Of a stretch of 64,000 bases of DNA, positions 1-64,000 are shown in pieces. Below the pieces are notes generated by a model, which saw nothing but the letters and a program-made list of their open reading frames with translations, did no database searches and had not been told where the DNA came from. Numbering within the stretch: position 1 is the stretch's first letter; each line of letters starts with the position of its first letter. Source of the stretch: Oscillospiraceae bacterium (GTDB lineage Bacteria > Bacillota > Clostridia > Saccharofermentanales > Saccharofermentanaceae); contig CACZGS010000001.1 of NCBI GenBank assembly GCA_902780785.1, positions 62,001-126,000 of the forward strand. Direction: 5' to 3'. The translations under genes and the position numbers were made by a program.

Positions 1-504
1 CTCGCAGATTACTGTGTAGTATATCTTCCTTTGGGACAGGCTATCGGCAGATGGGGCAACTTCTTCAACCAGGAGTGCTTCGGTACTAATACGACTCTTC
101 CCTGGGGTATGACAAGCGCCACAGTTGAGTCTTATCTGCGTACCAGCCCCGAATGCACCACACTCGTATCAACGATGCCGGTTCATCCTACATTCCTTTA
201 TGAGTCTTTAGCTGACCTCGCGATCTTCTTCATTCTGCTTTACATAAGAAAGCATTCGAAGGTACCTTTCGAGACATCATGCGCATATTTCGCACTCTAC
301 GGAACTGCAAGATTCTTCATTGAAGGATTGAGAACAGATTCACTTTATATCGGCAACACGGGCATCAGAACTTCACAGTTCCTGTCACTCATCCTGGTCA
401 TTGCTGCGCTCCTTTACATCGCATATGCAAGATCCAAGAAGATCGGAAAGAGGGGATTCCCTAAGAAGCTCTATGCCGAATTGACCGAGGAAAAGAAGGG
501 CTAA
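1..504 (+). CDS. lgt: Prolipoprotein diacylglyceryl transferase, 5' truncated by window edge
   Basis: Integral membrane enzyme that moves the diacylglyceryl group of phosphatidylglycerol to the lipobox cysteine of prelipoproteins. The frame is open from base 1, so only the last 167 residues are present. The block GRWGNFFNQECFG just inside the window is the Lgt signature (GRxGNFxNxExxG) with its invariant Arg, Asn and Glu. A later FALYGTARFFIEGLRTDSL segment matches the conserved C-terminal YGxxRFxxExxR region, and the protein ends in a membrane helix and a Lys-rich tail. The stop overlaps the rodA start (TAATG), so the two genes are translationally coupled. Two lipoproteins in this window (5630 and 36770) are likely substrates. 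Confidence 0.95.
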   Translation, partial: LADYCVVYLPLGQAIGRWGNFFNQECFGTNTTLPWGMTSATVESYLRTSPECTTLVSTMPVHPTFLYESLADLAIFFILLYIRKHSKVPFETSCAYFALYGTARFFIEGLRTDSLYIGNTGIRTSQFLSLILVIAALLYIAYARSKKIGKRGFPKKLYAELTEEKKG

Positions 505-1628
505 TGGGCAAATTCGATTCCGGCGTTGTTAAACTTCGCGGGAAAGATGGTCTTAAGGCCGTCGACTATTATCTTGTCGTGCCTGTTTTGACCATGACGA
601 TAATCGGCCTTTATGTTCTTCAGAAAGTATTATCCAAAGGTTATGCCGCATATCCCGGAAACTACTACAGACAGATAGTCGCTACTGTAGGCGGTGTTAT
701 CTGCGCACTCATCATCAGTTTGCTTGATGAACACCTTCTTAAGGTTGTAGGACGTATCATCTATGCTGCGGCATTATTCCTCCTGATTCTTGTCCCTATC
801 GACGGTTATTCACTTGCCGGTACGTGGGGCGCCGACTCATGGCTGAAGCTCCCCGTAATCGGTAACTTCCAGCCGTCAGAGCTTGCCAAGATCGGTCTTG
901 TCATGCTGGCGGCCGATATCTTTGAGCAGATGCATAACAAGGAAGTAACCATGCTCAAGGGCTTCGGTAAGATGGCCGCCGTATATGCGCCGCCGATGCT
1001 TCTGATCCTCGCGCAGCCTGACTTCGGTACCGCGATGGTTATCGTATTCACGTTTATCTGCATGTTGTTCGCGTGGGGAGTAAGATACAGATACTTCCTT
1101 CTCGCGTTCTCATCCTGCGTCGTTATCGTCTTCCCGCTGGTATGGTATTTCTACCTGAAGCCTTATCAGAAGGAGAGGATCTTATCGCTCTTGTTCCAGG
1201 GTTCATCACCGCAGTCAGAGTACAATCTCCAGCAGTCCACACTGGCTATTGCTTCAGGCGGTCTTTCAGGGAACCACACAGGTATCCTTACGCCGGTTCC
1301 GGTTAAGGAGAGTGACTTTATTTTCGCTGCCATATCCGAACACATGGGATTTATCGGAACGACCACGGTAATAATCCTGGCGTTCTTCTTCCTCTGCCGA
1401 AGTCTTTATGTTGCCGCGAAGGTTAAATCTAAATCCGCATCTTACATGATGACGGGATTTACCGGATACTTCGCGTTCCACTTCATAGAGAACATGGGCA
1501 TGGCGGTAGGACTTCTTCCTATCACCGGAATCCCGCTGCCTTTCATGAGCTTGGGCGGCACGGCGATGCTCATCAACTTCATTGCGTTCGGAGTAATGCT
1601 AAACATCTCGATCAACCGTAATATGTAG
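504..1628 (+). CDS. rodA: SEDS-family peptidoglycan glycosyltransferase RodA
   Basis: Polytopic SEDS protein of 374 residues that polymerises lipid II glycan strands during elongation, working with a class B PBP. Family blocks are all present: SWLKLPVIGNFQPSELAKI, LAQPDFGTA, the long extracellular loop SPQSEYNLQQSTLAIASGG, ESDFIFAAISEHMGFIG, and the closing LLPITGIPLPFMSLGGTA. It is called RodA rather than FtsW because a separate ftsW lies in the division cluster at 14178 and because this copy has no long N-terminal extension. The start overlaps the lgt stop, and GAGGAAAAG upstream serves as ribosome site. The sucrase-kinase fusion begins 15 bases after its stop. Confidence 0.92.
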   Translation: MGKFDSGVVKLRGKDGLKAVDYYLVVPVLTMTIIGLYVLQKVLSKGYAAYPGNYYRQIVATVGGVICALIISLLDEHLLKVVGRIIYAAALFLLILVPIDGYSLAGTWGADSWLKLPVIGNFQPSELAKIGLVMLAADIFEQMHNKEVTMLKGFGKMAAVYAPPMLLILAQPDFGTAMVIVFTFICMLFAWGVRYRYFLLAFSSCVVIVFPLVWYFYLKPYQKERILSLLFQGSSPQSEYNLQQSTLAIASGGLSGNHTGILTPVPVKESDFIFAAISEHMGFIGTTTVIILAFFFLCRSLYVAAKVKSKSASYMMTGFTGYFAFHFIENMGMAVGLLPITGIPLPFMSLGGTAMLINFIAFGVMLNISINRNM

Positions 1629-1643
1629 TAGCGGAGGCACATC

Positions 1644-3908
1644 ATGAAGGGTAAATGGAGACAGAATCTTCATATCGAACCTCCCGAAGGCTGGATGAAC
1701 GACCCTAACGGATTGTGCTTTTTTGACGGCTTTTATCACGTATATTTCCAATATTCACCGGGCACCCCGAATGGCGAAAGTGTACGCCGCTGGGGCCATT
1801 ATGTGAGCCCTGATCTTCTCTCTTGGAAATACAAGGGCATTGTTCTTGATGCCGACATTCCCGAAGACCGCGACGGCGTATTCTCCGGCTGCGCTCTGCC
1901 TTCGGATGATCACATTGATTTCTTCTATACAGGCAATGTCATGGAAGAAGGCGAGCACGATTATGTGCTTGAAGGAAGAGGCGCGAATGTCATTCATGTC
2001 TCTTCTCCAGACGGTTATTCCATGTCTTCGAAAAAGGTCCTTCTCCGCAATATCGATTATCCTGATTTCTGTTCCTGTCACGTAAGAGATCCCAAGGTGT
2101 GGATCGAAGACAGAATGTATAAGATGGTACTGGGTGCACGCACCAAGGACGATAAAGGTTGCGTGCTTTTCTATGAAGGAAAGAGCATCGAATCGCTTAA
2201 ATATAAGAAATGCTATTATGCTCCAGACATGGGTTATATGTGGGAGTGCCCTGACCTCTTTGAGATAGAAGGGAAGAAGTTCCTCGCATTTTGTCCGCAG
2301 GGAATCCCGCAAGGTGAATTCAAATATCAGAACCTGTTCCAGAGCGGATACTTCACTCTTGAAGGTGATGAACTTTCAGATTTTGAAGAGTTCGATTACG
2401 GCTTCGATTTCTATGCGCCGCAGACGTTCGCTATACCTGACGGCAGAAGACTTCTCATAGGATGGATGGGGATCGGCGACGGTTCTTATACCAACCCGAC
2501 AACAGATCTCGGCTGGCAGCATTGTCTTACTTTGCCGCGCGAACTGACTGTATCAGAAGACGGCAATATCCTGCAAAATCCCATTCGCGAACTTGATTCT
2601 CTGAAGAGGAAAACAAAGCCTGTCGAAGGCGAGGCTTGGGAAGGATTGCCTTTCGAAGTCAATGCATCTGAATTTGCAGATAACGTATCGGTAAGCATTT
2701 CAGGTGCTGAGATAACATGGGATAGTATAAGCGGAGTTTTAAGTCTGCATTTTACAAACGGCGAAGGCTTTGGCAGAAGTGAGAGGAAGATCAGGTTATC
2801 TTCTCTTGAATCGCTCCGTATCATTGCTGATGTATCTTCGCTGGAAATATATATCAACGGCGGCCGCTATGTAATGGGTACGAGATTCTATCCGGAGCAC
2901 CGCCAGGTTAAAGTCGCAGTTAACGGAGCTTCCGCTTCTGTCAGCACATTAAGGCTTAACGACACGCTTGTTGCGATCGGTGAAGCTCTGATAGATTTCA
3001 TTCCTGATAAGAAGGGCTGCGAATTCCACGAAGTGGGTTCTTTCTCTCCTGCAACAGGCGGCGCTCCCGCTAATGTCTGCGGTGCATATTCCAGATTAGG
3101 CGGCAAGGCCCGCATGATCACCCAGCTGGGTAAAGATCCTTTCGGCGACGTCATAACCAGAACGCTGAATGAAGCAGGTGTTGATACTTCTTATATCTCA
3201 TATACGACGGAAGCAAATACCGCGCTCGCATTCGTAAGTCACACGACAGACGGGAAGAGCACTTATTCTTTCTACAGGAATCCTTCGGCGGATATGCTTT
3301 TCGAGCCCTCCGAAGTAACAGGCGAGATGCTCGATGACTGTTATGCGCTCCATTTCTGCAGCGTGTCTTTAGGTGATTTTCCGATGAAGGATGCTCACCG
3401 TGCAGCGATCACTATTGCGAGAAGACAGGGCGCGATCGTAAGCTTCGATCCTAATCTTCGATTCATGCTCTGGGATGACAGGGATGCTCTTAAGAGAGTT
3501 ATCTGGGAATTCCTGCCTGACTGTGACATCTTGAAGATCTCAGATGAAGAACTTGAGTTTATTACCGGAACTGCAGATATGGGCGAGGCGCTTCCGCTTT
3601 TGTTCGTCGGAAGTGTAAAGCTCGTTATCCTGACCAAAGGAAAGGACGGCGCTGACTGCTACAGTGCTTCAGGCTGTGCATCTTCCGTAAGCCCCTCTGT
3701 TACTGCTGTTGATACCACCGGTGCAGGCGACGGCTTCATCGGTTCGTTCCTGTGGAAACTGAGATCATCAGGAATTACAAAAGAATCACTGGGTGACTGT
3801 CCGCTTTCCGTTATTAAGGAGTGCCTCGACTTCGCCAACCGTTTCTGCGCGATAAGCGTACAGAGAAAAGGCGCGATCCCGTCTTATCCTGAGCTCGGGG
3901 AATTGTAA
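1644..3908 (+). CDS. Sucrase-fructokinase fusion (GH32 beta-fructofuranosidase + PfkB kinase)
   Basis: A 754-residue cytoplasmic protein (no signal peptide) made of two normally separate enzymes. Residues 1 to about 300 are a GH32 five-blade propeller with the three catalytic motifs: WMNDPNG (nucleophile Asp20), RDP near residue 149 and EC near residue 201 (acid/base). A short beta-sandwich follows to about residue 435. From about residue 438 to the end is a complete PfkB sugar kinase, starting LVAIGEALIDF and carrying the DTTGAGD signature at residues 690-696 with its catalytic Asp. The likely job is splitting sucrose or sucrose 6-phosphate and phosphorylating the released fructose. The start is fixed by GGAGG six bases upstream. 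It follows rodA closely and has no transporter beside it. Confidence 0.9.
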   Translation: MKGKWRQNLHIEPPEGWMNDPNGLCFFDGFYHVYFQYSPGTPNGESVRRWGHYVSPDLLSWKYKGIVLDADIPEDRDGVFSGCALPSDDHIDFFYTGNVMEEGEHDYVLEGRGANVIHVSSPDGYSMSSKKVLLRNIDYPDFCSCHVRDPKVWIEDRMYKMVLGARTKDDKGCVLFYEGKSIESLKYKKCYYAPDMGYMWECPDLFEIEGKKFLAFCPQGIPQGEFKYQNLFQSGYFTLEGDELSDFEEFDYGFDFYAPQTFAIPDGRRLLIGWMGIGDGSYTNPTTDLGWQHCLTLPRELTVSEDGNILQNPIRELDSLKRKTKPVEGEAWEGLPFEVNASEFADNVSVSISGAEITWDSISGVLSLHFTNGEGFGRSERKIRLSSLESLRIIADVSSLEIYINGGRYVMGTRFYPEHRQVKVAVNGASASVSTLRLNDTLVAIGEALIDFIPDKKGCEFHEVGSFSPATGGAPANVCGAYSRLGGKARMITQLGKDPFGDVITRTLNEAGVDTSYISYTTEANTALAFVSHTTDGKSTYSFYRNPSADMLFEPSEVTGEMLDDCYALHFCSVSLGDFPMKDAHRAAITIARRQGAIVSFDPNLRFMLWDDRDALKRVIWEFLPDCDILKISDEELEFITGTADMGEALPLLFVGSVKLVILTKGKDGADCYSASGCASSVSPSVTAVDTTGAGDGFIGSFLWKLRSSGITKESLGDCPLSVIKECLDFANRFCAISVQRKGAIPSYPELGEL

Positions 3909-3923
3909 TCTGGAAATTACAAC

Positions 3924-3970
3924 GGAAAGCCTGATTTTTTGAACGGTTTCGTTGAAAAATACAGCCTTCC
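3924..3970 (+). terminator. Long imperfect hairpin after the sucrase-kinase gene
   Basis: Bases 3924-3970 fold back on themselves: CTGATTTTT with AACG pairs against CGTT with AAAAATACAG, leaving a GTTT loop, and outer GGAA/TTCC arms extend it. It lies 16 bases after the stop of the fusion gene. No clean U-tract follows, so termination is only probable; it could act from both strands. Confidence 0.4.
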
Positions 3971-4007
3971 ATAATCCCTGTTGTCATATCTGCCTCCCAA
4001 AGTTGTC

Positions 4008-4013
4008 TATAAT
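4008..4013 (+). promoter_or_regulatory. Candidate -10 box upstream of the ECF sigma gene
   Basis: A perfect TATAAT lies 20 bases before the sigma factor start. No good housekeeping -35 stands 16-18 bases away. Two TTGTC copies (3981 and 4003), 22 bases apart, are the only other pattern and could belong to an ECF-type promoter. Confidence 0.35.
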
Positions 4014-4033
4014 AAGTGAAGGAGGCAATCAGC

Positions 4034-4594
4034 ATGACTGATGAAGGTATCGTAGATCTATATTGGGACCGCAATGAAGCTGCCATAACTGAGACGGATC
4101 TGAAGTATGGCAGGTACTGCTTCTCGATCTCATATAATATTCTCTCCAACAAAGAGGATTCTGATGAGTGTGTTAATGACACTTATAATGCTGCCTGGAA
4201 TTCAATGCCTCCGCAAAGGCCTGTTATCCTGTCGGCATTCCTGGGGAAGATAGTAAGGAATATCTCGCTTAACAGATATAAGGAAATCACTGCTCAAAAG
4301 CGCGGCGGCAATCAGATGGAACTTATACTTGATGAGCTCGGCGAGATAGCTTCAGATATGCCCGGTCCTGATGACAGAGTAATACAGACGCAGCTGGTAA
4401 AGGCGATCAACGAATTCCTTGCAGGATTGCCGGCAGAAAAGAGGATCATGTTCGTGCGCCGTTACTGGTATGCGGACGATATAGGAGCGATCGCGAAAAG
4501 AATGGGGATGAGCGCGAATAACGTGTCAGTGGAGATCCGCCGCATCAGGCTTAAGCTCCGCGGCTATCTGATCGAAAGGGGGTTCGATGTATGA
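4034..4594 (+). CDS. ECF-type RNA polymerase sigma factor
   Basis: Sigma-70 family protein of 186 residues. The N-terminal half (about residues 15-85) fits region 2, with the DECVNDTYNAAWNSMPPQ stretch and RNISLNRYK near its end. Residues about 120-180 fit region 4, a helix-turn-helix with ANNVSVEIRRIRLKLRGYL as recognition segment. The start is ATG 4034 because GGAGG (4021-4025) lies 8 bases upstream, while an in-frame GTG at 4016 would place that site inside the gene. It overlaps the next gene by ATGA, the usual layout for a sigma factor and its membrane regulator. The signal it answers to is unknown. Confidence 0.85.
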   Translation: MTDEGIVDLYWDRNEAAITETDLKYGRYCFSISYNILSNKEDSDECVNDTYNAAWNSMPPQRPVILSAFLGKIVRNISLNRYKEITAQKRGGNQMELILDELGEIASDMPGPDDRVIQTQLVKAINEFLAGLPAEKRIMFVRRYWYADDIGAIAKRMGMSANNVSVEIRRIRLKLRGYLIERGFDV

Positions 4595-5613
4595 GAAAAG
4601 AAGACTTTTTCAGAACGCTCGAAAATATAGACGATAACTATATCAGCGAGGCGGAAAACTACAAGGCCCCTAAGATCAGCAGCAAGTTAATGACGTATAT
4701 AGGGATTGCGGCTTCGCTCCTTATGGTTGCCGGAGTCATTGGCCTTGCCCTGTATATGAATAACAACAGCGCCGTGACCGAAATGTCTGATGTGGAAACG
4801 CAGCTGGTTCCTACCAATGTGGGGATCGATCCGACAGGTGCTGTCTCAACATCTAATGAAACGTTTAAGGATCCGACTGATAAGATGAGCATGATCCACG
4901 CTGTGGGAACAGAGATACCTGAGGATACTGTTGTCGTATATTTAAGACTTTCGAGCTCTGCTTATCTTAACGGTTTTATGGGCTGGTATGCTCCCGAGAA
5001 TCAGGACGAGTGGAAGAAAGCGATAGATGATGCAGTAAGCCGTGCTCAAGATAAAGAAGGAGCTCTTCCTGCTGCTGATTCGGTGCCTATCAGCGTAAGC
5101 TGGTTCCATAAAGGGTATTGGGATAATAACGGAGGTTCCGATTATTGGGAGCTGGCAAAAGACGGATCGCTTTGGGGCAGGCGAGAGCCTAATGATGTGC
5201 CGTATTCCAAGCACTATATTGCTCCTGAGGATGCTAAAGAACTTGTAGCGCTGCTGAGGCAGGTGTATGACTTCTTCGGGATCAACCCGATAGGACCTGA
5301 GGAGATTACTGATATCACTTCTGCGGAATTAACCGTTAAAGGCAAGACTTATACATTAGATGATAAGACAAAGCTTGATTATCTTGAAAAGACTTTGAGA
5401 AACGCCAAACCGAACGGTGCTTCAGGCTGTCCGTGGGCAACTCTTAAGATGACAAAGAAAGACGGAACCGTTATCACTATCTCGCTTGCCTGCGACAGCT
5501 GTGCCGTGTGGAATTCTGACGGAATGCATTATAAATATGGCAATTCGGATACTACTGAAAGTGTATATGCTTTGTTCGGGATCGACCTGTCAAAGCTTCA
5601 TATGAGTAATTAA
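4591..5613 (+). CDS. Single-pass membrane protein, probable anti-sigma factor
   Basis: A 340-residue protein with a short cytoplasmic N-terminus (about 33 residues, starting MRKEDFFRTLENIDD), one membrane helix at about 34-55 (YIGIAASLLMVAGVIGLAL) and a large outer domain of about 280 residues. Size, topology and the ATGA overlap with the ECF sigma gene point to a regulator that holds the sigma factor until an outside signal arrives. No zinc-binding HxxxCxxC motif is seen, so it would not be a ZAS-type anti-sigma. The outer domain, rich in Trp and Tyr and with a CDSC motif near the end, is not a family I recognise. The lipoprotein at 5630 follows in the same operon. Confidence 0.65.
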   Translation: MRKEDFFRTLENIDDNYISEAENYKAPKISSKLMTYIGIAASLLMVAGVIGLALYMNNNSAVTEMSDVETQLVPTNVGIDPTGAVSTSNETFKDPTDKMSMIHAVGTEIPEDTVVVYLRLSSSAYLNGFMGWYAPENQDEWKKAIDDAVSRAQDKEGALPAADSVPISVSWFHKGYWDNNGGSDYWELAKDGSLWGRREPNDVPYSKHYIAPEDAKELVALLRQVYDFFGINPIGPEEITDITSAELTVKGKTYTLDDKTKLDYLEKTLRNAKPNGASGCPWATLKMTKKDGTVITISLACDSCAVWNSDGMHYKYGNSDTTESVYALFGIDLSKLHMSN

Positions 5614-5629
5614 GAAAGGAGCTGATGTT

Positions 5630-6124
5630 ATGAGACGTTTAATAACGATTATTACTATTCTTCTGACCGTGTGCCTCATGCTCTGTTCCTGCGGCAAGGT
5701 TAACGGCTATAACAAAAAGGATCTCGTTCCCGTAAATGATAATGCCGGCAATGACAGCATCCTTGCATATGTTGTCGACTATAACGCGGGTAACGATATC
5801 ACCGTAAAGATAAAGAATAATACTGATAAAGTGTTCGCTTACGGCGAGTACTATACGATCCAGGTGTTTATCGAAGGTGTCTGGTATTACGTGCCTTATA
5901 CTGCCGAGAATGTGGTCCATGATCTTGCGCACGAACTGCAGCCGGGGCAGGCTTACACACAGACATACAGTCTTTATCCTTATGGCGGCAAGCTTAATCC
6001 CGGTCATTACAGGATCGCGTGCTGTGATATCGGCGACGGCAGCAACATCTATTATGCGGAATTCAACGTCATGGCGGATATGAGCCTTAAGTGGGAGATC
6101 GTTGAGCCGACTGTCGCGGGATAA
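5630..6124 (+). CDS. Lipoprotein with an immunoglobulin-like beta domain
   Basis: A 164-residue exported protein: a hydrophobic signal (ITIITILLTVCLMLCSC) ends in the lipobox LCSC, so the mature protein should be lipid-anchored at the Cys. The rest has short beta strands (DITVKIKNNTDKVFAYG, YTIQVFIEGVWYYV, LNPGHYRIACCDI), the pattern of Ig-like folds that clostridia keep on the cell surface. It is the third gene of the sigma factor operon, 16 bases after the membrane regulator, with AGAAAGGAG as ribosome site. It may be a target or co-sensor of that system. A terminator follows at once. Confidence 0.7.
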   Translation: MRRLITIITILLTVCLMLCSCGKVNGYNKKDLVPVNDNAGNDSILAYVVDYNAGNDITVKIKNNTDKVFAYGEYYTIQVFIEGVWYYVPYTAENVVHDLAHELQPGQAYTQTYSLYPYGGKLNPGHYRIACCDIGDGSNIYYAEFNVMADMSLKWEIVEPTVAG

Positions 6125-6144
6125 TAAGCAATATATTTAATTAT

Positions 6145-6173
6145 AAAAAGACGGGTTCAGGCCCGTCTTTTTT
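6145..6173 (+). terminator. Rho-independent terminator after the sigma factor operon
   Basis: AAAAAGACGGG (6145-6155) pairs with CCCGTCTTTTT across the loop TTCAGG, followed by a run of T. It separates the sigma operon from the division cluster. The A/T-rich arms would also let it work on the other strand. Confidence 0.9.
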
Positions 6174-6369
6174 GTTTTCGAAGGCCTCGAAAATGTAATG
6201 TGGCAGGCCTTTGGGAAATTTAAGGCAATTTCGTTTTGAAATGCCCATAAAAGGCATGGTTTTTCAGAGATAAAACCCCGTAAAACGCCTGCCGTTGAGG
6301 GATTGTGCATGAGCGGGAAAGGGGTAGAAAAAATATTTAACAAATTTCCAAAAAATTACAAAAACCCCC
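6174..6369. other. Gene-free, hairpin-rich stretch between sigma operon and division cluster
   Basis: No coding frame with a ribosome site is seen. Small inverted repeats are: AAGGCCT 6181-6187 with AGGCCTT 6205-6211; ATGCC 6241-6245 with GGCAT 6253-6257; GGTTTT 6258-6263 with AAAACC 6272-6277. The last 60 bases are A-rich and lead into the mraZ promoter. Confidence 0.5.
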
Positions 6370-6398
6370 TTGCGTTAAAAAAAGATTACGAATAGAAT
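6370..6398 (+). promoter_or_regulatory. Promoter of the mraZ division cluster
   Basis: TTGCGT (6370-6375) and TAGAAT (6393-6398) are separated by 17 bases, a good housekeeping promoter. It predicts a leader of about 107 bases before mraZ. Confidence 0.65.
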
Positions 6399-6444
6399 AC
6401 AGATGTGTGGTGATTCGGGGAGATAATTCCCATTCTGGTGGAGG

Positions 6445-6479
6445 AAAGTGGCTCAAAATGAGACCACAGCCCCCACTTT
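6445..6479 (+). promoter_or_regulatory. Leader hairpin and possible MraZ-box half sites before mraZ
   Basis: AAAGTGG (6445-6451) recurs inverted as CCACTTT (6473-6479). AAAGTG-type repeats are known MraZ binding elements, though usually as direct repeats. The same bases form a hairpin, GTGGCTCA with TGAGACCAC (6448-6467). Either could give feedback control of the cluster; the assignment is an inference. Confidence 0.35.
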
Positions 6480-6512
6480 AGCACAAAATCAAGTAAAAAC
6501 GAAAGACTCAGG

Positions 6513-6941
6513 ATGAGAGACATTAAGAAAGTAGACGCTAAGGGGAGATTTTTTATCCCTTCAAAGCAAAAAGAATTGCTCGGCGCAGAGGTTGTGGTAA
6601 CTAACAGCCTCGATGTCGGCTATTTGTGCGTTTACTCGAAGGATCATTTTGAGGCATTGAAGGCTCAGCTCTCAAAGCTCAATTCCATGGATTCCAATGT
6701 CCGTAAGATCAAGAGAGCTATCATCGGTGAGGCTTGTGAAGTGAGTGTCGATTCCCAGGGCAGGATCTCTGTAAACAGTGAGCTTTGGGACAGGATCAAT
6801 GCCAAGCCCGGCGACGAGATCTGTGTTTTTAATGACGACGGCAAGTTAGACATCTGCACTAAGAATTTCTATGACAATGAGGATCACGACCTCAGCGGCA
6901 TAGAAGGATTGGAGACGAAGTATTATGTTGAAGGTCTCTGA
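6513..6941 (+). CDS. mraZ: Transcriptional regulator MraZ
   Basis: AbrB-fold DNA-binding protein of 142 residues that controls the division and cell-wall cluster it heads. It shows the two tandem MraZ halves: DAKGRFFIPSKQKELLG (residues about 8-24) and the second DSQGRISVNSELWDRI with the DxxGR signature. The ribosome site is weak (GAAAGACTCAGG), which may matter for dosage. The 3' end overlaps rsmH by 17 bases in another frame, so the two are coupled. The promoter at 6370 and a structured leader precede it. Confidence 0.93.
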   Translation: MRDIKKVDAKGRFFIPSKQKELLGAEVVVTNSLDVGYLCVYSKDHFEALKAQLSKLNSMDSNVRKIKRAIIGEACEVSVDSQGRISVNSELWDRINAKPGDEICVFNDDGKLDICTKNFYDNEDHDLSGIEGLETKYYVEGL

Positions 6942-7893
6942 TTTTGATCACATTCCTGTTCTTCTTTACCAGACGGTTGACGCGCTTAACGTCAGACCGG
7001 GCGGTATCTACGTCGACTGTACTGCAGGCGGCGGTTCACACAGCGCCGAGATCGCAAGAAGAATGAAGGGACAGGGGATCCTTGTATCGATCGATAAGGA
7101 CGGAGCAGCTCTTGCCGCATGCATGGAGCGCAAGGATGCTTTTGCAGGTATCGACTGGATGCCCGTTAAATCTGACTATAAAGATATAGATGACATTATA
7201 AGAAGTCTTAAGATCGGCAAGGTCGACGGCATCATGGCAGATTTGGGTGTCTCTTCATATCAGCTTGATACAGCAGAAAGAGGCTTCTCTTATATGAAGA
7301 ACGGTCCTTTGGACATGAGAATGGATCCCGATGAATGGCTTACGGCCGCAGAAGTCGTAAACAGATATTCAAGAGACGAACTCGAGAGGATCTTCAGGGA
7401 ATACGGCGAAGAGCATCATGCGGGAAGGATCGCTGACGGTATCGTCGAGAGAAGAAGAACAAAGCCTTTCACAAGAACTACGGAACTTGCACAGGCTATT
7501 AAGGATTATATGCCGGGCCACGGCAGAGGCGAAGACCAGCATCCTGCAAAGAGATGCTTCCAGGCTATAAGGATCGAAGTAAATCATGAACTTGACGGTC
7601 TGGAGTCACTTTTGAACGACGGAATCAGAAAGCTCAAACCGGGCGGAAGATTCGCGGTGATCTCCTTCCATTCTTTGGAGGACCGTATCGTAAAAGAAGC
7701 GTTCAGAAGGGCAGAGAATCCCTGCACGTGTCCTCGTGACTTCCCCGTCTGCGTTTGCGGAAAGAAGTCGCTCGGTACGGTGATAACGAAGAAACCGATC
7801 GAACCGACGGATGAGGAAGTTGAGATCAATCCGAGATCTCGCAGCTCGAAGCTCAGGGTATTTGAGAGGAACGATAACGAGCAATACAACTAA
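6925..7893 (+). CDS. rsmH: 16S rRNA (cytosine-1402-N4)-methyltransferase
   Basis: S-adenosylmethionine-dependent enzyme of 322 residues that methylates N4 of C1402 in the ribosomal P-site region. Diagnostic blocks are HIPVLLYQTVDAL at the start, the SAM loop VDCTAGGGSHSAEIA, MADLGVSSYQLDTAERGFSY, the RAxxAIRI-like CFQAIRIEVNHEL and FAVISFHSLEDRIVK. The C-terminal Cys cluster (CTCPRDFPVCVCG) is typical of the family. ATG 6925 has GGAG ten bases upstream, inside mraZ. Its place as second gene matches most bacterial division clusters. Confidence 0.95.
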   Translation: MLKVSDFDHIPVLLYQTVDALNVRPGGIYVDCTAGGGSHSAEIARRMKGQGILVSIDKDGAALAACMERKDAFAGIDWMPVKSDYKDIDDIIRSLKIGKVDGIMADLGVSSYQLDTAERGFSYMKNGPLDMRMDPDEWLTAAEVVNRYSRDELERIFREYGEEHHAGRIADGIVERRRTKPFTRTTELAQAIKDYMPGHGRGEDQHPAKRCFQAIRIEVNHELDGLESLLNDGIRKLKPGGRFAVISFHSLEDRIVKEAFRRAENPCTCPRDFPVCVCGKKSLGTVITKKPIEPTDEEVEINPRSRSSKLRVFERNDNEQYN

Positions 7894-7919
7894 GAATTAA
7901 GTAAAGGTAAGAATCAGTA

Positions 7920-8615
7920 ATGGCAGTTAAGACAGCATCGAAAAGAAAAATCAAAAGCTTCGATGTAGGCACACAGGATGAAGTGCTTAACGAAGTGCTG
8001 TCTGCCGGAAAGACGAGCCTCAAGTATTCCGAAGGCCAGGTCCTTCCTTACGATCCGACTCTTATCGACGACGAACCTCTTATCATCGAAGAACCGTACC
8101 ATGAACAGGGCTCTGCGAGCGTAGCTTCTTATGAAGACGTTCACGAGAGATCTGTTCAGTATGCAAAAGAACACGAAGATCCGCAGACAAGATTAGAGAA
8201 CAAAAAGAAGAGCAGAAGACTTACAAGGAGAAAGCTTTTCGAGACCATCATATCGATTATCCTCGTAATCGCGATCGGCGTATTTGTAATGCTGCTCCTC
8301 TATCCGCAGACAGAGATCTCCGAACTTGCAAGAGACAACTCCAATCTTAAAGACCAGATCAATACCGCAAAAAGAGAGATAGTAAACGCTGAAGAGAATG
8401 CGAACGGTGTAGCCGACATGGATGTTATCCGTGCACGCGCCATCGCACTCGGAATGCAGGATCCTAACATGAACCAGGTAATAAGTCTTCCGATCCCGAA
8501 TACCGATTCACTGAAGACCAGGATCAACTATAACTCTGATGGAATAAATGAGGATGCGTTCAGGGATTCCAAGGACGCATTGGCTGATTACTATGCCGCG
8601 CATCCGGATAAGTAA
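7920..8615 (+). CDS. ftsL: Septum formation protein FtsL-like
   Basis: Bitopic division protein of 231 residues. A cytoplasmic tail of about 105 residues is followed by one membrane helix (about 108-128, IISIILVIAIGVFVMLLLY) and a coiled coil rich in heptads (about 131-160), then a short outer end. This layout, and the location between rsmH and the PBP, mark FtsL, which with FtsQ/DivIB activates septal FtsW-FtsI. Sequence conservation in the family is low, so the name rests on topology and position. The cytoplasmic tail is much longer than in E. coli FtsL. AAAGGTAAG supplies the ribosome site. Confidence 0.85.
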   Translation: MAVKTASKRKIKSFDVGTQDEVLNEVLSAGKTSLKYSEGQVLPYDPTLIDDEPLIIEEPYHEQGSASVASYEDVHERSVQYAKEHEDPQTRLENKKKSRRLTRRKLFETIISIILVIAIGVFVMLLLYPQTEISELARDNSNLKDQINTAKREIVNAEENANGVADMDVIRARAIALGMQDPNMNQVISLPIPNTDSLKTRINYNSDGINEDAFRDSKDALADYYAAHPDK

Positions 8616-11076
8616 TGGCAGCAGTCCCGCCGGCAGTCTTTCCGGGATCAAGAGGGAACAGTTCAAAGAACCGGTGAACGGTTCTCCGGAAAACGAGCAG
8701 GAAAATCAGGCAAAAACCCAACACTCAAACAGAAGCGTTTATGCAAAGATGTGGATCGGCATTGTTGCCGTTGTTGTAGTTCTCTACACTTTCTATCTGC
8801 TCTTTAACCTTTACCGCACGACCGTAACCGATTACGACAAGTATGCAAGAGCTGCCGCTGATGAACAGTGGACGCTCGTAACATACAGCGCTAGCAGAGG
8901 TGTTATCTACGACGCGAACATGGTTCCGCTCGCTTCCAATACTTACGACTACACTCTTATCTGCTCTCCTAAGATGGTTACATCCACTCTTATGGACAGA
9001 CAGCAGATCATGGACGGTGTCGTTGATATCCTGGGCGTCAGTTACGAGAAGCTCGACAAGATGATCCCGGTGGATCCTACGGATAAGACCGATAAGCGAA
9101 ATGATGTTGCCGGATGCGACGTCATCAAGAATGTCTCCGCAGAGAAGAAGGATGAGTTCGCGAAGTGGGCGAAAGACAACAAGGTCAAAGGCTTTGCTTT
9201 CGTCGCAGTTCCTCAGAGATATTACAATTACGGAAGTCTTGCTTCGCAGGTCATCGGCTATGCTAAAAATGACGGTGTAAGCCTTAACGGTCTTTACGGA
9301 CTCGAAGCATATTACAACACTGTTCTTTCCGGTGATGACGGTTACAGATATTCTGAGACGGATGAAATTACGGGCGGCGTTCTGCCTTATTCTGATGCGA
9401 CTTCAATTGCAGTTTCCGACGGTAACAGCATCGTTACCAACATCGATATCAGTATCCAGAGAATCGCTGAGGAAGCCGCGAAGGAAGCCTATGACAAATT
9501 CGACCCGATAGACGGTGTCTGCGCGATCGTTATGAATCCTTATACCGGCGCCGTTTATGCGATGGTATCGATCCCTAACTACGATCTTAACGATCCTTAT
9601 GCAAGACCCTATGGTGTTGGAGAAGAAGCCTGGAATTACATGGATGCCGATACAAGAGTCAAATATGTAATGGCAAATGCATGGCGCAACCGCTGTGTAT
9701 CCGATACATACGAGCCGGGTTCAACGTTCAAGGCTCTTACGACCTGCATGGCTTTTGAGGAAAACCTTGCAAGGGAAGACCAGACCTTCAACGATGCTCC
9801 GTTAAAGCTTTCCGAACAGCACACGATCTCCTGCTGGATGCAGAAGACAGCAGGCTTTAACCATGGTGAAGAGACGCTCACTAAAGCGTTCGAGAACTCA
9901 TGCAACCCTGTCTTCGCGCAGCTCGCCCAGAAGATCGGAATAACCAAGTATTATTCATATGTCCGTATGCTCGGTTTCTACGATGTAACGGGAATCGATC
10001 TTCCTGCCGAAGGTAAGGGAATCTTCCATAAGAATCCGTCAAAGGTCGATATGTCGGTTCTGTCTTACGGCGAGTCTTCGACGGTTACGCCTATCCAGCT
10101 CCTCACGTCTTACTGCGCTATCGTTAACGGCGGCGATCTTCTTGTTCCGCACATCGTAAAATACATTACGGATCCTGAAGGAAATATCGTTGATGAGATC
10201 GAGCCTGAAGTAGTACGTACGGTGTTCTCCGAAGATACATGCAAGAGAGTAAGAAAACTCATGGAAGGCGTTGTATCCGACGGTACTGGTTCAGCCGGTA
10301 AAGTCGCAGGTTATGCAGTCGCAGGTAAGACGTCAACATCTACCATCGACGTCGGTGAACTTAAGGGTTTGCACGTGCTCTCATTCTCGTGCTACGCGCC
10401 TTCTTATGACCCTAAGATTGCGGTCCTCGTCGTTATAAACAAACCGAGAGATAAGACCGTTGGTTCTTCTTCTGCGGCATCCACTGCGGCAAAGATCGTT
10501 GAAGGCACGCTCTCCTACATGGGCGTAGAGAGAAAGTTCACGGAAGAGGAATACACCGAGATGCTCAAGGAATGGTACGTCCAGAAGGTCGACGGACTCC
10601 CTGCTTCACAGGCTGCCTCCAAGATCTCCGTAAACGGTCTTTCCACACTCTACGGCACGCTCGACATGAATTCCGAGACGATCGTCGCAAGAACATATCC
10701 TGACTATTACAACACGCTTTATAAGACGGGTGTCGTCGTTCTCTATCCTGAGAATGTCTCGAAAGAAGAGATGCTTACGACAAGAGTTCCTAACATGGCG
10801 GGAATGTCTGCGATCGAGTGTATCGAAGCATGCCTTAAGATGAACCTCAACTGTAAGATCGACAAGCAAAGCGACATCAAGGGCGTTTGTGTCAGCCAGG
10901 ACGTTGCTGCCGGCCAGACTGTTTATGCGGGCGATATCATCCATGTTAAGCTGTCCAGAAACGCCAATGTGGAATACAACCAGGGAAGCGACACGACCAA
11001 GTCATCAGCTGTCGTTGATACTGCAAGTGAAGACGGAAGAACAGACGCAAACACTAACAAACGCAGAGAGGAATAG
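8593..11076 (+). CDS. Class B penicillin-binding protein with PASTA tail (FtsI/SpoVD type)
   Basis: Septal transpeptidase of about 827 residues: membrane helix at about 52-72 (WIGIVAVVVVLYTFYLLF), PBP dimerisation domain to about 320, transpeptidase domain with SxxK (STFK, Ser377) and SxN (SCN, 436-438), and a PASTA region at about 730-795 (RVPNMAGMSAIECIEACL). The third motif is KTS (579-581) where nearly all family members have KTG. The start is uncertain: ATG 8593 overlaps ftsL by 23 bases; ATG 8548 is also in frame, and no strong ribosome site decides. It would cross-link new septal peptidoglycan with FtsW. Cluster position suits FtsI; PASTA suits the vegetative or SpoVD class. Confidence 0.92.
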   Translation: MPRIRISNGSSPAGSLSGIKREQFKEPVNGSPENEQENQAKTQHSNRSVYAKMWIGIVAVVVVLYTFYLLFNLYRTTVTDYDKYARAAADEQWTLVTYSASRGVIYDANMVPLASNTYDYTLICSPKMVTSTLMDRQQIMDGVVDILGVSYEKLDKMIPVDPTDKTDKRNDVAGCDVIKNVSAEKKDEFAKWAKDNKVKGFAFVAVPQRYYNYGSLASQVIGYAKNDGVSLNGLYGLEAYYNTVLSGDDGYRYSETDEITGGVLPYSDATSIAVSDGNSIVTNIDISIQRIAEEAAKEAYDKFDPIDGVCAIVMNPYTGAVYAMVSIPNYDLNDPYARPYGVGEEAWNYMDADTRVKYVMANAWRNRCVSDTYEPGSTFKALTTCMAFEENLAREDQTFNDAPLKLSEQHTISCWMQKTAGFNHGEETLTKAFENSCNPVFAQLAQKIGITKYYSYVRMLGFYDVTGIDLPAEGKGIFHKNPSKVDMSVLSYGESSTVTPIQLLTSYCAIVNGGDLLVPHIVKYITDPEGNIVDEIEPEVVRTVFSEDTCKRVRKLMEGVVSDGTGSAGKVAGYAVAGKTSTSTIDVGELKGLHVLSFSCYAPSYDPKIAVLVVINKPRDKTVGSSSAASTAAKIVEGTLSYMGVERKFTEEEYTEMLKEWYVQKVDGLPASQAASKISVNGLSTLYGTLDMNSETIVARTYPDYYNTLYKTGVVVLYPENVSKEEMLTTRVPNMAGMSAIECIEACLKMNLNCKIDKQSDIKGVCVSQDVAAGQTVYAGDIIHVKLSRNANVEYNQGSDTTKSSAVVDTASEDGRTDANTNKRREE

Positions 11077-11211
11077 TGCTCTCACGCACAAACATGGGAG
11101 GCTCCTTTACATTAATTTCATTCTTTTTGCCACATAAGAGTTTGAACTTTTTGTTTTAATATATTTGTCGGTGGATTATCGCCATAGACAGACGCGACAG
11201 AGGTAGTGAAG

Positions 11212-12723
11212 ATGAAGCTCCTGGAAGTTCTTGACAACATAGATTTTAAGCTTATAGCAGGTGATCTTAACAAGGAGATCACATCTGTCGAATATGACTC
11301 CAGGAAAGTAGCCGTTGGTTCCCTTTTCGTATGCGTTCAGGGATTTACCGTTGACGGACATTCATATGCTTCCATGGCGGCAGAGAAAGGCGCTTCAGCA
11401 ATCGTTGTCGATAAGAACAGATCATGCCTTAATGAAGATGAGCTTGGCGTCCTCGCAAAAGAGAATTTCTTAAGCGTTATCGAGATAGATGACACGCATA
11501 TGCATCTTGCCGATCTGTGCGCCAATTTCTACGAGCATCCCGAGAAGAAACTTGCCGTATACGGAATTACCGGAACAAAGGGCAAGACAACTACTGCTTT
11601 CATGTTGAGAGCCATCTTGGAGCAGAGCGGAAGGGATACGGGACTCATCGGAACAGTCTGCAATATCATCGCAGGACACAAGACACATGCCGCTCATACG
11701 ACACCTGAATCAAGAGAGCTTTACGACATGATGGATGTCCTTACGAGAAATAATTCTGAAAGCCTCGTAATGGAAGTCTCATCACAGGCTTTAAAGCTCG
11801 ACAGGGTAAGAGGCATCACATACCGCACAGCGGCTTTTACGAATCTTTACGAAGACCACATTGCTCCCAACGAGCATCCCGATATGGAAGACTACCTTTC
11901 CTGCAAGCTTAAGATCTTCGATAACTGTGAGACAGGTATCTTGAATCTTGACTGCAGCGTTGCTGATAAAGTCATTGATTACTGCAAGGGCAAAGCCCCT
12001 CTTCTTACGTATTCTGTAAACGGCGAAGCTGACTTTGTCGCAAGGAATATAAGACCTGAGAGAAGAGGACATGTAACGGGTACTGTTTTCGAGCTCGACT
12101 GCAAATACTATAACTGCGATATCTTCGTAGCGCTTCCGGGCAAGTTCAATGTCTATAACGCTCTCTGCGCAATTGCCACGGCAGTGTCTGAGGGCATCGA
12201 TATAGAATGTGTTAAGCAGGCTCTCGAGAACATCAGCGTTCCGGGAAGAATGCAGCCGATTGAGAATAACTTCGGCGTAAACATCCTCGTTGACTATGCA
12301 CATAATGCCGCTGCACTTGAGAGCGTTCTTGATACGCTTAAGGAATATACCGAAGGCAGGATAATCACCGTGTTCGGATGCGGCGGAAATCGTTCAAGAA
12401 CAAGACGTTTTGAGATGGGTGAAGTCTCCGGTAATCTTTCCGATTATACGGTCATCACGTCTGATAATCCGCGCAATGAAGAGCCTGATGCGATCATTGC
12501 CGATATCATTACGGGCATCTCGAAAACAACAGGCAAATACGAAGTTGAACCTGACAGGAGCAAGGCTATAAAGCTCTCGATAAACATGGCTCAAAAAGGC
12601 GATACTGTTCTTATCGCAGGCAAGGGCCATGAAGACTATCAGATCTTTGCAGATAAAACGATACATTTCGATGATTGCGAGCATGCCAGAAATGCTGTGA
12701 TCGAGCGGGAAGGAAATTCATGA
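11212..12723 (+). CDS. murE: UDP-MurNAc-L-Ala-D-Glu:meso-diaminopimelate ligase
   Basis: Cytoplasmic Mur ligase of 503 residues that adds the third stem amino acid. The ATP loop GITGTKGKTTTAF lies near residue 118, the central domain has HTTPES and NLYEDHI, and DNPR at about 418-421 is the motif that selects meso-diaminopimelate over lysine. The organism should thus have DAP-type peptidoglycan. ATG 11212 is preferred to in-frame GTG 11206 because AGAGG lies 8 bases before the ATG. A 135-base gap separates it from the PBP gene, without a clear promoter. It overlaps murF by ATGA. Confidence 0.95.
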   Translation: MKLLEVLDNIDFKLIAGDLNKEITSVEYDSRKVAVGSLFVCVQGFTVDGHSYASMAAEKGASAIVVDKNRSCLNEDELGVLAKENFLSVIEIDDTHMHLADLCANFYEHPEKKLAVYGITGTKGKTTTAFMLRAILEQSGRDTGLIGTVCNIIAGHKTHAAHTTPESRELYDMMDVLTRNNSESLVMEVSSQALKLDRVRGITYRTAAFTNLYEDHIAPNEHPDMEDYLSCKLKIFDNCETGILNLDCSVADKVIDYCKGKAPLLTYSVNGEADFVARNIRPERRGHVTGTVFELDCKYYNCDIFVALPGKFNVYNALCAIATAVSEGIDIECVKQALENISVPGRMQPIENNFGVNILVDYAHNAAALESVLDTLKEYTEGRIITVFGCGGNRSRTRRFEMGEVSGNLSDYTVITSDNPRNEEPDAIIADIITGISKTTGKYEVEPDRSKAIKLSINMAQKGDTVLIAGKGHEDYQIFADKTIHFDDCEHARNAVIEREGNS

Positions 12724-14174
12724 TGTTTACGCTTGAAGAAGTAAAGAAAGCAGTTGGCGGCAGACTGGTCTCTAAGACGGATGAGATCGTTTTCGCAACT
12801 TCGATTGAAATAACCGGAGTATCCACCGATACGAGGACGATAAAGGAAGGCAATCTTTTTATTGCCTTGAAGGGTGAGAATTTCGACGGCAACGATTACC
12901 TTGCCAAGGCAATGGAACTGGGCGCAAGTGCGCTTATCACAAACGACGAGAAGAGAGTTCCCGAAGGAGCAAATGCGATCATCGTCGAAGATACAGTAAG
13001 GGCTCTGGGACTTCTTGCAAATCATTACAGATTCAAGCTTGGCTGCAAGGTTATCGCAGTAACGGGTTCTGTCGGAAAGACATCAACAAGGACCATGATC
13101 GCCGAAGTCTTAAAGACCGGACTTAAGGTCCATTCATCAGAGAAGAATAACAACAACGAGATCGGTATGGCGCAGACAATTCTCTCCGCACCCGAAGACT
13201 CCGATGTCATCGTAGTCGAGATGGGCATGAGAGGCGAAGGCCAGATCTCGTATCTTACAAAGATCGCAAGACCTGATATCGCGATCATTACAAACATCGG
13301 ATATTCGCATATCGGAATATTAGAGAGCAAAGATGCGATCATGAACGCTAAGATGGAGATCTGTGAAGGTCTTACGGACGGCGGCATCATCGCGATCAAC
13401 AGCGATGACAGAAAGCTCTTTGACCACTGCGTTAAGGTGCTTACGATAAATAATTTCATTGCAGGCATCCAGGTAAGTTCAGATGATGATCTGCCTTGTC
13501 CCCTGATCGTTTCGGCGACAGGTGTAAAAGAGACAGAGGACGGAATGGCCTTCGGCGCGAAACTTAAGCGAATGGGCGTTGATTCGGAATTCCAGATCCC
13601 GCTTCATGTCGGTATGTATGGTGAGCCTGCGATCAGAAATGCTCTCTTTGCTATCTTCTGCGCTTACATGATGGGCATTACCAAAACACCGGAGAGCAGA
13701 CAGAAGATCGCTGACGTTATCAGTGCCAAGAGTGCTGTTGACGGAAGAGGCGCGATCACCGAGACAAAGAGATATTTCATCATGAACGATGCTTATAACG
13801 CATCGCCGGAATCAATGGCAAATTCATTCCTGAACTTCTCCAAGAAGGCAAAAGGACACCGCAAGGTATTGGCTCTCGGAGGCATGCTGGAACTCGGCAA
13901 ATTCGCTCCCGGTCTTCACGAGCTGACCGGTAAGGACTGCGCTTCATATGACTTCGACAGAGTGTTCGTAACGGGCGAGAATGCCGACGAATTCATCAAG
14001 GGCGCCCATATGGTTAATATGAAGCTCGAAATAGTAAAATGTAAAGACACTGAAGACGTCCAGAGACGCCTTGAAGATTACGTCAGAGACGATGACGCGA
14101 TCCTCTTTAAAGCTTCTCACAGCTTCGGTTTTGAGAGCGTTGCAAAGTATTTTATTGAGAAGGGAAATGCCTGA
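12720..14174 (+). CDS. murF: UDP-MurNAc-tripeptide:D-Ala-D-Ala ligase
   Basis: Mur ligase of 484 residues that completes the UDP-MurNAc-pentapeptide. It has the ATP loop VTGSVGKTSTRTMI, the NNNNEIGMAQTIL block, IAIITNIGYSHIG, and the C-terminal NDAYNASPESM and LALGGMLELG signatures. The gene begins with two adjacent ATG codons (12720 and 12723); GGAAGGA just upstream fits either, and the first overlaps the murE stop. In most clusters mraY and murD would follow; here ftsW follows after 3 bases. Confidence 0.95.
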   Translation: MMFTLEEVKKAVGGRLVSKTDEIVFATSIEITGVSTDTRTIKEGNLFIALKGENFDGNDYLAKAMELGASALITNDEKRVPEGANAIIVEDTVRALGLLANHYRFKLGCKVIAVTGSVGKTSTRTMIAEVLKTGLKVHSSEKNNNNEIGMAQTILSAPEDSDVIVVEMGMRGEGQISYLTKIARPDIAIITNIGYSHIGILESKDAIMNAKMEICEGLTDGGIIAINSDDRKLFDHCVKVLTINNFIAGIQVSSDDDLPCPLIVSATGVKETEDGMAFGAKLKRMGVDSEFQIPLHVGMYGEPAIRNALFAIFCAYMMGITKTPESRQKIADVISAKSAVDGRGAITETKRYFIMNDAYNASPESMANSFLNFSKKAKGHRKVLALGGMLELGKFAPGLHELTGKDCASYDFDRVFVTGENADEFIKGAHMVNMKLEIVKCKDTEDVQRRLEDYVRDDDAILFKASHSFGFESVAKYFIEKGNA

Positions 14175-14177
14175 TAA

Positions 14178-15707
14178 ATGGCAGAGAAGAAGGTAAAGTC
14201 GATCATACCTGATGTACCGCTGTACGGAACTCCCGGCAAGGCGGCAGGTTCAGATGCGTCCAAGCCTCAGACTCCTTCGAAAAAGAACCCTTCAAAGGCT
14301 CATGCGCCTGTCAAAAAACAGGTCCAGAGAAAGCCTTTTGCTGATCCCAAGACAGGCAAGATAACTGATATCGACAGCCTTATCGAACCGCCGCCGAAGC
14401 CCGAGAGGGAACCTATCAGCGCTGCGACGATCGAGCAGGCAGTAAAGTCATCAAATATCCCGATGATCCTTATGATCTTTGCCATAGTTGTATTCGGACT
14501 TGTTATCCTTTATTCGGTATCCGGTCCTGATGCTTACGGACAGTTCAAGGATTCTTCATGGTTCCTTACAAGACAGATAAGATTCACTATTGCCGGCTTC
14601 ATTGCAATGTTCATCATCTCATTTATCCCGATCGATTTCTTCAAGCAGAAATGGGTCGCCTTCGGAGCTTATGTATTGAGCCTCGGTCTCGCGCTTGCCA
14701 CGATCGCGCTCGGCGTAGGACGTGAGCACGGTGCTGCACGCTGGATCAATATCGGTCCTATCCAGCTCCAGAGCTCGGAGATCATCAAGGTCGCCCTGGT
14801 CGTTGCATTTGCCGGATACCGTTCGGTAATCGCATATCTGCGTAAGGAAGGCAGGATAAGAGAGCCAAAGACGAAGACAGGAAAGATCATTGCGCATACA
14901 ATGCTCGAATTCCTTGTGCCCGTCGGCTTATGTATCCTCGTCGACGTTGTCATCCTCTTGCAGCCGCACCTGTCATGCTTCATTATCGTTGCTTTGGTAA
15001 TCCTCATGTGTGCGATCGTATCAGAGATCCCTGTAAGATCATGGCTCTACGGAATACTTGTTCTCGTTGTTGTCGGAGTTGTCGGCGGCGCTATCGTATT
15101 TGCGGTAACACCTGCTGCAAAGCGTGAGAGATTCATGAAGAACTACGCACACGTTTTCAAGCGAATCGCGATCTTTACCGCGGACGATGAAGAACTCGAC
15201 AATGAGGATGAGGGACTTACACGAGACGATACAAGACAGGTAGATAACGCCCATAATGCTTTGGGTTCAGGAGGAATGTGGGGCGTAGGACTCGGCAATT
15301 CCAGATCAAAATATAACTACGTATCAGAGGCCCAGAACGACTATATCTTCTCGATCTATATCGAAGAGACAGGCTTTGTCGGAGGCGTCATCCTGATGCT
15401 GATGTACCTTGTGATGTTCTTTATGTGCCTGGCCGTGTGCTGGCGGGCCAAAGACGTGTTCTCGAGGACCATAGCGACGGGATGTACGGCGCTGATATTC
15501 GTTGAAGTCCTGATGAATATCTCGGTTGAGCTGCAGGTCATTCCTGCTACCGGCGTTACGCTTCCCTTTATCAGTTACGGCGGTACGGCGCAGGTAACGC
15601 TCCTTATCGCGTACGGTCTTATCCTCTCCGTCTCAAGAAGCGGAACACTCAAGCCTGAGAAGAAGAGCCACAAGTCTCCCAAACAGTTATTTAAGCAGGG
15701 AGCGTGA
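14178..15707 (+). CDS. ftsW: Septal SEDS glycosyltransferase FtsW
   Basis: SEDS polymerase of 509 residues for septal peptidoglycan, partner of the PBP at 8593. A Pro/Lys-rich cytoplasmic extension of about 95 residues precedes the membrane part. Family blocks are GAARWINIGPIQLQSSEIIK, LQPHLSCFIIVAL, the loop HNALGSGGMWGVGLGNSRSK, SEAQNDYIFSIYIEETGFVG and TGVTLPFISYGGTAQ. The FISYGG ending separates it from RodA (FMSLGG, at 504). The stretch before the loop is unusually acidic (DDEELDNEDEGLTRDD). It lies 3 bases after murF and ends over murG. Confidence 0.94.
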   Translation: MAEKKVKSIIPDVPLYGTPGKAAGSDASKPQTPSKKNPSKAHAPVKKQVQRKPFADPKTGKITDIDSLIEPPPKPEREPISAATIEQAVKSSNIPMILMIFAIVVFGLVILYSVSGPDAYGQFKDSSWFLTRQIRFTIAGFIAMFIISFIPIDFFKQKWVAFGAYVLSLGLALATIALGVGREHGAARWINIGPIQLQSSEIIKVALVVAFAGYRSVIAYLRKEGRIREPKTKTGKIIAHTMLEFLVPVGLCILVDVVILLQPHLSCFIIVALVILMCAIVSEIPVRSWLYGILVLVVVGVVGGAIVFAVTPAAKRERFMKNYAHVFKRIAIFTADDEELDNEDEGLTRDDTRQVDNAHNALGSGGMWGVGLGNSRSKYNYVSEAQNDYIFSIYIEETGFVGGVILMLMYLVMFFMCLAVCWRAKDVFSRTIATGCTALIFVEVLMNISVELQVIPATGVTLPFISYGGTAQVTLLIAYGLILSVSRSGTLKPEKKSHKSPKQLFKQGA

Positions 15708-15712
15708 ATCTG

Positions 15713-16822
15713 ATGGAAAGACGGTACATAATAACCGGCGGCGGAACGTCGGGCCATATAAATCCCGCGCTTGCAATAGCAGAACTTCTTAAGGAAGACG
15801 CTGCAAAGAACGGAGATTCCTGCAAGATCATATTCACGGGCAGGAAACAAGGTCTGGAAGGCGAGCTGGTACCCAAGGCCGGCTATGATTTCAGGGATGT
15901 CGAATCGCTCCCGATGCCTTATAAACCTTCATTCCGGGTATTCAAGGCTATGAGCGCCAACAGGCGCGGAAAGAAGCAGTGTCTTGCGCTCATAAATGAT
16001 TTCAAGCCCGACTGTGTCATCAGCACGGGCGGCTATGTAAGCGCTCCTCTCATCTTTGCAGCTAAGAAAGCGAAGATCCCCGTAATGATCCACGAGGCAA
16101 ATGCTTTCCCCGGAAGAGCCAATAAACTGTTTGCAAAAGGTGCTCTCGTAATGACCGGTTTTCCCGGTCAGGAAGGCATCTTCAGGAAGGCCAAAAAGGT
16201 CGTACATACAGGCAATCCCGTAAGGAGCAGCTTCTTCGGCAGGACCAAAGAGGATTCCAGGAAGGAACTCGGTATCGATCCTGATCAGAAACTCGTATTT
16301 ACGATGGGCGGCTCACTGGGTTCCGCGACACTTACGAATTTTATTTTCGAGACGGCGAAAAAGCCCGAATTCAGTGATGTTCATTTCGTGATCTCGGTAG
16401 GAAAGCATAACTCCGTCGAGATCACTCAGGATGTTAAGGATCTTCCCAATCTCGAGATCAGGAATTATATCGACAGGCCCGATCTTTATATGTCTGCGGC
16501 TGACTGTTCCATTCTCAGGGCAGGCGCTGTTACATGCGCGGAGATAACCGCAACCGGTGCGTGCGCCATCATGGTGCCTTATCCGCATGCGGCTCACGAC
16601 CATCAGACATATAATGCGAATTCCCTTGCGGATAAGGGTGCGGGAATCGTGGTAAGTGACGATGACGTAAAGGCCGGAAAGCTCGAAAATGTCCTCAGCG
16701 GTCTTCTTAACGACCCTGAAAGACAGGCTGCGATAAGGAAGGCCGGTCTGGATCTTGCAATCAAAGACACGGGGGAGAGAATAACCGAAGCTATCAAGGC
16801 GGCGCTTGGGAATAATCCGTAA
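15713..16822 (+). CDS. murG: Lipid II synthase MurG
   Basis: GT28 glycosyltransferase of 369 residues on the inner membrane face that adds GlcNAc to lipid I. The first G-loop, ITGGGTSGHINPALAIAE, lies at the N-terminus; STGGYVSAPLIFAAK and IHEANAFPGRANK follow, and the C-terminal domain has TMGGSLGS, RAGAVTCAEITATGACAIMVPYPHAAHDHQ, the UDP-GlcNAc site. ATG 15713 sits 9 bases after GGGAG; an in-frame GTG at 15704 is too close to it. Its substrate maker MraY is not encoded in this window. Confidence 0.95.
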   Translation: MERRYIITGGGTSGHINPALAIAELLKEDAAKNGDSCKIIFTGRKQGLEGELVPKAGYDFRDVESLPMPYKPSFRVFKAMSANRRGKKQCLALINDFKPDCVISTGGYVSAPLIFAAKKAKIPVMIHEANAFPGRANKLFAKGALVMTGFPGQEGIFRKAKKVVHTGNPVRSSFFGRTKEDSRKELGIDPDQKLVFTMGGSLGSATLTNFIFETAKKPEFSDVHFVISVGKHNSVEITQDVKDLPNLEIRNYIDRPDLYMSAADCSILRAGAVTCAEITATGACAIMVPYPHAAHDHQTYNANSLADKGAGIVVSDDDVKAGKLENVLSGLLNDPERQAAIRKAGLDLAIKDTGERITEAIKAALGNNP

Positions 16823-16839
16823 ACTGATAAAATAGCATT

Positions 16840-18090
16840 ATGGATGATAACGAGTTAGACAGATTATTCGGTGAGGTATCAGAGTCCGGATCTAAGCCGG
16901 AGAAAGAACCTTCAAAAGACAAGGAAAATGAGGCTTCCGGCAAGGAAGTCAGTGATTCCGAGCGTGCCGAAGAAGTCTTAAGGAAAAACGGTTTCATCGT
17001 AAGCAAATATAAAGAATCTTCCGGAGATGACGAAGAAGGATCAGACGAAGAACCGTCTGATGAGGAAGAGAAGGAAGAGTCTGAAGATTCGGAAGATACT
17101 GAAGAGAACGAAGATCCCGAAGAGTCTGAAGAGGAAGATGAGGAATCCGGAGAAGGATCTGAGGAAGACGAAGAGTCTGACGAAGATTCTGAGGAAGAGT
17201 CCGGAGAAGACGATGAAGAAGACTCTGAGAGCGAAGAGGTTCCTGCCAGGGAAAAACCAAAGAAGAAGGCTAAAAAGAAGCCTGCACGCCGCTTAAACAA
17301 GAAAGGCATAACGATAATATGCCTGTTAGTACTCATAATCGGCCTTGCGGCGCTTATCTGGTTCCTTCCGGCATTCCGCGTAAGGAATGTTCATGTCGAG
17401 GGCAATGTTTCCCAGACTGACCAGGAGATCTTAAGACAGCTCAAGCTTGAATATAATGCCCACCTGATGGGCGGTGTAAGCGGCAATATCCTTGATGTCA
17501 TAAGGCTTGATTACGGTAAGACCGAAGAGCGCATCAAGAGGGAGAATCCCTATATCGAAGATATCAGGGTATCGGTAAAACTCCCTTCGACGGTTGACGT
17601 TACGGTTAAGGAACGCCAGAAAGTATGCTATATCAGGACGCCTGACGGCTATGCTGCCCTCGATAAGGACGGCATCGTATTGGAGCTCTCTTCGAACGAC
17701 ACAGGCAAGAGGGTAAGGCCCGTCATCTGCGGACTTAACGTTAAGTATGCGGAGCTCGGAAAGCCCGTAACCATAGGCAATGCGAACGATTACAAGAAAG
17801 CGATCATTGTCCTCGGTGCTATCCTTGCTGCCGATAATGCCAGCATCGGCGACAATTATTCAATGTTCGAGAACACCCTGGAAGTAAGGATGCTGCCAAG
17901 CGGCTACATTTTTCTTACGGTATATTCCCCGTCCGGCAAGATGATCCAGATCAAACTCAACAACCTGGACAAGATAAGCGATAAAATGGCATGGCTCCTC
18001 TATGCCTTTAATTCAGAGGCTTTGGACAAGACCAAGACCAAAGGATTCCTTGATATGACCGGCGATGACCCGACTTTAAGGGAATACTAA
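16840..18090 (+). CDS. ftsQ: Division protein FtsQ/DivIB with an acidic cytoplasmic tail
   Basis: Bitopic divisome protein of 416 residues. The cytoplasmic part (about 155 residues) holds a low-complexity run of Glu, Asp and Ser at about residues 63-135, then a Lys-rich patch (KPKKKAKKKPARR). The membrane helix is GITIICLLVLIIGLAALIWF, followed at once by a POTRA domain opening FRVRNVHVEGNVSQTDQEIL and a beta region. DivIB proteins often have charged tails, but this one is extreme. No ribosome site is visible before ATG 16840. The repeat-like GAAGAn codons create long false frames on both strands here. Confidence 0.88.
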   Translation: MDDNELDRLFGEVSESGSKPEKEPSKDKENEASGKEVSDSERAEEVLRKNGFIVSKYKESSGDDEEGSDEEPSDEEEKEESEDSEDTEENEDPEESEEEDEESGEGSEEDEESDEDSEEESGEDDEEDSESEEVPAREKPKKKAKKKPARRLNKKGITIICLLVLIIGLAALIWFLPAFRVRNVHVEGNVSQTDQEILRQLKLEYNAHLMGGVSGNILDVIRLDYGKTEERIKRENPYIEDIRVSVKLPSTVDVTVKERQKVCYIRTPDGYAALDKDGIVLELSSNDTGKRVRPVICGLNVKYAELGKPVTIGNANDYKKAIIVLGAILAADNASIGDNYSMFENTLEVRMLPSGYIFLTVYSPSGKMIQIKLNNLDKISDKMAWLLYAFNSEALDKTKTKGFLDMTGDDPTLREY

Positions 18091-18100
18091 TTATATTTGC

Positions 18101-18130
18101 TTGATTTCCGCCATTTAATGATATTATAAA
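18101..18130 (+). promoter_or_regulatory. Distal candidate promoter for ftsZ
   Basis: TTGATT (18101-18106) and TATAAA (18125-18130) are spaced by 18 bases in the A/T-rich gap before ftsZ. Confidence 0.4.
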
Positions 18131-18175
18131 TGTGAAGTTTTCTTTACAATCACACAGTATTTACTATTGTTTGTA

Positions 18176-18204
18176 TTGATTGAAACTTGGGTTTGGGTTA
18201 AAAT
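18176..18204 (+). promoter_or_regulatory. Proximal candidate promoter for ftsZ
   Basis: TTGATT (18176-18181) with TAAAAT (18199-18204), spacer 17. It would give a leader of roughly 75 bases ending in the strong GGAGG of ftsZ. A separate ftsZ promoter would raise FtsZ above the rest of the cluster. Confidence 0.45.
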
Positions 18205-18287
18205 TTTCAATGGTTAATAATATTTATTTAATCAAGAAATCTTTTAATTTATTTTTGGAACAATAAAGAGTACGGAGGAACAAAAGG

Positions 18288-19679
18288 ATGTCTGACAGCA
18301 AGCACAGCTATTCAATGGACGAATCTAATGTTGCAAGCATTAAGGTAATCGGCGTAGGCGGCGGCGGAAGCAATGCCGTAAACCGCATGGTCGAGAGTGG
18401 TGTCCAGGGCGTCACGTTCATCGCTATCAATACAGATAATCAGGCACTTGCCCGCAATAAGGCAGAGATCAAGATCCAGATCGGTGAGAAGGTTACCAGA
18501 GGCTTAGGCTGCGGTGCTGATCCCAGCGTTGGTGAGAAGGCAGCAGAGGAGTCCAGAGACGAGATCGCTGAAGCTATTGCTAACACAGACATGCTCTTTA
18601 TCACAGCCGGCATGGGCGGCGGTACAGGAACAGGTGCTGCTCCGGTAGTTGCTCAGATCGCAAGAGATCTCGGTATCCTTACAGTTGCTGTTGTTACTAG
18701 TCCTTTCACATTTGAAGGCGCTAAGAGAGCTGCAAACGCTGAGCGCGGTATCCGTGAGCTCCAGAAGTCAGTTGACTCTCTCATCATCGTTTCCAATGAT
18801 AAGCTCCTCGACGTAGTCGATGACAATACAAGCTTCGAAGAAGCATTCAACATGGCAGACCAGGTATTGAAGTTCGGTGTTGCCGGCATTTCAGACCTCG
18901 TTGCTATCCCCGGACTCATCAACCTCGACTTGGCAGACGTTACACGTGTCATGAAGGACGCTGGTGTTTGCCACATGGGTATCGGCCGTGCTTCCGGTGA
19001 GGACAGAGCTTCCGTTGCTATCAAGCAGGCTATCAATTCACCTCTCCTCGATACAACTATCGACGGTGCTACAGGTGTTATCCTTAACTTCACAGGCGGC
19101 AGAGGAATGCGTCTTTCCGAGATCGACGCTGCTTCTTCCATCGTTCGTCAGGCAGCAGCTCCTGAAGCAGAGATCATCGTTGGTGCAGTCGTAGACGACT
19201 CACTCGAAGATGAGCTCATGATCACAGTAATCGCTTCCGGATTCGACGGAACAGTCAATGCTTCTGCAGGACACAGAGCAAGCACATCAGTTCTCTCCAG
19301 AGAGAATCCTACATTGATCTCAGCTAGACAGCCTGTTGCTCCTCAGCCGAGAACAGACTACACACCCAGACAGCCCGAGCCCGCTCCGGCACCCGTTCCG
19401 GTACAGAGACCTCAGCCCGGCTTCAGATTCGGTGACGAGTCCGTTGCACCTGCACCTGCTCCTCAGGCAGTTCAGCAGGTTCCCATGCAGCAGGCTCCTA
19501 TCCAGCAGGTTCCTGTTCAGCCTATGCCTCAGCAGGCAGCTCCCGCACCCGCACCCGCTCCTTCACAGCAGCCGGTACAGATGGGCGGCAGACCTCAGGC
19601 TAACGTAGCTCCTGCAGCTGATGAGAAGGCTCAGAAGTCAGCTAAGCCCTGGTTCATGTTCGGTAAGGACGGACAGTAA
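18288..19679 (+). CDS. ftsZ: Cell division GTPase FtsZ
   Basis: Tubulin homologue of 463 residues that forms the Z-ring. The GTPase domain has [13 protein letters not shown], the tubulin signature [13 protein letters not shown] and the T7-loop segment [15 protein letters not shown]. After about residue 325 comes a long linker of roughly 110 residues rich in Pro, Gln and Ala. The extreme C-terminus is [11 protein letters not shown], unlike the usual DIPxFLRxR peptide that binds FtsA, SepF and ZipA. GGAGG seven bases before ATG fixes the start. It is more strongly biased to favoured codons than its neighbours. Confidence 0.97.
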
Positions 19680-19696
19680 TTTAAGGGAGTCCTTCC

Positions 19697-20170
19697 GTGA
19701 TCTGTCCGAAATGCGGCGCGAATGACGACAAGGTCCTGGATTCAAGACCGACCGATGACGGTTTCGCTGTCAGAAGAAGACGAGTATGTCTTGTCTGCGG
19801 CGCGAGGTTTTCGACAATTGAGAAGATCGAAGGCTTAAAGCCGATGGTCGTCAAGAAGGACGGAACCAAGCAGCTTTATGAACCCGACAAGATCTTGAGA
19901 AGTCTTGACGTTGCCTGCCAGAAGCGCGGAGTATCTCAACAGGTCAAAGAGAATATCGTTTCCGATATTACGCATCTCGTAGAAGAGAGATTCAATAAAG
20001 AGATAACCTCGTCCGAGATCGGCGAGTTTATTATGTCGAAGCTGATGGATATAGATCGCGTATCTTACGTCCGCTTTGCATCGGTATATAAGAACTTCAC
20101 AGACCTGGATTCTTATACGGCCGAGATCAACAATTTTGACGTGGGAAGCACTGCTTCTGACGGAGAGTAA
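19697..20170 (+). CDS. nrdR: Transcriptional repressor NrdR
   Basis: Zinc-ribbon plus ATP-cone repressor of ribonucleotide reductase genes, 157 residues. CPKCG at residues 3-7 and CLVCG at about 31-35 form the zinc ribbon; VVKKDGTKQLYEPDKILRSL begins the ATP-cone, which senses the dATP/ATP balance. The start is GTG 19697 with AAGGGAG seven bases upstream; no ATG fits. It follows ftsZ by 17 bases. No nrd gene is in the window, so it acts elsewhere. Confidence 0.94.
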   Translation: MICPKCGANDDKVLDSRPTDDGFAVRRRRVCLVCGARFSTIEKIEGLKPMVVKKDGTKQLYEPDKILRSLDVACQKRGVSQQVKENIVSDITHLVEERFNKEITSSEIGEFIMSKLMDIDRVSYVRFASVYKNFTDLDSYTAEINNFDVGSTASDGE

Positions 20171-20174
20171 GGAA

Positions 20175-20191
20175 TTGTAACATTGTTACAA
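20175..20191. promoter_or_regulatory. Perfect 17-base palindrome upstream of the two-component pair
   Basis: TTGTAACATTGTTACAA is a perfect inverted repeat (8 + 1 + 8) between nrdR and the response regulator. Sixteen of its bases recur at 34043-34058. The form is that of a dimer operator. Confidence 0.6.
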
Positions 20192-20232
20192 ATAGGGAAA
20201 ACCTAAGAAAGTTGTAGACCAGGGGTGATCTT

Positions 20233-20952
20233 ATGGCAGCTAACAAGGTTTTGCTCGTAGACGACGATCCGGGCATCATTGAAGTACTTAAGCTCTACTT
20301 TGAGAAAGAGGGATACCAGGTATCCACATGCATGCAGGGTGACAAAGCGATAGCTGCTTTTAACGCCTTCGTTCCTGATATTGTTATCCTGGATCTTATG
20401 CTTCCCGGCATGGACGGCAATGATATCTGCCGCGAGATCAGAAAGACATCCGAATGTCCGATCATCATGCTCACTGCAAGAACCGATACTCTTGATAAGA
20501 TCGTCGGTCTTGAGTTAGGCGCTGATGACTACATCCCGAAGCCGTTCGAACCTAAGGAAGTACTTGCCAGAGTTAAGGCAGTACTTAGACGTACAGATAA
20601 GCGTGATGCCGCTCCGGCAGCCGCTGAAAAGAATGAAGGATCTACAGACATCATTACCTATCCCGGTTTTTCTGTCGATAAGATCCGTTATGTAGTAAGT
20701 GTAGACGGCAATGAGATCTACATGCCGCCTAAGGAGCTTGAGCTCTTATTCTTCCTTGCATCCAATCCCAACAGGGTATTCACGAGAGAGCAGCTCTTGG
20801 AGAACGTTTGGGGATACGATTTCTACGGAGAATCCCGTACGGTCGATGTCCACATCAAGCGTATCAGAGAGAAGATCGAGAATCCCGACAGAGAGCAAAA
20901 CTGGAGTATTAAGACCGTTTGGAGCAAGGGTTATAAATTCGAGACGAGGTAA
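20233..20952 (+). CDS. OmpR/PhoB-family response regulator
   Basis: Two-domain regulator of 239 residues. The receiver (about 1-120) has the acidic pair DDD at 10-12, phospho-acceptor Asp54 in VILDLMLPGMDG, and the conserved Lys in DDYIPKPF. A winged helix of OmpR type fills about 140-239, with ELELLFFLASNPNRVFTREQLLENVWG and SRTVDVHIKRIREKI. AGGGGTGAT precedes ATG 20233. The kinase gene starts 7 bases after the stop, so the two form a pair. A clostridial PhoP/WalR/ResD-like role is possible but the regulon is not shown here. Confidence 0.93.
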   Translation: MAANKVLLVDDDPGIIEVLKLYFEKEGYQVSTCMQGDKAIAAFNAFVPDIVILDLMLPGMDGNDICREIRKTSECPIIMLTARTDTLDKIVGLELGADDYIPKPFEPKEVLARVKAVLRRTDKRDAAPAAAEKNEGSTDIITYPGFSVDKIRYVVSVDGNEIYMPPKELELLFFLASNPNRVFTREQLLENVWGYDFYGESRTVDVHIKRIREKIENPDREQNWSIKTVWSKGYKFETR

Positions 20953-20959
20953 GTAATTA

Positions 20960-22513
20960 ATGACGCCGAGAGCTGACGGTAAGCGGGTATCGGCGGGATT
21001 TGCCGTTTTTCTCATATCCTTCCTTGTATTGACGACGTTGATTGTTTTCGCAGTCTTGTTGTTCCTTTCGTATGAGAATATGTATAACAACCTCGTTATT
21101 GAGGTGTCTGCAGGTACCGACGGCGCGTGCAGGGACTTAGCGTCCGACATTACCTCCATTACGTCGCTGCAGGATGAGAAATTCATATACACTCTTAATG
21201 ACGACGGCTCAGACAATTTCAAGAATTCCAGGATCATCGATAAGTTCGTAAATTCCCAGACATACCGTTCTAGCGGCTCCGTTTATGTAACGGATAAGGA
21301 CGGCAGGGTCTGTTGCCGCAATAATTTCGTTTTCGATGCGATGGATAATATCGAGACATCAGATGACGGTCCTTTGAGGATCACCCAGGAAAACGTACTG
21401 GAGATGCTCAAGACCGCTGATGCTGACGGATACGCAAGGATCGCACCTGTCAGTTCGGGCAGGGTCGTTTCCATAAGCTGCACCCAGGTCACGGGAACCG
21501 ATTATTATGTAATCGTCTGCAACAGTGAAGGCACTGAGCAGACCAGGGCAGAATATGTAAAGATCATTCTTATCCCTGCAGTAGTTGCGATGATCATAGC
21601 GATAGTCCTTTATGCAGTATTCGTTTACTTAAGCCTCATGCCGATCAAGGACATCTCGCACGCTATCTCCAGGGTTGCCGAAGGCGATTATTCAGTAAGA
21701 GTTAATCCTAAATATTCTGATCCCGATGACTATGCGACTTTATCAGTCTCTTCGGAATTCTCCGAGATGGGAAGCACGGTCAATAAGATGATCGAATCGC
21801 TCGAAAACCAGGAGCACGACAGAGAGATGTTCATCTCATCTATCGCTCACGATATAAGAACCCCTCTTACATCAATAAACGGCTTTGTAACGGCGATGCT
21901 TGACGGCACGATCCCTGAAGACAAGCAGGATCATTATCTTGAGCTCATCAAGCAGCAGACCGACAGAATTAGAACGCTCGTAACACAGATGACTGAAGCT
22001 TCTTCCTTGTCGCATCCTGATCCTGACATGATGGAAGAATTCAATATCAACGACATGATCAATGACATCGTCGATAACCTTGAAGCGCAGCTTACAGACA
22101 AGCAGATAAGAGTAATAAAATCATTGGATCCCGGCCCGGGCATCATGGCATACGGCGAAGCGCAGCAGCTTTGCAGAGTAATAATAAACATCATTACGAA
22201 TGCCATTAAGTTCACGCCGCAGAACGGCGAGATCAAGATCTCAACAGAGACCAATCCCAAAGCAAGAAAGATATTCATCTCCGTCGAAGACTCCGGCGCA
22301 GGCGTTGAAGAGTCAAAGAGACAGAGGATCTTCGAGAGTTTCTATCAGGCGGATTCCTCACGTAAATCCGAAGGCTTCGGCTTAGGACTTTACATATGTA
22401 AGCAGATCCTTGCAGGTCACGGACAGACCATCATCTGTGATGAAGGCCGTGAACTTGGCGGCGCGAGATTCGTATTCTCATTCCCTTATCCGCCTGAGGA
22501 GCAGGAGCAGTAA
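20960..22513 (+). CDS. Membrane sensor histidine kinase
   Basis: Partner kinase of 517 residues. A first membrane helix (about 14-35) and a second (about 200-225) enclose an outer sensor domain of about 165 residues. A HAMP linker follows (SHAISRVAEGDYSVRV), then the H-box SSIAHDIRTPLTSINGF with phospho-His297, and an HATPase domain with NIITNAIKFTP (N-box), SVEDSGAGV, and GFGLGLYICKQIL (G-boxes). The outer domain is not a family I can name by eye. The gene ends 2 bases before nth. Confidence 0.92.
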   Translation: MTPRADGKRVSAGFAVFLISFLVLTTLIVFAVLLFLSYENMYNNLVIEVSAGTDGACRDLASDITSITSLQDEKFIYTLNDDGSDNFKNSRIIDKFVNSQTYRSSGSVYVTDKDGRVCCRNNFVFDAMDNIETSDDGPLRITQENVLEMLKTADADGYARIAPVSSGRVVSISCTQVTGTDYYVIVCNSEGTEQTRAEYVKIILIPAVVAMIIAIVLYAVFVYLSLMPIKDISHAISRVAEGDYSVRVNPKYSDPDDYATLSVSSEFSEMGSTVNKMIESLENQEHDREMFISSIAHDIRTPLTSINGFVTAMLDGTIPEDKQDHYLELIKQQTDRIRTLVTQMTEASSLSHPDPDMMEEFNINDMINDIVDNLEAQLTDKQIRVIKSLDPGPGIMAYGEAQQLCRVIINIITNAIKFTPQNGEIKISTETNPKARKIFISVEDSGAGVEESKRQRIFESFYQADSSRKSEGFGLGLYICKQILAGHGQTIICDEGRELGGARFVFSFPYPPEEQEQ

Positions 22514-22515
22514 TC

Positions 22516-23157
22516 TTGGCCGGCAACAACTCGAAAAACAAAGCACTCGCTAAAAAGATATATGACGCGCTGTCAACGGAATTTCCGGACAGTATGTGTT
22601 CATTGGACTACGATTGTCCCCAAAACTTAGCCATAAGAGGCATATTGTCCGCACAATGCACCGACAAAAGGGTTAATATAACTGCAACAGATCTTTTCAC
22701 TAAGTATCCGGACATGGAATCGATCGCAAATGAAGATCCGGAAGCGATCGCGGCGGTCATCAAGCCCTGCGGTCTTACGGCTTCCAAGACCAAGTCTGTA
22801 ATGGCTTTTGCGAAGAAGATGACCGGAGAATGGAAAGGCAAAGTTCCTAACGATGTCGATCTCCTTATGGAGGTTCCGGGCATCGGCAGGAAGATCGCGA
22901 ACCTCATTGTCGGTGAGGTCTACGGCACGCCTGCAGTAGTCGTTGATACGCACTGCAAGCGTGTAATGAAGAGAATAGGAATAACTGAGAGCAGTGACCC
23001 TGCCAAGGTTGAGAAGGACATAATGAAGGTATTTCCGGAAGAACAGTGGATCAGCATCGGACATCTGTCCGTCGATCTCGGACGAAAGTATTGCACGGCG
23101 CAGTCACCAAAGTGTGATGAATGTCCGTGCGCATCTTTCTGCAAGAGGAGGATATAA
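22516..23157 (+). CDS. nth: Endonuclease III (DNA glycosylase/AP lyase)
   Basis: Base-excision repair enzyme of 213 residues that removes oxidised pyrimidines and cuts the abasic site. The helix-hairpin-helix LMEVPGIGRKIANLIV carries the catalytic Lys, and VDTHCKRV holds the catalytic Asp. A C-terminal CX6CX2CX5C cluster (CTAQSPKCDECPCASFC) binds [4Fe-4S]. The start is a TTG at 22516 with GGAG upstream, because no ATG or GTG stands at the proper place. It sits in an unbroken run with the kinase gene and recG. Confidence 0.93.
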   Translation: MAGNNSKNKALAKKIYDALSTEFPDSMCSLDYDCPQNLAIRGILSAQCTDKRVNITATDLFTKYPDMESIANEDPEAIAAVIKPCGLTASKTKSVMAFAKKMTGEWKGKVPNDVDLLMEVPGIGRKIANLIVGEVYGTPAVVVDTHCKRVMKRIGITESSDPAKVEKDIMKVFPEEQWISIGHLSVDLGRKYCTAQSPKCDECPCASFCKRRI

Positions 23158-23160
23158 GAC

Positions 23161-25338
23161 ATGACAGCAATCCATCTGTCTAATCCCGTTACTGATCTTT
23201 ACGGTGTCGGTCCTTCTGCGGAAGAGAAGCTCGCTAAATTAGATATCTACACAATCTACGACCTCATAGCTTTTATCCCGTGGCGATACGATGACTGGTC
23301 CAATGTAGGCTCGATCGGTTCTTTTGACTTGTCTGACCGCTTTGACGATAACACCGGTTATGACCTGTCTTTCAGAGGAACCATATGTACAACTCCTTCA
23401 GTAAACATCACAAGTAAAAAAAGACCTTTGACCTTTTTCGTAAATGACGGAACAGGAAGGATCAAGCTGACATTTTTCAATTCGCCTTATCTGTCGGGAA
23501 AGTTCTCTTTAGGCGACGAGTGTTTTATCCATGGGCAGGTCACGATTTTTAAAGGCCAGATGCAGATGGTTAATCCTTATATCGAGAAGGCCGAGAAGAT
23601 CACCGATGATGCACTCGTAAGGCCCGTATATCACTTAACTGCAGGCCTTACATCCAACAATATATCCAAGTGGGTCGCAACGGCTATAAAGCTCTGCGGC
23701 GATGAACTCTTATCCTGCATTCCCGCAAGCATCGCAGAGCAGAAGGGATTCGTATCACCCAAGGAAGCTTACATGATGGCGCATTTCCCGGCTTCGCTGG
23801 AAGACGCGAGAAGAGCCAGGGAACAGCTCGCATATGAGGAGTTGATCCTTCTCGGTATCGGCATGAAGCTCTACAGCTCAGGTCACGGAATAAAGGAAGT
23901 TGCAGAACAGGTAATACCTTCAGGTCCAAATGCCATAAGCCGCGATCTTGCAGCAAGATGGAACCTGATAAAGAGTAATCTCGGCTTTGCACTGACAGGT
24001 GACCAGACGGCAGCTTTCAGGGATGTCCAGACAGATCTTATGTCCACGACACCGATGAACAGACTTATCCAGGGTGACGTAGGTTCAGGCAAGACGATGG
24101 TTGCGGCATTATCCATGCTTATCACCGCGCTGATGGGCAAGCAGGCAGTTCTTCTTGCGCCCACATCTGTCCTTGCGACACAGCACTATAAGACTTTGTC
24201 AGCTCTCATGCAGAACAGCGGTATGGAACCCGTGCTCTTACTCGGTAAGACAAAGGCTTCAGAGAAGAACGAGATCAAGGATAAGATCGCAAGCGGTGAA
24301 GCAAGGGTCATAATCGGAACACATGCCCTTCTTACAGACGATATCAGTTTCCACGATCTTGCTCTTGTAATAGCAGATGAGCAGCACAGATTCGGTGTTA
24401 AGCAAAGGGAGAAGCTCCTCTTTAAGGACGAAGGAGAAGACGGCACAATAAAGAGTGTCCACAACCTCGTCATGACCGCAACACCGATCCCGAGGACCCT
24501 TGCAATGGTTATCTACGGCGACATGGCAACATCTGTTATCAGAGAAAAGCCGAAGGGCCGTCAGGAGATAACTACATGGTTTGTTAACTCCAAAAAGAGC
24601 AAGGCTATAGAAGAGATGATGAGCGTTAAGCTCGCGGCAGGCGAGCAGGTATATATCGTCTGCGCCAAGATCGATAAGGATGAGACAGAAGCAGGTTCAG
24701 ATTATCTTGTGGGAGAACCTGTCGGAGGAGATGAGAGCGTAACAAGCGTTTTCGACATGAAGAAACAGGTCGATTCGATGAGCAATCTCTCGCAGTATAA
24801 GAGCGCAGTCCTCTACGGTTCCATGAAGGAGAAGGACAAGCTCGAGACGATGGAACGCTTCATCGCAGGCGACATTAAGATCCTTATATCTACTACAGTA
24901 ATCGAAGTCGGTGTCGACAACCCGAATGCCAATGTCATGATAATCATGGATGCGGACAGATTCGGACTCTCGACACTGCACCAGTTAAGAGGCCGTATCG
25001 GCAGAGGCGACAAGAAGTCTTATTGTTTGCTGGTATCTGAATCGAGATCTGAGCTGGCGCTCTCCAGAATGAAGATGATGTGCGAATCATCAGACGGATT
25101 CGAGCTCGCGGAAAAGGACCTTGAATTAAGAGGTCCGGGCGATTTCTACGGCACAAGACAGCACGGTATCCCTACACTTCGTGCCGCAAACCTTTATACT
25201 GATATGAAGATAGCTACTGAAGCCACCGAAGCCGTGAACAGGATCATCGAGGCAGGCGGCGAGGAAGCTGAGCGCTTGAACGAAGCGATAAAGAAGATGT
25301 TCGAATTAAGATTTGCAAGGAAGATGGAGCAGTTATAA
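23161..25338 (+). CDS. recG: ATP-dependent DNA helicase RecG
   Basis: Branch-migration helicase of 725 residues that remodels stalled forks and Holliday junctions. The N-terminal wedge is an OB-fold (about 60-160, including VNDGTGRIKLTFFNSPYLSG). The helicase core has Walker A GDVGSGKTMVA, motif II ADEQHRFG, motif III VMTATPIPRTLAM, and motifs IV-VI ending HQLRGRIGRGDKKSYCLL. The TRG-like closing region (DLELRGPGDFYGTRQHG) is intact. GAGGAGGAT fixes ATG 23161. The stop overlaps rsmD (TAATG). Confidence 0.96.
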   Translation: MTAIHLSNPVTDLYGVGPSAEEKLAKLDIYTIYDLIAFIPWRYDDWSNVGSIGSFDLSDRFDDNTGYDLSFRGTICTTPSVNITSKKRPLTFFVNDGTGRIKLTFFNSPYLSGKFSLGDECFIHGQVTIFKGQMQMVNPYIEKAEKITDDALVRPVYHLTAGLTSNNISKWVATAIKLCGDELLSCIPASIAEQKGFVSPKEAYMMAHFPASLEDARRAREQLAYEELILLGIGMKLYSSGHGIKEVAEQVIPSGPNAISRDLAARWNLIKSNLGFALTGDQTAAFRDVQTDLMSTTPMNRLIQGDVGSGKTMVAALSMLITALMGKQAVLLAPTSVLATQHYKTLSALMQNSGMEPVLLLGKTKASEKNEIKDKIASGEARVIIGTHALLTDDISFHDLALVIADEQHRFGVKQREKLLFKDEGEDGTIKSVHNLVMTATPIPRTLAMVIYGDMATSVIREKPKGRQEITTWFVNSKKSKAIEEMMSVKLAAGEQVYIVCAKIDKDETEAGSDYLVGEPVGGDESVTSVFDMKKQVDSMSNLSQYKSAVLYGSMKEKDKLETMERFIAGDIKILISTTVIEVGVDNPNANVMIIMDADRFGLSTLHQLRGRIGRGDKKSYCLLVSESRSELALSRMKMMCESSDGFELAEKDLELRGPGDFYGTRQHGIPTLRAANLYTDMKIATEATEAVNRIIEAGGEEAERLNEAIKKMFELRFARKMEQL

Positions 25339-25916
25339 TGCCTAGAGTAGTAACGGGAAGATTCAGAGGCGCGATATTGCAGGCGCCTGAAGGAGATAAG
25401 ACAAGGCCCACGACCGATAAGGTAAAAGAGGCCCTGTTCTCGATAATACAGGCATATGTCCCTGATTCAGAGTTCTTAGACCTTTTCGCAGGCTCCGGAC
25501 AGATAGGAATAGAAGCCTTAAGCCGCGGCGCAAAGCGTGTAACTCTCGTTGAGAGGAGCGGTCAGGCTGCAGCCATAATATCCAAGAATATAAGCAAGAT
25601 AAGGATGGAAGGCTCTGACGAGATAAGGTTCCACAAGAAGAGCGTAGCCCAGGCATTGGAGCTCTTAGGACAGGCGGGCGAGAAATTTGATATCATATTC
25701 ATGGACCCGCCCTATAAGGACGTGCCTTTAAGGCTTGAGGAGGCTACAAAGCTCATCAACACCTTCGGTATGCTCAAAAAAGACGGGATGCTGATCGTGG
25801 AACACGACAAAGACTGTGAGATTCCTGAGGAAGTTAACGGTTTGAAGCATGTTCGTTCTTGTAGTTATGGGCTTCAAGTGTTAACATTTTTTAAGGATAT
25901 TAATATCGGAGGATAA
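25338..25916 (+). CDS. rsmD: 16S rRNA (guanine-966-N2)-methyltransferase RsmD
   Basis: SAM-dependent enzyme of 192 residues that methylates G966 of 16S rRNA. It opens with RVVTGRFRGAILQAPEG and RPTTDKVKEALFSII, both family marks; FLDLFAGSGQIGIEALSRGA is the SAM site, and IIFMDPPYKDV is the N-methyltransferase NPPY-type motif. It overlaps recG before it and coaD after it, an arrangement conserved in many Bacillota (recG-rsmD-coaD). Confidence 0.94.
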   Translation: MPRVVTGRFRGAILQAPEGDKTRPTTDKVKEALFSIIQAYVPDSEFLDLFAGSGQIGIEALSRGAKRVTLVERSGQAAAIISKNISKIRMEGSDEIRFHKKSVAQALELLGQAGEKFDIIFMDPPYKDVPLRLEEATKLINTFGMLKKDGMLIVEHDKDCEIPEEVNGLKHVRSCSYGLQVLTFFKDINIGG

Positions 25917-26416
25917 TGGTTTTGAAGGTAATGCTCTTCCCGGGGACGTTCGATCCTTTCACAAGAGGACATAGAGACATTGCTAGAAGAGCTAGTAAGC
26001 TCTGTGATAAACTTGTTATCGCAGTCATGGAAAATGCTGCAAAGAAGCCGATATTTACTCCTGAGGAACGAGTAGAGCTCATCAAGCTCTCGCTCAAGAA
26101 CGATAACCTGGACAATGTCGAAGTTATGGCATGGGGCGGCCTTCTGGTTGACCTTTACCAGCAGCTCGGATGCTGTGCTTCCGTAAGAGGCATCAGATCA
26201 GAGTCTGACTTCAGATATGAATCAGAGCACGCACTCGCGAACCGCCTGCTTTATTCAGGCTACGATGCTGTGCTCCTGCCCTGCAGAGACGACTTGTCGC
26301 TTATCAGTTCTTCGATGGTAAAGGAAGTAGGCTCATATGGCGGAGACCTCTCTAAGATGGTTCCTGCCGAGATCTTAGATTTAGTTAAGGAAAAACTTTT
26401 GAAAGGAAGGAATTAA
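25916..26416 (+). CDS. coaD: Phosphopantetheine adenylyltransferase
   Basis: Fourth step of coenzyme A synthesis: joins AMP to 4'-phosphopantetheine. The 166-residue protein has FPGTFDPFTRGHRDIARR with the T/HxGH nucleotidyltransferase motif, and RGIRSESDFRYESEHALANR and ISSSMVKEVGSYGGDLS, typical of CoaD. ATG 25916 overlaps the rsmD stop, and GGAGG precedes it; an internal ATG at 25931 is less likely. The coiled-coil gene follows after 2 bases. Confidence 0.95.
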   Translation: MVLKVMLFPGTFDPFTRGHRDIARRASKLCDKLVIAVMENAAKKPIFTPEERVELIKLSLKNDNLDNVEVMAWGGLLVDLYQQLGCCASVRGIRSESDFRYESEHALANRLLYSGYDAVLLPCRDDLSLISSSMVKEVGSYGGDLSKMVPAEILDLVKEKLLKGRN

Positions 26417-26418
26417 TA

Positions 26419-26913
26419 ATGGAGAACAGCAATTTCAATCAGGGCGGACAGCGCTATGACGCTATCAAGCACATCGACTATCTTATCGACATGGTCAAGG
26501 ATGCTTCGAGCGTTCCTTTCTCCGATAAGTGCTCTATCGAGAGAACAGAGACGATCAATTCACTCCAGATCCTTAAGAACAATCTTCCTGCTTCAGTTGC
26601 ACAGGCAAATGATATCGTAGCAAGAGCCCAGGATATAATCAGCACAGCAAGAGAGAAGAATAAGAAGATCATCGACGACGCTAACCGCATGTATGCCATG
26701 AAGGTCAACGATCACGAGATCACAAGAGGCGCACGTGAGGAAGCTGCACAGATCATCGCTAACGCAGAGGCTCAGGCAGAAGAACTCAGAAAGAATGCCC
26801 ACATCTACGTTAAGTCTCTTCTCGAGAACGTTAACGAGACTCTCACAGACAACATCGCAAAGATCCAGACAAATCTTACTGAGATCAACTCCACTCTCGA
26901 CGAGACCGAGTAA
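26419..26913 (+). CDS. Coiled-coil protein (ATP synthase subunit B/H-like)
   Basis: A 164-residue, largely helical and soluble protein. Residues about 55-115 form a charged coiled coil (ANDIVARAQDIISTAREKNK, EAAQIIANAEAQAEELRKNA) of the type seen in V-ATPase subunit H-like proteins that often follow coaD in Bacillota. It has no membrane segment or catalytic motif. A scaffold or division/segregation role has been suggested for relatives; nothing in the sequence settles it. A terminator follows, closing the recG-rsmD-coaD group. Confidence 0.75.
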   Translation: MENSNFNQGGQRYDAIKHIDYLIDMVKDASSVPFSDKCSIERTETINSLQILKNNLPASVAQANDIVARAQDIISTAREKNKKIIDDANRMYAMKVNDHEITRGAREEAAQIIANAEAQAEELRKNAHIYVKSLLENVNETLTDNIAKIQTNLTEINSTLDETE

Positions 26914-26938
26914 TATCAGGGTTAAGAAAGAACTTAAC

Positions 26939-26967
26939 AGGGCTGTCCGAAAGGGCAGCCCTTTTTA
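26939..26967 (+). terminator. Rho-independent terminator after the coaD group
   Basis: AGGGCTGTCC (26939-26948) pairs with GGGCAGCCCT (26953-26962), one G-T wobble, GAAA loop, then TTTTT. It separates the core genes from the ATPase-TOPRIM module. Confidence 0.92.
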
Positions 26968-26995
26968 TTCACGCACATATATTTTCTAAAAGATT

Positions 26996-27001
26996 TATAA
27001 T
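26996..27001 (+). promoter_or_regulatory. Candidate -10 box of the ATPase-TOPRIM-hemW operon
   Basis: A perfect TATAAT lies 31 bases before the ATPase start, right after the upstream terminator. No convincing -35 is visible. Confidence 0.45.
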
Positions 27002-27032
27002 AGTCCTAACAGGATAACAGGAGGTGACAGCC

Positions 27033-28232
27033 ATGATATTGGGAATCGAGATTGAGAACTTCGATGTTTTCGATAAGGACAGAGCAGGAATACTGTTAGA
27101 CGATTATCTTTCCGATAAGGAAAACGGCACGTCTCACGATGCTTTCAGAGGCCTTAATGCCCTGATCGGTCGTAATAACACCGGCAAGACTTCTTTCATG
27201 GGCTGCATGGCTTTCTTAAGGGATACCATTATCCAGGGCTGTGCCGTGGCTTCCATAAGTTACGGAAGGCCGGGTTTTGCCAACATGACTCCTGATATTT
27301 CCAAGCCTTCGGTCTTCAGGATCTTCTTTAAGCTTGAAGATAAGAATTCCGGCAAGCCGAAGTTCATCCAGTATGAACTTTCCATCGTTACCAGCAGATT
27401 CAAGAGCCCTATCATAGACAGCGAGAAGGTAATAATCCTGGCTGATGTCGACGGCACCAAAAAGCCGCTCACGATATTGGATATAGAGCAGGGCAAAGGC
27501 ACGATCGTAAATCTTGAGGACGGTACTTCCGGGAATGCGATAGGTGTTGAAGATGAACACCTTACCGCATTAAGCCTTTATGGAAAGATCACCGGATACA
27601 GGGATTATGTTCTGCTCTATAAAGAGATCTATAACTGGTTCTTCTGCAGTTTCTCTTCTGAAGAACACAGCTCTTACTACTACGATGGCGGTGCGCCGGG
27701 CGGACATAAGCATCTTAACAGCACAGGTTCAAATGTCGGCAACGTGCTTGAATATATCCGTATGGAGAGCGAAGAAGAATATGAGCGCATCGTAAATGAG
27801 ATCGAGGAGAAGATCCCTACGATGAAGAAAAAGAAGAATCTTCCTCTTGCGCTTAAAGAGAGCCCCAATAAGCTCTTTTTATATCTGCTCCTCCTCCGCG
27901 ATTCAAGGCCGCGCTCGACTATCTTTATCGAGACGCCCGATAAGGACCTCTACCACGATATGGTCGATGTCTTAAGCGACGAGATGCGTGATTACACGAT
28001 GAAGAACCACTATTGCCAGATCGTGTTCTCGACTCACAATCCGTACATAATAGAGACTCTGTCACCTAAGGAGATATGGGTCTTCGAACGCACTTTCGAG
28101 AAAGAATCCGGCGATGTACAGATACGTTGCGCAGGCGCAGATCCGCTGGTAATGGAATTGTTCCATCAGGGTGTTGGCATGGGTTCCATCTGGTATGGCG
28201 GACACCTTGACAGCAAGAATGAAGACGACTGA
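27033..28232 (+). CDS. AAA ATPase of the OLD/AAA_21 type, first gene of a two-gene module
   Basis: ABC-type AAA protein of 399 residues. The N-terminus (ILGIEIENFDVF) is the usual opening strand of OLD/RecF-like ATPases, and GRNNTGKTS at 46-54 is the Walker A. Near residues 329-342, IVFSTHNPYIIETLSPKEIW fits the H-loop and closing strand. The Walker B position reads IFIETPDKDLYHDMV, where the usual IDEPE would give catalytic Asp-Glu, so hydrolysis may be altered. No ABC signature is clear. ATG 27033 is fixed by CAGGAGGTGA; GTG 27024 lies inside that site. A TOPRIM-like gene follows after 14 bases. Such pairs resemble split OLD, Gabija and PARIS defence systems. Confidence 0.8.
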   Translation: MILGIEIENFDVFDKDRAGILLDDYLSDKENGTSHDAFRGLNALIGRNNTGKTSFMGCMAFLRDTIIQGCAVASISYGRPGFANMTPDISKPSVFRIFFKLEDKNSGKPKFIQYELSIVTSRFKSPIIDSEKVIILADVDGTKKPLTILDIEQGKGTIVNLEDGTSGNAIGVEDEHLTALSLYGKITGYRDYVLLYKEIYNWFFCSFSSEEHSSYYYDGGAPGGHKHLNSTGSNVGNVLEYIRMESEEEYERIVNEIEEKIPTMKKKKNLPLALKESPNKLFLYLLLLRDSRPRSTIFIETPDKDLYHDMVDVLSDEMRDYTMKNHYCQIVFSTHNPYIIETLSPKEIWVFERTFEKESGDVQIRCAGADPLVMELFHQGVGMGSIWYGGHLDSKNEDD

Positions 28233-28246
28233 TATAAGGCTGATTT

Positions 28247-28927
28247 ATGTTGATAGAGATACTTTCAGAAGATAAATCCGGAGCAGTCGTTGTAGAACGT
28301 CTGGTTAAAAGGATAATCGATAACGAAGGGGTGGACGCCGAAGTAAATGTTCATCCGCACAGAGGCTGCGGGAGTCTTCCCAAGGACATGACCGCAAAGC
28401 CGCCGAAGTTCGCAAATTCCCTGCTCGATCTCCTTCCGTCAGAACTGCGTGCTTATAACAAAGTATATGGCGGCAAGGACCTGATCCTTATAATCGCCAT
28501 CGACTCCGATGACAAGGATCCTCAGGCATTAAGACAGGAGATATATGCCGTTGCTTCCAAGTTTGCTCCTGACATAAGAAGCGTTGTCGGAATAAGCACA
28601 GAAGAAATAGAAGCATGGATATTAGGTGATAAGCAGGCTATCTGCGATGCTTATCCTGACTGCAATACAGAGATCCTCGATTCTTATGAGCAGGATTCCG
28701 TCTGCGGCACATGGGAGATCCTATGCAGAGCAATAAGCGAGAATGCGGAGGAACTTATCGAGATAGGTTATCCCGCTATCGGTCACTACAAGGCTTTGTG
28801 GGCTGAGAATATCTCGAAATACATGCTCCCGCAAAAGAATGTATCACCGAGCTTCAACACGTTTAAGATGGCGCTCATAACGGCGCTTAAGAATCCTGTT
28901 CCGATCTACCGCAGGCGTGAGTTCTGA
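28247..28927 (+). CDS. TOPRIM/DUF4276-like protein, second gene of the ATPase module
   Basis: A 226-residue soluble protein. It begins with a beta strand and acidic turn (ILSEDKSG, Glu8/Asp9), has a hydrophobic strand ending in an acidic cluster (LILIIAIDSDDKD, Asp86-Asp89), then GISTEEIEAWILGDKQAI (Glu119-Asp128), a pattern much like DUF4276 and other TOPRIM-fold nucleases. TOPRIM nucleases pair with OLD-like ATPases in defence systems, so a metal-dependent nuclease effector is plausible. The C-terminal part (LPQKNVSPSFNTFK) is not recognised. Ribosome site AAGG is weak. The stop overlaps hemW (TGATG), which ties expression to it. Family assignment is by eye only. Confidence 0.65.
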   Translation: MLIEILSEDKSGAVVVERLVKRIIDNEGVDAEVNVHPHRGCGSLPKDMTAKPPKFANSLLDLLPSELRAYNKVYGGKDLILIIAIDSDDKDPQALRQEIYAVASKFAPDIRSVVGISTEEIEAWILGDKQAICDAYPDCNTEILDSYEQDSVCGTWEILCRAISENAEELIEIGYPAIGHYKALWAENISKYMLPQKNVSPSFNTFKMALITALKNPVPIYRRREF

Positions 28928-30129
28928 TGGCAAGACACATCTACGTCCACAATCCTTTTTGCGCGAGAAAATGCCCTTACTGTGATTTCTATTCGGTCAC
29001 CGATATCTCATGCACTGAAGCGTTCTATAAAGCTGCGGTAAAAGAGGTTCAGCTGTTAGCTTCGGTCATTGATGAGACCACCGGAACAAATCCTCTTACG
29101 GATATCGATAACAGGGATACTGTTTATTTCGGAGGAGGCACTCCGTCTGTGCCTGACAGCAGGTTTATAACAGATCTTTTGAAGGCGATAAAAGAGGCCT
29201 TTAATATCGCTTCTGACGCAGAGATAACGATAGAAGTAAATCCGTCTTCCGTAACATCCGAGAAGCTTACAGAGTACTTTCAGGCGGGTTTTAACCGCAT
29301 ATCTTTAGGTGTGCAGTCTTTAGACGATGAAGTGCTGAAGACTCTGGGAAGACTTCACGATTCAAAAGGTGCTCTTGATGCGATAGATATGATAAGGGAA
29401 GCAGGCTTTACGAACATCTCCGCTGACCTTATTACAGGTGTTCCGGGAGAGACTCCCGAAGGGATAAAAAGAGACATAAAGGCTTTTCGCGATCACGGCG
29501 TAAAACACATAAGCACATATTCTCTGATGCTTGAAGAAGGCACAGCGTTTTACGACAGTTATAACAAGACGATCGAAGAATATATCTCACCTGAATTAGA
29601 GCGTGAGATGTATCACGGGACGCGTGCATTCCTGAATGAATCAGGATATGAGACTTATGAGATATCCAACAGTGCAATGCCGGGCTATAAGAGCATACAT
29701 AATTCGTCTTACTGGAACTCCTGCGAATACTTTGCGATAGGTGCGGGAGCGCACGGGTATCTGGGTGATCTCAGATACGGTCACAGAGACGATGTGAGAG
29801 CCTACATTGAAGAAATGAACACGATTACATCTGACGTTTACAAAGCATTCTTGGAGGGCAATGAGAGCATCACGAAGTCACTCTATGTTGAAGAGAGACT
29901 TTCGTTGGAAGATAAGATGCGCGAAGTTGCATTTTTAAGGCTCAGGACGACAGAAGGAATCCTTCTGGATGAATTCAAAAAAGTCTTCGGTGCAGAGTTC
30001 GAAGATGTTTTCGCGCAGGCCGTAAAGAGCAATATCGAAAAGGGATTATTGGAGCGCAAAGAAAGAACGCTCCGATTAACACGGAGCGGTCTTGATATTG
30101 CAAATATTGTTATTGAGGATTTCCTCTGA
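28927..30129 (+). CDS. hemW: Radical SAM heme chaperone HemW
   Basis: Oxygen-independent coproporphyrinogen oxidase-like protein of 400 residues; HemW delivers heme rather than oxidising coproporphyrinogen. VHNPFCARKCPYCDFYSV carries the CxxxCxxC iron-sulfur site in the HemW form. Other marks are VYFGGGTPS, TIEVNPSSVT, GFNRISLGVQSLDDEVLKTLGR and the C-terminal HemN_C wing. It is last in the operon with the ATPase and TOPRIM-like genes. Its stop abuts the stop of the convergent acyl-CoA synthetase with no gap, and no terminator fits between them. Confidence 0.92.
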   Translation: MARHIYVHNPFCARKCPYCDFYSVTDISCTEAFYKAAVKEVQLLASVIDETTGTNPLTDIDNRDTVYFGGGTPSVPDSRFITDLLKAIKEAFNIASDAEITIEVNPSSVTSEKLTEYFQAGFNRISLGVQSLDDEVLKTLGRLHDSKGALDAIDMIREAGFTNISADLITGVPGETPEGIKRDIKAFRDHGVKHISTYSLMLEEGTAFYDSYNKTIEEYISPELEREMYHGTRAFLNESGYETYEISNSAMPGYKSIHNSSYWNSCEYFAIGAGAHGYLGDLRYGHRDDVRAYIEEMNTITSDVYKAFLEGNESITKSLYVEERLSLEDKMREVAFLRLRTTEGILLDEFKKVFGAEFEDVFAQAVKSNIEKGLLERKERTLRLTRSGLDIANIVIEDFL

Positions 30130-31839
30130 TCAGCCCTGCTGCTGTGCTGCAGCTGCCTGAGCTTCCTTGTACTTGGCTTCGTCAGCCTTTCTGATCGCGG
30201 TACGCATGATCTTTCCGCTTGTAGTCTTGGGAAGCTCATCAACGAACTCGATAACTCTCGGATACTTGTAAGGAGCTGTAGCGTTCTTTACGTGATTCTG
30301 GAGTTCCTTAACGAGCTCGGGTGAAGCCTTCTCCTTGTAAGCCTTTGTGAGGACTATTGTTGCCTTAACAACCTGGCCTCTCATGGGATCGGGAACAGCT
30401 GTTACAGCGCACTCGAGGACTGCATCGTGAGTCATGAGGGCACTCTCAACTTCGAAAGGTCCGATACGGTAACCGGAGCACTTGATAACGTCGTCGTTTC
30501 TTCCTACGAACCAGATATAACCCTCAGGATCTCTCCATGCCGTGTCGCCTGTGCTGTAGTCTGCGCCGGGCCACTGTTCAGCCATAGCCTCAGGGTTCTT
30601 GTAGTACTCACGGAAGAGTCCGATAGGCTTTGCAGATGCGTTCTTAATAACGATATTGCCTACGATACCGTCTTCTACCGGTACACCGTTGTCGTCAAGA
30701 AGCTGGATGTCGTAGATAGGCGTAGGCATACCTGTTGAACCCGGTTTTACATCGATCCAGGGGAAGTTTGCGAAAAGAACGCTTCCTTCTGTCTGGCCGA
30801 ATCCTTCGCGGATCTCAAGGCCTGTGTATTTCTGCCACTTGTAGAAAACTTCAGGATTCAAAGGCTCGCCTGCCATTGAGCAGTGCTTGATGGAAGAGAA
30901 GTCATACTTTGTAAGGTCTTCCTGAATGAGATATCTGTATATAGTGGAAGGTCCGCAGAAAGAGTTGAGCTTGAGCTTTTCCATGATCTCGAGCATTCTT
31001 GCTGCCTTGAACTTCTGTGTATCGTAAGTAACGTTAACTGCACCGCAGATCCACTGTCCGTAGATCTTGCCCCATGCAAACTTTGCCCAGCCTGAGTCAG
31101 CCTGTGTTAAGTGCCTGCATCCGTCGTAAACCTGCTGCCAGTACTTGGCTGTTACGATGTGGCCAAGAGGGAGGGTGTAGTCGTGAAGGATCATCTTAGG
31201 CTCACCTGTTGTACCGGATGAGAAGTAGATCAGCATCGGATCGTATGCATGTGTAGCTTCGTCACCTGTGGGGCGCTCGAAAACAGGAGATGCATTATCT
31301 ATATCATCTGTCAGAGATCTCCAGCCTTCAGGTGCCTCGCCGATAACGCTGCAGTACTGAACTGTCTTGCAGTCGGGACGTGCCTTATTTACGTGCTCAA
31401 TGATCTGCGGATCGTCAGCACATACGATCATCTTAACGTCTGCGGCATTGCAGCGGTATACGATGTCGTGATAAAGGAGCTGGAACGTTGCAGGGATTAC
31501 CAGAGCGCCGAGCTTGTGAAGACCTACCATCGTGAACCAAACTTCAGGACGCTGACGGAGCATCATGAGGACTCTGTCGCCCTTCTTGATTCCTAAGTCC
31601 TTGAACATGTTTGCAACGCGGTTGCTCTTCTCGCTGATATCCTTAAATGTGAAATGCTTTTCGTTGCCGTCATCGTCACACCAGATGAGTGCTTCCTTCT
31701 CAGGATCCTCCTTGGCATAAACGTCAACAACGTCAAATCCGAAGTTGAAATCCTCCGGAACATTTATCTTGAAATTCTCTTTAAAGTCCTGATAACTGTC
31801 AAAATCAATTCTGTTTACAAATCTGTTTAATAAGTCCAT
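30130..31839 (-). CDS. AMP-forming acyl-CoA synthetase
   Basis: Adenylate-forming enzyme of 569 residues that activates a carboxylic acid to acyl-AMP and then acyl-CoA. It has the P-loop YFSSGTTGEPKMILHDY, the core REGFGQTEGSVLFANF, YSTGDTAWRDPEGYIWFVGR with hinge and NDDVIKCSGYRIGPFEVE, and the C-terminal PKTTSGKIMR with the acylation Lys. The form is nearest to medium-chain/acetyl-CoA synthetase-like proteins; the acid is not known. AAGGAA precedes ATG on the - strand. The XRE-cupin regulator lies 56 bases upstream on the same strand, so they are probably one transcript. Confidence 0.9.
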   Translation of the reverse strand: MDLLNRFVNRIDFDSYQDFKENFKINVPEDFNFGFDVVDVYAKEDPEKEALIWCDDDGNEKHFTFKDISEKSNRVANMFKDLGIKKGDRVLMMLRQRPEVWFTMVGLHKLGALVIPATFQLLYHDIVYRCNAADVKMIVCADDPQIIEHVNKARPDCKTVQYCSVIGEAPEGWRSLTDDIDNASPVFERPTGDEATHAYDPMLIYFSSGTTGEPKMILHDYTLPLGHIVTAKYWQQVYDGCRHLTQADSGWAKFAWGKIYGQWICGAVNVTYDTQKFKAARMLEIMEKLKLNSFCGPSTIYRYLIQEDLTKYDFSSIKHCSMAGEPLNPEVFYKWQKYTGLEIREGFGQTEGSVLFANFPWIDVKPGSTGMPTPIYDIQLLDDNGVPVEDGIVGNIVIKNASAKPIGLFREYYKNPEAMAEQWPGADYSTGDTAWRDPEGYIWFVGRNDDVIKCSGYRIGPFEVESALMTHDAVLECAVTAVPDPMRGQVVKATIVLTKAYKEKASPELVKELQNHVKNATAPYKYPRVIEFVDELPKTTSGKIMRTAIRKADEAKYKEAQAAAAQQQG

Positions 31840-31895
31840 GGGTATACATTCCTTTTCTACTTCAATTTTTTAGGCCTTGGGGTAGAACTGCTAAA

Positions 31896-32441
31896 TCACT
31901 CGTTGATAATCGTGAGGAACTTAGCAGTCTCCGTCACGGCTCTCTGTCCGTGAGGCTTCTCAGGATTGAAGTAAATGGAATCTCCTGCCTCTAAAGTAAA
32001 TTCTCTGTCTCCTACGACTACCTTGATAGCGCCTTCGATGACATAGTTGAACTCCTGGCCGCCGTGGCGTACGAGCTCAGCTGTCTCGGACTTGGAGAGG
32101 GTAACGATCATAGGATCCATCTGTCTGTTCTTGTAGTTGAATGCAAGGGCACTGAATGAATAGCCGGGATAACGCTCGACCTTGATTCCGTTGCCGCCTC
32201 TAACCACTGTATAGTCATCCATTCTCGGAACGTCGCCTGTCATAAGGACAGTCGGATCTACCTTGAAAACGCTTGCCACCTTGTAAAGAAGGCTGATCGG
32301 AATCTCCTTCTCGCCGTTCTCATATGCTAAATACTCTTCCGTGCTCACGCCGATCTGCTGTGCCACTTCTTCGGCTGTTAAGTCAAGGATGTCTCTAAGC
32401 TCTCTGATCCTGTCGGATATCTGCTTAATGTATTCGTTCAT
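31896..32441 (-). CDS. XRE-family regulator with cupin domain
   Basis: A 181-residue regulator: helix-turn-helix at about 5-60 (LTAEEVAQQIGVSTEEYLAYENG) and a cupin barrel at about 100-181 (GGQEFNYVIEGAIKVVVGDREF, AGDSIYFNPEKPHGQ) that should bind a small effector. The start is the ATG at 32441, with GGAGG six bases before it on the - strand; an upstream ATG at 32489 lacks a site. The synthetase gene downstream is the natural target, and the effector may be its acid or acyl-CoA. This gene pair is common in anaerobic Bacillota. Confidence 0.88.
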   Translation of the reverse strand: MNEYIKQISDRIRELRDILDLTAEEVAQQIGVSTEEYLAYENGEKEIPISLLYKVASVFKVDPTVLMTGDVPRMDDYTVVRGGNGIKVERYPGYSFSALAFNYKNRQMDPMIVTLSKSETAELVRHGGQEFNYVIEGAIKVVVGDREFTLEAGDSIYFNPEKPHGQRAVTETAKFLTIINE

Positions 32442-32594
32442 ATTGGCCTCCAGATGATAATTTATCAGCGATTGATTATTGTACAACATTATTTTCGCGC
32501 GTGCGAGTTATATAATATTACGCTACTTTAATCCTATTTGTGAATCAACGAATTGTCCATCTTATGTTGCCCCTGAGAGCCTGTTTTTAGTTGG

Positions 32595-32687
32595 TTTGGG
32601 GCTAAAATTTCGAAAATTTTGCCTCTGAACAGCGAAAATTGCCCTTCCGGAGGCAAAATGCCGGCAGATAACGCGCTGTGCCCCAAA
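32595..32687. repeat. Nested inverted repeats in the XRE-mntP gap
   Basis: Outer arms TTTGGGGC (32595-32602) and GCCCCAAA (32680-32687) enclose inner arms ATTTTGCCTC (32616-32625) and GAGGCAAAAT (32650-32659). The element can form one long interrupted hairpin on either strand. It ends 10 bases before the mntP promoter. The remainder of the gap, 32442-32594, holds the A/T-rich upstream region of the XRE gene and no gene that I can see. Confidence 0.65.
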
Positions 32688-32696
32688 ATGTTAGTG

Positions 32697-32726
32697 TTGA
32701 CTAACCCTACCCCTGATTGTTAGTAT
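32697..32726 (+). promoter_or_regulatory. Promoter of the riboswitch-mntP transcript
   Basis: TTGACT (32697-32702) and TAGTAT (32721-32726), spacer 18. The predicted start, near 32733, falls exactly at the 5' edge of the manganese aptamer. Confidence 0.7.
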
Positions 32727-32732
32727 TTGCTC

Positions 32733-32823
32733 CATTGAGGGAGTAGCAGACGCAGATAATAGCGTTGTTTAAGTCAACATACTGGTCAATACCTGGCTTA
32801 ATCTTCCATTGCGAGACTCAAGG
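32733..32823 (+). promoter_or_regulatory. Manganese riboswitch aptamer (yybP-ykoY)
   Basis: The conserved landmarks of the yybP-ykoY class appear in order: GGGAGTAGC at 32739-32747, GTCAACATACTGG at 32773-32785, CCTGGC at 32792-32797 and GCGAGAC at 32811-32817. TTGAG (32735-32739) pairs with CTCAA (32817-32821) to close helix P1. The same CTCAA is the 5' arm of the terminator, so Mn binding should hold P1 closed and prevent termination. It controls mntP, a known partner. Confidence 0.9.
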
Positions 32824-32849
32824 CATTTAGGGCCTTGGGTTATTTTTTT
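32817..32849 (+). terminator. Riboswitch-controlled terminator
   Basis: CTCAAGGC (32817-32824) pairs with GCCTTGGG (32832-32839), followed by TTATTTTTTT. Its 5' arm is shared with riboswitch helix P1, so it should form only when manganese is low. Confidence 0.88.
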
Positions 32850-32871
32850 GCCCGGGCAGGAAGGAAGATAG

Positions 32872-33468
32872 ATGGTCCAACTCATTATTAACAGCTTACT
32901 TCTGGGTATCGGTCTTGCGATGGACGCATTCTCGGTCTCTATAGCCAACGGCATTGTTGAGCCCGGCATGAGAAAGCGCAGAATGCTCCTTATAGCCGGA
33001 GTCTATGCTGTGTTCCAGTTCATGATGCCGATGTTAGGCTGGCTCCTGGTAACTACCCTTGAAGAGATCTTCACTAAATTCAGTGTTCTTATCCCGTGGA
33101 TCGCATTGATATTGCTCCTTTTTATCGGCGGCAAGATGATCGTCGAGGCAATCCTCGAAAAGAAGAACGGCAGGAAAACTGATGAAGAGCAGGTAATGAA
33201 ACTTACCTTTAAGACACTTATCGTTCAGGGCATAGCGACTTCTATCGATGCGCTGTCAGTAGGTTTTACCATTGCGGATTATTCTCTTAAGAGGGCATTT
33301 GCCGCATCTTTGATAATCGGCGTGGTTACGCTTGTGATATGCTTAATTGGGTTGATCTTCGGCAAGAAGATCGGCGGCAAGATATCGGGGACCGCCACTA
33401 TTATCGGTGGATGCATCCTGATATTCATCGGAATCGAGATATTTGTTAAGGGCATTTTCGGCCTGTAA
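32872..33468 (+). CDS. mntP: Manganese efflux pump MntP
   Basis: Six-helix membrane exporter of 198 residues for Mn(II). It has the two homologous halves with MDAFSVSIANGI near the N-terminus and IDALSVGFTIADY near the middle, each carrying the Asp that is essential in E. coli MntP. A charged loop (EKKNGRKTDEEQ) separates the halves. GGAAGGAAG precedes ATG 32872. The upstream manganese riboswitch supports the substrate strongly. The DJ-1 gene follows after 16 bases. Confidence 0.94.
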   Translation: MVQLIINSLLLGIGLAMDAFSVSIANGIVEPGMRKRRMLLIAGVYAVFQFMMPMLGWLLVTTLEEIFTKFSVLIPWIALILLLFIGGKMIVEAILEKKNGRKTDEEQVMKLTFKTLIVQGIATSIDALSVGFTIADYSLKRAFAASLIIGVVTLVICLIGLIFGKKIGGKISGTATIIGGCILIFIGIEIFVKGIFGL

Positions 33469-33484
33469 AGAATGGAGGACAGAT

Positions 33485-34048
33485 ATGGCAAAGGTTGCAG
33501 TATTTATCGCAGACGGCAGTGAAGAAGTAGAGGCTATTACGCCCGTTGACCTTTTGAGAAGAGCCAAGGTTGATGTTGATGTCGTATCTGTCATGAATAC
33601 GCTCGAGATAACCGCTTCGAGAAACGTTAAGATCACGGCAGATAAGCTGATCGGCGACATAAACTTCGATGAGTACGATCTTCTAGTCCTTCCGGGCGGC
33701 GTTAAGGGAACAAATAACCTCAATGCAACTGAAATTCTGAAAGAGCAGATCGTAAAGTTCAACGAACAGGGTAAGGGAATTGCGGCTATCTGCGCAGCAC
33801 CCACCGTCTTTGCAGGTCTTGGACTTCTTAAAGGCAAGGATTCCACATGTAATCCCGGTTTCTGGGAAGCATTTCGGGCAGGCGGCGCAAATGTCATCGA
33901 AGACTCCAAAGTGGTAGTCAATGGCAACATAATTACCAGCCAGGCTATGGGCACATCGGTTGATTTCGGCCTCGCTCTCGTAGGCTACCTCTGTGGTGAG
34001 GAAGCTAAGGAAGAATTAAGGAAAAACGTCAGATTTGGTGCATTGTAA
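33485..34048 (+). CDS. DJ-1/PfpI family protein
   Basis: A 187-residue protein of the DJ-1/ThiJ/YajL group. VAVFIADGSEEVEAITPVDLLRRA is the typical N-terminus, with the Glu that pairs with the active Cys; the nucleophile elbow is AAICAAPTVFA, and NIITSQAMGTSVDFGLALV is the C-terminal block. Close relatives act in stress protection or deglycation. ATG 33485 has GGAGG upstream. It is co-transcribed with mntP and so may be raised when manganese is high. Confidence 0.9.
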   Translation: MAKVAVFIADGSEEVEAITPVDLLRRAKVDVDVVSVMNTLEITASRNVKITADKLIGDINFDEYDLLVLPGGVKGTNNLNATEILKEQIVKFNEQGKGIAAICAAPTVFAGLGLLKGKDSTCNPGFWEAFRAGGANVIEDSKVVVNGNIITSQAMGTSVDFGLALVGYLCGEEAKEELRKNVRFGAL

Positions 34049-34058
34049 CATTGTTACA
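34043..34058. promoter_or_regulatory. Second copy of the TTGTAACATTGTTACA palindrome
   Basis: The 16 bases match the site at 20175; 34044-34058 is a perfect palindrome (7 + 1 + 7). It overlaps the stop codon of the DJ-1 gene and lies about 13 bases before the tRNA-Ser promoter. Confidence 0.55.
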
Positions 34059-34070
34059 CAGCGTTTTTAG

Positions 34071-34099
34071 TTGAATAATCAGGACTAATCATTTACAAT
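34071..34099 (+). promoter_or_regulatory. Promoter of tRNA-Ser
   Basis: TTGAAT (34071-34076) and TACAAT (34094-34099), spacer 17, place the transcript start a few bases before the tRNA. Confidence 0.75.
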
Positions 34100-34110
34100 A
34101 AGGCGCGTTT

Positions 34111-34201
34111 GGAGACGTATCGAAGTGGTCATAACGGGGCGCACTCGAAATGCGTTTGCTGGGCAACTGGCACGAGGGTTCGAATCCCTCCGTCTCCGCC
34201 A
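34111..34201 (+). tRNA. tRNA-Ser (anticodon CGA, reads UCG)
   Basis: Acceptor GGAGACG (34111-34117) pairs with CGTCTCC (34191-34197), then discriminator G and an encoded CCA. The anticodon loop CTCGAAA holds CGA at 34146-34148. The T arm is GAGGG-TTCGAAT-CCCTC. A long variable arm between anticodon and T stems marks a class II (serine) tRNA. Confidence 0.96.
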
Positions 34202-34209
34202 AAATGATC

Positions 34210-34240
34210 AAACCGCAAACAACTGAGTTTGCGGTTTTTT
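34210..34240 (+). terminator. Terminator after tRNA-Ser
   Basis: AAACCGCAAAC (34210-34220) pairs perfectly with GTTTGCGGTTT (34227-34237) across AACTGA, with a T-run. Confidence 0.93.
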
Positions 34241-34280
34241 ATTTCAAAACGACAGCCCTGTAATTGAATCAAGACCAGGA

Positions 34281-34289
34281 TGATATAAT
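34281..34289 (+). promoter_or_regulatory. Extended -10 promoter of the GNAT gene
   Basis: TGATATAAT (TGn plus a perfect -10) lies 31 bases before the start codon. The TTGAAT at 34264 is too close (14 bases) to serve as a normal -35. Confidence 0.55.
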
Positions 34290-34319
34290 CGAAGACACAA
34301 TGAATATTGAGGGGAAAAT

Positions 34320-34757
34320 ATGGATGGTATAAGGATTACAGAAGAGCGGGTTACGCCGGAAGAATATATTGAATTCCTTAAGAGAACTGATCTTGGTTCC
34401 CAATATCCGAAGGAGCGTTTTGAAGAGCGTATCCACAAGCTCGTTAAGACGGTTTCAATCAGTCTGATTGCAAGGAATCAGGATGGCATGATCGTCGGCA
34501 TCCTGTTCGGATTAACTGATTTCTGCTACTGGCTTTATATAACGGATCTCGGTGTGGACAGGAATTATGAGAGGCAGGGCATAGGCCGTGCCCTGATGAA
34601 AATGGCTCACGATATTGCCGGCGGCGAGAAGGATATTGCCGTTTATCTTATCGCGAATGACGAAGCCGTTCCGTTCTATGAGAAGCTCGGTATGAAGCGT
34701 GCCGATGATGTCATGAAATACAATCACATTGAATGGACTGAGTGGACGGTAGAATAA
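34320..34757 (+). CDS. GNAT-family N-acetyltransferase
   Basis: A 145-residue acetyl-CoA-dependent acetyltransferase. The central strand and pyrophosphate loop are seen in LYITDLGVDRNYERQGIGRALMK (R/QxxGxG/A as RQGIGRA), followed by the DIAVYLIANDEAVPFYEKLGMK block common to GNAT proteins. It is a stand-alone gene with GAGGGG as ribosome site. The acceptor (amine, antibiotic or protein) cannot be told from the sequence. Confidence 0.85.
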   Translation: MDGIRITEERVTPEEYIEFLKRTDLGSQYPKERFEERIHKLVKTVSISLIARNQDGMIVGILFGLTDFCYWLYITDLGVDRNYERQGIGRALMKMAHDIAGGEKDIAVYLIANDEAVPFYEKLGMKRADDVMKYNHIEWTEWTVE

Positions 34758-34765
34758 TATTTCCG

Positions 34766-34822
34766 TTGTTCCCGAAAAAAATATACCTGTTAGAATAAAC
34801 ATGACAAACTATTGTCATGTTT
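34766..34822 (+). promoter_or_regulatory. Promoter and operator-like inverted repeat of the WYL regulator gene
   Basis: A TGTTAGAAT extended -10 (34788-34796) is followed without a gap by AAACATGACAA (34797-34807) and its exact complement TTGTCATGTTT (34812-34822), loop ACTA. An inverted repeat at the transcript start is classic repressor geometry, probably for the adjacent regulator. It could also end the upstream GNAT transcript. Confidence 0.6.
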
Positions 34823-34855
34823 ATTTTGTTACTATCGGATCGGAGCGGAAAACAT

Positions 34856-35782
34856 ATGAAGATAGACAGGCTTATCGGAATATTGTCAGTATTGCTGCAA
34901 GAGGAAAAAGTGACGGCGCCGGAACTTGCCGAGAGATTTGAGGTATCAAGGAGGACTATAAACCGTGACATAGACGATCTGTTATATGCAGGCATCCCGA
35001 TCCGTACTGCTCAGGGTACAGGCGGCGGAATCAGTATTGCTGATGGCTATAAGATAGACAGAACACTTCTGACTTCGAAAGATATGCAGATGATACTTGC
35101 GGGCCTTAGAAGTCTGGACAGCGTAAGCGGAAGCAGCTATTACGGCCAGCTGATGGAGAAGATACAGGCAGGATCATCCGAATTCATCAGCGGAAGAGAT
35201 TCTATACTGATAGACCTTTCGTCCTGGTATAAGAACACGCTGGCACCCAAGATATCGACTATTCAGGACGCGATAGAAAACAGACATTTGCTTGAGTTTT
35301 ACTATTACGCTCCGTCAGGAGAAGGCAAACGTACTATCGAACCGTATTACATTGTCTTCAAATGGACAAGCTGGTATGTATACGGATGGTGCCTGAAACG
35401 TAAGGATTACAGGCTTTTTAAGCTTAACCGCATGGACAAGGTGAAGGAGACGGCTGAAAGTTTTTCCGTCAGAAATGTGCCTGTACCGGACCTCAGTTCT
35501 GAACTGAAGTTTCCTAGAAATATCATTCTCAAAGCGCTATTTGAGCCTGATATGAAGTGGAGGCTTGTTGAGGAATTCGGACCCGGGTGTTATGAGAAAC
35601 AGGAAGACGGAAGGCTTCTCCTGATAAGAGATTATGCCGACATGGATAATCTGACTATGTGGATGCTTACCTTTGGCGACAAGGTCGAAGTTATTGAACC
35701 GCAGGATCTGCGGGAGAGATTAAAAACAATGGCAGAATCAATGATAAAGATGTATGGAGGAAAGAAAAATGGCAGAAATTGA
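34856..35782 (+). CDS. HTH-WYL transcriptional regulator (YafY type)
   Basis: A 308-residue regulator. The N-terminal DeoR-like helix-turn-helix (about 1-60) reads KVTAPELAERFEVSRRTINRD; the WYL domain covers about 135-215, with LLEFYYYAPSGEGKRTIEPY and FKWTSWYVYGWCLKRKDYR, and a WCX-type C-terminus follows. WYL domains bind ligands, sometimes nucleic acid, and recur in phage-defence control, but housekeeping YafY types are common. ATG 34856 has GGAGCGG upstream; an ATG at 34817 lies inside the operator-like repeat. Its end overlaps the RidA gene by 14 bases. Confidence 0.88.
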   Translation: MKIDRLIGILSVLLQEEKVTAPELAERFEVSRRTINRDIDDLLYAGIPIRTAQGTGGGISIADGYKIDRTLLTSKDMQMILAGLRSLDSVSGSSYYGQLMEKIQAGSSEFISGRDSILIDLSSWYKNTLAPKISTIQDAIENRHLLEFYYYAPSGEGKRTIEPYYIVFKWTSWYVYGWCLKRKDYRLFKLNRMDKVKETAESFSVRNVPVPDLSSELKFPRNIILKALFEPDMKWRLVEEFGPGCYEKQEDGRLLLIRDYADMDNLTMWMLTFGDKVEVIEPQDLRERLKTMAESMIKMYGGKKNGRN

Positions 35783-36134
35783 AAGATACGATGTTAGCGA
35801 AGAATGGGCGCATTCAGGGATCATCAAAGCAGGTGACTTTTGTTTCTTAAGTTACTGCGTCGGAAACATCGGGGGAACCATAGAAGAGCAGATAAACGGA
35901 GCTTTTGACAACATGGAACAAAGGCTTGCCATGGTTGGACTTACTCTGGAATCAGTTGTCCAGATGGATTGTCTGTTCAGAGACGTATGGAACATTCCGG
36001 TAATGGAGAAGATCATCAGGGAGAGATTCAACGGCAAGTATCCCGTTCGTAAATCTATCCAGACAGAGTTCGCGCATGTAGGCGGTAAAGAAGGTCTTCT
36101 GTTCCAGGCAGACGCAGTGGCATACTGCGGATGA
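35769..36134 (+). CDS. RidA/YjgF-family protein
   Basis: A 121-residue protein of the RidA superfamily, whose members hydrolyse reactive enamines and imines from amino acid metabolism. SGIIKAGDFCFLSYCVG is the N-terminal strand pair, QINGAFDNMEQRLAMVGLTLESVV the central helix, and KYPVRKSIQTEF carries the Arg equivalent to the substrate-binding Arg105 of E. coli RidA. The usual VEIE end is replaced by LFQADAVAY, so it may belong to a side branch. ATG 35769 is preferred to 35754, since GGAGG overlaps the latter. Translation is coupled to the WYL gene. Confidence 0.85.
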   Translation: MAEIERYDVSEEWAHSGIIKAGDFCFLSYCVGNIGGTIEEQINGAFDNMEQRLAMVGLTLESVVQMDCLFRDVWNIPVMEKIIRERFNGKYPVRKSIQTEFAHVGGKEGLLFQADAVAYCG

Positions 36135-36171
36135 ATGATTTTCGAAGAATAAACAAGGGAGAAAATTATAA

Positions 36172-36462
36172 ATGAGTGACAAAAATGATCTGATCAGCTG
36201 CTGCGGTTCTGACTGCAGTAAGTGTTACTGTTACGGCAAGATGTGCGAGGGCTGCAATGCCGTGTGCGGAAAGGTCTTCCACGCACCGGAAGGAAAAGAG
36301 TGCCCTATCTATTATTGCTGCAGGATCGAAAATGGATATAAGTCCTGCGGGGAGTGCAGTAAGCTTCCTTGTGATCTTATCCTTGAAACAAGAGATCCGT
36401 CTTTGACAGAGGAAGAATTCATGAAAACAGTAGATGAGCGTGTAAAGAGGCTCAAAGGCTGA
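36172..36462 (+). CDS. DUF3795 cysteine-rich protein
   Basis: A 96-residue protein with many Cys in CxxC-like spacing (SCCGSDCSKCYCYGKMCEGC, ECPIYYCC, SCGECSKLPCD), the pattern of the DUF3795 family in anaerobes, thought to bind zinc or iron. No catalytic role is known. It follows the RidA gene after 37 bases with AAGGGAG as ribosome site and ends at a terminator, so it is the last gene of the WYL operon. Confidence 0.85.
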   Translation: MSDKNDLISCCGSDCSKCYCYGKMCEGCNAVCGKVFHAPEGKECPIYYCCRIENGYKSCGECSKLPCDLILETRDPSLTEEEFMKTVDERVKRLKG

Positions 36463-36493
36463 TGATAAGAAACTTCTGAAGACAGTAAAGAAA

Positions 36494-36521
36494 AACCCGG
36501 GGTGACAGACCCCGGGTTCTT
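36494..36521 (+). terminator. Strong terminator after DUF3795
   Basis: AACCCGGGGT (36494-36503) pairs perfectly with ACCCCGGGTT (36509-36518), loop GACAG, then CTTTT. Confidence 0.92.
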
Positions 36522-36769
36522 TTATGATGTCAATTGCTACAAAGGCATCAAGAGGTAAAGAGGATAAATTGAAGCTGTTCTTTACCTGAAAGTTTTATGG
36601 CATACACAGAAGATAACACTAGAAACCTACCAAGTCAATAGGAATTAAAATAAAACCCAAAATTCCAATAAAGATCATGTCCTTGATAATGTAATTTGTT
36701 CGATGCCGTTTTGATATTCCGGGGTTGTATGTTTAATTGCGAAAAGGAACATTAACGGGAAAAGAAGGC
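36522..36769. other. A/T-rich gap before the transglutaminase-like gene
   Basis: No gene is visible. TTGATA at 36711-36716 with TTTAAT at 36732-36737 (spacer 15) is a weak promoter candidate for the next gene. Confidence 0.4.
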
Positions 36770-37840
36770 ATGAAGATCATCAAGGGATTTACATCACTTA
36801 TACTGTGTTTTGCTATTACCGCCGCTTGTGTGACGGGATGCGGAAACACAGCTGTACAGGAGACTGCGGCCGTTACCACAATCACTGTTGAGACAACGGA
36901 ATCTGAGACAACTGCTGCTGCTGAACAGACAACAGAACCGGAAAATTGGTTTACCTTTCAGACTAAGGTATGTTCATCCTTCCACGAAGCTGTTTTCGGC
37001 AAGGAAATGTGCGAGGCTTGGTACAGCCTCGTAGATGCGGTAATGGCAGGTGAGGATACATTCAGCTGTCCGAACGGACACATTTATCTTTGGGTGTTCG
37101 CAGAATTTCCTAAAGACTGTTTTCCTGTTTTGGTCGAGATAATAAAACCTTTAGATATGTATGATCTCTCAACCATAAACGGAACTGCTCAATTTGAATA
37201 CAAAGTCTCCAAAGAGGAAGCAGCACAGAAGATCGCCGAGTTCAAGGAATTGACAGAGGGTATCATAAACGAGGTGATCAAGCCTGAATATACTGATTTC
37301 GAGAAGGCTCTGGCACTGTACATTTATTTTACGCACACATATACTTACGACTACGATACCTATTGGAAGATCGAGAAAGACGAGATCGTAAATTATGTAT
37401 CTTCGTACCGTCTCATGACCACTAAGATCGGTATTTGCTGTGAGATAGCGGAAGCATATTCTTATCTGCTTTTGCAACTAGGTATCAATGCTGCAACAGT
37501 TATAAACAGCAAGCACGAATGGTCGATCATAAAACTTGACGGTAAGTACTATCACATCGATCCTACATTCGGTTTGTCGGATTGGGATAATCTCGCTTTC
37601 TTCATGATGAATGATGAGCAGCGCATATCTACTGATCTGTACAACGACAATAAATTTCAGTACGTTGCATACTATGACCCGGCGGTTGCGCCTGATTTCA
37701 CGGCAAGTGATGATACGTACAAGGCTCTTTGGAATTATCACATGACATATTTTGATCCTACTGAAAAGAAGATCGAATGCTGGAGATACACGGATAAGGG
37801 ATCAGAGAACTTCACATACGATTACAGCGGCCGCCCGTAA
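36770..37840 (+). CDS. Lipoprotein with transglutaminase-like domain
   Basis: A 356-residue surface protein. The signal peptide ends in the lipobox VTGC (Cys about 24), followed by a Thr/Glu-rich spacer (TTITVETTESETTAAAEQTT). The second half holds a transglutaminase-like fold: catalytic Cys in TKIGICCEIAEAYSYLLLQLG, His in NSKHEWSIIKLDGKYYHIDPTFG and the Asp in HIDPT. These enzymes in clostridia are thought to act as cell-surface proteases or protein cross-linkers. ATG 36770 with AAGAAGG is used; a GTG-type start at 36737 is not needed. Confidence 0.85.
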   Translation: MKIIKGFTSLILCFAITAACVTGCGNTAVQETAAVTTITVETTESETTAAAEQTTEPENWFTFQTKVCSSFHEAVFGKEMCEAWYSLVDAVMAGEDTFSCPNGHIYLWVFAEFPKDCFPVLVEIIKPLDMYDLSTINGTAQFEYKVSKEEAAQKIAEFKELTEGIINEVIKPEYTDFEKALALYIYFTHTYTYDYDTYWKIEKDEIVNYVSSYRLMTTKIGICCEIAEAYSYLLLQLGINAATVINSKHEWSIIKLDGKYYHIDPTFGLSDWDNLAFFMMNDEQRISTDLYNDNKFQYVAYYDPAVAPDFTASDDTYKALWNYHMTYFDPTEKKIECWRYTDKGSENFTYDYSGRP

Positions 37841-37866
37841 CATATCCCAAAAATTATTAGCCGTGA

Positions 37867-37897
37867 GATGCCCCATTATGGTTGCGGCATCGTTTTT
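37867..37897 (+). terminator. Probable terminator after the transglutaminase-like gene
   Basis: GATGCC (37867-37872) pairs with GGCATC (37886-37891), followed by GTTTTT. The stem is short and the loop long. Confidence 0.5.
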
Positions 37898-37910
37898 GCG
37901 TGAATTAAGC

Positions 37911-37916
37911 TATAAT
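37911..37916 (+). promoter_or_regulatory. Candidate -10 box of the glycan locus
   Basis: A perfect TATAAT lies 38 bases before the first GT-C-like gene. No good -35 is seen. Confidence 0.4.
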
Positions 37917-37953
37917 GATTCAAGATCAAAAGCGGACGGAAGGAAACGGGTCA

Positions 37954-39555
37954 ATGAACAAAAAAGAGTTGTCGGTCTCATACTCTTTTCTCAGGCGATG
38001 TGCACTTATATTCGTGCTGTTGCCATTGCTCTGCTTCTTCCTGGGCTGGCTTAAATGGTATTGGGCAGCCATTACCGGCATTGCTTTGGTCTTTTGCCTT
38101 CTTATGGCTGACGGTAACGGAAAGCTCAGCAGAGTATTCAAGAAGAAAACGAATTCGATAGATCCTGATGAGCCTGACGCTCTCGTGATTTCGAAAAAAC
38201 TGATAGTCCTGACCGTATTGATATCCTGTGCTTATCTGATCTTCTGTGGAGTCGGAAGGCTCTGGGCCCAAAGTGACGACCATCTGTGGAGAAATGCGAT
38301 ATTCAGGGATCTTATCACGCATGACTGGCCGGTATATTACGACAGATACAACGGAGCTCTTTCATATTACGTAGGTGCCTGGCTTCCTGCTGCGATTCCG
38401 GGCAAAATAGCATTCCTTTTGTCTGCTGACACTGAGATCGGTTTCAGGGTAGGAAATATCTCGTTCCTGATCTATTACACATTCGGATTGAGCGTACTGT
38501 TTTTGCTGCTCCTGATGTTCTTTAAGACCGCAGATACAAAGAAGGTATTATTCATCTTCATCGGCTTTATGCTCTTCTCGGGCATGGATATCGTCGGTAA
38601 GGAATTCAAGGTCGACTATGACCACATTGAATGGTGGGCAAAATCCTACCAGTATTCATCGCTTACGACCTGCCTGTGCTGGGTGTTCAACCAGTCGCTT
38701 ATCCCGTGGATATGCACCATGCTGCTGCTCCATGAGAAGAACATATCCAACTACGTCCTGATCGGAATGGCATGCCTTTTCGCAGGACCGTTTCCTTTTA
38801 TCGGATTCTTCATCTACTGTGTTGCGCTCGGCATAAAGCGTCTTGTTGATCTGATAAAAGCCAAGAAAGGGAAGCAGTATCTTACGGAGTTGTTCTCGAT
38901 ATCGAATATCTGCTCGATACTTTTCATTTTCCCGGCCATAGGCTCGTATTTCACGTCCAATACCATGATGAGCAATCAGAACTCAAAGACGTTCTTTCTG
39001 CCGCCGACCTGGGAATATGAGAACTATGTCGTATATATCCTGTTCCTTCTGCTCGAATACGGAATTTATGCTCTGCTGATATTGCTGTATAACAAGCGTA
39101 ACTTCCTGTTCTACATAACAATGCTTCAGCTTGCTGTCTATCCTTTATTCGGATTGGGAATCCACTCGGATTTTACGATGAGAGCATCGATCCCGGGGAT
39201 CTTCATGATGTATGTATTCTGCTATCAGTACCTGATCGATAACACCGCGCTGATATCCGTGAAAAACAAAGATGAGAAGCAATCATTCCTTAAGCGTTTT
39301 GTATCCAGGGTCAATATCCTTTATGTGACCCTTGTACTGCTTCTGGTCCTTGGTGCCGTAACACCGGGCATCGAGCTGTGGAGAGGTGTAACACGTGTGC
39401 GTGAAAGAGGAATAGACGACTATCTTTCTGACTGCATTGTCACGCTCGACCAGGATTCGAACCCTCTGCCTCATGAAGACATATGGCCTGCGACGAATTT
39501 CGTTGCCTTGGATTACGAGAACACTCTTTTCTTCAAGGTTTTCGCGAAAAAATAA
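37954..39555 (+). CDS. Polytopic membrane protein, GT-C glycosyltransferase-like (copy 1)
   Basis: A 533-residue protein with about 11-12 membrane helices, starting LIFVLLPLLCFFLGWLKWYW. The first outer loop contains GRLWAQSDDHLWRNAIFRD, an acidic loop of the sort that carries the catalytic Asp in GT-C transferases using lipid-linked sugars. A cytoplasmic basic stretch (SRVFKKKTNS) follows helix 2. It has no exact family match by eye. The next gene is a tandem paralogue. Placed before CDP-sugar and GtrA/GtrB-like genes, it probably transfers the flipped sugar or polymerises the glycan. Confidence 0.7.
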   Translation: MNKKELSVSYSFLRRCALIFVLLPLLCFFLGWLKWYWAAITGIALVFCLLMADGNGKLSRVFKKKTNSIDPDEPDALVISKKLIVLTVLISCAYLIFCGVGRLWAQSDDHLWRNAIFRDLITHDWPVYYDRYNGALSYYVGAWLPAAIPGKIAFLLSADTEIGFRVGNISFLIYYTFGLSVLFLLLLMFFKTADTKKVLFIFIGFMLFSGMDIVGKEFKVDYDHIEWWAKSYQYSSLTTCLCWVFNQSLIPWICTMLLLHEKNISNYVLIGMACLFAGPFPFIGFFIYCVALGIKRLVDLIKAKKGKQYLTELFSISNICSILFIFPAIGSYFTSNTMMSNQNSKTFFLPPTWEYENYVVYILFLLLEYGIYALLILLYNKRNFLFYITMLQLAVYPLFGLGIHSDFTMRASIPGIFMMYVFCYQYLIDNTALISVKNKDEKQSFLKRFVSRVNILYVTLVLLLVLGAVTPGIELWRGVTRVRERGIDDYLSDCIVTLDQDSNPLPHEDIWPATNFVALDYENTLFFKVFAKK

Positions 39556-39626
39556 GCCGAATTGCCCGTTAAAACGGCTTTTGCGCCGCGGGATGCCTTA
39601 TTCGTTTCTATTTAAAATAAGAAAAA

Positions 39627-39635
39627 TGGTATAAT
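39627..39635 (+). promoter_or_regulatory. Extended -10 promoter between the two paralogues
   Basis: TGGTATAAT lies 69 bases before the second GT-C-like gene, so that copy and the genes behind it may have their own start. Confidence 0.5.
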
Positions 39636-39703
39636 AATGTCAATTATGCTTTATATGGCATTACGACATTGTTTTCGCTGAGCGGACGGAAGGGACAAAT
39701 AGG

Positions 39704-41341
39704 ATGAATAAAGGGGAAGTATCGATATCTTATTCAAGGCTTAGAATGATCTCCCTTATTTACATTGCCTTGCCACTGCTCTTTTTCTTTATCGGATGGC
39801 TTAAATGGTATTGGATAATCTTATCCTGCATTGCGCTTTTCTTATGCCTTTTCACTGTTGACGGCAACGGAAGGCTTAAAAGACTGATCTTCAGGAAGAA
39901 GGATATTATCGCGGATGCCGATCCGGTGGGCGCGAAAAAGCTGGTCATCTCAAAGAAACTGCTCATAGCGGTCATAGTGATCACTTTTGTTTATATCATC
40001 TTCTGCGGAATCGGAAGGCTCTGGGCACAGAGTTCTGATCTCCTGTGGAGAAATGCAATATTCAGAGACATTATCGTTCGTGACTGGCCTGTCTTTTATG
40101 ATTTCTATGACGGCGCACTTTGCTACTACATCGGAATCTGGCTGCCGGCAGCACTTCCGGCAAAACTTGTCTATCTGATCAGCGGAAGCACAGAAGCTGC
40201 ATTCATTACCGGCAATATGTGTTTCCTGTTATATTTCGGCATCGGCATGGTCATTTTGTTCCTGCTGGTCCTTATGCACATAGACGCAACAAAGCCCAAG
40301 CAGGTTATCATGACCGTTGTCGGTTTTATCTTCTTCTCGGGAATGGATGTTCTGGGAGTCTTGCTCTTGGAGACATATGAGGATTTTGCCGATATGCATT
40401 TGGAATGGTGGGCCGGATTCCAGTATTCCTCGCTGACTACCTGTGTAGGCTGGGTCTTTAACCAGGCTCTCATTCCGTGGATCTGTACGGCACTTCTGCT
40501 CCACGAGAAGAAAGTATCGAATTATGTGTTTATCGGCATGGCGTGTCTGTTCTGCGGACCGTTCCCGTTCATCGGATACCTGGCTTACTGTATAGCTCTC
40601 GGTATTAAGCGCCTTATTGAGATGATAAAGGCTAAGGAAGGCGCTAAGTTTGCTGGAGAAGTATTCTCGGTATCGAATATCTGCGCTGCCTTGATCGTTT
40701 TCCCGGTAATCGGTACATACCTGACTTCCAATACCTTCATGAGCAATAAGACTCCGAGAAAGGCATTTGCATATTTCCTTACTTGGGACAGCAGTTATTA
40801 CATCCTGTATGTTATCTTTATCCTGCTCGAGTTTGCTTTATTTGCTCTGCTGATAGCAAAAGCCAATAAGAAGAATTTTCTGTTCTACATCACGGTTTTG
40901 CAGCTCCTGATATACCCTTTTATCGATGTCGGCGTTCATTCCGATCTGAGAATGAGGGCGTCAATACCGCCGATCTTCCTGATGTATGTGTTCTGCTATA
41001 AGTTCCTGACATCAAATTCTCTGATAATGCCGCAGGAGTCCAAGACTAAAAAGAAGCAGTCGAAGACAGATGCGTTCATCGAAAGAACAAATCTGGTTTA
41101 CGCATGCCTTGTATTTTGCCTTATAATTGGAGCAGTAACTCCCGTTTTTGAGTTTGTGCGTGGAGCTGTCCAGGTTTATAACAACGGAATAAACGACTAT
41201 TCCACTGATTACATTGTCACGTTGAACCGTGATGATAATCCAGTGCCCGATGAAGAAGAATACTGGCCTCCGGAGAATTTTGTATCTCTGAATTACAAAG
41301 AGACGGTTTTCTTCAAACACTTCGCAAGAGAGAAAGGATAA
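39704..41341 (+). CDS. Polytopic membrane protein, GT-C glycosyltransferase-like (copy 2)
   Basis: Tandem paralogue of the previous gene, 545 residues and the same helix layout. Shared blocks include GWLKWYW, GRLWAQS, LWRNAIFRD, FNQALIPWIC, LLLHEKKVSNYV and LTSNTFMSN. The outer-loop acid is kept (SSD against SDD). The leader is duplicated too: GCGGACGGAAGG occurs before both start codons. The copies have diverged most in basic loops, which suggests different acceptors or sugars. The gene ends 4 bases before rfbF, so this copy is firmly in the sugar operon. Confidence 0.72.
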   Translation: MNKGEVSISYSRLRMISLIYIALPLLFFFIGWLKWYWIILSCIALFLCLFTVDGNGRLKRLIFRKKDIIADADPVGAKKLVISKKLLIAVIVITFVYIIFCGIGRLWAQSSDLLWRNAIFRDIIVRDWPVFYDFYDGALCYYIGIWLPAALPAKLVYLISGSTEAAFITGNMCFLLYFGIGMVILFLLVLMHIDATKPKQVIMTVVGFIFFSGMDVLGVLLLETYEDFADMHLEWWAGFQYSSLTTCVGWVFNQALIPWICTALLLHEKKVSNYVFIGMACLFCGPFPFIGYLAYCIALGIKRLIEMIKAKEGAKFAGEVFSVSNICAALIVFPVIGTYLTSNTFMSNKTPRKAFAYFLTWDSSYYILYVIFILLEFALFALLIAKANKKNFLFYITVLQLLIYPFIDVGVHSDLRMRASIPPIFLMYVFCYKFLTSNSLIMPQESKTKKKQSKTDAFIERTNLVYACLVFCLIIGAVTPVFEFVRGAVQVYNNGINDYSTDYIVTLNRDDNPVPDEEEYWPPENFVSLNYKETVFFKHFAREKG

Positions 41342-41345
41342 ACGC

Positions 41346-42128
41346 ATGAAAGTAGTAATCTTAGCCGGTGGTTACGGAACACGCATAACTGAAGAAAGTC
41401 AGTTCCGTCCCAAGCCGATGATAGAGATCGGCGGAAAGCCTATTTTGTGGCACATCATGAAGGAATATTCCCATTACGGATTCAACGATTTCGTTATCTG
41501 TGCCGGCTACAAGCAGCATATGATTAAGCAGTGGTTCGCCGACTATTTTCTCCGTTGCAGCGATGTTACCTTCGATTATTCAGAAGGCAGGAATAACATG
41601 GTCATTCACGAGACATCGATCGAACCCTGGAAGGTTACGGTCTGTGATACCGGTTACAGCACGATGACCGGCGGCCGTGTTAAGAGAGTCGAGAAGTATA
41701 TCGGAGACGAACCGTTCATGCTGACATACGGTGACGGTGTCTGCGACGTTAATATCAAAGAGCTCGTTGAATTCCATAAGTCACACGGTAAGATCGCAAC
41801 TCTTACATCAGTTGTCATCGAGCAGCAAAAAGGAATCTTAGACATTGCCGAGAACAATTCGGTACGTTCATTCCGTGAGAAGAGCTTATCTGACGGTGCC
41901 ATGATCAATGCAGGATACATGGTGCTCCAGCCTGAGATCTTCAAGTATATTGACGGCGATGACACAGTATTCGAGAAAGAACCCCTGGAAGCGCTTGCTT
42001 CTGAAGGACAGCTCATGTCCTATACGCACAGAGGTTTCTGGCAGTGCATGGACAATGCAAGAGAGAAGGATATCCTCGAGAAGCTCTGGGAAAACGGAAA
42101 AGCTCAGTGGAAGAGCTGGGACGACTGA
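41346..42128 (+). CDS. rfbF: Glucose-1-phosphate cytidylyltransferase
   Basis: First committed enzyme of CDP-6-deoxyhexose synthesis: glucose 1-phosphate plus CTP gives CDP-glucose. The 260-residue protein has VVILAGGYGTRITEES with the nucleotide loop, RPKPMIEIGGKPILWHIMK, YGDGVCDVNI with the metal Asp, and the WKVTVCDTGYSTMTGGRVKR segment specific for the cytidylyltransferase branch. AAGGAT supports ATG 41346. Its product feeds RfbG (49477) and RfbH (42163). Confidence 0.95.
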   Translation: MKVVILAGGYGTRITEESQFRPKPMIEIGGKPILWHIMKEYSHYGFNDFVICAGYKQHMIKQWFADYFLRCSDVTFDYSEGRNNMVIHETSIEPWKVTVCDTGYSTMTGGRVKRVEKYIGDEPFMLTYGDGVCDVNIKELVEFHKSHGKIATLTSVVIEQQKGILDIAENNSVRSFREKSLSDGAMINAGYMVLQPEIFKYIDGDDTVFEKEPLEALASEGQLMSYTHRGFWQCMDNAREKDILEKLWENGKAQWKSWDD

Positions 42129-42162
42129 TAAACAGAATATTTAAGAACCGAAGGAAATAGAG

Positions 42163-43497
42163 ATGAATCACTGGAATAACGAAGCAGAAGCAAGAGAAGA
42201 GATACTGGGTCTGGTAGAACAGTACTATCACGATTTCAAGGAGCCTCGAAAAGAGTTTAAACCCGGCGACCGCATCAACTATGCATCGCGTGTTTACGAC
42301 AGCGAAGAGATGACCAATCTCGTTGATTCCGCTCTGGAATTCTGGCTTACGAGCGGAAGATACACAGAGCAGTTCGAGAAAGCATTTGCGGAATATCTGG
42401 GTATCCGTTTTGTAAGTCTCGTAAACTCAGGATCTTCAGCAAATCTTCTCGCATTCATGGCGCTTACATCGCCGCTCCTTAAGGAGAGACAGATCCTGCC
42501 GGGTGATGAGATGATCACAGTTGCTGCAGGTTTCCCTACGACCGTGGCTCCTGCCATCCAGTATGGTGCAGTTCCGGTATTTGTTGACGTTACGATCCCT
42601 CAGTACAACATCGATGTTACTAAGCTTGAGGATGCACTTTCAGATAAGACCAAGGCCGTTATGATCGCTCATACATTGGGCAATCCTTTTGATCTTAATG
42701 CTGTTAAGACTTTCTGCGATAAGCACAATCTCTGGCTTATTGAAGATAACTGCGACGCACTTGGAAGCGAATATGTTCTTGACGGCAAGAAATATCTTAC
42801 AGGTACTGTCGGCGATATCGGAACATCTTCATTCTATCCTCCGCATCACATGACGATGGGCGAAGGCGGTGCAGTTTATACAGACAATCCGCTGCTCAAC
42901 AAGATCGTCAGATCCTTCAGGGATTGGGGCAGAGACTGTGCATGTCCTTCAGGAAGAGATAATCTCTGCGGACACCGTTTTGACGGACAGTTCGGTGAGC
43001 TTCCTGTTGGCTACGATCACAAATATGTTTATTCGCATTTCGGATATAACCTCAAAGCAACCGATATGCAGGCTGCAATCGGTTGTGCGCAGATAAAGAA
43101 GTTCCCTTCGTTTGTCGAGAGAAGAAAGCAAAACTTCAAGAGATTATATGAAGGCCTTAAGGGAACGGAAGGGATCATTCTTCCTGAAGCATGTGAGAAC
43201 TCTGATCCGAGCTGGTTCGGTTTCCTCATTACATGCAAGGAAGGCATCGACCGTAAGAAGGTTGTTCCGTTCATTGAATCAAAGGGCGTTCAGACAAGAA
43301 TGCTTTTCGCAGGCAACCTGACAAAGCATCCCTGCTTTGATCAGATGCGTGCTGAGAAGAAGGGTTACCGCATTGTCGGCGACCTGACAAACACGGATTA
43401 CATTATGGAGAATTCATTCTGGGTAGGTGTATATCCCGGAATGACTGATGAGATGATCGATTACATGGCAGAAACGATAAAGGAAGCAGTCAAATAA
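42163..43497 (+). CDS. rfbH: CDP-4-dehydro-6-deoxyglucose 3-dehydrase (E1)
   Basis: PMP-dependent DegT-fold enzyme of 444 residues that removes the C3 hydroxyl of CDP-4-keto-6-deoxyglucose. The usual aminotransferase Lys is replaced by His: SSFYPPHHMTMGEGG near residue 227, the mark of E1. A Cys-rich stretch, RDCACPSGRDNLCGHRF at about 258-272, lies where E1 holds its [2Fe-2S] cluster. Electrons normally come from a flavin reductase (E3, AscD/RfbI), but none is encoded in the window. AAGGAAA precedes ATG 42163. Confidence 0.93.
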   Translation: MNHWNNEAEAREEILGLVEQYYHDFKEPRKEFKPGDRINYASRVYDSEEMTNLVDSALEFWLTSGRYTEQFEKAFAEYLGIRFVSLVNSGSSANLLAFMALTSPLLKERQILPGDEMITVAAGFPTTVAPAIQYGAVPVFVDVTIPQYNIDVTKLEDALSDKTKAVMIAHTLGNPFDLNAVKTFCDKHNLWLIEDNCDALGSEYVLDGKKYLTGTVGDIGTSSFYPPHHMTMGEGGAVYTDNPLLNKIVRSFRDWGRDCACPSGRDNLCGHRFDGQFGELPVGYDHKYVYSHFGYNLKATDMQAAIGCAQIKKFPSFVERRKQNFKRLYEGLKGTEGIILPEACENSDPSWFGFLITCKEGIDRKKVVPFIESKGVQTRMLFAGNLTKHPCFDQMRAEKKGYRIVGDLTNTDYIMENSFWVGVYPGMTDEMIDYMAETIKEAVK

Positions 43498-43498
43498 G

Positions 43499-45106
43499 AT
43501 GAACAAGGTCAGTTTGCTCGATTGCACATTAAGAGACGGCGGATATCTGAACGATTGGAAGTTCGGCAAGAACACTATCGTCAATATCTTTGAGAGGCTC
43601 GTTGCCGCGAGAGTTGATTTTATCGAGCTTGGCTTCATAAACCAGAACAGGGAATATGATCCTGACCGTTCGATCTTTCCGGATGTAAAGTCTATGACCA
43701 AGACATACGGCGATCTCTATAAAGGTGATTCGATGACGGTCGGAATGATCGATTTCGGAACACTTGATATAAGCCGTGTCTGCCCTCAGTCAGAAAGCTG
43801 CATTGACGCCATAAGAGTTATCTTCAAGAAGCACAAGCGCAAAGAAGCAATGGAGTATGTAAGGCAGATAAAGGCTCTCGGATATAAGGTCTTTGCGCAG
43901 CTCGTATCGATCACGAGTTACGAGGATGAAGAGCTTTATGACCTTATTGATATGGCAAATGATATAAAGCCTTTTGCTGTTTCAATGGTCGATACTTACG
44001 GACTTTGTCACAGCGATACCCTGATGTATTACGCAGGCATCCTGGACAGCAGATTGGATCCTTCAATTGAGCTCGGTTATCATTCGCACAACAATTTCCA
44101 GTTGGGATATGCAAACTGCATCGAGCTTCTCTTAATGAAGACTGAAAGACCCGTTCTGGTTGACGGTACGATCTACGGAATGGGAAAGAGCGCAGGTAAC
44201 TGTCCTCTGGAATTGCTTGCAATGTATCTTAACGAGAGAAGAGGAAAGAACTACAGTGTTTCCCAGATCCTGGAAGCCTGCGATTCACAGATAATCAATT
44301 TCCAGAAAGAGACACCCTGGGGTTATTCGATGTTCTACTTTATCGCTGCATCTAATGACTGCCATCCGAATTACGTCAGTTACCTCATGAAGAAGAGAAC
44401 ACTGTCGGTTATGCAGGTTAATAAGATCCTTGCACGTATACCTCTCGAAAAGAAACTGATGTACGACGAATCAGTTATCGAGAAGCTCTACAGTGATTAT
44501 CAGGAGATCGAAGTCGATGACAGCGCAGATCTCGAAAGACTGAAAAAGGAAACGGCGGGCAGGAAGCTTCTCGTTTTGGGTCCCGGTACAAGTGTTACTT
44601 CAGAAGCTGATAAGGTTAATGATTTTGTCGAACAAAATGCGCCGCTTGTCATATCGATCAATTACATTCCGTCAATGATAAAGCCGGATATATGCTTTGT
44701 TACCAACAAAAAGAGATTTGTACAGCTCTCTTCGGGCATTGCAAGAAATGCTGCCGGCATAAAGGTCATGGCTACTTCGAATGTAACCAGTTCTACTTAT
44801 ACGTTCGATTATACGATCAAGTATTCGAGCCTTCTTGACTACAATGCGCAGATCATCGACAACTCGTTCCTGATGCTTCTTAAAGTCCTTAAGAAGATTG
44901 GTGCGGAAGAAGTGTTTGTTGCAGGCTTTGACGGCTACGCGACAGATGACAGGCCGAACTACATCAATCCTGATATGGAATATCAGTTTACTTCTGCTGA
45001 GGCTTCTGAACTCAATAAATATGTTATCGGTGAGCTCGAAAAACTCTCCGGCGAATTTAAGGTCGACTTCCTTACGTCCTCCTACTACAACACGAAGGAA
45101 ACGTGA
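43499..45106 (+). CDS. DRE-TIM aldolase fused to a Rossmann-like domain
   Basis: A 535-residue two-part protein. Residues 1 to about 290 are an HMG-CoA lyase/4-hydroxy-2-oxovalerate aldolase-like TIM barrel: LLDCTLRDGGYLNDWKFG (DxxRDG metal motif), SMVDTYGLCHSD, and GYHSHNNFQLGYAN with the metal His pair. From about residue 355, KLLVLGPGTSVTSEADKV and PLVISINYIPSMIKPDICF look like the Rossmann-like domain of CST-I sialyltransferases or DUF115 proteins. Such fusions occur in surface polysaccharide loci; the reaction is unknown. It starts 1 base after rfbH. Confidence 0.78.
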   Translation: MNKVSLLDCTLRDGGYLNDWKFGKNTIVNIFERLVAARVDFIELGFINQNREYDPDRSIFPDVKSMTKTYGDLYKGDSMTVGMIDFGTLDISRVCPQSESCIDAIRVIFKKHKRKEAMEYVRQIKALGYKVFAQLVSITSYEDEELYDLIDMANDIKPFAVSMVDTYGLCHSDTLMYYAGILDSRLDPSIELGYHSHNNFQLGYANCIELLLMKTERPVLVDGTIYGMGKSAGNCPLELLAMYLNERRGKNYSVSQILEACDSQIINFQKETPWGYSMFYFIAASNDCHPNYVSYLMKKRTLSVMQVNKILARIPLEKKLMYDESVIEKLYSDYQEIEVDDSADLERLKKETAGRKLLVLGPGTSVTSEADKVNDFVEQNAPLVISINYIPSMIKPDICFVTNKKRFVQLSSGIARNAAGIKVMATSNVTSSTYTFDYTIKYSSLLDYNAQIIDNSFLMLLKVLKKIGAEEVFVAGFDGYATDDRPNYINPDMEYQFTSAEASELNKYVIGELEKLSGEFKVDFLTSSYYNTKET

Positions 45107-45108
45107 CG

Positions 45109-45774
45109 ATGGGAAAATATAAGGCGGTTTTATTCGATCTCGACGGTACGATCCTTGATACTTCAGAAGGAATACTTTTGTCCATTAAGGAAACGGCTGA
45201 GATAATGGGTCTAAAAGAACTTGAACCGGAAGTGTTAAGGACATTCATAGGGCCTCCCGTTGAATGGTCATTTGAGGATAAATACGGTATTCACGGAGAT
45301 GATCTTAAGAAGGCTGCTTCGCTATTCAGAGAACGTTACAGCAAGATAAATCTCTGCCGTGCAAAGCCTTATGACGGAATATTCGATCTTTTCGCAAAGC
45401 TCAGAGACAGCGGAATAAGAAGTGCCATTGCCACATATAAGAGGCAGAGTTATACGATGACGCTTCTTGAACATTTCGGTATCGATAAACAGGTCGATAT
45501 CATCTACGGTTCTGATGACGAAGGCAAACTCAAAAAATCAGACATCATCGAACTTTGCATAAGGGATCTCGGAGTGAGAAAAGACGAAGTCCTCATGGTA
45601 GGTGATTCGAAGCACGATGCGACCGGTGCGGAAGCGTTGGGAGTGGATTTTGCGGGCGTATCCTTCGGATTCGGATTTGGAGTCCAAGATGATATCATTG
45701 AATATAAGCATGTGATCTATGTTGATAAAGTCATTGATCTGTATGACTTTGTCACGGATCAGAAGGAGAAATAA
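45109..45774 (+). CDS. HAD-family phosphatase, phosphoglycolate phosphatase-like
   Basis: A 221-residue HAD hydrolase with motif I FDLDGTILDTSEG, motif II around SAIATYKRQS, Lys in EGKLKKSDI and motif IV VGDSKHDATGAEALG. The cap fits subclass I. ATG 45109 follows AAGGAA by 9 bases; GTG 45103 is too near. In this cluster it may remove a phosphate from a sugar or acyl precursor. A related HAD gene lies at 58555, outside the cluster. Confidence 0.88.
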   Translation: MGKYKAVLFDLDGTILDTSEGILLSIKETAEIMGLKELEPEVLRTFIGPPVEWSFEDKYGIHGDDLKKAASLFRERYSKINLCRAKPYDGIFDLFAKLRDSGIRSAIATYKRQSYTMTLLEHFGIDKQVDIIYGSDDEGKLKKSDIIELCIRDLGVRKDEVLMVGDSKHDATGAEALGVDFAGVSFGFGFGVQDDIIEYKHVIYVDKVIDLYDFVTDQKEK

Positions 45775-47592
45775 ATGGAGATCAAGATTGCTCACCTGAT
45801 TGCAGACTTTTTGGTTGAGAAGGGCGTTAAGCATGTCTTTACCGTCACGGGCGGCGGCGCAATGCATTTAAATGATGCGCTGGGACATAAGGAAGGCCTC
45901 ACTTCGATCTATAACCACCATGAGCAGGGATCTGCAATTGCAGCTGAAGGTTATGCGCGTCTCACGGGTAAGATCGCAGCATGCTGTGTTACTTCCGGCC
46001 CAGGCGGCACTAACGCGATCACAGGCGTTATGGGAGGATATCTTGATTCGATCCCGATGTTCGTCCTTTCCGGCCAGGTAAAAAGAGAGACAACTTTGTG
46101 GTCGACCGACGTGCCTCTGCGCCAGCTTGGTGACCAGGAATTTCCTATAATCGGTTCCGTTCAGAACATGACCAAATATGCCGTTATGGTAACCGAGCCA
46201 AATGATATCCTTTATCATCTGGAGAAGGCATGGTTCCTTGCAAACAACGGCCGCAAAGGACCTGTATGGCTTGACATACCTCTTGATGTTCAGGCTGCAA
46301 AAGTTGACAGGGACACACTCCGCCGCTTTGAAGGAAGCGAAGAAGAAAAAGCTCTTCAGGGAAAAGAGAATCCGGCTTACAGCGAAGATCAGACCAAGGC
46401 TATCCTCGATAAACTCTATAACGCAAAGCGCCCTGTTATCCTTGCAGGTACAGGCATCAATGTCGCAGGCGCCAAGAGTGAATTCCTTAAGGCTGTAAAG
46501 AAACTTCAGATCCCGGTCGTAACTGCATGGAATGCTCATGATCTTATGGCGGATGATAATCCGTATTATTGCGGAAGACCTGGAACGGTCGGAACAAGAG
46601 GCGGAAACTTCGTTGTCCAGAATGCAGATGTTCTCTTTGTCATCGGATGCAGAATGAACATTCGAATGATAAGTTACAACTACAAGGAATGGGCTAAGGA
46701 AGCATATAAGATCGTAGTTGATATCGACGAGCCTGAACTTAACAAGCCGACTGTTAAAGTTGACATGAAGGTTCATGCGGATCTTACTGATGTTCTCAAG
46801 TCAATCAATGCTTCTTCATATGAAGCTAATCCGGTCCATGCAGCATGGGTCAAATGGGGAAGAGATATTGATGCTAAATATCCTGCCTGTCTGCCTTCTT
46901 ATGATGACATCAAGAGCCCTGTAAATCCTTATGTATTCATCGACAGATTCAGTAATGTTCTATCAGATGATGAGAAGGTTATCTGCGGAAACGGGTCTGC
47001 CTGTGTCGTAACATTTCAAGGCTTCCATATCAGGAACAACCAGAGGCTCTTTACCAATTCCGGCTGTGCTGCAATGGGTTATGGTTTCCCTGCAGCTCTC
47101 GGTGCCTGTGTGGCAGAGGAAGGAAAGAGAGTGATCTGCATTGACGGCGACGGCTCATTCCAGATGAATATACAGGAGCTTCAGACTGTTGTTTATAACA
47201 AGCTTAACCTGAAGATCTTCATCATGAACAACAACGGATATCATTCGATCAGGCAGACACAGACAAACCTGTTTACTCCGCCTCTGGTAGGCGTATGTGA
47301 CGGTAACGGTCTGAGTTTCCCTGATCTTGAGAAGATCGCGGCAGCTTACGGTATCAGATTTGTAAGGATCAGCGATTCATCCGAGATAGAAGAGAAAACC
47401 ATTGAAGCTTTAAGCGGCAACGACCCTGTTCTTTGCGAGGTCGTATTGTCAGACAAGCAGAATTTCTCACCTAAGCTCTCGTCAAAGGTCCTTCCTGACG
47501 GCAAGATTGTATCTCCTCCGATCGACGATATGTTCCCGTTCCTCGACCGAGAAGAATTCGATGCTGTTAAAGAATCAGTTCCGAATAAATGA
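45775..47592 (+). CDS. Thiamine diphosphate enzyme, acetolactate synthase-like
   Basis: A 605-residue three-domain TPP enzyme. YNHHEQGSAIAAEGYARLTG supplies the catalytic Glu, CCVTSGPGGTNAITG the dimer loop, and GDGSFQMNIQELQT...IMNNNGY the TPP-Mg site. It resembles acetolactate synthase but sits in a CDP-sugar cluster. The nearest known parallel is YerE, which uses pyruvate to add a two-carbon branch at C3 of CDP-4-keto-3,6-dideoxyglucose in yersiniose synthesis. That role is inferred from context. It directly abuts the HAD gene, with AAGGAG as ribosome site. Confidence 0.8.
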   Translation: MEIKIAHLIADFLVEKGVKHVFTVTGGGAMHLNDALGHKEGLTSIYNHHEQGSAIAAEGYARLTGKIAACCVTSGPGGTNAITGVMGGYLDSIPMFVLSGQVKRETTLWSTDVPLRQLGDQEFPIIGSVQNMTKYAVMVTEPNDILYHLEKAWFLANNGRKGPVWLDIPLDVQAAKVDRDTLRRFEGSEEEKALQGKENPAYSEDQTKAILDKLYNAKRPVILAGTGINVAGAKSEFLKAVKKLQIPVVTAWNAHDLMADDNPYYCGRPGTVGTRGGNFVVQNADVLFVIGCRMNIRMISYNYKEWAKEAYKIVVDIDEPELNKPTVKVDMKVHADLTDVLKSINASSYEANPVHAAWVKWGRDIDAKYPACLPSYDDIKSPVNPYVFIDRFSNVLSDDEKVICGNGSACVVTFQGFHIRNNQRLFTNSGCAAMGYGFPAALGACVAEEGKRVICIDGDGSFQMNIQELQTVVYNKLNLKIFIMNNNGYHSIRQTQTNLFTPPLVGVCDGNGLSFPDLEKIAAAYGIRFVRISDSSEIEEKTIEALSGNDPVLCEVVLSDKQNFSPKLSSKVLPDGKIVSPPIDDMFPFLDREEFDAVKESVPNK

Positions 47593-47603
47593 GGTAATCA
47601 TCC

Positions 47604-48557
47604 ATGAAGAAAATCAGCGTAATGATCCCATGCTACAACGAGACGGAAAATGTTATTCCGATCAGTGAAGCTGTAGTCGATGTCCTCGAAAACCAGCTTA
47701 GCGAATATGATTACGAGTTGGTCTTTATTGATAACGCATCCACGGACGGAACGAGAGATAAGCTCCGTCAGATCTGTGCCGGGAACAAAAAGATCAAGGC
47801 GATCTTTAACGTAACCAACTTCGGCCAGTTCAATTCACCTTTCCACGGCATGTGCCAGTGCACAGGTGACTGTGTTATCACAATGTGCTGTGATTTCCAG
47901 GATCCTGTCGAGATGATCCCGGTATTTGTAAAGAAGTGGGAAGAAGGCCACAGGATCGTAAGTGCTGTTAAGTCGACGAGCAAAGAGAATGGATTCATCC
48001 GTTTCTTAAGAACCGTTTATTACCGCATGATCCGCAAAATGTCCTCTGTAAAGATGATTGAGCATTTTACGGGTTTCGGTCTGTATGATAAGACATTCAT
48101 TTCGCTGCTCAGAGAACTTGATGATCCGATCCCGTTCGTAAGAGGAATCGTTGCTGAATACGGCGCAGGATTTAACATGATCCAGGTAGAGTACGAACAG
48201 CCCAAGAGAAGAGCGGGAAAGACACACAACAATTTCTATACCCTCTACGATGCGGCGATGTTGTCTATCACATCCTATACGAAGATCGCATTAAGACTTG
48301 CGACATTCTTCGGCCTGTTCTGCTCGTTTGTAAGCATCATAATCGCGCTTGTATATCTTATCCTAAAACTTGTTGACTGGTACGGATTTGAAGCAGGTTC
48401 AGCTCCTGTAGTCATCGGTGTATTCCTCCTTGGCGGATTGCAGATCTTCTTCATAGGTCTTGTCGGAGAATATATCCTTAACATCAACACGCGTGTCATT
48501 CACCGTCCTCTTGTAGTAGAAGAAGAGAGGATCAATTTCGAGGAAAAAGAGAAATGA
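47604..48557 (+). CDS. GT2 glycosyltransferase, GtrB/dolichyl-phosphate mannosyltransferase-like
   Basis: A 317-residue enzyme. The GT-A domain has VMIPCYNETENVIPISEAV, IDNASTDGTRDKL, and CCDFQDPVEMIPVF with the metal-binding DxD-like Asp. Two C-terminal membrane helices (about 232-262 and 270-295) give the GtrB layout. Such enzymes load a sugar from a nucleotide onto undecaprenyl phosphate at the inner face. A matching GtrA flippase is at 50580. The stop overlaps the SDR gene (ATGA). Confidence 0.9.
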   Translation: MKKISVMIPCYNETENVIPISEAVVDVLENQLSEYDYELVFIDNASTDGTRDKLRQICAGNKKIKAIFNVTNFGQFNSPFHGMCQCTGDCVITMCCDFQDPVEMIPVFVKKWEEGHRIVSAVKSTSKENGFIRFLRTVYYRMIRKMSSVKMIEHFTGFGLYDKTFISLLRELDDPIPFVRGIVAEYGAGFNMIQVEYEQPKRRAGKTHNNFYTLYDAAMLSITSYTKIALRLATFFGLFCSFVSIIIALVYLILKLVDWYGFEAGSAPVVIGVFLLGGLQIFFIGLVGEYILNINTRVIHRPLVVEEERINFEEKEK

Positions 48558-49480
48558 GAGTTGTAATCACGGGCCCCACAGGCGCTATCGGCCACGCATT
48601 GATCGAGAAGTGCATCAGTAACGGAGATGAAGTTCTTGCAGTCTGCAGGAAAGGTTCATCACGTATTGCTTCACTTCCTAAAGATGCCGGAGTGACAGTC
48701 CTTGAGCTGAGCCTTTGTGATTACGATGAATATATCAGCAGTGCATCAAAGCCTGAAGTTCCATTTGATGTTTTCTATCACTTTGCTTGGAACGGAACAA
48801 CAGGCGCTTCGAGAAACGATACTGATCTTCAGAGTAAGAATGTTCAGTATGCATTATCCGCAGTAAAACTTGCTTCGTTCTTCGGATGCAGGACATTTAT
48901 CGGCGCAGGTTCCCAGGCTGAATACGGAAGAGTGGAGGGCTCCTTAAGAGCTGACACTCCGGCATTCCCCGAGAACGGATACGGTATCGCAAAACTCTGC
49001 GCAGGACAGCTGACAAGGATACTTTGCGGGCAGCTCGGAATAAAGCATATCTGGACGCGAATATTAAGCGTATACGGCCCTTATGACGGTGAAGGATCAA
49101 TGGTGATTTCTTCTCTCCGCAAGATGATCAGAGGAGAGCAGTCCGGCTTTACCAAAGGCGAACAGGAATGGGATTACCTTTACAGCGCAGATGCAGCTAA
49201 TGCTATGTATCTGATCGCGCGAAAAGGTATCGGCAGCAAGATATATGTAATAGGCGGCGGCAGAACAAGAAAACTCAGGGATTACATCAATGTGATGGAT
49301 CAGAAAGTTAACCCCGCAGTTCATCCCGTGCTCGGTGCTGTTCCTTATGCGGATAAGCAGGTCATGTATCTTTGCGCGGATATTTCAGAGTTAACGGAAG
49401 ACACCGGTTTTGTGCCGGAAGTCGATTTCGAAGAAGGCATAGAAAAAACGATTCAGTATGTGAAGGATACTAATTTATGA
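48554..49480 (+). CDS. NAD(P)-dependent SDR epimerase/reductase
   Basis: Extended SDR of 308 residues: ITGPTGAIGHALIEK is the cofactor loop, YHFAWNGTTG the family's second block, and YGIAK the catalytic YxxxK, with Ser in GAGSQAEYG. In CDP-dideoxyhexose pathways, genes of this family (abequose, paratose or yersiniose synthases) reduce the C4 ketone in the last step. That is the probable role here. Coupled by ATGA overlaps to the transferase before and rfbG after. Confidence 0.85.
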   Translation: MRVVITGPTGAIGHALIEKCISNGDEVLAVCRKGSSRIASLPKDAGVTVLELSLCDYDEYISSASKPEVPFDVFYHFAWNGTTGASRNDTDLQSKNVQYALSAVKLASFFGCRTFIGAGSQAEYGRVEGSLRADTPAFPENGYGIAKLCAGQLTRILCGQLGIKHIWTRILSVYGPYDGEGSMVISSLRKMIRGEQSGFTKGEQEWDYLYSADAANAMYLIARKGIGSKIYVIGGGRTRKLRDYINVMDQKVNPAVHPVLGAVPYADKQVMYLCADISELTEDTGFVPEVDFEEGIEKTIQYVKDTNL

Positions 49481-50583
49481 TCAAAGAATTCTATCGCAAC
49501 AGAAAAGTTCTCATCACAGGTCATACAGGTTTTAAAGGAACATGGATGTGTGAAGTCCTTGTCAGTCTCGGTGCTGATGTTTACGGCTACGCACTGAATC
49601 CGCCGACAGATCCGAGCCTTTTTGAGATAAGCAAAATGGCAGAGAGGATCCATTCTTATGAAGGTGATGTAAGAGATCTTGAGCATCTGAAGCAGGTGTT
49701 CGCGGAAGTTCAGCCTGAGATCGTAATCCATATGGCGGCACAGCCCCTTGTTCGTGAATCCTACAAGAATCCCGTATACACCTATGACGTCAATGTCATG
49801 GGTACCGTTAACGTTCTTGAGTGTGTGCGCATTACTGATTCTGTTAAGTCATTTGTGAACGTTACGACGGATAAGGTCTACCGTAATTTCGAATGGGAGA
49901 GAGGTTATAAGGAAGACGACATCATTGACGGCTTCGATCCTTATTCCAATTCCAAGTCCTGTTCCGAACTCGTAACGGGATGCTATAAGAATTCTTTCTT
50001 CGGCGGCGCGACGGGCATCATGAAGGACGGAAGAAAGGTTGCCATATCAACATGCCGCGCAGGCAACGTTCTTGGCGGCGGTGATTTTGCAACTGACAGG
50101 ATAATCCCTGACTGCATCCGTGCAGTTCAGAAGGGCGAGCAGATAATCGTCAGGAACCCTGATTCGACACGTCCTTACCAGCATGTCTTAGAGCCTGTCG
50201 TAAGTTATCTCACTGTTGCCGCTGAACAGTATAACAACATCACAAAAGCCGACAGTTACAACATCGGTCCTGATGACGGCGACTGCGTTACAACGGGAAT
50301 GCTCGTTGACCTCTTCTGCAGCAAGTGGAATGAGGCCGCAAAGGCAAACGGACTTTCTGAAGCATCCTGGGTAAATAAGTCTGACGGCGGTCCGCACGAA
50401 GCAGGCTTCCTTAAGCTCGACAGTTCGAAAATATATGCCGAACTCAACATCCACAACAGATGGCACATCGATACAGAGATGGATAAGATCATCGAATGGA
50501 CAGTGGAATACCTTAAGGGCGGAGAGACATTGAAAGTAATGGATGAACAGATCCGTCAGTATCTGGAGTGGAAACCGCAGTGA
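49477..50583 (+). CDS. rfbG: CDP-glucose 4,6-dehydratase
   Basis: SDR-fold dehydratase of 368 residues that makes CDP-4-keto-6-deoxyglucose. KVLITGHTGFKGTWMCEVL is the NAD loop and first signature; VTTDKVYRNFEW has the catalytic T-D-K in place of the TDE of dTDP-glucose dehydratases, as in CDP-specific enzymes; YSNSKSCSE is YxxxK. SCRAGNVLGGGDF-like CRAGNVLGGGDFATDRIIPD is conserved in RfbG. It comes after the later-acting genes in the operon but acts second in the pathway. Confidence 0.94.
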   Translation: MIKEFYRNRKVLITGHTGFKGTWMCEVLVSLGADVYGYALNPPTDPSLFEISKMAERIHSYEGDVRDLEHLKQVFAEVQPEIVIHMAAQPLVRESYKNPVYTYDVNVMGTVNVLECVRITDSVKSFVNVTTDKVYRNFEWERGYKEDDIIDGFDPYSNSKSCSELVTGCYKNSFFGGATGIMKDGRKVAISTCRAGNVLGGGDFATDRIIPDCIRAVQKGEQIIVRNPDSTRPYQHVLEPVVSYLTVAAEQYNNITKADSYNIGPDDGDCVTTGMLVDLFCSKWNEAAKANGLSEASWVNKSDGGPHEAGFLKLDSSKIYAELNIHNRWHIDTEMDKIIEWTVEYLKGGETLKVMDEQIRQYLEWKPQ

Positions 50584-51098
50584 AAAAGCTCATTGAAAAG
50601 GTCTTAAGTGTATTCCATATAAAGCTCTCGGATGCCAAGATAGAGTGGCTCACGCAGTTCGTTAAGTTCGGACTTATCGGTGTGACCAATACTCTATTAA
50701 GCTACGGCATTTACATGCTCGTTATCTGGCTCATGACGCCGCTTAATTTTGCATACGATTACATTGTGGGAAGTGTGCTTGGATTCATCATCAGCGTTCT
50801 GTGGTCTTTCTACTGGAATAACAAACTCGTATTTACGGAAGGCTCCGAGAAGAGAAATATCCTTAAGAGTCTTTTGAAGACATATCTTTCTTATGCTGCT
50901 ACGGGTATCGTTTTATCCAATATCCTTTTGTATATTTTCGTAGACCTGATGGGCGTTCCCAAGGCGGTAGCACCGTTCCTCGGCCTGCTCATAACGGTTC
51001 CTTTGAACTTTGTGCTCAATAAGTATTGGGCATTCCGGAAAGAGAAGAAAAAGACTGAACAGCCAGAAGAACATGATGACAGCGGGGATCAGAAATGA
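50580..51098 (+). CDS. GtrA-family flippase-like protein
   Basis: Small membrane protein of 172 residues with four helices, the GtrA fold: FVKFGLIGVTNTLLSYGIYM, VGSVLGFIISVLWSFYWNNKLVF (the conserved SFxWNxxWxF pattern), and the closing ITVPLNFVLNKYWAFR. GtrA proteins move undecaprenyl-linked sugars across the membrane, with GtrB (47604). The GTG at 50580 overlapping the rfbG stop is chosen; another GTG at 50568 is in frame. The plsC-like gene overlaps its end. Confidence 0.9.
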   Translation: MKKLIEKVLSVFHIKLSDAKIEWLTQFVKFGLIGVTNTLLSYGIYMLVIWLMTPLNFAYDYIVGSVLGFIISVLWSFYWNNKLVFTEGSEKRNILKSLLKTYLSYAATGIVLSNILLYIFVDLMGVPKAVAPFLGLLITVPLNFVLNKYWAFRKEKKKTEQPEEHDDSGDQK

Positions 51099-52378
51099 AG
51101 ATCAAGACCAAGAACTTATCCTATGACGAAGTAATGAAGCTCCCTTCATGGGAACACAAAAAACCTAAGAAACCGTCCAAGCTCCTTGCATTTGTTGCGC
51201 GCACCGGACTTAAGGGCGAGCTCAAGCAGGTTGATTTCAAATGTACGAAAATCGATATGGAGAAAGCAGGCGACGGCCCCTGGATGATCCTCATGAACCA
51301 CTGCAGCTTCACGGATCTTGCCATTGCTTTCGAAGTGCTTAAGGGCAGGCCTTTCAGTATTGTCTGCACATCAGATGCGCTTGTAGGCAAAGAAGGTCTT
51401 ATGAGATCTCTGGGATGCATTCCTACAAGAAAGATTGTATCAGACATGTCTCTCATTACTGATATGGATTATGCGCTTAGCGTAAATAAGGCAAGCGTTC
51501 TTATGTATCCTGAAGCAGGTTATTCGCTTGACGGTACCGGTACAAGGATCCCAAGAAGAATGGGCGTGCTCCTTAAGAAACTGAAATATCCCGTCGTCAT
51601 GATCACGACTTACGGCGCATTTACAAGAGATCCGCTCTATAACAATCTTCAGAAAAGAGACGTTAAAGTTTCATGTGAGATGAAGTGTCTTTTTACTCCT
51701 GAAGAACTTGCAAACACCAAGGTAAGACAGATAGACGAAGTGCTTGATAAAGCATTCACTTTCGATTACTTCAAGTGGCAGCAGGATAACAAGATCGAGA
51801 TTGATGAACCGTTCAGGGCAGACGGCCTTAACAGGATCCTCTATAAGTGTCCGCACTGCATGACAGAAGGCGAGACCGAAGGTTCAGGCATCACTTTAAA
51901 ATGCAAAAAGTGCGGAGCCACATATGAGCTCGATACACTGGGCAGACTTAAGGGTGTTAATGTCGAACCGAAGTTTACCCATGTGCCTGACTGGTTTGCC
52001 TGGGAGCGTGAACAGTTTAAGGAAGAACTTGCAAGCGGAACATATAAGCTTGATGTTCCGTGCGACATAGCGATACTGAAAGATTCCAAGGCTCTGTATA
52101 TGGTAGGAACGGGAACGCTCCACCACGATGCAAACGGTTTTGTGCTTGACGGATGCGACGGCAAACTTCATTACGAGCAGTCACCGAGCGCTTCATACAG
52201 CGTCAACTCCGATTACTTCTGGTATGAGATCGGTGACATTGTATCGATCGGCACTAATGACTGTCTTTATTTCTGTTTCCCTAAGGAAGGTGATATAGTA
52301 GCAAAGACTAGGATTGCCGCTGAAGAACTGTATAAGCTTTCCAAGGGTAAGACATCATCTGAGAAGGAAGAATCATGA
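51095..52378 (+). CDS. PlsC-like acyltransferase with zinc-ribbon insert
   Basis: A 427-residue protein. Residues about 60-235 match the PlsC/LPLAT fold: MNHCSFTDLA is the NHx4D catalytic motif, and MYPEAGYSLDGTGT takes the place of EGTRS. Next, YKCPHCMTEGETEG...LKCKKCGATYEL (about 250-290) forms a zinc ribbon. The rest (about 290-410) is a beta-rich tail with unknown function. No membrane helix is clear. It may acylate a glycan or lipid made by this locus. ATGA overlaps on both ends tie it to gtrA and the GNAT gene. Confidence 0.8.
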   Translation: MKIKTKNLSYDEVMKLPSWEHKKPKKPSKLLAFVARTGLKGELKQVDFKCTKIDMEKAGDGPWMILMNHCSFTDLAIAFEVLKGRPFSIVCTSDALVGKEGLMRSLGCIPTRKIVSDMSLITDMDYALSVNKASVLMYPEAGYSLDGTGTRIPRRMGVLLKKLKYPVVMITTYGAFTRDPLYNNLQKRDVKVSCEMKCLFTPEELANTKVRQIDEVLDKAFTFDYFKWQQDNKIEIDEPFRADGLNRILYKCPHCMTEGETEGSGITLKCKKCGATYELDTLGRLKGVNVEPKFTHVPDWFAWEREQFKEELASGTYKLDVPCDIAILKDSKALYMVGTGTLHHDANGFVLDGCDGKLHYEQSPSASYSVNSDYFWYEIGDIVSIGTNDCLYFCFPKEGDIVAKTRIAAEELYKLSKGKTSSEKEES

Positions 52379-52782
52379 TAAGAAGAGTCGAAGAAGACGA
52401 TCCGAAGATCGGAGAGTTCATAAATAAAGAGTTCACTGATTACGCACTGAAGAACGAAGTCACATTAGGTTATGACGAGTTCTGCTTTGTGGAAGAAGAG
52501 GACGGAAAGATATTAGGCGCGATAACAGGAAGAGCATACTATAACGAAGTTCACATAGGCGACCTGATCGTAAGTAAGGACTGCAGAAGATCGGGCCTCG
52601 GAAGCAAGCTCGTCAAAGCTGTTGAAGAGTATTACAGCGGCAAGTGCTACGACATAATCACGCTTACGACATTCGGCTTCCAGGCACCTGAATTTTATAA
52701 GAAACTCGGATATAAGATCGAATTCATAAGAGAGAACAAGGATCCCAAACTCAGCAAGTATTTCCTCTCAAAGCCAATCTGA
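52375..52782 (+). CDS. GNAT-family acetyltransferase
   Basis: A 135-residue GNAT protein: GDLIVSKDCRRSGLGSKLVKAVEEYY contains the acetyl-CoA loop (RRSGLG), and TFGFQAPEFYKKLGYKIE is the C-terminal block. It lies in the glycan operon, overlapping the acyltransferase gene, so an acetylated sugar or lipid is a reasonable guess, though GNAT genes of unknown target are common. Start ATG 52375 has GAAGGAAG upstream. Confidence 0.85.
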   Translation: MIRRVEEDDPKIGEFINKEFTDYALKNEVTLGYDEFCFVEEEDGKILGAITGRAYYNEVHIGDLIVSKDCRRSGLGSKLVKAVEEYYSGKCYDIITLTTFGFQAPEFYKKLGYKIEFIRENKDPKLSKYFLSKPI

Positions 52783-52802
52783 CTTAAAGGAGCACGCCGC
52801 GC

Positions 52803-53672
52803 ATGATCAACTGGATAATGAAGAAATCCGGAGAGATAGCACTTAAGACCGATGTCGGTAAGCTTGATCTTGCGCGCCTGCCCGAAGAAGTAACCGAGAT
52901 AAAAGACATCAGTTACATTGACGATAACGATCCCGCTCACAAGATGGATATCTATCTTCGCAAGGACGGCTCGAAAAAGCCCATCCTAATTGATATCCAC
53001 GGAGGCGGGTTTATCTCCGAAGATAAAGCGATGAACAGACTCTTCGGAAATTACATGGCAAAACTGGGATTTACCGTTTTCGAGATTAACGTAAGACTCG
53101 CATATCCCGAGTGGACTGTTTTCGACCAGATCGAAGATATCGATAAAGCCGTCAGATTTGCGCTGGAACGCGTGGGAGAGTACGAAGGTGATACTGACCT
53201 GCTTTATATTGCCGGACACTCATCAGGCGGCGTTCTGGCGTTTACAGAGTGTATGCTCAGCAGTTCGCCGGAGATGCTCGCTGATTTCGGCTTAGAGAAG
53301 CGCAACTATAAGTACAAGGGCCTGATCACCGATTGCGGCCTGATGCATTTTCATAAGAGCAGTCTTGCTTACTGGGGCATGCGTAAGATGATCTTCCCAA
53401 AGTGCTACAAGAATGACAAGAGATATAAGTATCTGACAGCAGAGAATAATGAATACATAACGAAGCTGCCACAAGCGGCACTTCTTACTAATTCAAAAGA
53501 TGTGCTTAAGAAGATGACTTATTACTTCGATGGCGTGCTGACCGAAAAGAACGTTGAACACCGTCTTTTTGAGTACGGAAAAGACGGCCATACAGGTATA
53601 ATATTCAAGCCTTATACTGACGAGAACCAGGATGTTTTAATGAAAGTTAAGGATTATCTTCTGAACGCTTAG
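52803..53672 (+). CDS. Alpha/beta hydrolase (HSL/esterase-like)
   Basis: A 289-residue cytoplasmic hydrolase. DIHGGGFISEDKAMNR is the HGGG oxyanion loop, AGHSSGGVLAF the GxSxG nucleophile elbow, LLTNSKDVLKK probably the acid, and YGKDGHTGIIF the His. It resembles acetyl-esterases that deacetylate sugars. It closes the glycan operon, after AAAGGAG. Its last 26 bases overlap the end of the - strand membrane protein gene, so no terminator stands between them. Confidence 0.88.
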   Translation: MINWIMKKSGEIALKTDVGKLDLARLPEEVTEIKDISYIDDNDPAHKMDIYLRKDGSKKPILIDIHGGGFISEDKAMNRLFGNYMAKLGFTVFEINVRLAYPEWTVFDQIEDIDKAVRFALERVGEYEGDTDLLYIAGHSSGGVLAFTECMLSSSPEMLADFGLEKRNYKYKGLITDCGLMHFHKSSLAYWGMRKMIFPKCYKNDKRYKYLTAENNEYITKLPQAALLTNSKDVLKKMTYYFDGVLTEKNVEHRLFEYGKDGHTGIIFKPYTDENQDVLMKVKDYLLNA

Positions 53673-54411
53673 CTTCTTTTGCTTTCTTGCGTTCTTTGGC
53701 TTTGGCTTTTTTATCCTCAATGAATTCAATGAACTCATCGCCATAATCTTGTTTAAGTGACACGCAGCACCAATATATATAATGGGCGGCCAGTCCTTCG
53801 ACGAGAATAATCACAAAGATGTAATACCATTCTTCTTCTCCTGATATGATTCGAGGTATCTGATATACCGGCAGCGCGATCATGATAGCGAGGGGCAGCA
53901 GTATGTTGAATAACATTACAAGGATCATGCCGTAATATTCGAACATCTCATTTCTTCTGTCATCACGGGTAAAGTATGCAATCAGTGCGAATACTATAGC
54001 CCAGCCGATAAAGATCCAGAACATATAGTTGATCTCGCCAAGGTAGATCTGATATCCTGCTCCTGCCACACCCATCAGCGCGCCGAAAACAAAAAGGCCT
54101 GTTAAGAAGTTGCGCGAGAAAGGAGTGGCATTTCTTCTGTAACCTTTCCAATACGCGGGCTTATCCTCAAGTTCTTTTCTGTTCAGGTATTTGCGCAGGA
54201 GCAGTGCAAAAGCGTCGCAGGCTTCTTTCTGTGTGTTGAATGTCTGGGCATCTTTTTTCTTTCCCTGCTCACCATAGAAGATCTCCCATCTGCCATTCTT
54301 TCTGTGGAGCAGATTAAAGCAGCCGTCATAACGACCGCGCACACCAATGTTAATGTTCTCAGGATCAATGCCGAGAGACTCGATCTCTTTCTCAAGTTGC
54401 TTAATATTCAT
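53647..54411 (-). CDS. Membrane protein of unknown function, four helices
   Basis: A 254-residue protein. The N-terminal part (about 1-85) is soluble and looks like a small alpha/beta domain that ends in an aromatic strand (GRWEIFYGEQGKK); four membrane helices follow (for example FLTGLFVFGALMGVAGAGYQ and YYGMILVMLFNILLPLAIMI), then a Lys/Glu-rich tail. I do not recognise the family. ATG 54411 is chosen because AAGGGG lies about 10 bases upstream on the - strand; ATG 54420 is too near that site. It is convergent with and overlaps the esterase gene. Confidence 0.7.
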   Translation of the reverse strand: MNIKQLEKEIESLGIDPENINIGVRGRYDGCFNLLHRKNGRWEIFYGEQGKKKDAQTFNTQKEACDAFALLLRKYLNRKELEDKPAYWKGYRRNATPFSRNFLTGLFVFGALMGVAGAGYQIYLGEINYMFWIFIGWAIVFALIAYFTRDDRRNEMFEYYGMILVMLFNILLPLAIMIALPVYQIPRIISGEEEWYYIFVIILVEGLAAHYIYWCCVSLKQDYGDEFIEFIEDKKAKAKERKKAKEAKRSEDNP

Positions 54412-54501
54412 ATTTCCCATTTCCCCTTAATGATTTTATGTTAGCACACATTCCTGCCTTTTTGTTCCGTAAGAAACGCTCAAAAACACGGGCTTCACTT
54501 G

Positions 54502-54510
54502 TGTTAGAAT
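54502..54510 (+). promoter_or_regulatory. Extended -10 promoter of the P-loop kinase gene
   Basis: TGTTAGAAT lies 33 bases before the start. The same nonamer stands before the WYL gene at 34788. Confidence 0.5.
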
Positions 54511-54543
54511 GACCATAAATAAATGCTTATGAGAGGAACGAAG

Positions 54544-55065
54544 ATGGTAATCCTGATAACCGGAGCATCCCATACCGGGAAGACGATACTGGCGCAGAAA
54601 CTGCTCGAGAAATATCACTATCCGTACATTTCGATCGACCATTTGAAGATGGGCCTCATTAGAAGCGGCAATACGGATCTCACACCTGAAGATGATGACA
54701 AGCTTACAGACTATCTGTGGCCCATTGTCAGGGAGATGGTAAAGACCGCCATAGAGAATGACCAGAATCTCATCGTCGAAGGCTGCTATATTCCTTTCGG
54801 CTGGAGAAAAGATTTTGGTGAGGATTATCTGAACAATATCAGGTTCATCTGCCTTGCGATGACTGATGAATACATAGATTCCAATTTCTCAGTGATTAAG
54901 AAACATGCCTCAGATATCGAGAACAGACTGGATGACGCGTACTTAAATTCTGAATGGTTAAAGGAAGAAAATCAGAAATATATAAGAGGGTTCGAAGAAA
55001 CAGGTGAAGAGGTTGTCCTGATTGGGGATGACTACATTTCCGTTATCGATAAGTTGTCCCATTAA
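54544..55065 (+). CDS. P-loop kinase-like ATPase
   Basis: A 173-residue protein with Walker A GASHTGKT at about 8-15, next SIDHLKMGLIRSG, and a Walker B-like LIVEGCYIPFGW. The layout is that of small nucleoside/shikimate/phosphotransferase-type kinases and of zeta-toxin-like folds, but no antitoxin gene is beside it. The substrate is unknown. AGAGGAA decides for ATG 54544 over ATG 54523. Confidence 0.75.
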   Translation: MVILITGASHTGKTILAQKLLEKYHYPYISIDHLKMGLIRSGNTDLTPEDDDKLTDYLWPIVREMVKTAIENDQNLIVEGCYIPFGWRKDFGEDYLNNIRFICLAMTDEYIDSNFSVIKKHASDIENRLDDAYLNSEWLKEENQKYIRGFEETGEEVVLIGDDYISVIDKLSH

Positions 55066-55079
55066 CGGGATGGCACTTG

Positions 55080-55088
55080 TGATAGTAT
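55080..55088 (+). promoter_or_regulatory. Extended -10 promoter of the VOC gene
   Basis: TGATAGTAT ends 28 bases before the start of the VOC gene. No -35 stands at a normal distance. Confidence 0.4.
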
Positions 55089-55116
55089 TATCCAATAATC
55101 TTTGGAGGATAAGGAA

Positions 55117-55551
55117 ATGAGATTAGACGGATTCGGATTATTTGTTGAAGACATGGGTTCCATGATCAGGTTCTACAGGGATGTTCTGGGATTTGAGATC
55201 AAGGAATCTGAAGACACCGGCAATGTGTATCTTGTAAAGGACGGCACGCTGTTCCTCCTCTACGGCAGGAACGATTTTGAGAAGATGACCAGCCGCAGAT
55301 ATGAATATGTTAAGGGCCTTAACGGTCACTTTGAGATCGCGCTTTATGTAGATACGTTTGAAGAAGTCGATGAGGCTTATAAGCGTGCTGTGGAAGGCGG
55401 TGCAACATCCGTGTTGGAGCCTGAGAATGAGCCCTGGGGACAGAGAACCTGTTATATTGCCGATCCTGAAGGAAATCTGATCGAGATCGGCTCATGGGAT
55501 AAGCCGTATGAGGTAAAGGATAAATACGTGCTGGAGGAGAAGAATGGATAA
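55117..55551 (+). CDS. VOC-superfamily (glyoxalase/bleomycin resistance-like) protein
   Basis: A 144-residue protein built of two beta-alpha-beta3 units: GFGLFVEDMGSMIRFYRDVLGFEI opens the first, FEIALYVDTFEEVDEAYKRA the second, and CYIADPEGNLIEIGSW is the closing strand with the metal Glu. Relatives are lyases, dioxygenases or drug-binding proteins; nothing picks among them. GGAGGATAAGGAA supports ATG 55117. It overlaps the DUF5680 gene by 8 bases. Confidence 0.87.
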   Translation: MRLDGFGLFVEDMGSMIRFYRDVLGFEIKESEDTGNVYLVKDGTLFLLYGRNDFEKMTSRRYEYVKGLNGHFEIALYVDTFEEVDEAYKRAVEGGATSVLEPENEPWGQRTCYIADPEGNLIEIGSWDKPYEVKDKYVLEEKNG

Positions 55552-55984
55552 CAGGATAATAGATTTTCTTATTAGAGCTAAGAAGGCTACATACGCAGGT
55601 AAGGGAGCAGAGACAGAATCTTCCAGGCCTGAGTCTCACGATCTCATATATCGTGAAGAAGATCTGATGTATTACGATACTTATCTTGGCGGTGACAAGT
55701 TTGCCGGAGAAGAAGCGCTCTGGATCTCAGACAAGCCTTACTGGAGCATGAATTACGTCGGAAGAGTAACGGGTGATAACTTCAGCGGAGATTTCCTTAA
55801 GGAAGCACTGCTCAATGTCCCTGCCGATAAGCCTTTCAGAGGACCTGATTCGTATACGAACGGTGATTATGCGTTTAAGTGTGATGTTACAGGCACTTTC
55901 GAATGGTTTCAGGGTTATGAGACCATAAGTCTTAAGGGAAATAAGATCTACGAGTGTTATTTCCATGGCGGAATCATTAAATAA
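55544..55984 (+). CDS. DUF5680 protein
   Basis: A 146-residue protein matching the pattern of DUF5680: FLIRAKKATYAGKGAE at the N-terminus, HDLIYREEDLMYYDTYLGG in the centre and FEWFQGYETISLKGNKIYECYFHGG at the end. The family is often a stand-alone or XRE-fused sensor-like domain; its role is unknown. GGAGGAG lies upstream inside the VOC gene, so the two are coupled. Confidence 0.75.
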   Translation: MDNRIIDFLIRAKKATYAGKGAETESSRPESHDLIYREEDLMYYDTYLGGDKFAGEEALWISDKPYWSMNYVGRVTGDNFSGDFLKEALLNVPADKPFRGPDSYTNGDYAFKCDVTGTFEWFQGYETISLKGNKIYECYFHGGIIK

Positions 55985-55987
55985 GAG

Positions 55988-55993
55988 TATAAT
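55988..55993 (+). promoter_or_regulatory. Candidate -10 box of the ABC exporter gene
   Basis: A perfect TATAAT, 30 bases before the ABC gene; no -35 is apparent. Confidence 0.35.
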
Positions 55994-56023
55994 GTTCGGA
56001 AATTCATTTTTGGGGATACTTAA

Positions 56024-57757
56024 ATGTTAAAGAATCTGAAAAAGCTCTTAAGTTACTATAAGCCTTATATCGGAACATTCCTTTTGGATATGTTCTTTGC
56101 TGTCGTGGCTTCAGCTATAGCGCTCGTCGTTCCTCTTATAGTCCGTTATATAACATCTGAAGTTATATATCTTGAAGAAGGCGCGAAAGAGAGGATCATT
56201 CAGCTCGGAATATTGCTCATTATCCTTGTGGTGATCCAGTTCTTATCAAATTTCTACATAACCAATATCGGTCATGTTATGGGCGCGAAGATGGAATATA
56301 ACATGCGTGCCGAGATCTTCGAGCATTATCAGAAGCTGTCGTTCTCGTTCTTTGACGACCAGAAAGTCGGACAGTTGATGAGCAGGATCACGAATGACCT
56401 TTTTGATATTACAGAGCTTCTGCATCACGGACCTGAAAATATCGTAATATCTTTGATCAAGATCATCGGTGCATTCATTATCCTGTTCGGCATAAGCAAA
56501 TATCTGACTGCGGCATCGTTCGTTATCCTGCCGTTTATGTTCATCTATGTTTTCTTCCTTAACAAGAAGATGCGCAAGACCTTCAAAGAAAACAGAAAAA
56601 AAGTTGCAGATATCAATTCGAGAACAGAAGACAATCTCTCCGGTATCAGAGTTGTTAAGTCATTTGCCAATGAAGATATCGAGATGGCCAAGTTTAAGGA
56701 AGGTAATGATGCTTTCCTGAAGACCAAGAAAAACAGCTATCTCTATCTCGGTTTGTTCCAGTCCGGCATGACTGCATTTATCCTTCTGGTAAATATCGTT
56801 GTCATCATCACGGGTGCTGTTCTTATCTCAGATGGTTTAGTCGAGATCCCTGATTTTATTGCGTTCCTGCTTTATATCAATACGTTCACTGAGCCTATCA
56901 GAGTCATCGTTGATTTTACTGAGCAGTTCCAGAACGGTTATACGGGATTCGAGAGATTTACCGAGATCCTTAACATCGAACCTGACATCAAGGACAGGGA
57001 AGACGCTGTTGATCTTACTGATGTAAAAGGCGACATCCTTTTCGATGACGTATCGTTCAAGTATAAGGACGGCGCTCACAGGGTTCTGCGTCACATCGAT
57101 CTTGATATCGAAGCAGGATCTTATGTCGCTCTGGTCGGTTCGTCAGGCGGCGGTAAGACTACGCTCTGCAGCCTTATTCCGAGATTCTACGATGTTACTA
57201 ACGGTTCCATTAAGATCGACGGAACAGACATCCGCGACATTAAGCTCAAGAGCCTCAGGGATCACATCGGAATCGTGCAGCAGGACGTATATCTTTTCGC
57301 AGGCACGGTGCTTGAGAACATCAGTTACGGCAAGCCGGGTTCAACACGTGAAGAGATAATCGAAGCTGCTAAGCTTGCGAATGCACACGACTTCATCATG
57401 GAGCTTCCTAACGGTTACGACACTGATATCGGACAGCGCGGAATAAAGCTCTCAGGCGGCCAGAAGCAGAGACTTTCCATCGCGAGAGTATTCTTGAAGA
57501 ACCCGCCGATCCTTATCTTCGATGAGGCTACGAGCGCACTTGATAACGAGAGTGAGAATATCGTAAAAGAGTCTTTGGAAAAGCTCGCTAAGAACAGAAC
57601 TACAATCGTTATCGCTCACCGCTTATCAACGGTAAGAAATGCTGAGCGTATCCTTGTTCTTACTGAGAACGGTATTGAAGAGAGCGGTACCCATGATGAA
57701 CTCATGGCTAAGAACGGTATCTATGCAGGCCTTTATAAATGGAACGCAGGAGGTTAA
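56024..57757 (+). CDS. ABC exporter half-transporter (permease-ATPase fusion)
   Basis: A 577-residue type IV ABC exporter. Six helices fill about 1-310. The nucleotide domain has Walker A VGSSGGGKTTL, Q-loop IGIVQQDVYLF, signature KLSGGQKQRLSIARV, Walker B PILIFDEATSALD and H-loop TTIVIAHRLST. One gene only, so it should work as a homodimer. It resembles MsbA/BmrA-type lipid and multidrug exporters; the cargo is unknown. The GNAT gene follows after 1 base, with AGGAGG inside the ABC gene's end. Confidence 0.93.
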   Translation: MLKNLKKLLSYYKPYIGTFLLDMFFAVVASAIALVVPLIVRYITSEVIYLEEGAKERIIQLGILLIILVVIQFLSNFYITNIGHVMGAKMEYNMRAEIFEHYQKLSFSFFDDQKVGQLMSRITNDLFDITELLHHGPENIVISLIKIIGAFIILFGISKYLTAASFVILPFMFIYVFFLNKKMRKTFKENRKKVADINSRTEDNLSGIRVVKSFANEDIEMAKFKEGNDAFLKTKKNSYLYLGLFQSGMTAFILLVNIVVIITGAVLISDGLVEIPDFIAFLLYINTFTEPIRVIVDFTEQFQNGYTGFERFTEILNIEPDIKDREDAVDLTDVKGDILFDDVSFKYKDGAHRVLRHIDLDIEAGSYVALVGSSGGGKTTLCSLIPRFYDVTNGSIKIDGTDIRDIKLKSLRDHIGIVQQDVYLFAGTVLENISYGKPGSTREEIIEAAKLANAHDFIMELPNGYDTDIGQRGIKLSGGQKQRLSIARVFLKNPPILIFDEATSALDNESENIVKESLEKLAKNRTTIVIAHRLSTVRNAERILVLTENGIEESGTHDELMAKNGIYAGLYKWNAGG

Positions 57758-57758
57758 G

Positions 57759-58550
57759 ATGGATAACTTCGTTGATGAGAGAGACTTCGAACTCTTAGCA
57801 CAGGACAAGTACACATTCTCGGTCTTGTCGAGGATCATCAGGGGCGAATGTGAGATCCGCCTGACTGATCACGAACGCATGATCATCTGCTTTACCGGCC
57901 AGCCTTATCCTGTATGGATATGGACTCCCGATGGTGCGTCAGAAGATGAATTCGAGCGCGCATATCAGCTTGCAAAAGAACTTAATGTGATGGACGGAGA
58001 ACACCGCTTCAACATCAAGTATGAGCTTGCTGAATATTTTATGGACAGAGCAAAGAAAGACGGTCTGGATCTTAAGATCACGACAAATCTTTTTGCATAC
58101 GACTGCCCATCTCCGATTGCTCCGTCATCGGTCGTTGACGGTAAGATCCATCAGTGTACCAAAGAAGATTTTGATATCATGGTTGACTTCTTCGATATGT
58201 TCCATGAAGCTGTCGGAATAGACAAGGAGAGCAGAGAAACATACAGGACCTATGCAGAAAACGACATAGGTAAGGGCTCCCTTTATGTATGGGAAACGGA
58301 AGACGGCAAATATGCTTCAAGCTGCAACTGGCATCCTGTTCAGGACATGGCTTCTATCGGCCTTGTCTATACACGTGATGAATACAGAAGAAGGCATTAT
58401 GCCGAGCACCTGGTCTATCAGGTAACGAAGATCGCACAGGAAGCAGGATACCTGCCGATGCTTTATACAGATGCGGATTATGTCGCTTCTAATGCATGTT
58501 ATGAGAAGATCGGTTATATCCTTCGCGGAAAGCTTTGCACGATAGGGTGA
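57759..58550 (+). CDS. GNAT-family acetyltransferase, two-domain
   Basis: A 263-residue protein. An N-terminal half of about 120 residues, with GNAT-like strands but no acetyl-CoA loop, is followed by a full GNAT domain: ASIGLVYTRDEYRRRHYAEHLVYQ (RRRHYA loop) and LYTDADYVASNACYEKIGYI. ATG 57759 has AGGAGGT upstream; a longer frame from 57639 would lie within the ABC gene. Coupled to the exporter, it could modify a compound that the exporter removes. Confidence 0.85.
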   Translation: MDNFVDERDFELLAQDKYTFSVLSRIIRGECEIRLTDHERMIICFTGQPYPVWIWTPDGASEDEFERAYQLAKELNVMDGEHRFNIKYELAEYFMDRAKKDGLDLKITTNLFAYDCPSPIAPSSVVDGKIHQCTKEDFDIMVDFFDMFHEAVGIDKESRETYRTYAENDIGKGSLYVWETEDGKYASSCNWHPVQDMASIGLVYTRDEYRRRHYAEHLVYQVTKIAQEAGYLPMLYTDADYVASNACYEKIGYILRGKLCTIG

Positions 58551-58554
58551 GAAT

Positions 58555-59199
58555 ATGGGTTTTAAGTATTGTTTATTTGATCTTGACGGAACGCTGACAG
58601 ATCCTGCGATCGGAATTACCAATTCGGTTATGCATGCGCTCGAAAAGTATGACATCCACGTAGAAGACAGATCCGAACTCTATCCTTTTATCGGACCGCC
58701 GTTGGATTATTCTTTTAAGACTTTCTACGGCTTTTCAGATGAACAGGCTGTTCAGGCGATCAAGTACTACAGAGAATATTTCAGCGTGACCGGTCTTTTT
58801 GAGAATAAGGTCTACGACGGCATTCCCGAGATGCTGAAAAAACTCAAGGAGAAAGGCGTTAAGATCGCACTTGCGACATCAAAGCCTTACGAGTTTTCGA
58901 TTAAGATACTGAAGCATTTTGATCTCTATAAGTATTTCGATTTCTTCGGTGCTGCCACGATGGACGGAAGGATCAGCAAGAAGGAAGACGTTATCTCAAC
59001 ACTCTTAAATGAGATGAGCGCGCAGAACAAAGATGAGATATTAATGGTCGGTGACAGATATCACGATATAGAAGGTGCCAAGGCAAATGATCTTAAGAGC
59101 GCAGGAGTATTGTGGGGATACGGCTCAAAAGAAGAGTTGCAAAATGCAGGCGCGGAATATATACTTTCCGAACCTTTTGAGATATTGCAGTTGTTTTAA
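58555..59199 (+). CDS. HAD hydrolase, phosphoglycolate phosphatase-like
   Basis: A 214-residue HAD phosphatase with motif I LFDLDGTLTDPAIG, motif II IALATSKPYEF, Lys of motif III in GRISKKEDVI and motif IV MVGDRYHDIEGAKANDL. Subclass I cap. It is a relative of the HAD gene in the glycan operon (45109) and shares the FIGPPLDYSF block with it. AGGGTGAG precedes ATG 58555, 4 bases after the GNAT stop. Confidence 0.9.
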   Translation: MGFKYCLFDLDGTLTDPAIGITNSVMHALEKYDIHVEDRSELYPFIGPPLDYSFKTFYGFSDEQAVQAIKYYREYFSVTGLFENKVYDGIPEMLKKLKEKGVKIALATSKPYEFSIKILKHFDLYKYFDFFGAATMDGRISKKEDVISTLLNEMSAQNKDEILMVGDRYHDIEGAKANDLKSAGVLWGYGSKEELQNAGAEYILSEPFEILQLF

Positions 59200-59215
59200 T
59201 GTATAGGGGGATAAT

Positions 59216-59704
59216 ATGGAAAAGGTACAGTTGATCAATGATGACTATTTAGGTTATGTAAAACGCTTAAGGCATGCATGCAGGGGGATTGTCGTTAAGG
59301 ACGGCAAGATCCTCTTAAGCTATGAGTCTAAGTACAACAAGTACATGATCCCTGGCGGTGGCGTGGAAGAAGGAGAGGATTACGCAGCATGCTGCGAGAG
59401 AGAACTACTCGAAGAGACCGGAATGAAGGTCAAGGCAACAGAAGAGTATCTGGAGATCGAAGAACTATTCTTAGACTGGCAGCATATAAACCATTACTTT
59501 GTCTGCGAGCTTATAGAAGATACCGGGATTCAGCATCTTACTGACGGTGAGAAGGAAGCAGGCTATGAGAGAAGATGGATAGATCTCGATGAAGCGATGA
59601 AGGATTTCGGTGATTACGAGAGATTCCATGAGACTGACATTGCCGATTACGGTCTTTACAGGCGTGAATACCGCGCGCTGACTATATTTAAAAAGCAGTT
59701 ATAA
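59216..59704 (+). CDS. NUDIX hydrolase
   Basis: A 162-residue NUDIX protein. The box GGGVEEGEDYAACCEREL followed by LEETG fits Gx5Ex7REUxEExGU exactly and supplies the metal Glu residues. N-terminal VKRLRHACRGIVVKDGKILL is the first strand pair. The nucleoside diphosphate substrate is not clear. It follows the HAD gene by 16 bases and the radical SAM gene starts 1 base after its stop. Confidence 0.92.
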   Translation: MEKVQLINDDYLGYVKRLRHACRGIVVKDGKILLSYESKYNKYMIPGGGVEEGEDYAACCERELLEETGMKVKATEEYLEIEELFLDWQHINHYFVCELIEDTGIQHLTDGEKEAGYERRWIDLDEAMKDFGDYERFHETDIADYGLYRREYRALTIFKKQL

Positions 59705-59705
59705 A

Positions 59706-60578
59706 ATGCATTTTGTTGAAGCAAAAGGGATCCTTCAGAACAAGAACGGATACCATGGTATGAATATCTACCGTGGCTGCACTCACGGGTGCATCTATTG
59801 CGACAGCAGGAGCCTTTGCTATCAGTTCACCCATCAGTTCGAAGACATCGAAGTCAAGAAGAATGCTCCGGAACTTCTGGAGCAGGCTCTAAAGTCCAAG
59901 CGCAGCAGATGCATGATCGGCACGGGTTCGATGTCTGATCCTTACATGCACTGCGAGACGGAACTGAGACTGACCAGAAAGTGTCTTGAGGTAATCCATA
60001 AATATGGTTTCGGACTTGCTATCCAGACGAAGTCTGACAGGATACTTGAAGACATAGATCTCTTAGATGCGATAAATAAGGATGCCAAATGCGTTGTGCA
60101 GATGACACTTACCACATATGACGATGATCTTTGCAGGATTTTGGAACCTAATGTCTGCAATACCAAGAGGCGTATCGAAGTCCTTGAAGAGATGCAGAGA
60201 AGAGGGATCCCGACTGTCGTATGGCTTACGCCTATCCTGCCGTTTATCAACGACACGGAAGAAAATATTACTTCGATACTTAACGAGTGCGTCCGTGTGG
60301 GCGTTAAGGGGATTATATGCTTTGATATGGGACTGACCTTAAGAGACGGTGACAGGGAGTACTTCTATGCCGCTCTTGATAAGCATTTCCCGGGCCTTAA
60401 GGACAGATATATCTATACCTACGGTAATTCTTATAACGTTCCTTCTCCAAACAGCAAAAGACTCATGAACTTATTCCGGAAGATATGCAGGGATAACGGA
60501 ATCATCTGTGATCCCGACGAGTGCTTTAAGTATCTTAACGATCTGCCTGATAAGCAGATTAGTATTTTTGATCTGTAA
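59706..60578 (+). CDS. SPL-family radical SAM protein
   Basis: A 290-residue radical SAM enzyme. GMNIYRGCTHGCIYCDSRS bears CxxxCxxC for the [4Fe-4S] cluster; IGTGSMSDPYMHCETELRLT and GLAIQTKSDRILEDIDLL match the spore photoproduct lyase-like branch (Rv2578c type). True photolyases have an extra C-terminal Cys; CDPDECFKYLND could supply one but that is unproven. These proteins are widespread in anaerobes, with unknown reactions. Confidence 0.87.
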   Translation: MHFVEAKGILQNKNGYHGMNIYRGCTHGCIYCDSRSLCYQFTHQFEDIEVKKNAPELLEQALKSKRSRCMIGTGSMSDPYMHCETELRLTRKCLEVIHKYGFGLAIQTKSDRILEDIDLLDAINKDAKCVVQMTLTTYDDDLCRILEPNVCNTKRRIEVLEEMQRRGIPTVVWLTPILPFINDTEENITSILNECVRVGVKGIICFDMGLTLRDGDREYFYAALDKHFPGLKDRYIYTYGNSYNVPSPNSKRLMNLFRKICRDNGIICDPDECFKYLNDLPDKQISIFDL

Positions 60579-60637
60579 ACCGCCAATAATCTCTGTGATT
60601 TGACGAAAATAATCAAAGGTGATGACGCATCTCCTTA

Positions 60638-60646
60638 TGTTATAAT
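60638..60646 (+). promoter_or_regulatory. Extended -10 promoter of the 7TM-PAS gene
   Basis: TGTTATAAT is an ideal extended -10. It would give a leader of about 90 bases; GGAGG stands at 60723. The remainder of the gap from 60579 shows nothing else. Confidence 0.6.
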
Positions 60647-60740
60647 TTGCGATAATCGCAGAAATCTGACTGTTGTTTATCCTTTTACTTAAGTTTTTGT
60701 AGGTGTCTTTTCGAGTTGTCTAAGGAGGGTTAAACGCACA

Positions 60741-61835
60741 ATGGTCCTGAGTTTTTACGTAATCATATGTGTGCTTTCTTTGGTGTGCTGTGTGCTCTTC
60801 TTCTGGAACAGGCGCAGCTATTATCCTGTGCTCTATGCCCTGGTCTATCTCCTGGCATTGGTGTCTCATGTGTGCTACGTGCTCCTGGCTGTCTCAAAGG
60901 ATGTCAGGGAAGCACTGATAATAAACAAAGGCATATATGTCGGCGGATGCTTTTTCCCGCTCGTCGGATTGATGATAGTTTTCTCGATCTGTCAGATAAA
61001 GATCCCGAGGTTCGTCAACTTCATCCTGATCCTCTTAGCATCTGCTGTTTACTGCCTCTCGTTTACGGCAGGATACAGTCCGATTTTCTATAAAAATGTT
61101 GAGATAGAGCAGCGTTACGGCATAACCGTTCTGATTAAAGAGTACGGCCCTCTGCATTCAATGTTCTATCTTCTTATCGGCCTAATCCTGATCGCTACAT
61201 TGGTGGTCCTTGCGTACGGCTGGTTCAAAAAGCCCAACATCTCCAAAAGAGATCTTGCGATCGCTGCATTCATGCAGATCTTCTCCATATTCTGTTACTT
61301 CATCGGACGCATGGTCATGAAGGAAATCGAATGGATGGCATTGGCTGACCTTGTCGATGAGATAGGATTCCTACTTATCATGAACCACATCGGCCTTTAC
61401 CGCGTTGACGATCTCGTCTTAAGTTCCATCCAGAACGAGGGCAAGACCGGTTATATCGCGTTGGATTTCAACAAGAAATATCTGAGCGCATCTGATGTTG
61501 CAAAACGTTTTCTTCCCGAGCTCGCGAAAACGCCTGCCGACCATGTGATAAAAGACGATACGCTCCGTGAATCTTTCGATAAGTGGATCGAGCAGTATGC
61601 GACGGAAAAGATGTCCATCGACCATACATTACACAAGGACAAGTTCATCTATCTTGTACACGTCGGTGATCTTTACGACGGAAACCAGAAGAGAGGATTC
61701 CTGCTTGAGATAACTGATGATACTGAGCATCAGGAGCGTGTTGAGGATATCGAGCGTTATAACATGACTCTTAACAGGGAGCTTATGGCAAAGGCCAAGA
61801 AGATCAAGGAACTCGAATCCCAAAAGGAATCTTAA
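60741..61835 (+). CDS. 7TM sensor with PAS-like domain and no output domain
   Basis: A 364-residue protein. About seven helices occupy residues 1-225 in the style of the histidine-kinase N-terminal 7TM region; a PAS-like domain follows at about 235-335 (GYIALDFNKKYLSASDVAKR), then a coiled coil (ERVEDIERYNMTLNRELMAK) which ends the protein at LESQKES. In relatives that coiled coil leads to GGDEF, HD-GYP or kinase domains. Here the stop follows at once and the next gene is unrelated. It may be a truncated sensor or signal through a partner. TAAGGAGGG is the ribosome site. Confidence 0.75.
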   Translation: MVLSFYVIICVLSLVCCVLFFWNRRSYYPVLYALVYLLALVSHVCYVLLAVSKDVREALIINKGIYVGGCFFPLVGLMIVFSICQIKIPRFVNFILILLASAVYCLSFTAGYSPIFYKNVEIEQRYGITVLIKEYGPLHSMFYLLIGLILIATLVVLAYGWFKKPNISKRDLAIAAFMQIFSIFCYFIGRMVMKEIEWMALADLVDEIGFLLIMNHIGLYRVDDLVLSSIQNEGKTGYIALDFNKKYLSASDVAKRFLPELAKTPADHVIKDDTLRESFDKWIEQYATEKMSIDHTLHKDKFIYLVHVGDLYDGNQKRGFLLEITDDTEHQERVEDIERYNMTLNRELMAKAKKIKELESQKES

Positions 61836-61868
61836 GCCTGAGATTTCATCTGAATCTGTAGTAAAATG

Positions 61869-61890
61869 CGTAAGGAAAAGTTTTCTTACG
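61869..61890. repeat. Inverted repeat in front of the histidine phosphatase gene
   Basis: CGTAAGGAAAA and TTTTCTTACG form a nearly perfect hairpin (one bulged base) that ends on the first G of the GGAGG ribosome site. TAAAAT at 61862 could be a -10. Operator or translation control are both possible. Confidence 0.5.
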
Positions 61891-61900
61891 GAGGATCAAC

Positions 61901-62593
61901 ATGAGGATCTTATTCATCAGGCACGGTGAGCCGGATTATGAGAAAGATGATCTTACAGAGACAGGCTTAAGACAGGCTGAACTGGTCGCCCAACGCCTTA
62001 AGGATGAAGGCATTGAAGAGATCTGGTCTTCAACACAAGGAAGAGCATTAAATACTGCGAAGTTCACGGCTGATCTTTTAGGGCTTCCTGTTAAGACGGC
62101 TGACTTCATCCGTGAGATATCATGGGGATCTACAAACGGTGAGAAGCTCTTTGCGGGCGGCCATCCGTGGGATATCGCTGACGAGATGGCAAGGCGCGGC
62201 ATGGATCTTAACGATCCGGATTGGCGCTCTAATCCGTTCTTTGTAAATAACAGAGTCACGGAATGTGTGGACACGGTTGAGAAGGGCATAGACGAATGGC
62301 TTTCCGATCTCGGCTATAAGCGCAAAGGTCTTTACTACGATCACGTTAATGAAGAAGATCATCACCGCACGATAGCTTTCTTCAGTCACGGCGGTTCTTC
62401 GAGCGCAGCGATTGCTCATATCATGAACCTGCCGTTCCCTTATGTCTGTGCATTGCTGCATATGGAATTTACCGGTATCACGATACTGCGCATGGACAAA
62501 AGAAAAGGGCCTTGTACGCTTCCGTGCATGGAACTTGCCAATGACGGAAGGCATGTAAAAGAAGGCTATTATCACCGCTTATCAAATAAATAA
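61901..62593 (+). CDS. Histidine phosphatase (phosphoglycerate mutase-like)
   Basis: A 230-residue branch-1 histidine phosphatase: ILFIRHGEPDYEKDDLTETG has the catalytic RHGE, WSSTQGRALNTAK the second Arg region and IAFFSHGGSSSA the second catalytic His. It is longer than a minimal phosphatase, with a central insert (about 80-140). The substrate is unknown. GGAGG lies 6 bases before ATG. Confidence 0.9.
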   Translation: MRILFIRHGEPDYEKDDLTETGLRQAELVAQRLKDEGIEEIWSSTQGRALNTAKFTADLLGLPVKTADFIREISWGSTNGEKLFAGGHPWDIADEMARRGMDLNDPDWRSNPFFVNNRVTECVDTVEKGIDEWLSDLGYKRKGLYYDHVNEEDHHRTIAFFSHGGSSSAAIAHIMNLPFPYVCALLHMEFTGITILRMDKRKGPCTLPCMELANDGRHVKEGYYHRLSNK

Positions 62594-62600
62594 TTAACCG

Positions 62601-62627
62601 GGTGCAGTTAAATAGACTGCACCTTTT
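62601..62627 (+). terminator. Terminator after the histidine phosphatase gene
   Basis: GGTGCAGT (62601-62608) pairs with ACTGCACC (62616-62623), loop TAAATAG, then TTTT. Confidence 0.88.
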
Positions 62628-62640
62628 AAATTTTGCTGCC

Positions 62641-62687
62641 TTGACAATCTAACAGTCGTTAGATAGAATCTCCCTAACAATCGTTAG
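62641..62687 (+). promoter_or_regulatory. TetR gene promoter with two palindromic operators
   Basis: TTGACA (62641-62646) and TAGAAT (62664-62669), spacer 17, are nearly consensus. CTAACAGTCGTTAG (62649-62662) fills the spacer, and CTAACAATCGTTAG (62674-62687) covers the transcript start, 25 bases on. Bound repressor would block polymerase entirely, so the TetR gene is most likely autorepressed. Confidence 0.88.
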
Positions 62688-62699
62688 AGAGGCTTTTTT

Positions 62700-63305
62700 A
62701 TGAGTACCAGAGATAAGATAATGGACGTTGCTCTCAATATGTTCTCGGAAAGAGGATATGAAGCTGTTTCCATCAGAGACATATGCGGAGAAGTAGGCAT
62801 CAAGGAAAGCACGCTTTATTATCACTTCAAGAATAAGAAGGATATTTTAGATTCGCTTATAGAGAAGTTCAGATCTCACATAGACGGACTCCTCTTGCAT
62901 GTCGATGAGATCACGGAAAAGCCTGCTAAGAAGGGAAAGAAGAGCGACGATATCAGCCTTCAGATGGTTGATTCCTACATGATCGACAGTTATCTTTTCG
63001 ATCCGTTCTGCAATCTCATGTTAAGGCTCATGATGATCGAGCAGTTCCATAACGAAGAGATAAGAGCGCTTTATGAGAAGACGCTTTTTACAGATCCTTA
63101 TGAGATCCAGATGAATGTGTTCAGAAAGCTTGCCAAAGCGGGCGCGATACCTGAGAAGGATGTCGAGTGGATCGTAAAAGAAACTCATTCATACATGACT
63201 ATGCTGACCTTCAAATATCTTCTTAACGGCGACCTTACGGAGAAACGTAAGAAGGCTTATTACAAGGAAGTCCACGACTTTATGGCAAGAAGGTTCATTG
63301 CATGA
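62700..63305 (+). CDS. TetR-family transcriptional repressor
   Basis: A 201-residue TetR protein. The N-terminal helix-turn-helix is classic: RDKIMDVALNMFSERGYEAV and ICGEVGIKESTLYYHFKNKKDIL. The ligand domain (about 60-201) is helical with no known match. GAGAGG supplies the ribosome site. Two operators sit on its own promoter. The glycosyltransferase gene overlaps its stop (ATGA), so it should be in the repressed operon. Confidence 0.93.
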   Translation: MSTRDKIMDVALNMFSERGYEAVSIRDICGEVGIKESTLYYHFKNKKDILDSLIEKFRSHIDGLLLHVDEITEKPAKKGKKSDDISLQMVDSYMIDSYLFDPFCNLMLRLMMIEQFHNEEIRALYEKTLFTDPYEIQMNVFRKLAKAGAIPEKDVEWIVKETHSYMTMLTFKYLLNGDLTEKRKKAYYKEVHDFMARRFIA

Positions 63306-64000
63306 AGAAGATCGCGATGTTTACGATGGGCACCAGAGGGGATGTCCAGCCGTATATCTATCTTTCGAAGGGCCTGATGAAGGCCGGCTACGATGTTACC
63401 TTGGGTACGCACCCGTGCTGGAGAGAACTTGTCGAGAGCTTCGGTGTGAATTTCGAGCCCGTGGGACCTGACATAGATATCGAAGAAGAAACGAGCATCA
63501 TCCGCGGCAAATCCAAGAACGCGGTAATGAGTATCCTGAAGACGATGAACTTCATAATGAAGATAATCGAAGGCTCATCCAAGGAAGTGTACGAGATCTG
63601 CAAAGGCAAGGACCTTATTATCGTCACTCACAGCCAGATGGGTGCTGTCGAAGCAGGAGTTCTCGGCATTCCCAAAGTTAACGTAACACTCCAGACAGAG
63701 ATGATCGGAGAGAAATTAAGAAAGCAGAAATTTGGAGAAAGGCTCATCGGAGGATTCATCGCAAAGCAGGCAGCAAAACCCACAAATAAGATCCGTAAGA
63801 TATACGGATTAAAGCCCGTTAAATCTGCCGATGAAGAGATGTCAGATAAGCTCAATCTCATTCCGATAAGTAAGTATGTGATCGACAGGAATCCTTATTG
63901 GGAAGCGAAGAATGTCATCACAGGATACTGGTATGACGAAGCGGAAGAATACACTCCCGATGAGAAGCTGAAATCATTTATAGAAAGCGGCGAAAAGCCC
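63302..64000 (+). CDS. GT1-family glycosyltransferase, 3' truncated by window edge
   Basis: The first 233 residues of a UDP-glycosyltransferase. The opening KKIAMFTMGTRGDVQPYIYL is the mark of the sterol/macrolide glucosyltransferase branch (GTRGDVQPY), and GAVEAGVLGIPKVNVTLQTE fits the acceptor domain. The nucleotide-binding C-terminal half lies beyond the window. It overlaps the TetR gene by ATGA. In Bacillota such enzymes glycosylate lipids, antibiotics or polyketides; the TetR may sense the acceptor. Confidence 0.88.
   Translation, partial: MKKIAMFTMGTRGDVQPYIYLSKGLMKAGYDVTLGTHPCWRELVESFGVNFEPVGPDIDIEEETSIIRGKSKNAVMSILKTMNFIMKIIEGSSKEVYEICKGKDLIIVTHSQMGAVEAGVLGIPKVNVTLQTEMIGEKLRKQKFGERLIGGFIAKQAAKPTNKIRKIYGLKPVKSADEEMSDKLNLIPISKYVIDRNPYWEAKNVITGYWYDEAEEYTPDEKLKSFIESGEKP

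Follow-up and report, generated by a model that had tools for sequence, protein, structure and literature searches.

A predicted sucrase-fructokinase encoded by a fused scrB-scrK gene behind lgt-rodA in a Saccharofermentans-related lineage lacking PTS Enzyme I

Background

Why does a gene that appears to join a sucrase to a fructokinase stand directly behind lgt and rodA, in a genome without PTS Enzyme I, and how did it arise? The gene was analysed within a 64,000-nucleotide stretch of DNA (hereafter, the window) from the Saccharofermentanaceae assembly GCA_902780785.1 (contig CACZGS010000001.1, positions 62,001 to 126,000), together with related loci and genomes. Our reading is that it very probably encodes a bifunctional cytoplasmic enzyme of sucrose use, derived from an scrB-scrK pair whose PTS was later lost in the subclade of the window. 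Features read directly from the genomes (the fusion itself, its conservation, selection on both halves, its neighbourhood and the absent PTS genes) underlie this reading, with both enzyme activities and the substrate predicted from them. In the literature searched, the coverage of which was incomplete, we found no description of such a fusion or of consecutive sucrose-use steps in one polypeptide; domain databases may list the architecture.

Results and discussion

The fused gene and its product

The gene (positions 1644-3908, plus strand) is a single open reading frame of 754 codons with an ATG start and zero internal stops, in which three Pfam domains lie in one frame above their gathering cut-offs: Glyco_hydro_32N (residues 10-313, E 1.8e-74), Glyco_hydro_32C (residues 388-437, E 6.4e-9), and PfkB (residues 441-750, E 3.8e-55). 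Membership of both families is clear, PF00251 scoring 251.5 bits (cut-off 22.1) and PF00294 scoring 187.8 bits (cut-off 25.8). The GH32 half (residues 1-438; positions 1644-2957, plus strand) comprises a five-bladed propeller and a C-terminal beta-sandwich and holds the complete triad, namely the nucleophile D20 in WMNDPNG (at 17), D149 in RDP (148-150), and E201 in EC (201). The PfkB half (residues 439-754; positions 2958-3905, plus strand) carries GGAPAN at 472 and DTTGAGD at 690-696, which includes D696. These four residues (D20, D149, E201, and D696) were invariant in 28 of the 28 fused proteins compared. The frame, the Pfam matches, and the motifs thus all agree with an earlier note on this DNA, in which GH32 motifs and a full PfkB kinase were described in one unbroken frame; its placing of the protein in the cytoplasm is likewise borne out by an N-terminus that does not resemble a signal peptide.

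An AlphaFold model of the fusion, for which the window and related-locus sequences served as input, had a mean pLDDT of 92.5 and a pTM of 0.86, with 0 residues below 50. Modelled residues 1-438/441 align over their full length with solved invertases and sucrose-6-phosphate hydrolases (Z about 45), and residues 438-754 align with fructokinases (Z 43.2 for Xylella 3lki). These full-length matches indicate that both halves are complete and that the linker is nearly absent. The junction itself (residues 426-441; positions 2919-2966, plus strand) corresponds, on comparison, to the end of scrB and the start of scrK in split relatives.

The best-scoring kinase model was the fructokinase equivalog NF006957, with 202.4 bits against a cut-off of 450; the split kinase of R. 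bicirculans that stands beside a PTS also falls below it, with 210.8 bits. As the closest solved relatives by both sequence and fold are fructokinases, the kinase half is a predicted fructokinase, assigned by its closest relatives rather than by a curated threshold.

Spread and conservation of the fusion

The same fusion was found in approximately 60 loci, representing 37 distinct versions, in a scan of GTDB genomes and further relatives. All fit the window's genus (named members: Saccharofermentans and rumen 'Ruminococcaceae' or 'Clostridiales' MAGs), in which the fusion is carried by 29 of the 59 genomes searched. A missed stop or frameshift error joining two real genes, which the earlier note had feared near base 2950 and for which only the split arrangement of close relatives speaks, has a negligible chance of being correct, given that 37 distinct fused sequences from independent assemblies read openly across the same junction. 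Pairwise dN/dS values against the window copy are low in both halves (GH32, 0.07-0.14; PfkB, 0.05-0.09), indicating strong purifying selection that maintains each of them.

Two loci depart from this simple picture. In L062:6001-8262, synonymous divergence from the window copy is fourfold greater in the GH32 half than in the kinase half (0.318 vs 0.081), which suggests within-gene recombination between close strains. Genome G043 (79% complete, 5% contamination) holds two fused copies (L016 and L158), one from each PTS-free subclade and both directly after rodA; it is probably two species in one bin.

The search for other GH32-PfkB fusions and their phylogeny, which had been proposed as a check, returned one clade and, independently, a fusion of reverse order. 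GH32-first candidates in other families (G351, G240, and G461; frames of 821-852 aa) proved to be neighbouring genes that share a frame but are separated by a stop codon. Outside the window's genus, the only candidate that is a true fusion is that of G317, which belongs to another family and has a genome of 6.4 Mb; its 829-aa PfkB-GH32 protein has the kinase first. At locus L144 (1042-3531, minus strand), the genes upstream look like those for an ABC sugar-binding protein and a permease. Of 100 genomes of this distant, large-genome genus (g60), about 27 have full-length matches with 57-100% identity, and all 12 of the reverse-order loci inspected (the L144, L210-L221 group) are single long frames of 820-859 aa with both kinase motifs. 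The PfkB-GH32 protein of g60 is of independent origin and from a different GH32 branch. The occurrence of opposite domain orders in two unrelated lineages implies that this pairing in one chain arose at least twice, which suggests a selective advantage.

Origin from an overlapping gene pair

In the nearest relatives, scrB and scrK are separate and adjacent, stand in the same order, and commonly overlap by 8 or 11 nt, with the two frames offset by one at the overlap. A Shine-Dalgarno-like GGAGGT lies inside the 3' end of scrB in these split relatives, and scrK starts with TTG in several split members of the same genus. Short gene overlaps are known to link the translation of the two genes and to be over-represented among subunits of the same complex (PMC10666635), and the short scrB-scrK overlap accordingly fits a gene pair already produced in equal amounts. 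To join the frames, one base net would have had to be lost (or two gained) ahead of the scrB stop, a step that we would place in a lineage possessing the sucrose PTS. The fusion probably formed from the scrB-scrK overlap in a single event.

In a concatenated tree, every fused gene groups with split genes of the same genus. The best tree implies two fusion origins, one in the PTS-linked subclade and one in that of the window: the PTS-linked fused clade is placed with split genes (support 92/74), the fused group is monophyletic in just 12% of bootstraps, and the junctions differ, the PTS-linked proteins keeping the old kinase start Met ('PMKL') that the window's subclade has lost. Against this, a single origin is not rejected (AU test p 0.347), and the position beside lgt-rodA, a shared derived feature of both fused subclades that no split gene displays, favours one origin. 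We therefore regard two separate fusions as a possible but doubtful alternative to a single one.

One locus, L031 of genome G044 (1414-3675), has scrB and scrK in frame with just one TGA and a few codons between them, and encodes a Trp at position 80 and a shortened GH32 C-terminal end. It may represent a fusion in decay or one that has split again.

Neighbourhood

The window begins with the 3' part of lgt (positions 31-504, plus strand; Pfam LGT), the start of which lies before the window, followed by a rodA-type gene (504-1628, plus strand; Pfam FTSW_RODA_SPOVE) that ends 15 nt short of the fusion. Of 38 distinct fused loci, 31 have a rodA gene upstream, compared with none of the split loci, and in 31 distinct loci of the window's subclade the fusion starts 1-52 nt after rodA. 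Of the proposal that the fusion rides in an lgt-rodA operon, the neighbourhood therefore stands, and operon membership is suggested by the 1-52 nt spacing and its conservation. We infer on these grounds that the fusion is co-transcribed with rodA; promoter matches around the two genes were below shuffle expectation. No PTS or transporter gene is adjacent in the window, in agreement with what had been noted before.

Between the fusion and mraZ (window 4016-6124) lie an ECF-type sigma factor gene, a membrane-protein-like gene with no Pfam match, and a gene for a Big_14-domain lipoprotein-like protein; same-sized counterparts are present in the near relatives L062 and L089 and absent in L064-L066. 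In a further locus (L077:3739-4863), lgt has a long acidic low-complexity C-terminal tail.

Loss of the PTS

Among split relatives, a PTS IIBCA gene stands directly upstream in 39 of 60 distinct loci, often with Enzyme I nearby; the one copy that was scored on family models fell between the beta-glucoside and sucrose PTS models. One fused subclade (L081, L084, and L096) retains the PTS and Enzyme I beside the fusion, the order in L084 being lgt, rodA, a PadR regulator gene, a HAAS-domain gene, PTS IIBCA, the fusion overlapping its end, and ptsI, and Enzyme I was found in all 3 genomes of this subclade that were searched. By comparison, all 26 genomes searched from the window's fused subclade, many of them 90-100% complete, lacked Enzyme I, in a search that did detect it in 11 relatives and in those control genomes where it was expected. 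The window's genome contains neither PTS Enzyme I nor PTS EIIC, and no PTS gene lies near the fusion in its subclade. No transporter was recognised by eye among the neighbour proteins read for five PTS-free split genes (L101, L129, L138, L148, and L152).

The order of events would then be fusion followed by PTS loss: the window's subclade would have lost scrA and ptsI and kept the fusion right behind lgt-rodA, such that in this lineage the fusion appears to have outlived its former sugar-uptake system.

Substrate of the GH32 half

Because Enzyme I is absent from the window's subclade, sucrose-6-phosphate is not expected to be supplied, and free fructose would require a kinase; the substrate is thus probably free sucrose (or short fructosides) rather than sucrose-6-phosphate. 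Scores on the sucrose-6-phosphate hydrolase model TIGR01322 (cut-off 356.4) point the same way, with the PTS-linked members tested passing (363.1 for the fused L084 and 375.2 for the split L117) and the PTS-free members tested missing it (345.7 bits for the window protein and 319 for another). They also agree in direction with one of the few consistent differences between PTS-linked and PTS-free GH32 sequences, residue 80. This residue, which we take to be equivalent to Phe74 in the fructose-binding subsite of the Thermotoga invertase, is Tyr in all 48 distinct PTS-linked sequences, whereas 20 of the 22 sequences from genomes without Enzyme I have Phe, the exceptions being G053 (Tyr) and G044 (Trp). 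The correlation with the PTS is drawn from two well-supported independent comparisons, or four on the best tree, with G053 left out of this count as a duplicate row. Since 7vco, deposited under the molecule name sucrose-6-phosphate hydrolase, also has Phe at this position, Phe alone does not define use of free sucrose, and the Tyr/Phe pattern is best regarded as a lead on a substrate shift rather than a demonstration.

Two other substrates have to be weighed. The main substrate might be a short fructan (kestose or nystose) or another beta-fructoside instead of sucrose: GH32 enzymes of gut Clostridia, sucrose-6-phosphate hydrolases included, hydrolyse short fructooligosaccharides (PMC7833758), and the window's genome has many ABC sugar-binding proteins. 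Set against this, the nearest relatives adjoin a PTS of the sucrose/beta-glucoside type, a class that imports small sugars under a size restriction (PMC7833758), and we consider a fructan substrate rather unlikely. Continued action on sucrose-6-phosphate, through an unrecognised route or with PTS genes merely missing from incomplete assemblies, would fit a GH32 half that belongs to the scrB subfamily, a fused subclade that adjoins scrA and ptsI, and a separate solved sucrose-6-phosphate hydrolase that shares Phe at position 80. It is decidedly improbable, given the 26 of 26 subclade genomes lacking Enzyme I, many nearly or fully complete, where 11 relatives were positive in the same search, the missing EIIC in the window's genome, and the score under the hydrolase cut-off; of a sucrose PTS that would supply such an enzyme, the window's genome has neither Enzyme I nor EIIC.

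A second GH32 gene in the window's genome (L188:8047-9096, minus strand; 349 aa) encodes the N-terminal domain only, and similar short matches recur across the genus. As a candidate sucrose locus it was rejected: it adjoins serA and an aminotransferase gene, with no transporter in the open reading frames scanned.

Proposed role and implications

Under the preferred reading, the GH32 half would split free sucrose (or a short beta-fructofuranoside) into glucose and fructose, after which the covalently joined PfkB half would use ATP to convert the fructose to fructose-6-phosphate, which enters glycolysis. A separate ROK glucokinase would take care of the glucose; the genome encodes two ROK kinases, one of which is nearest to ROK glucokinase, at a score below the curated cut-off. 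No sucrose importer was identified in the window's genome, although its many ABC sugar-binding proteins could serve in uptake. The substrate would most likely have shifted from sucrose-6-phosphate to the unphosphorylated sugar after PTS loss. A fuller scenario, which we offer tentatively, is that a sucrose-6-phosphate hydrolase fused to its kinase and, once its PTS was gone, became adapted to free sucrose by a Tyr-to-Phe change in the active site at residue 80 while coming under housekeeping (lgt-rodA) expression, and that, in a cell without a PTS to take free fructose back up, the fusion may help to keep or channel it; fructose channelling is not yet supported as a claim.

Within the genus, split and fused genes each occur both with and without a PTS, a natural series that could be used to test why fusions form, what role they play in handling free fructose, and how a sucrose-6-phosphate hydrolase adapts after transporter loss. 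The fusion might also find application as a compact module for sucrose use.

Comparison with known systems

The solved single-domain proteins 7vco, 1uyp/1w2t, and 6nu7 (GH32) and 3lki and 5eyn (fructokinase) match the respective halves over their full fold (Z 40-46), but no solved chain among the fold matches listed contains both domains, as the window protein does. The reverse fusion of g60 (L144/L210, 829 aa) joins the same two families, but with the kinase first and GH32 second. Closer in design are the PTS-linked fused ScrB-ScrK proteins of YRB3002 (L096), L081, and L084, which have the same domain order as the window protein and, in L081 and L084, the same lgt-rodA neighbourhood; unlike it, they stand beside scrA (PTS IIBCA) and ptsI, carry Tyr80, and have other junction residues. 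The known counterpart is the ScrB and ScrK pair of the sucrose PTS operon scrA-scrB-scrK, as in Ruminococcus albus and R. bicirculans, which shares the two families, the gene order, and the consecutive steps, at 53-54% identity in the GH32 half and 58-60% in the kinase half. Whereas Ruminococcus has two proteins and a PTS, the window has one polypeptide in a genome without Enzyme I. The fusion is a new form of this known ScrB and ScrK pathway pair.
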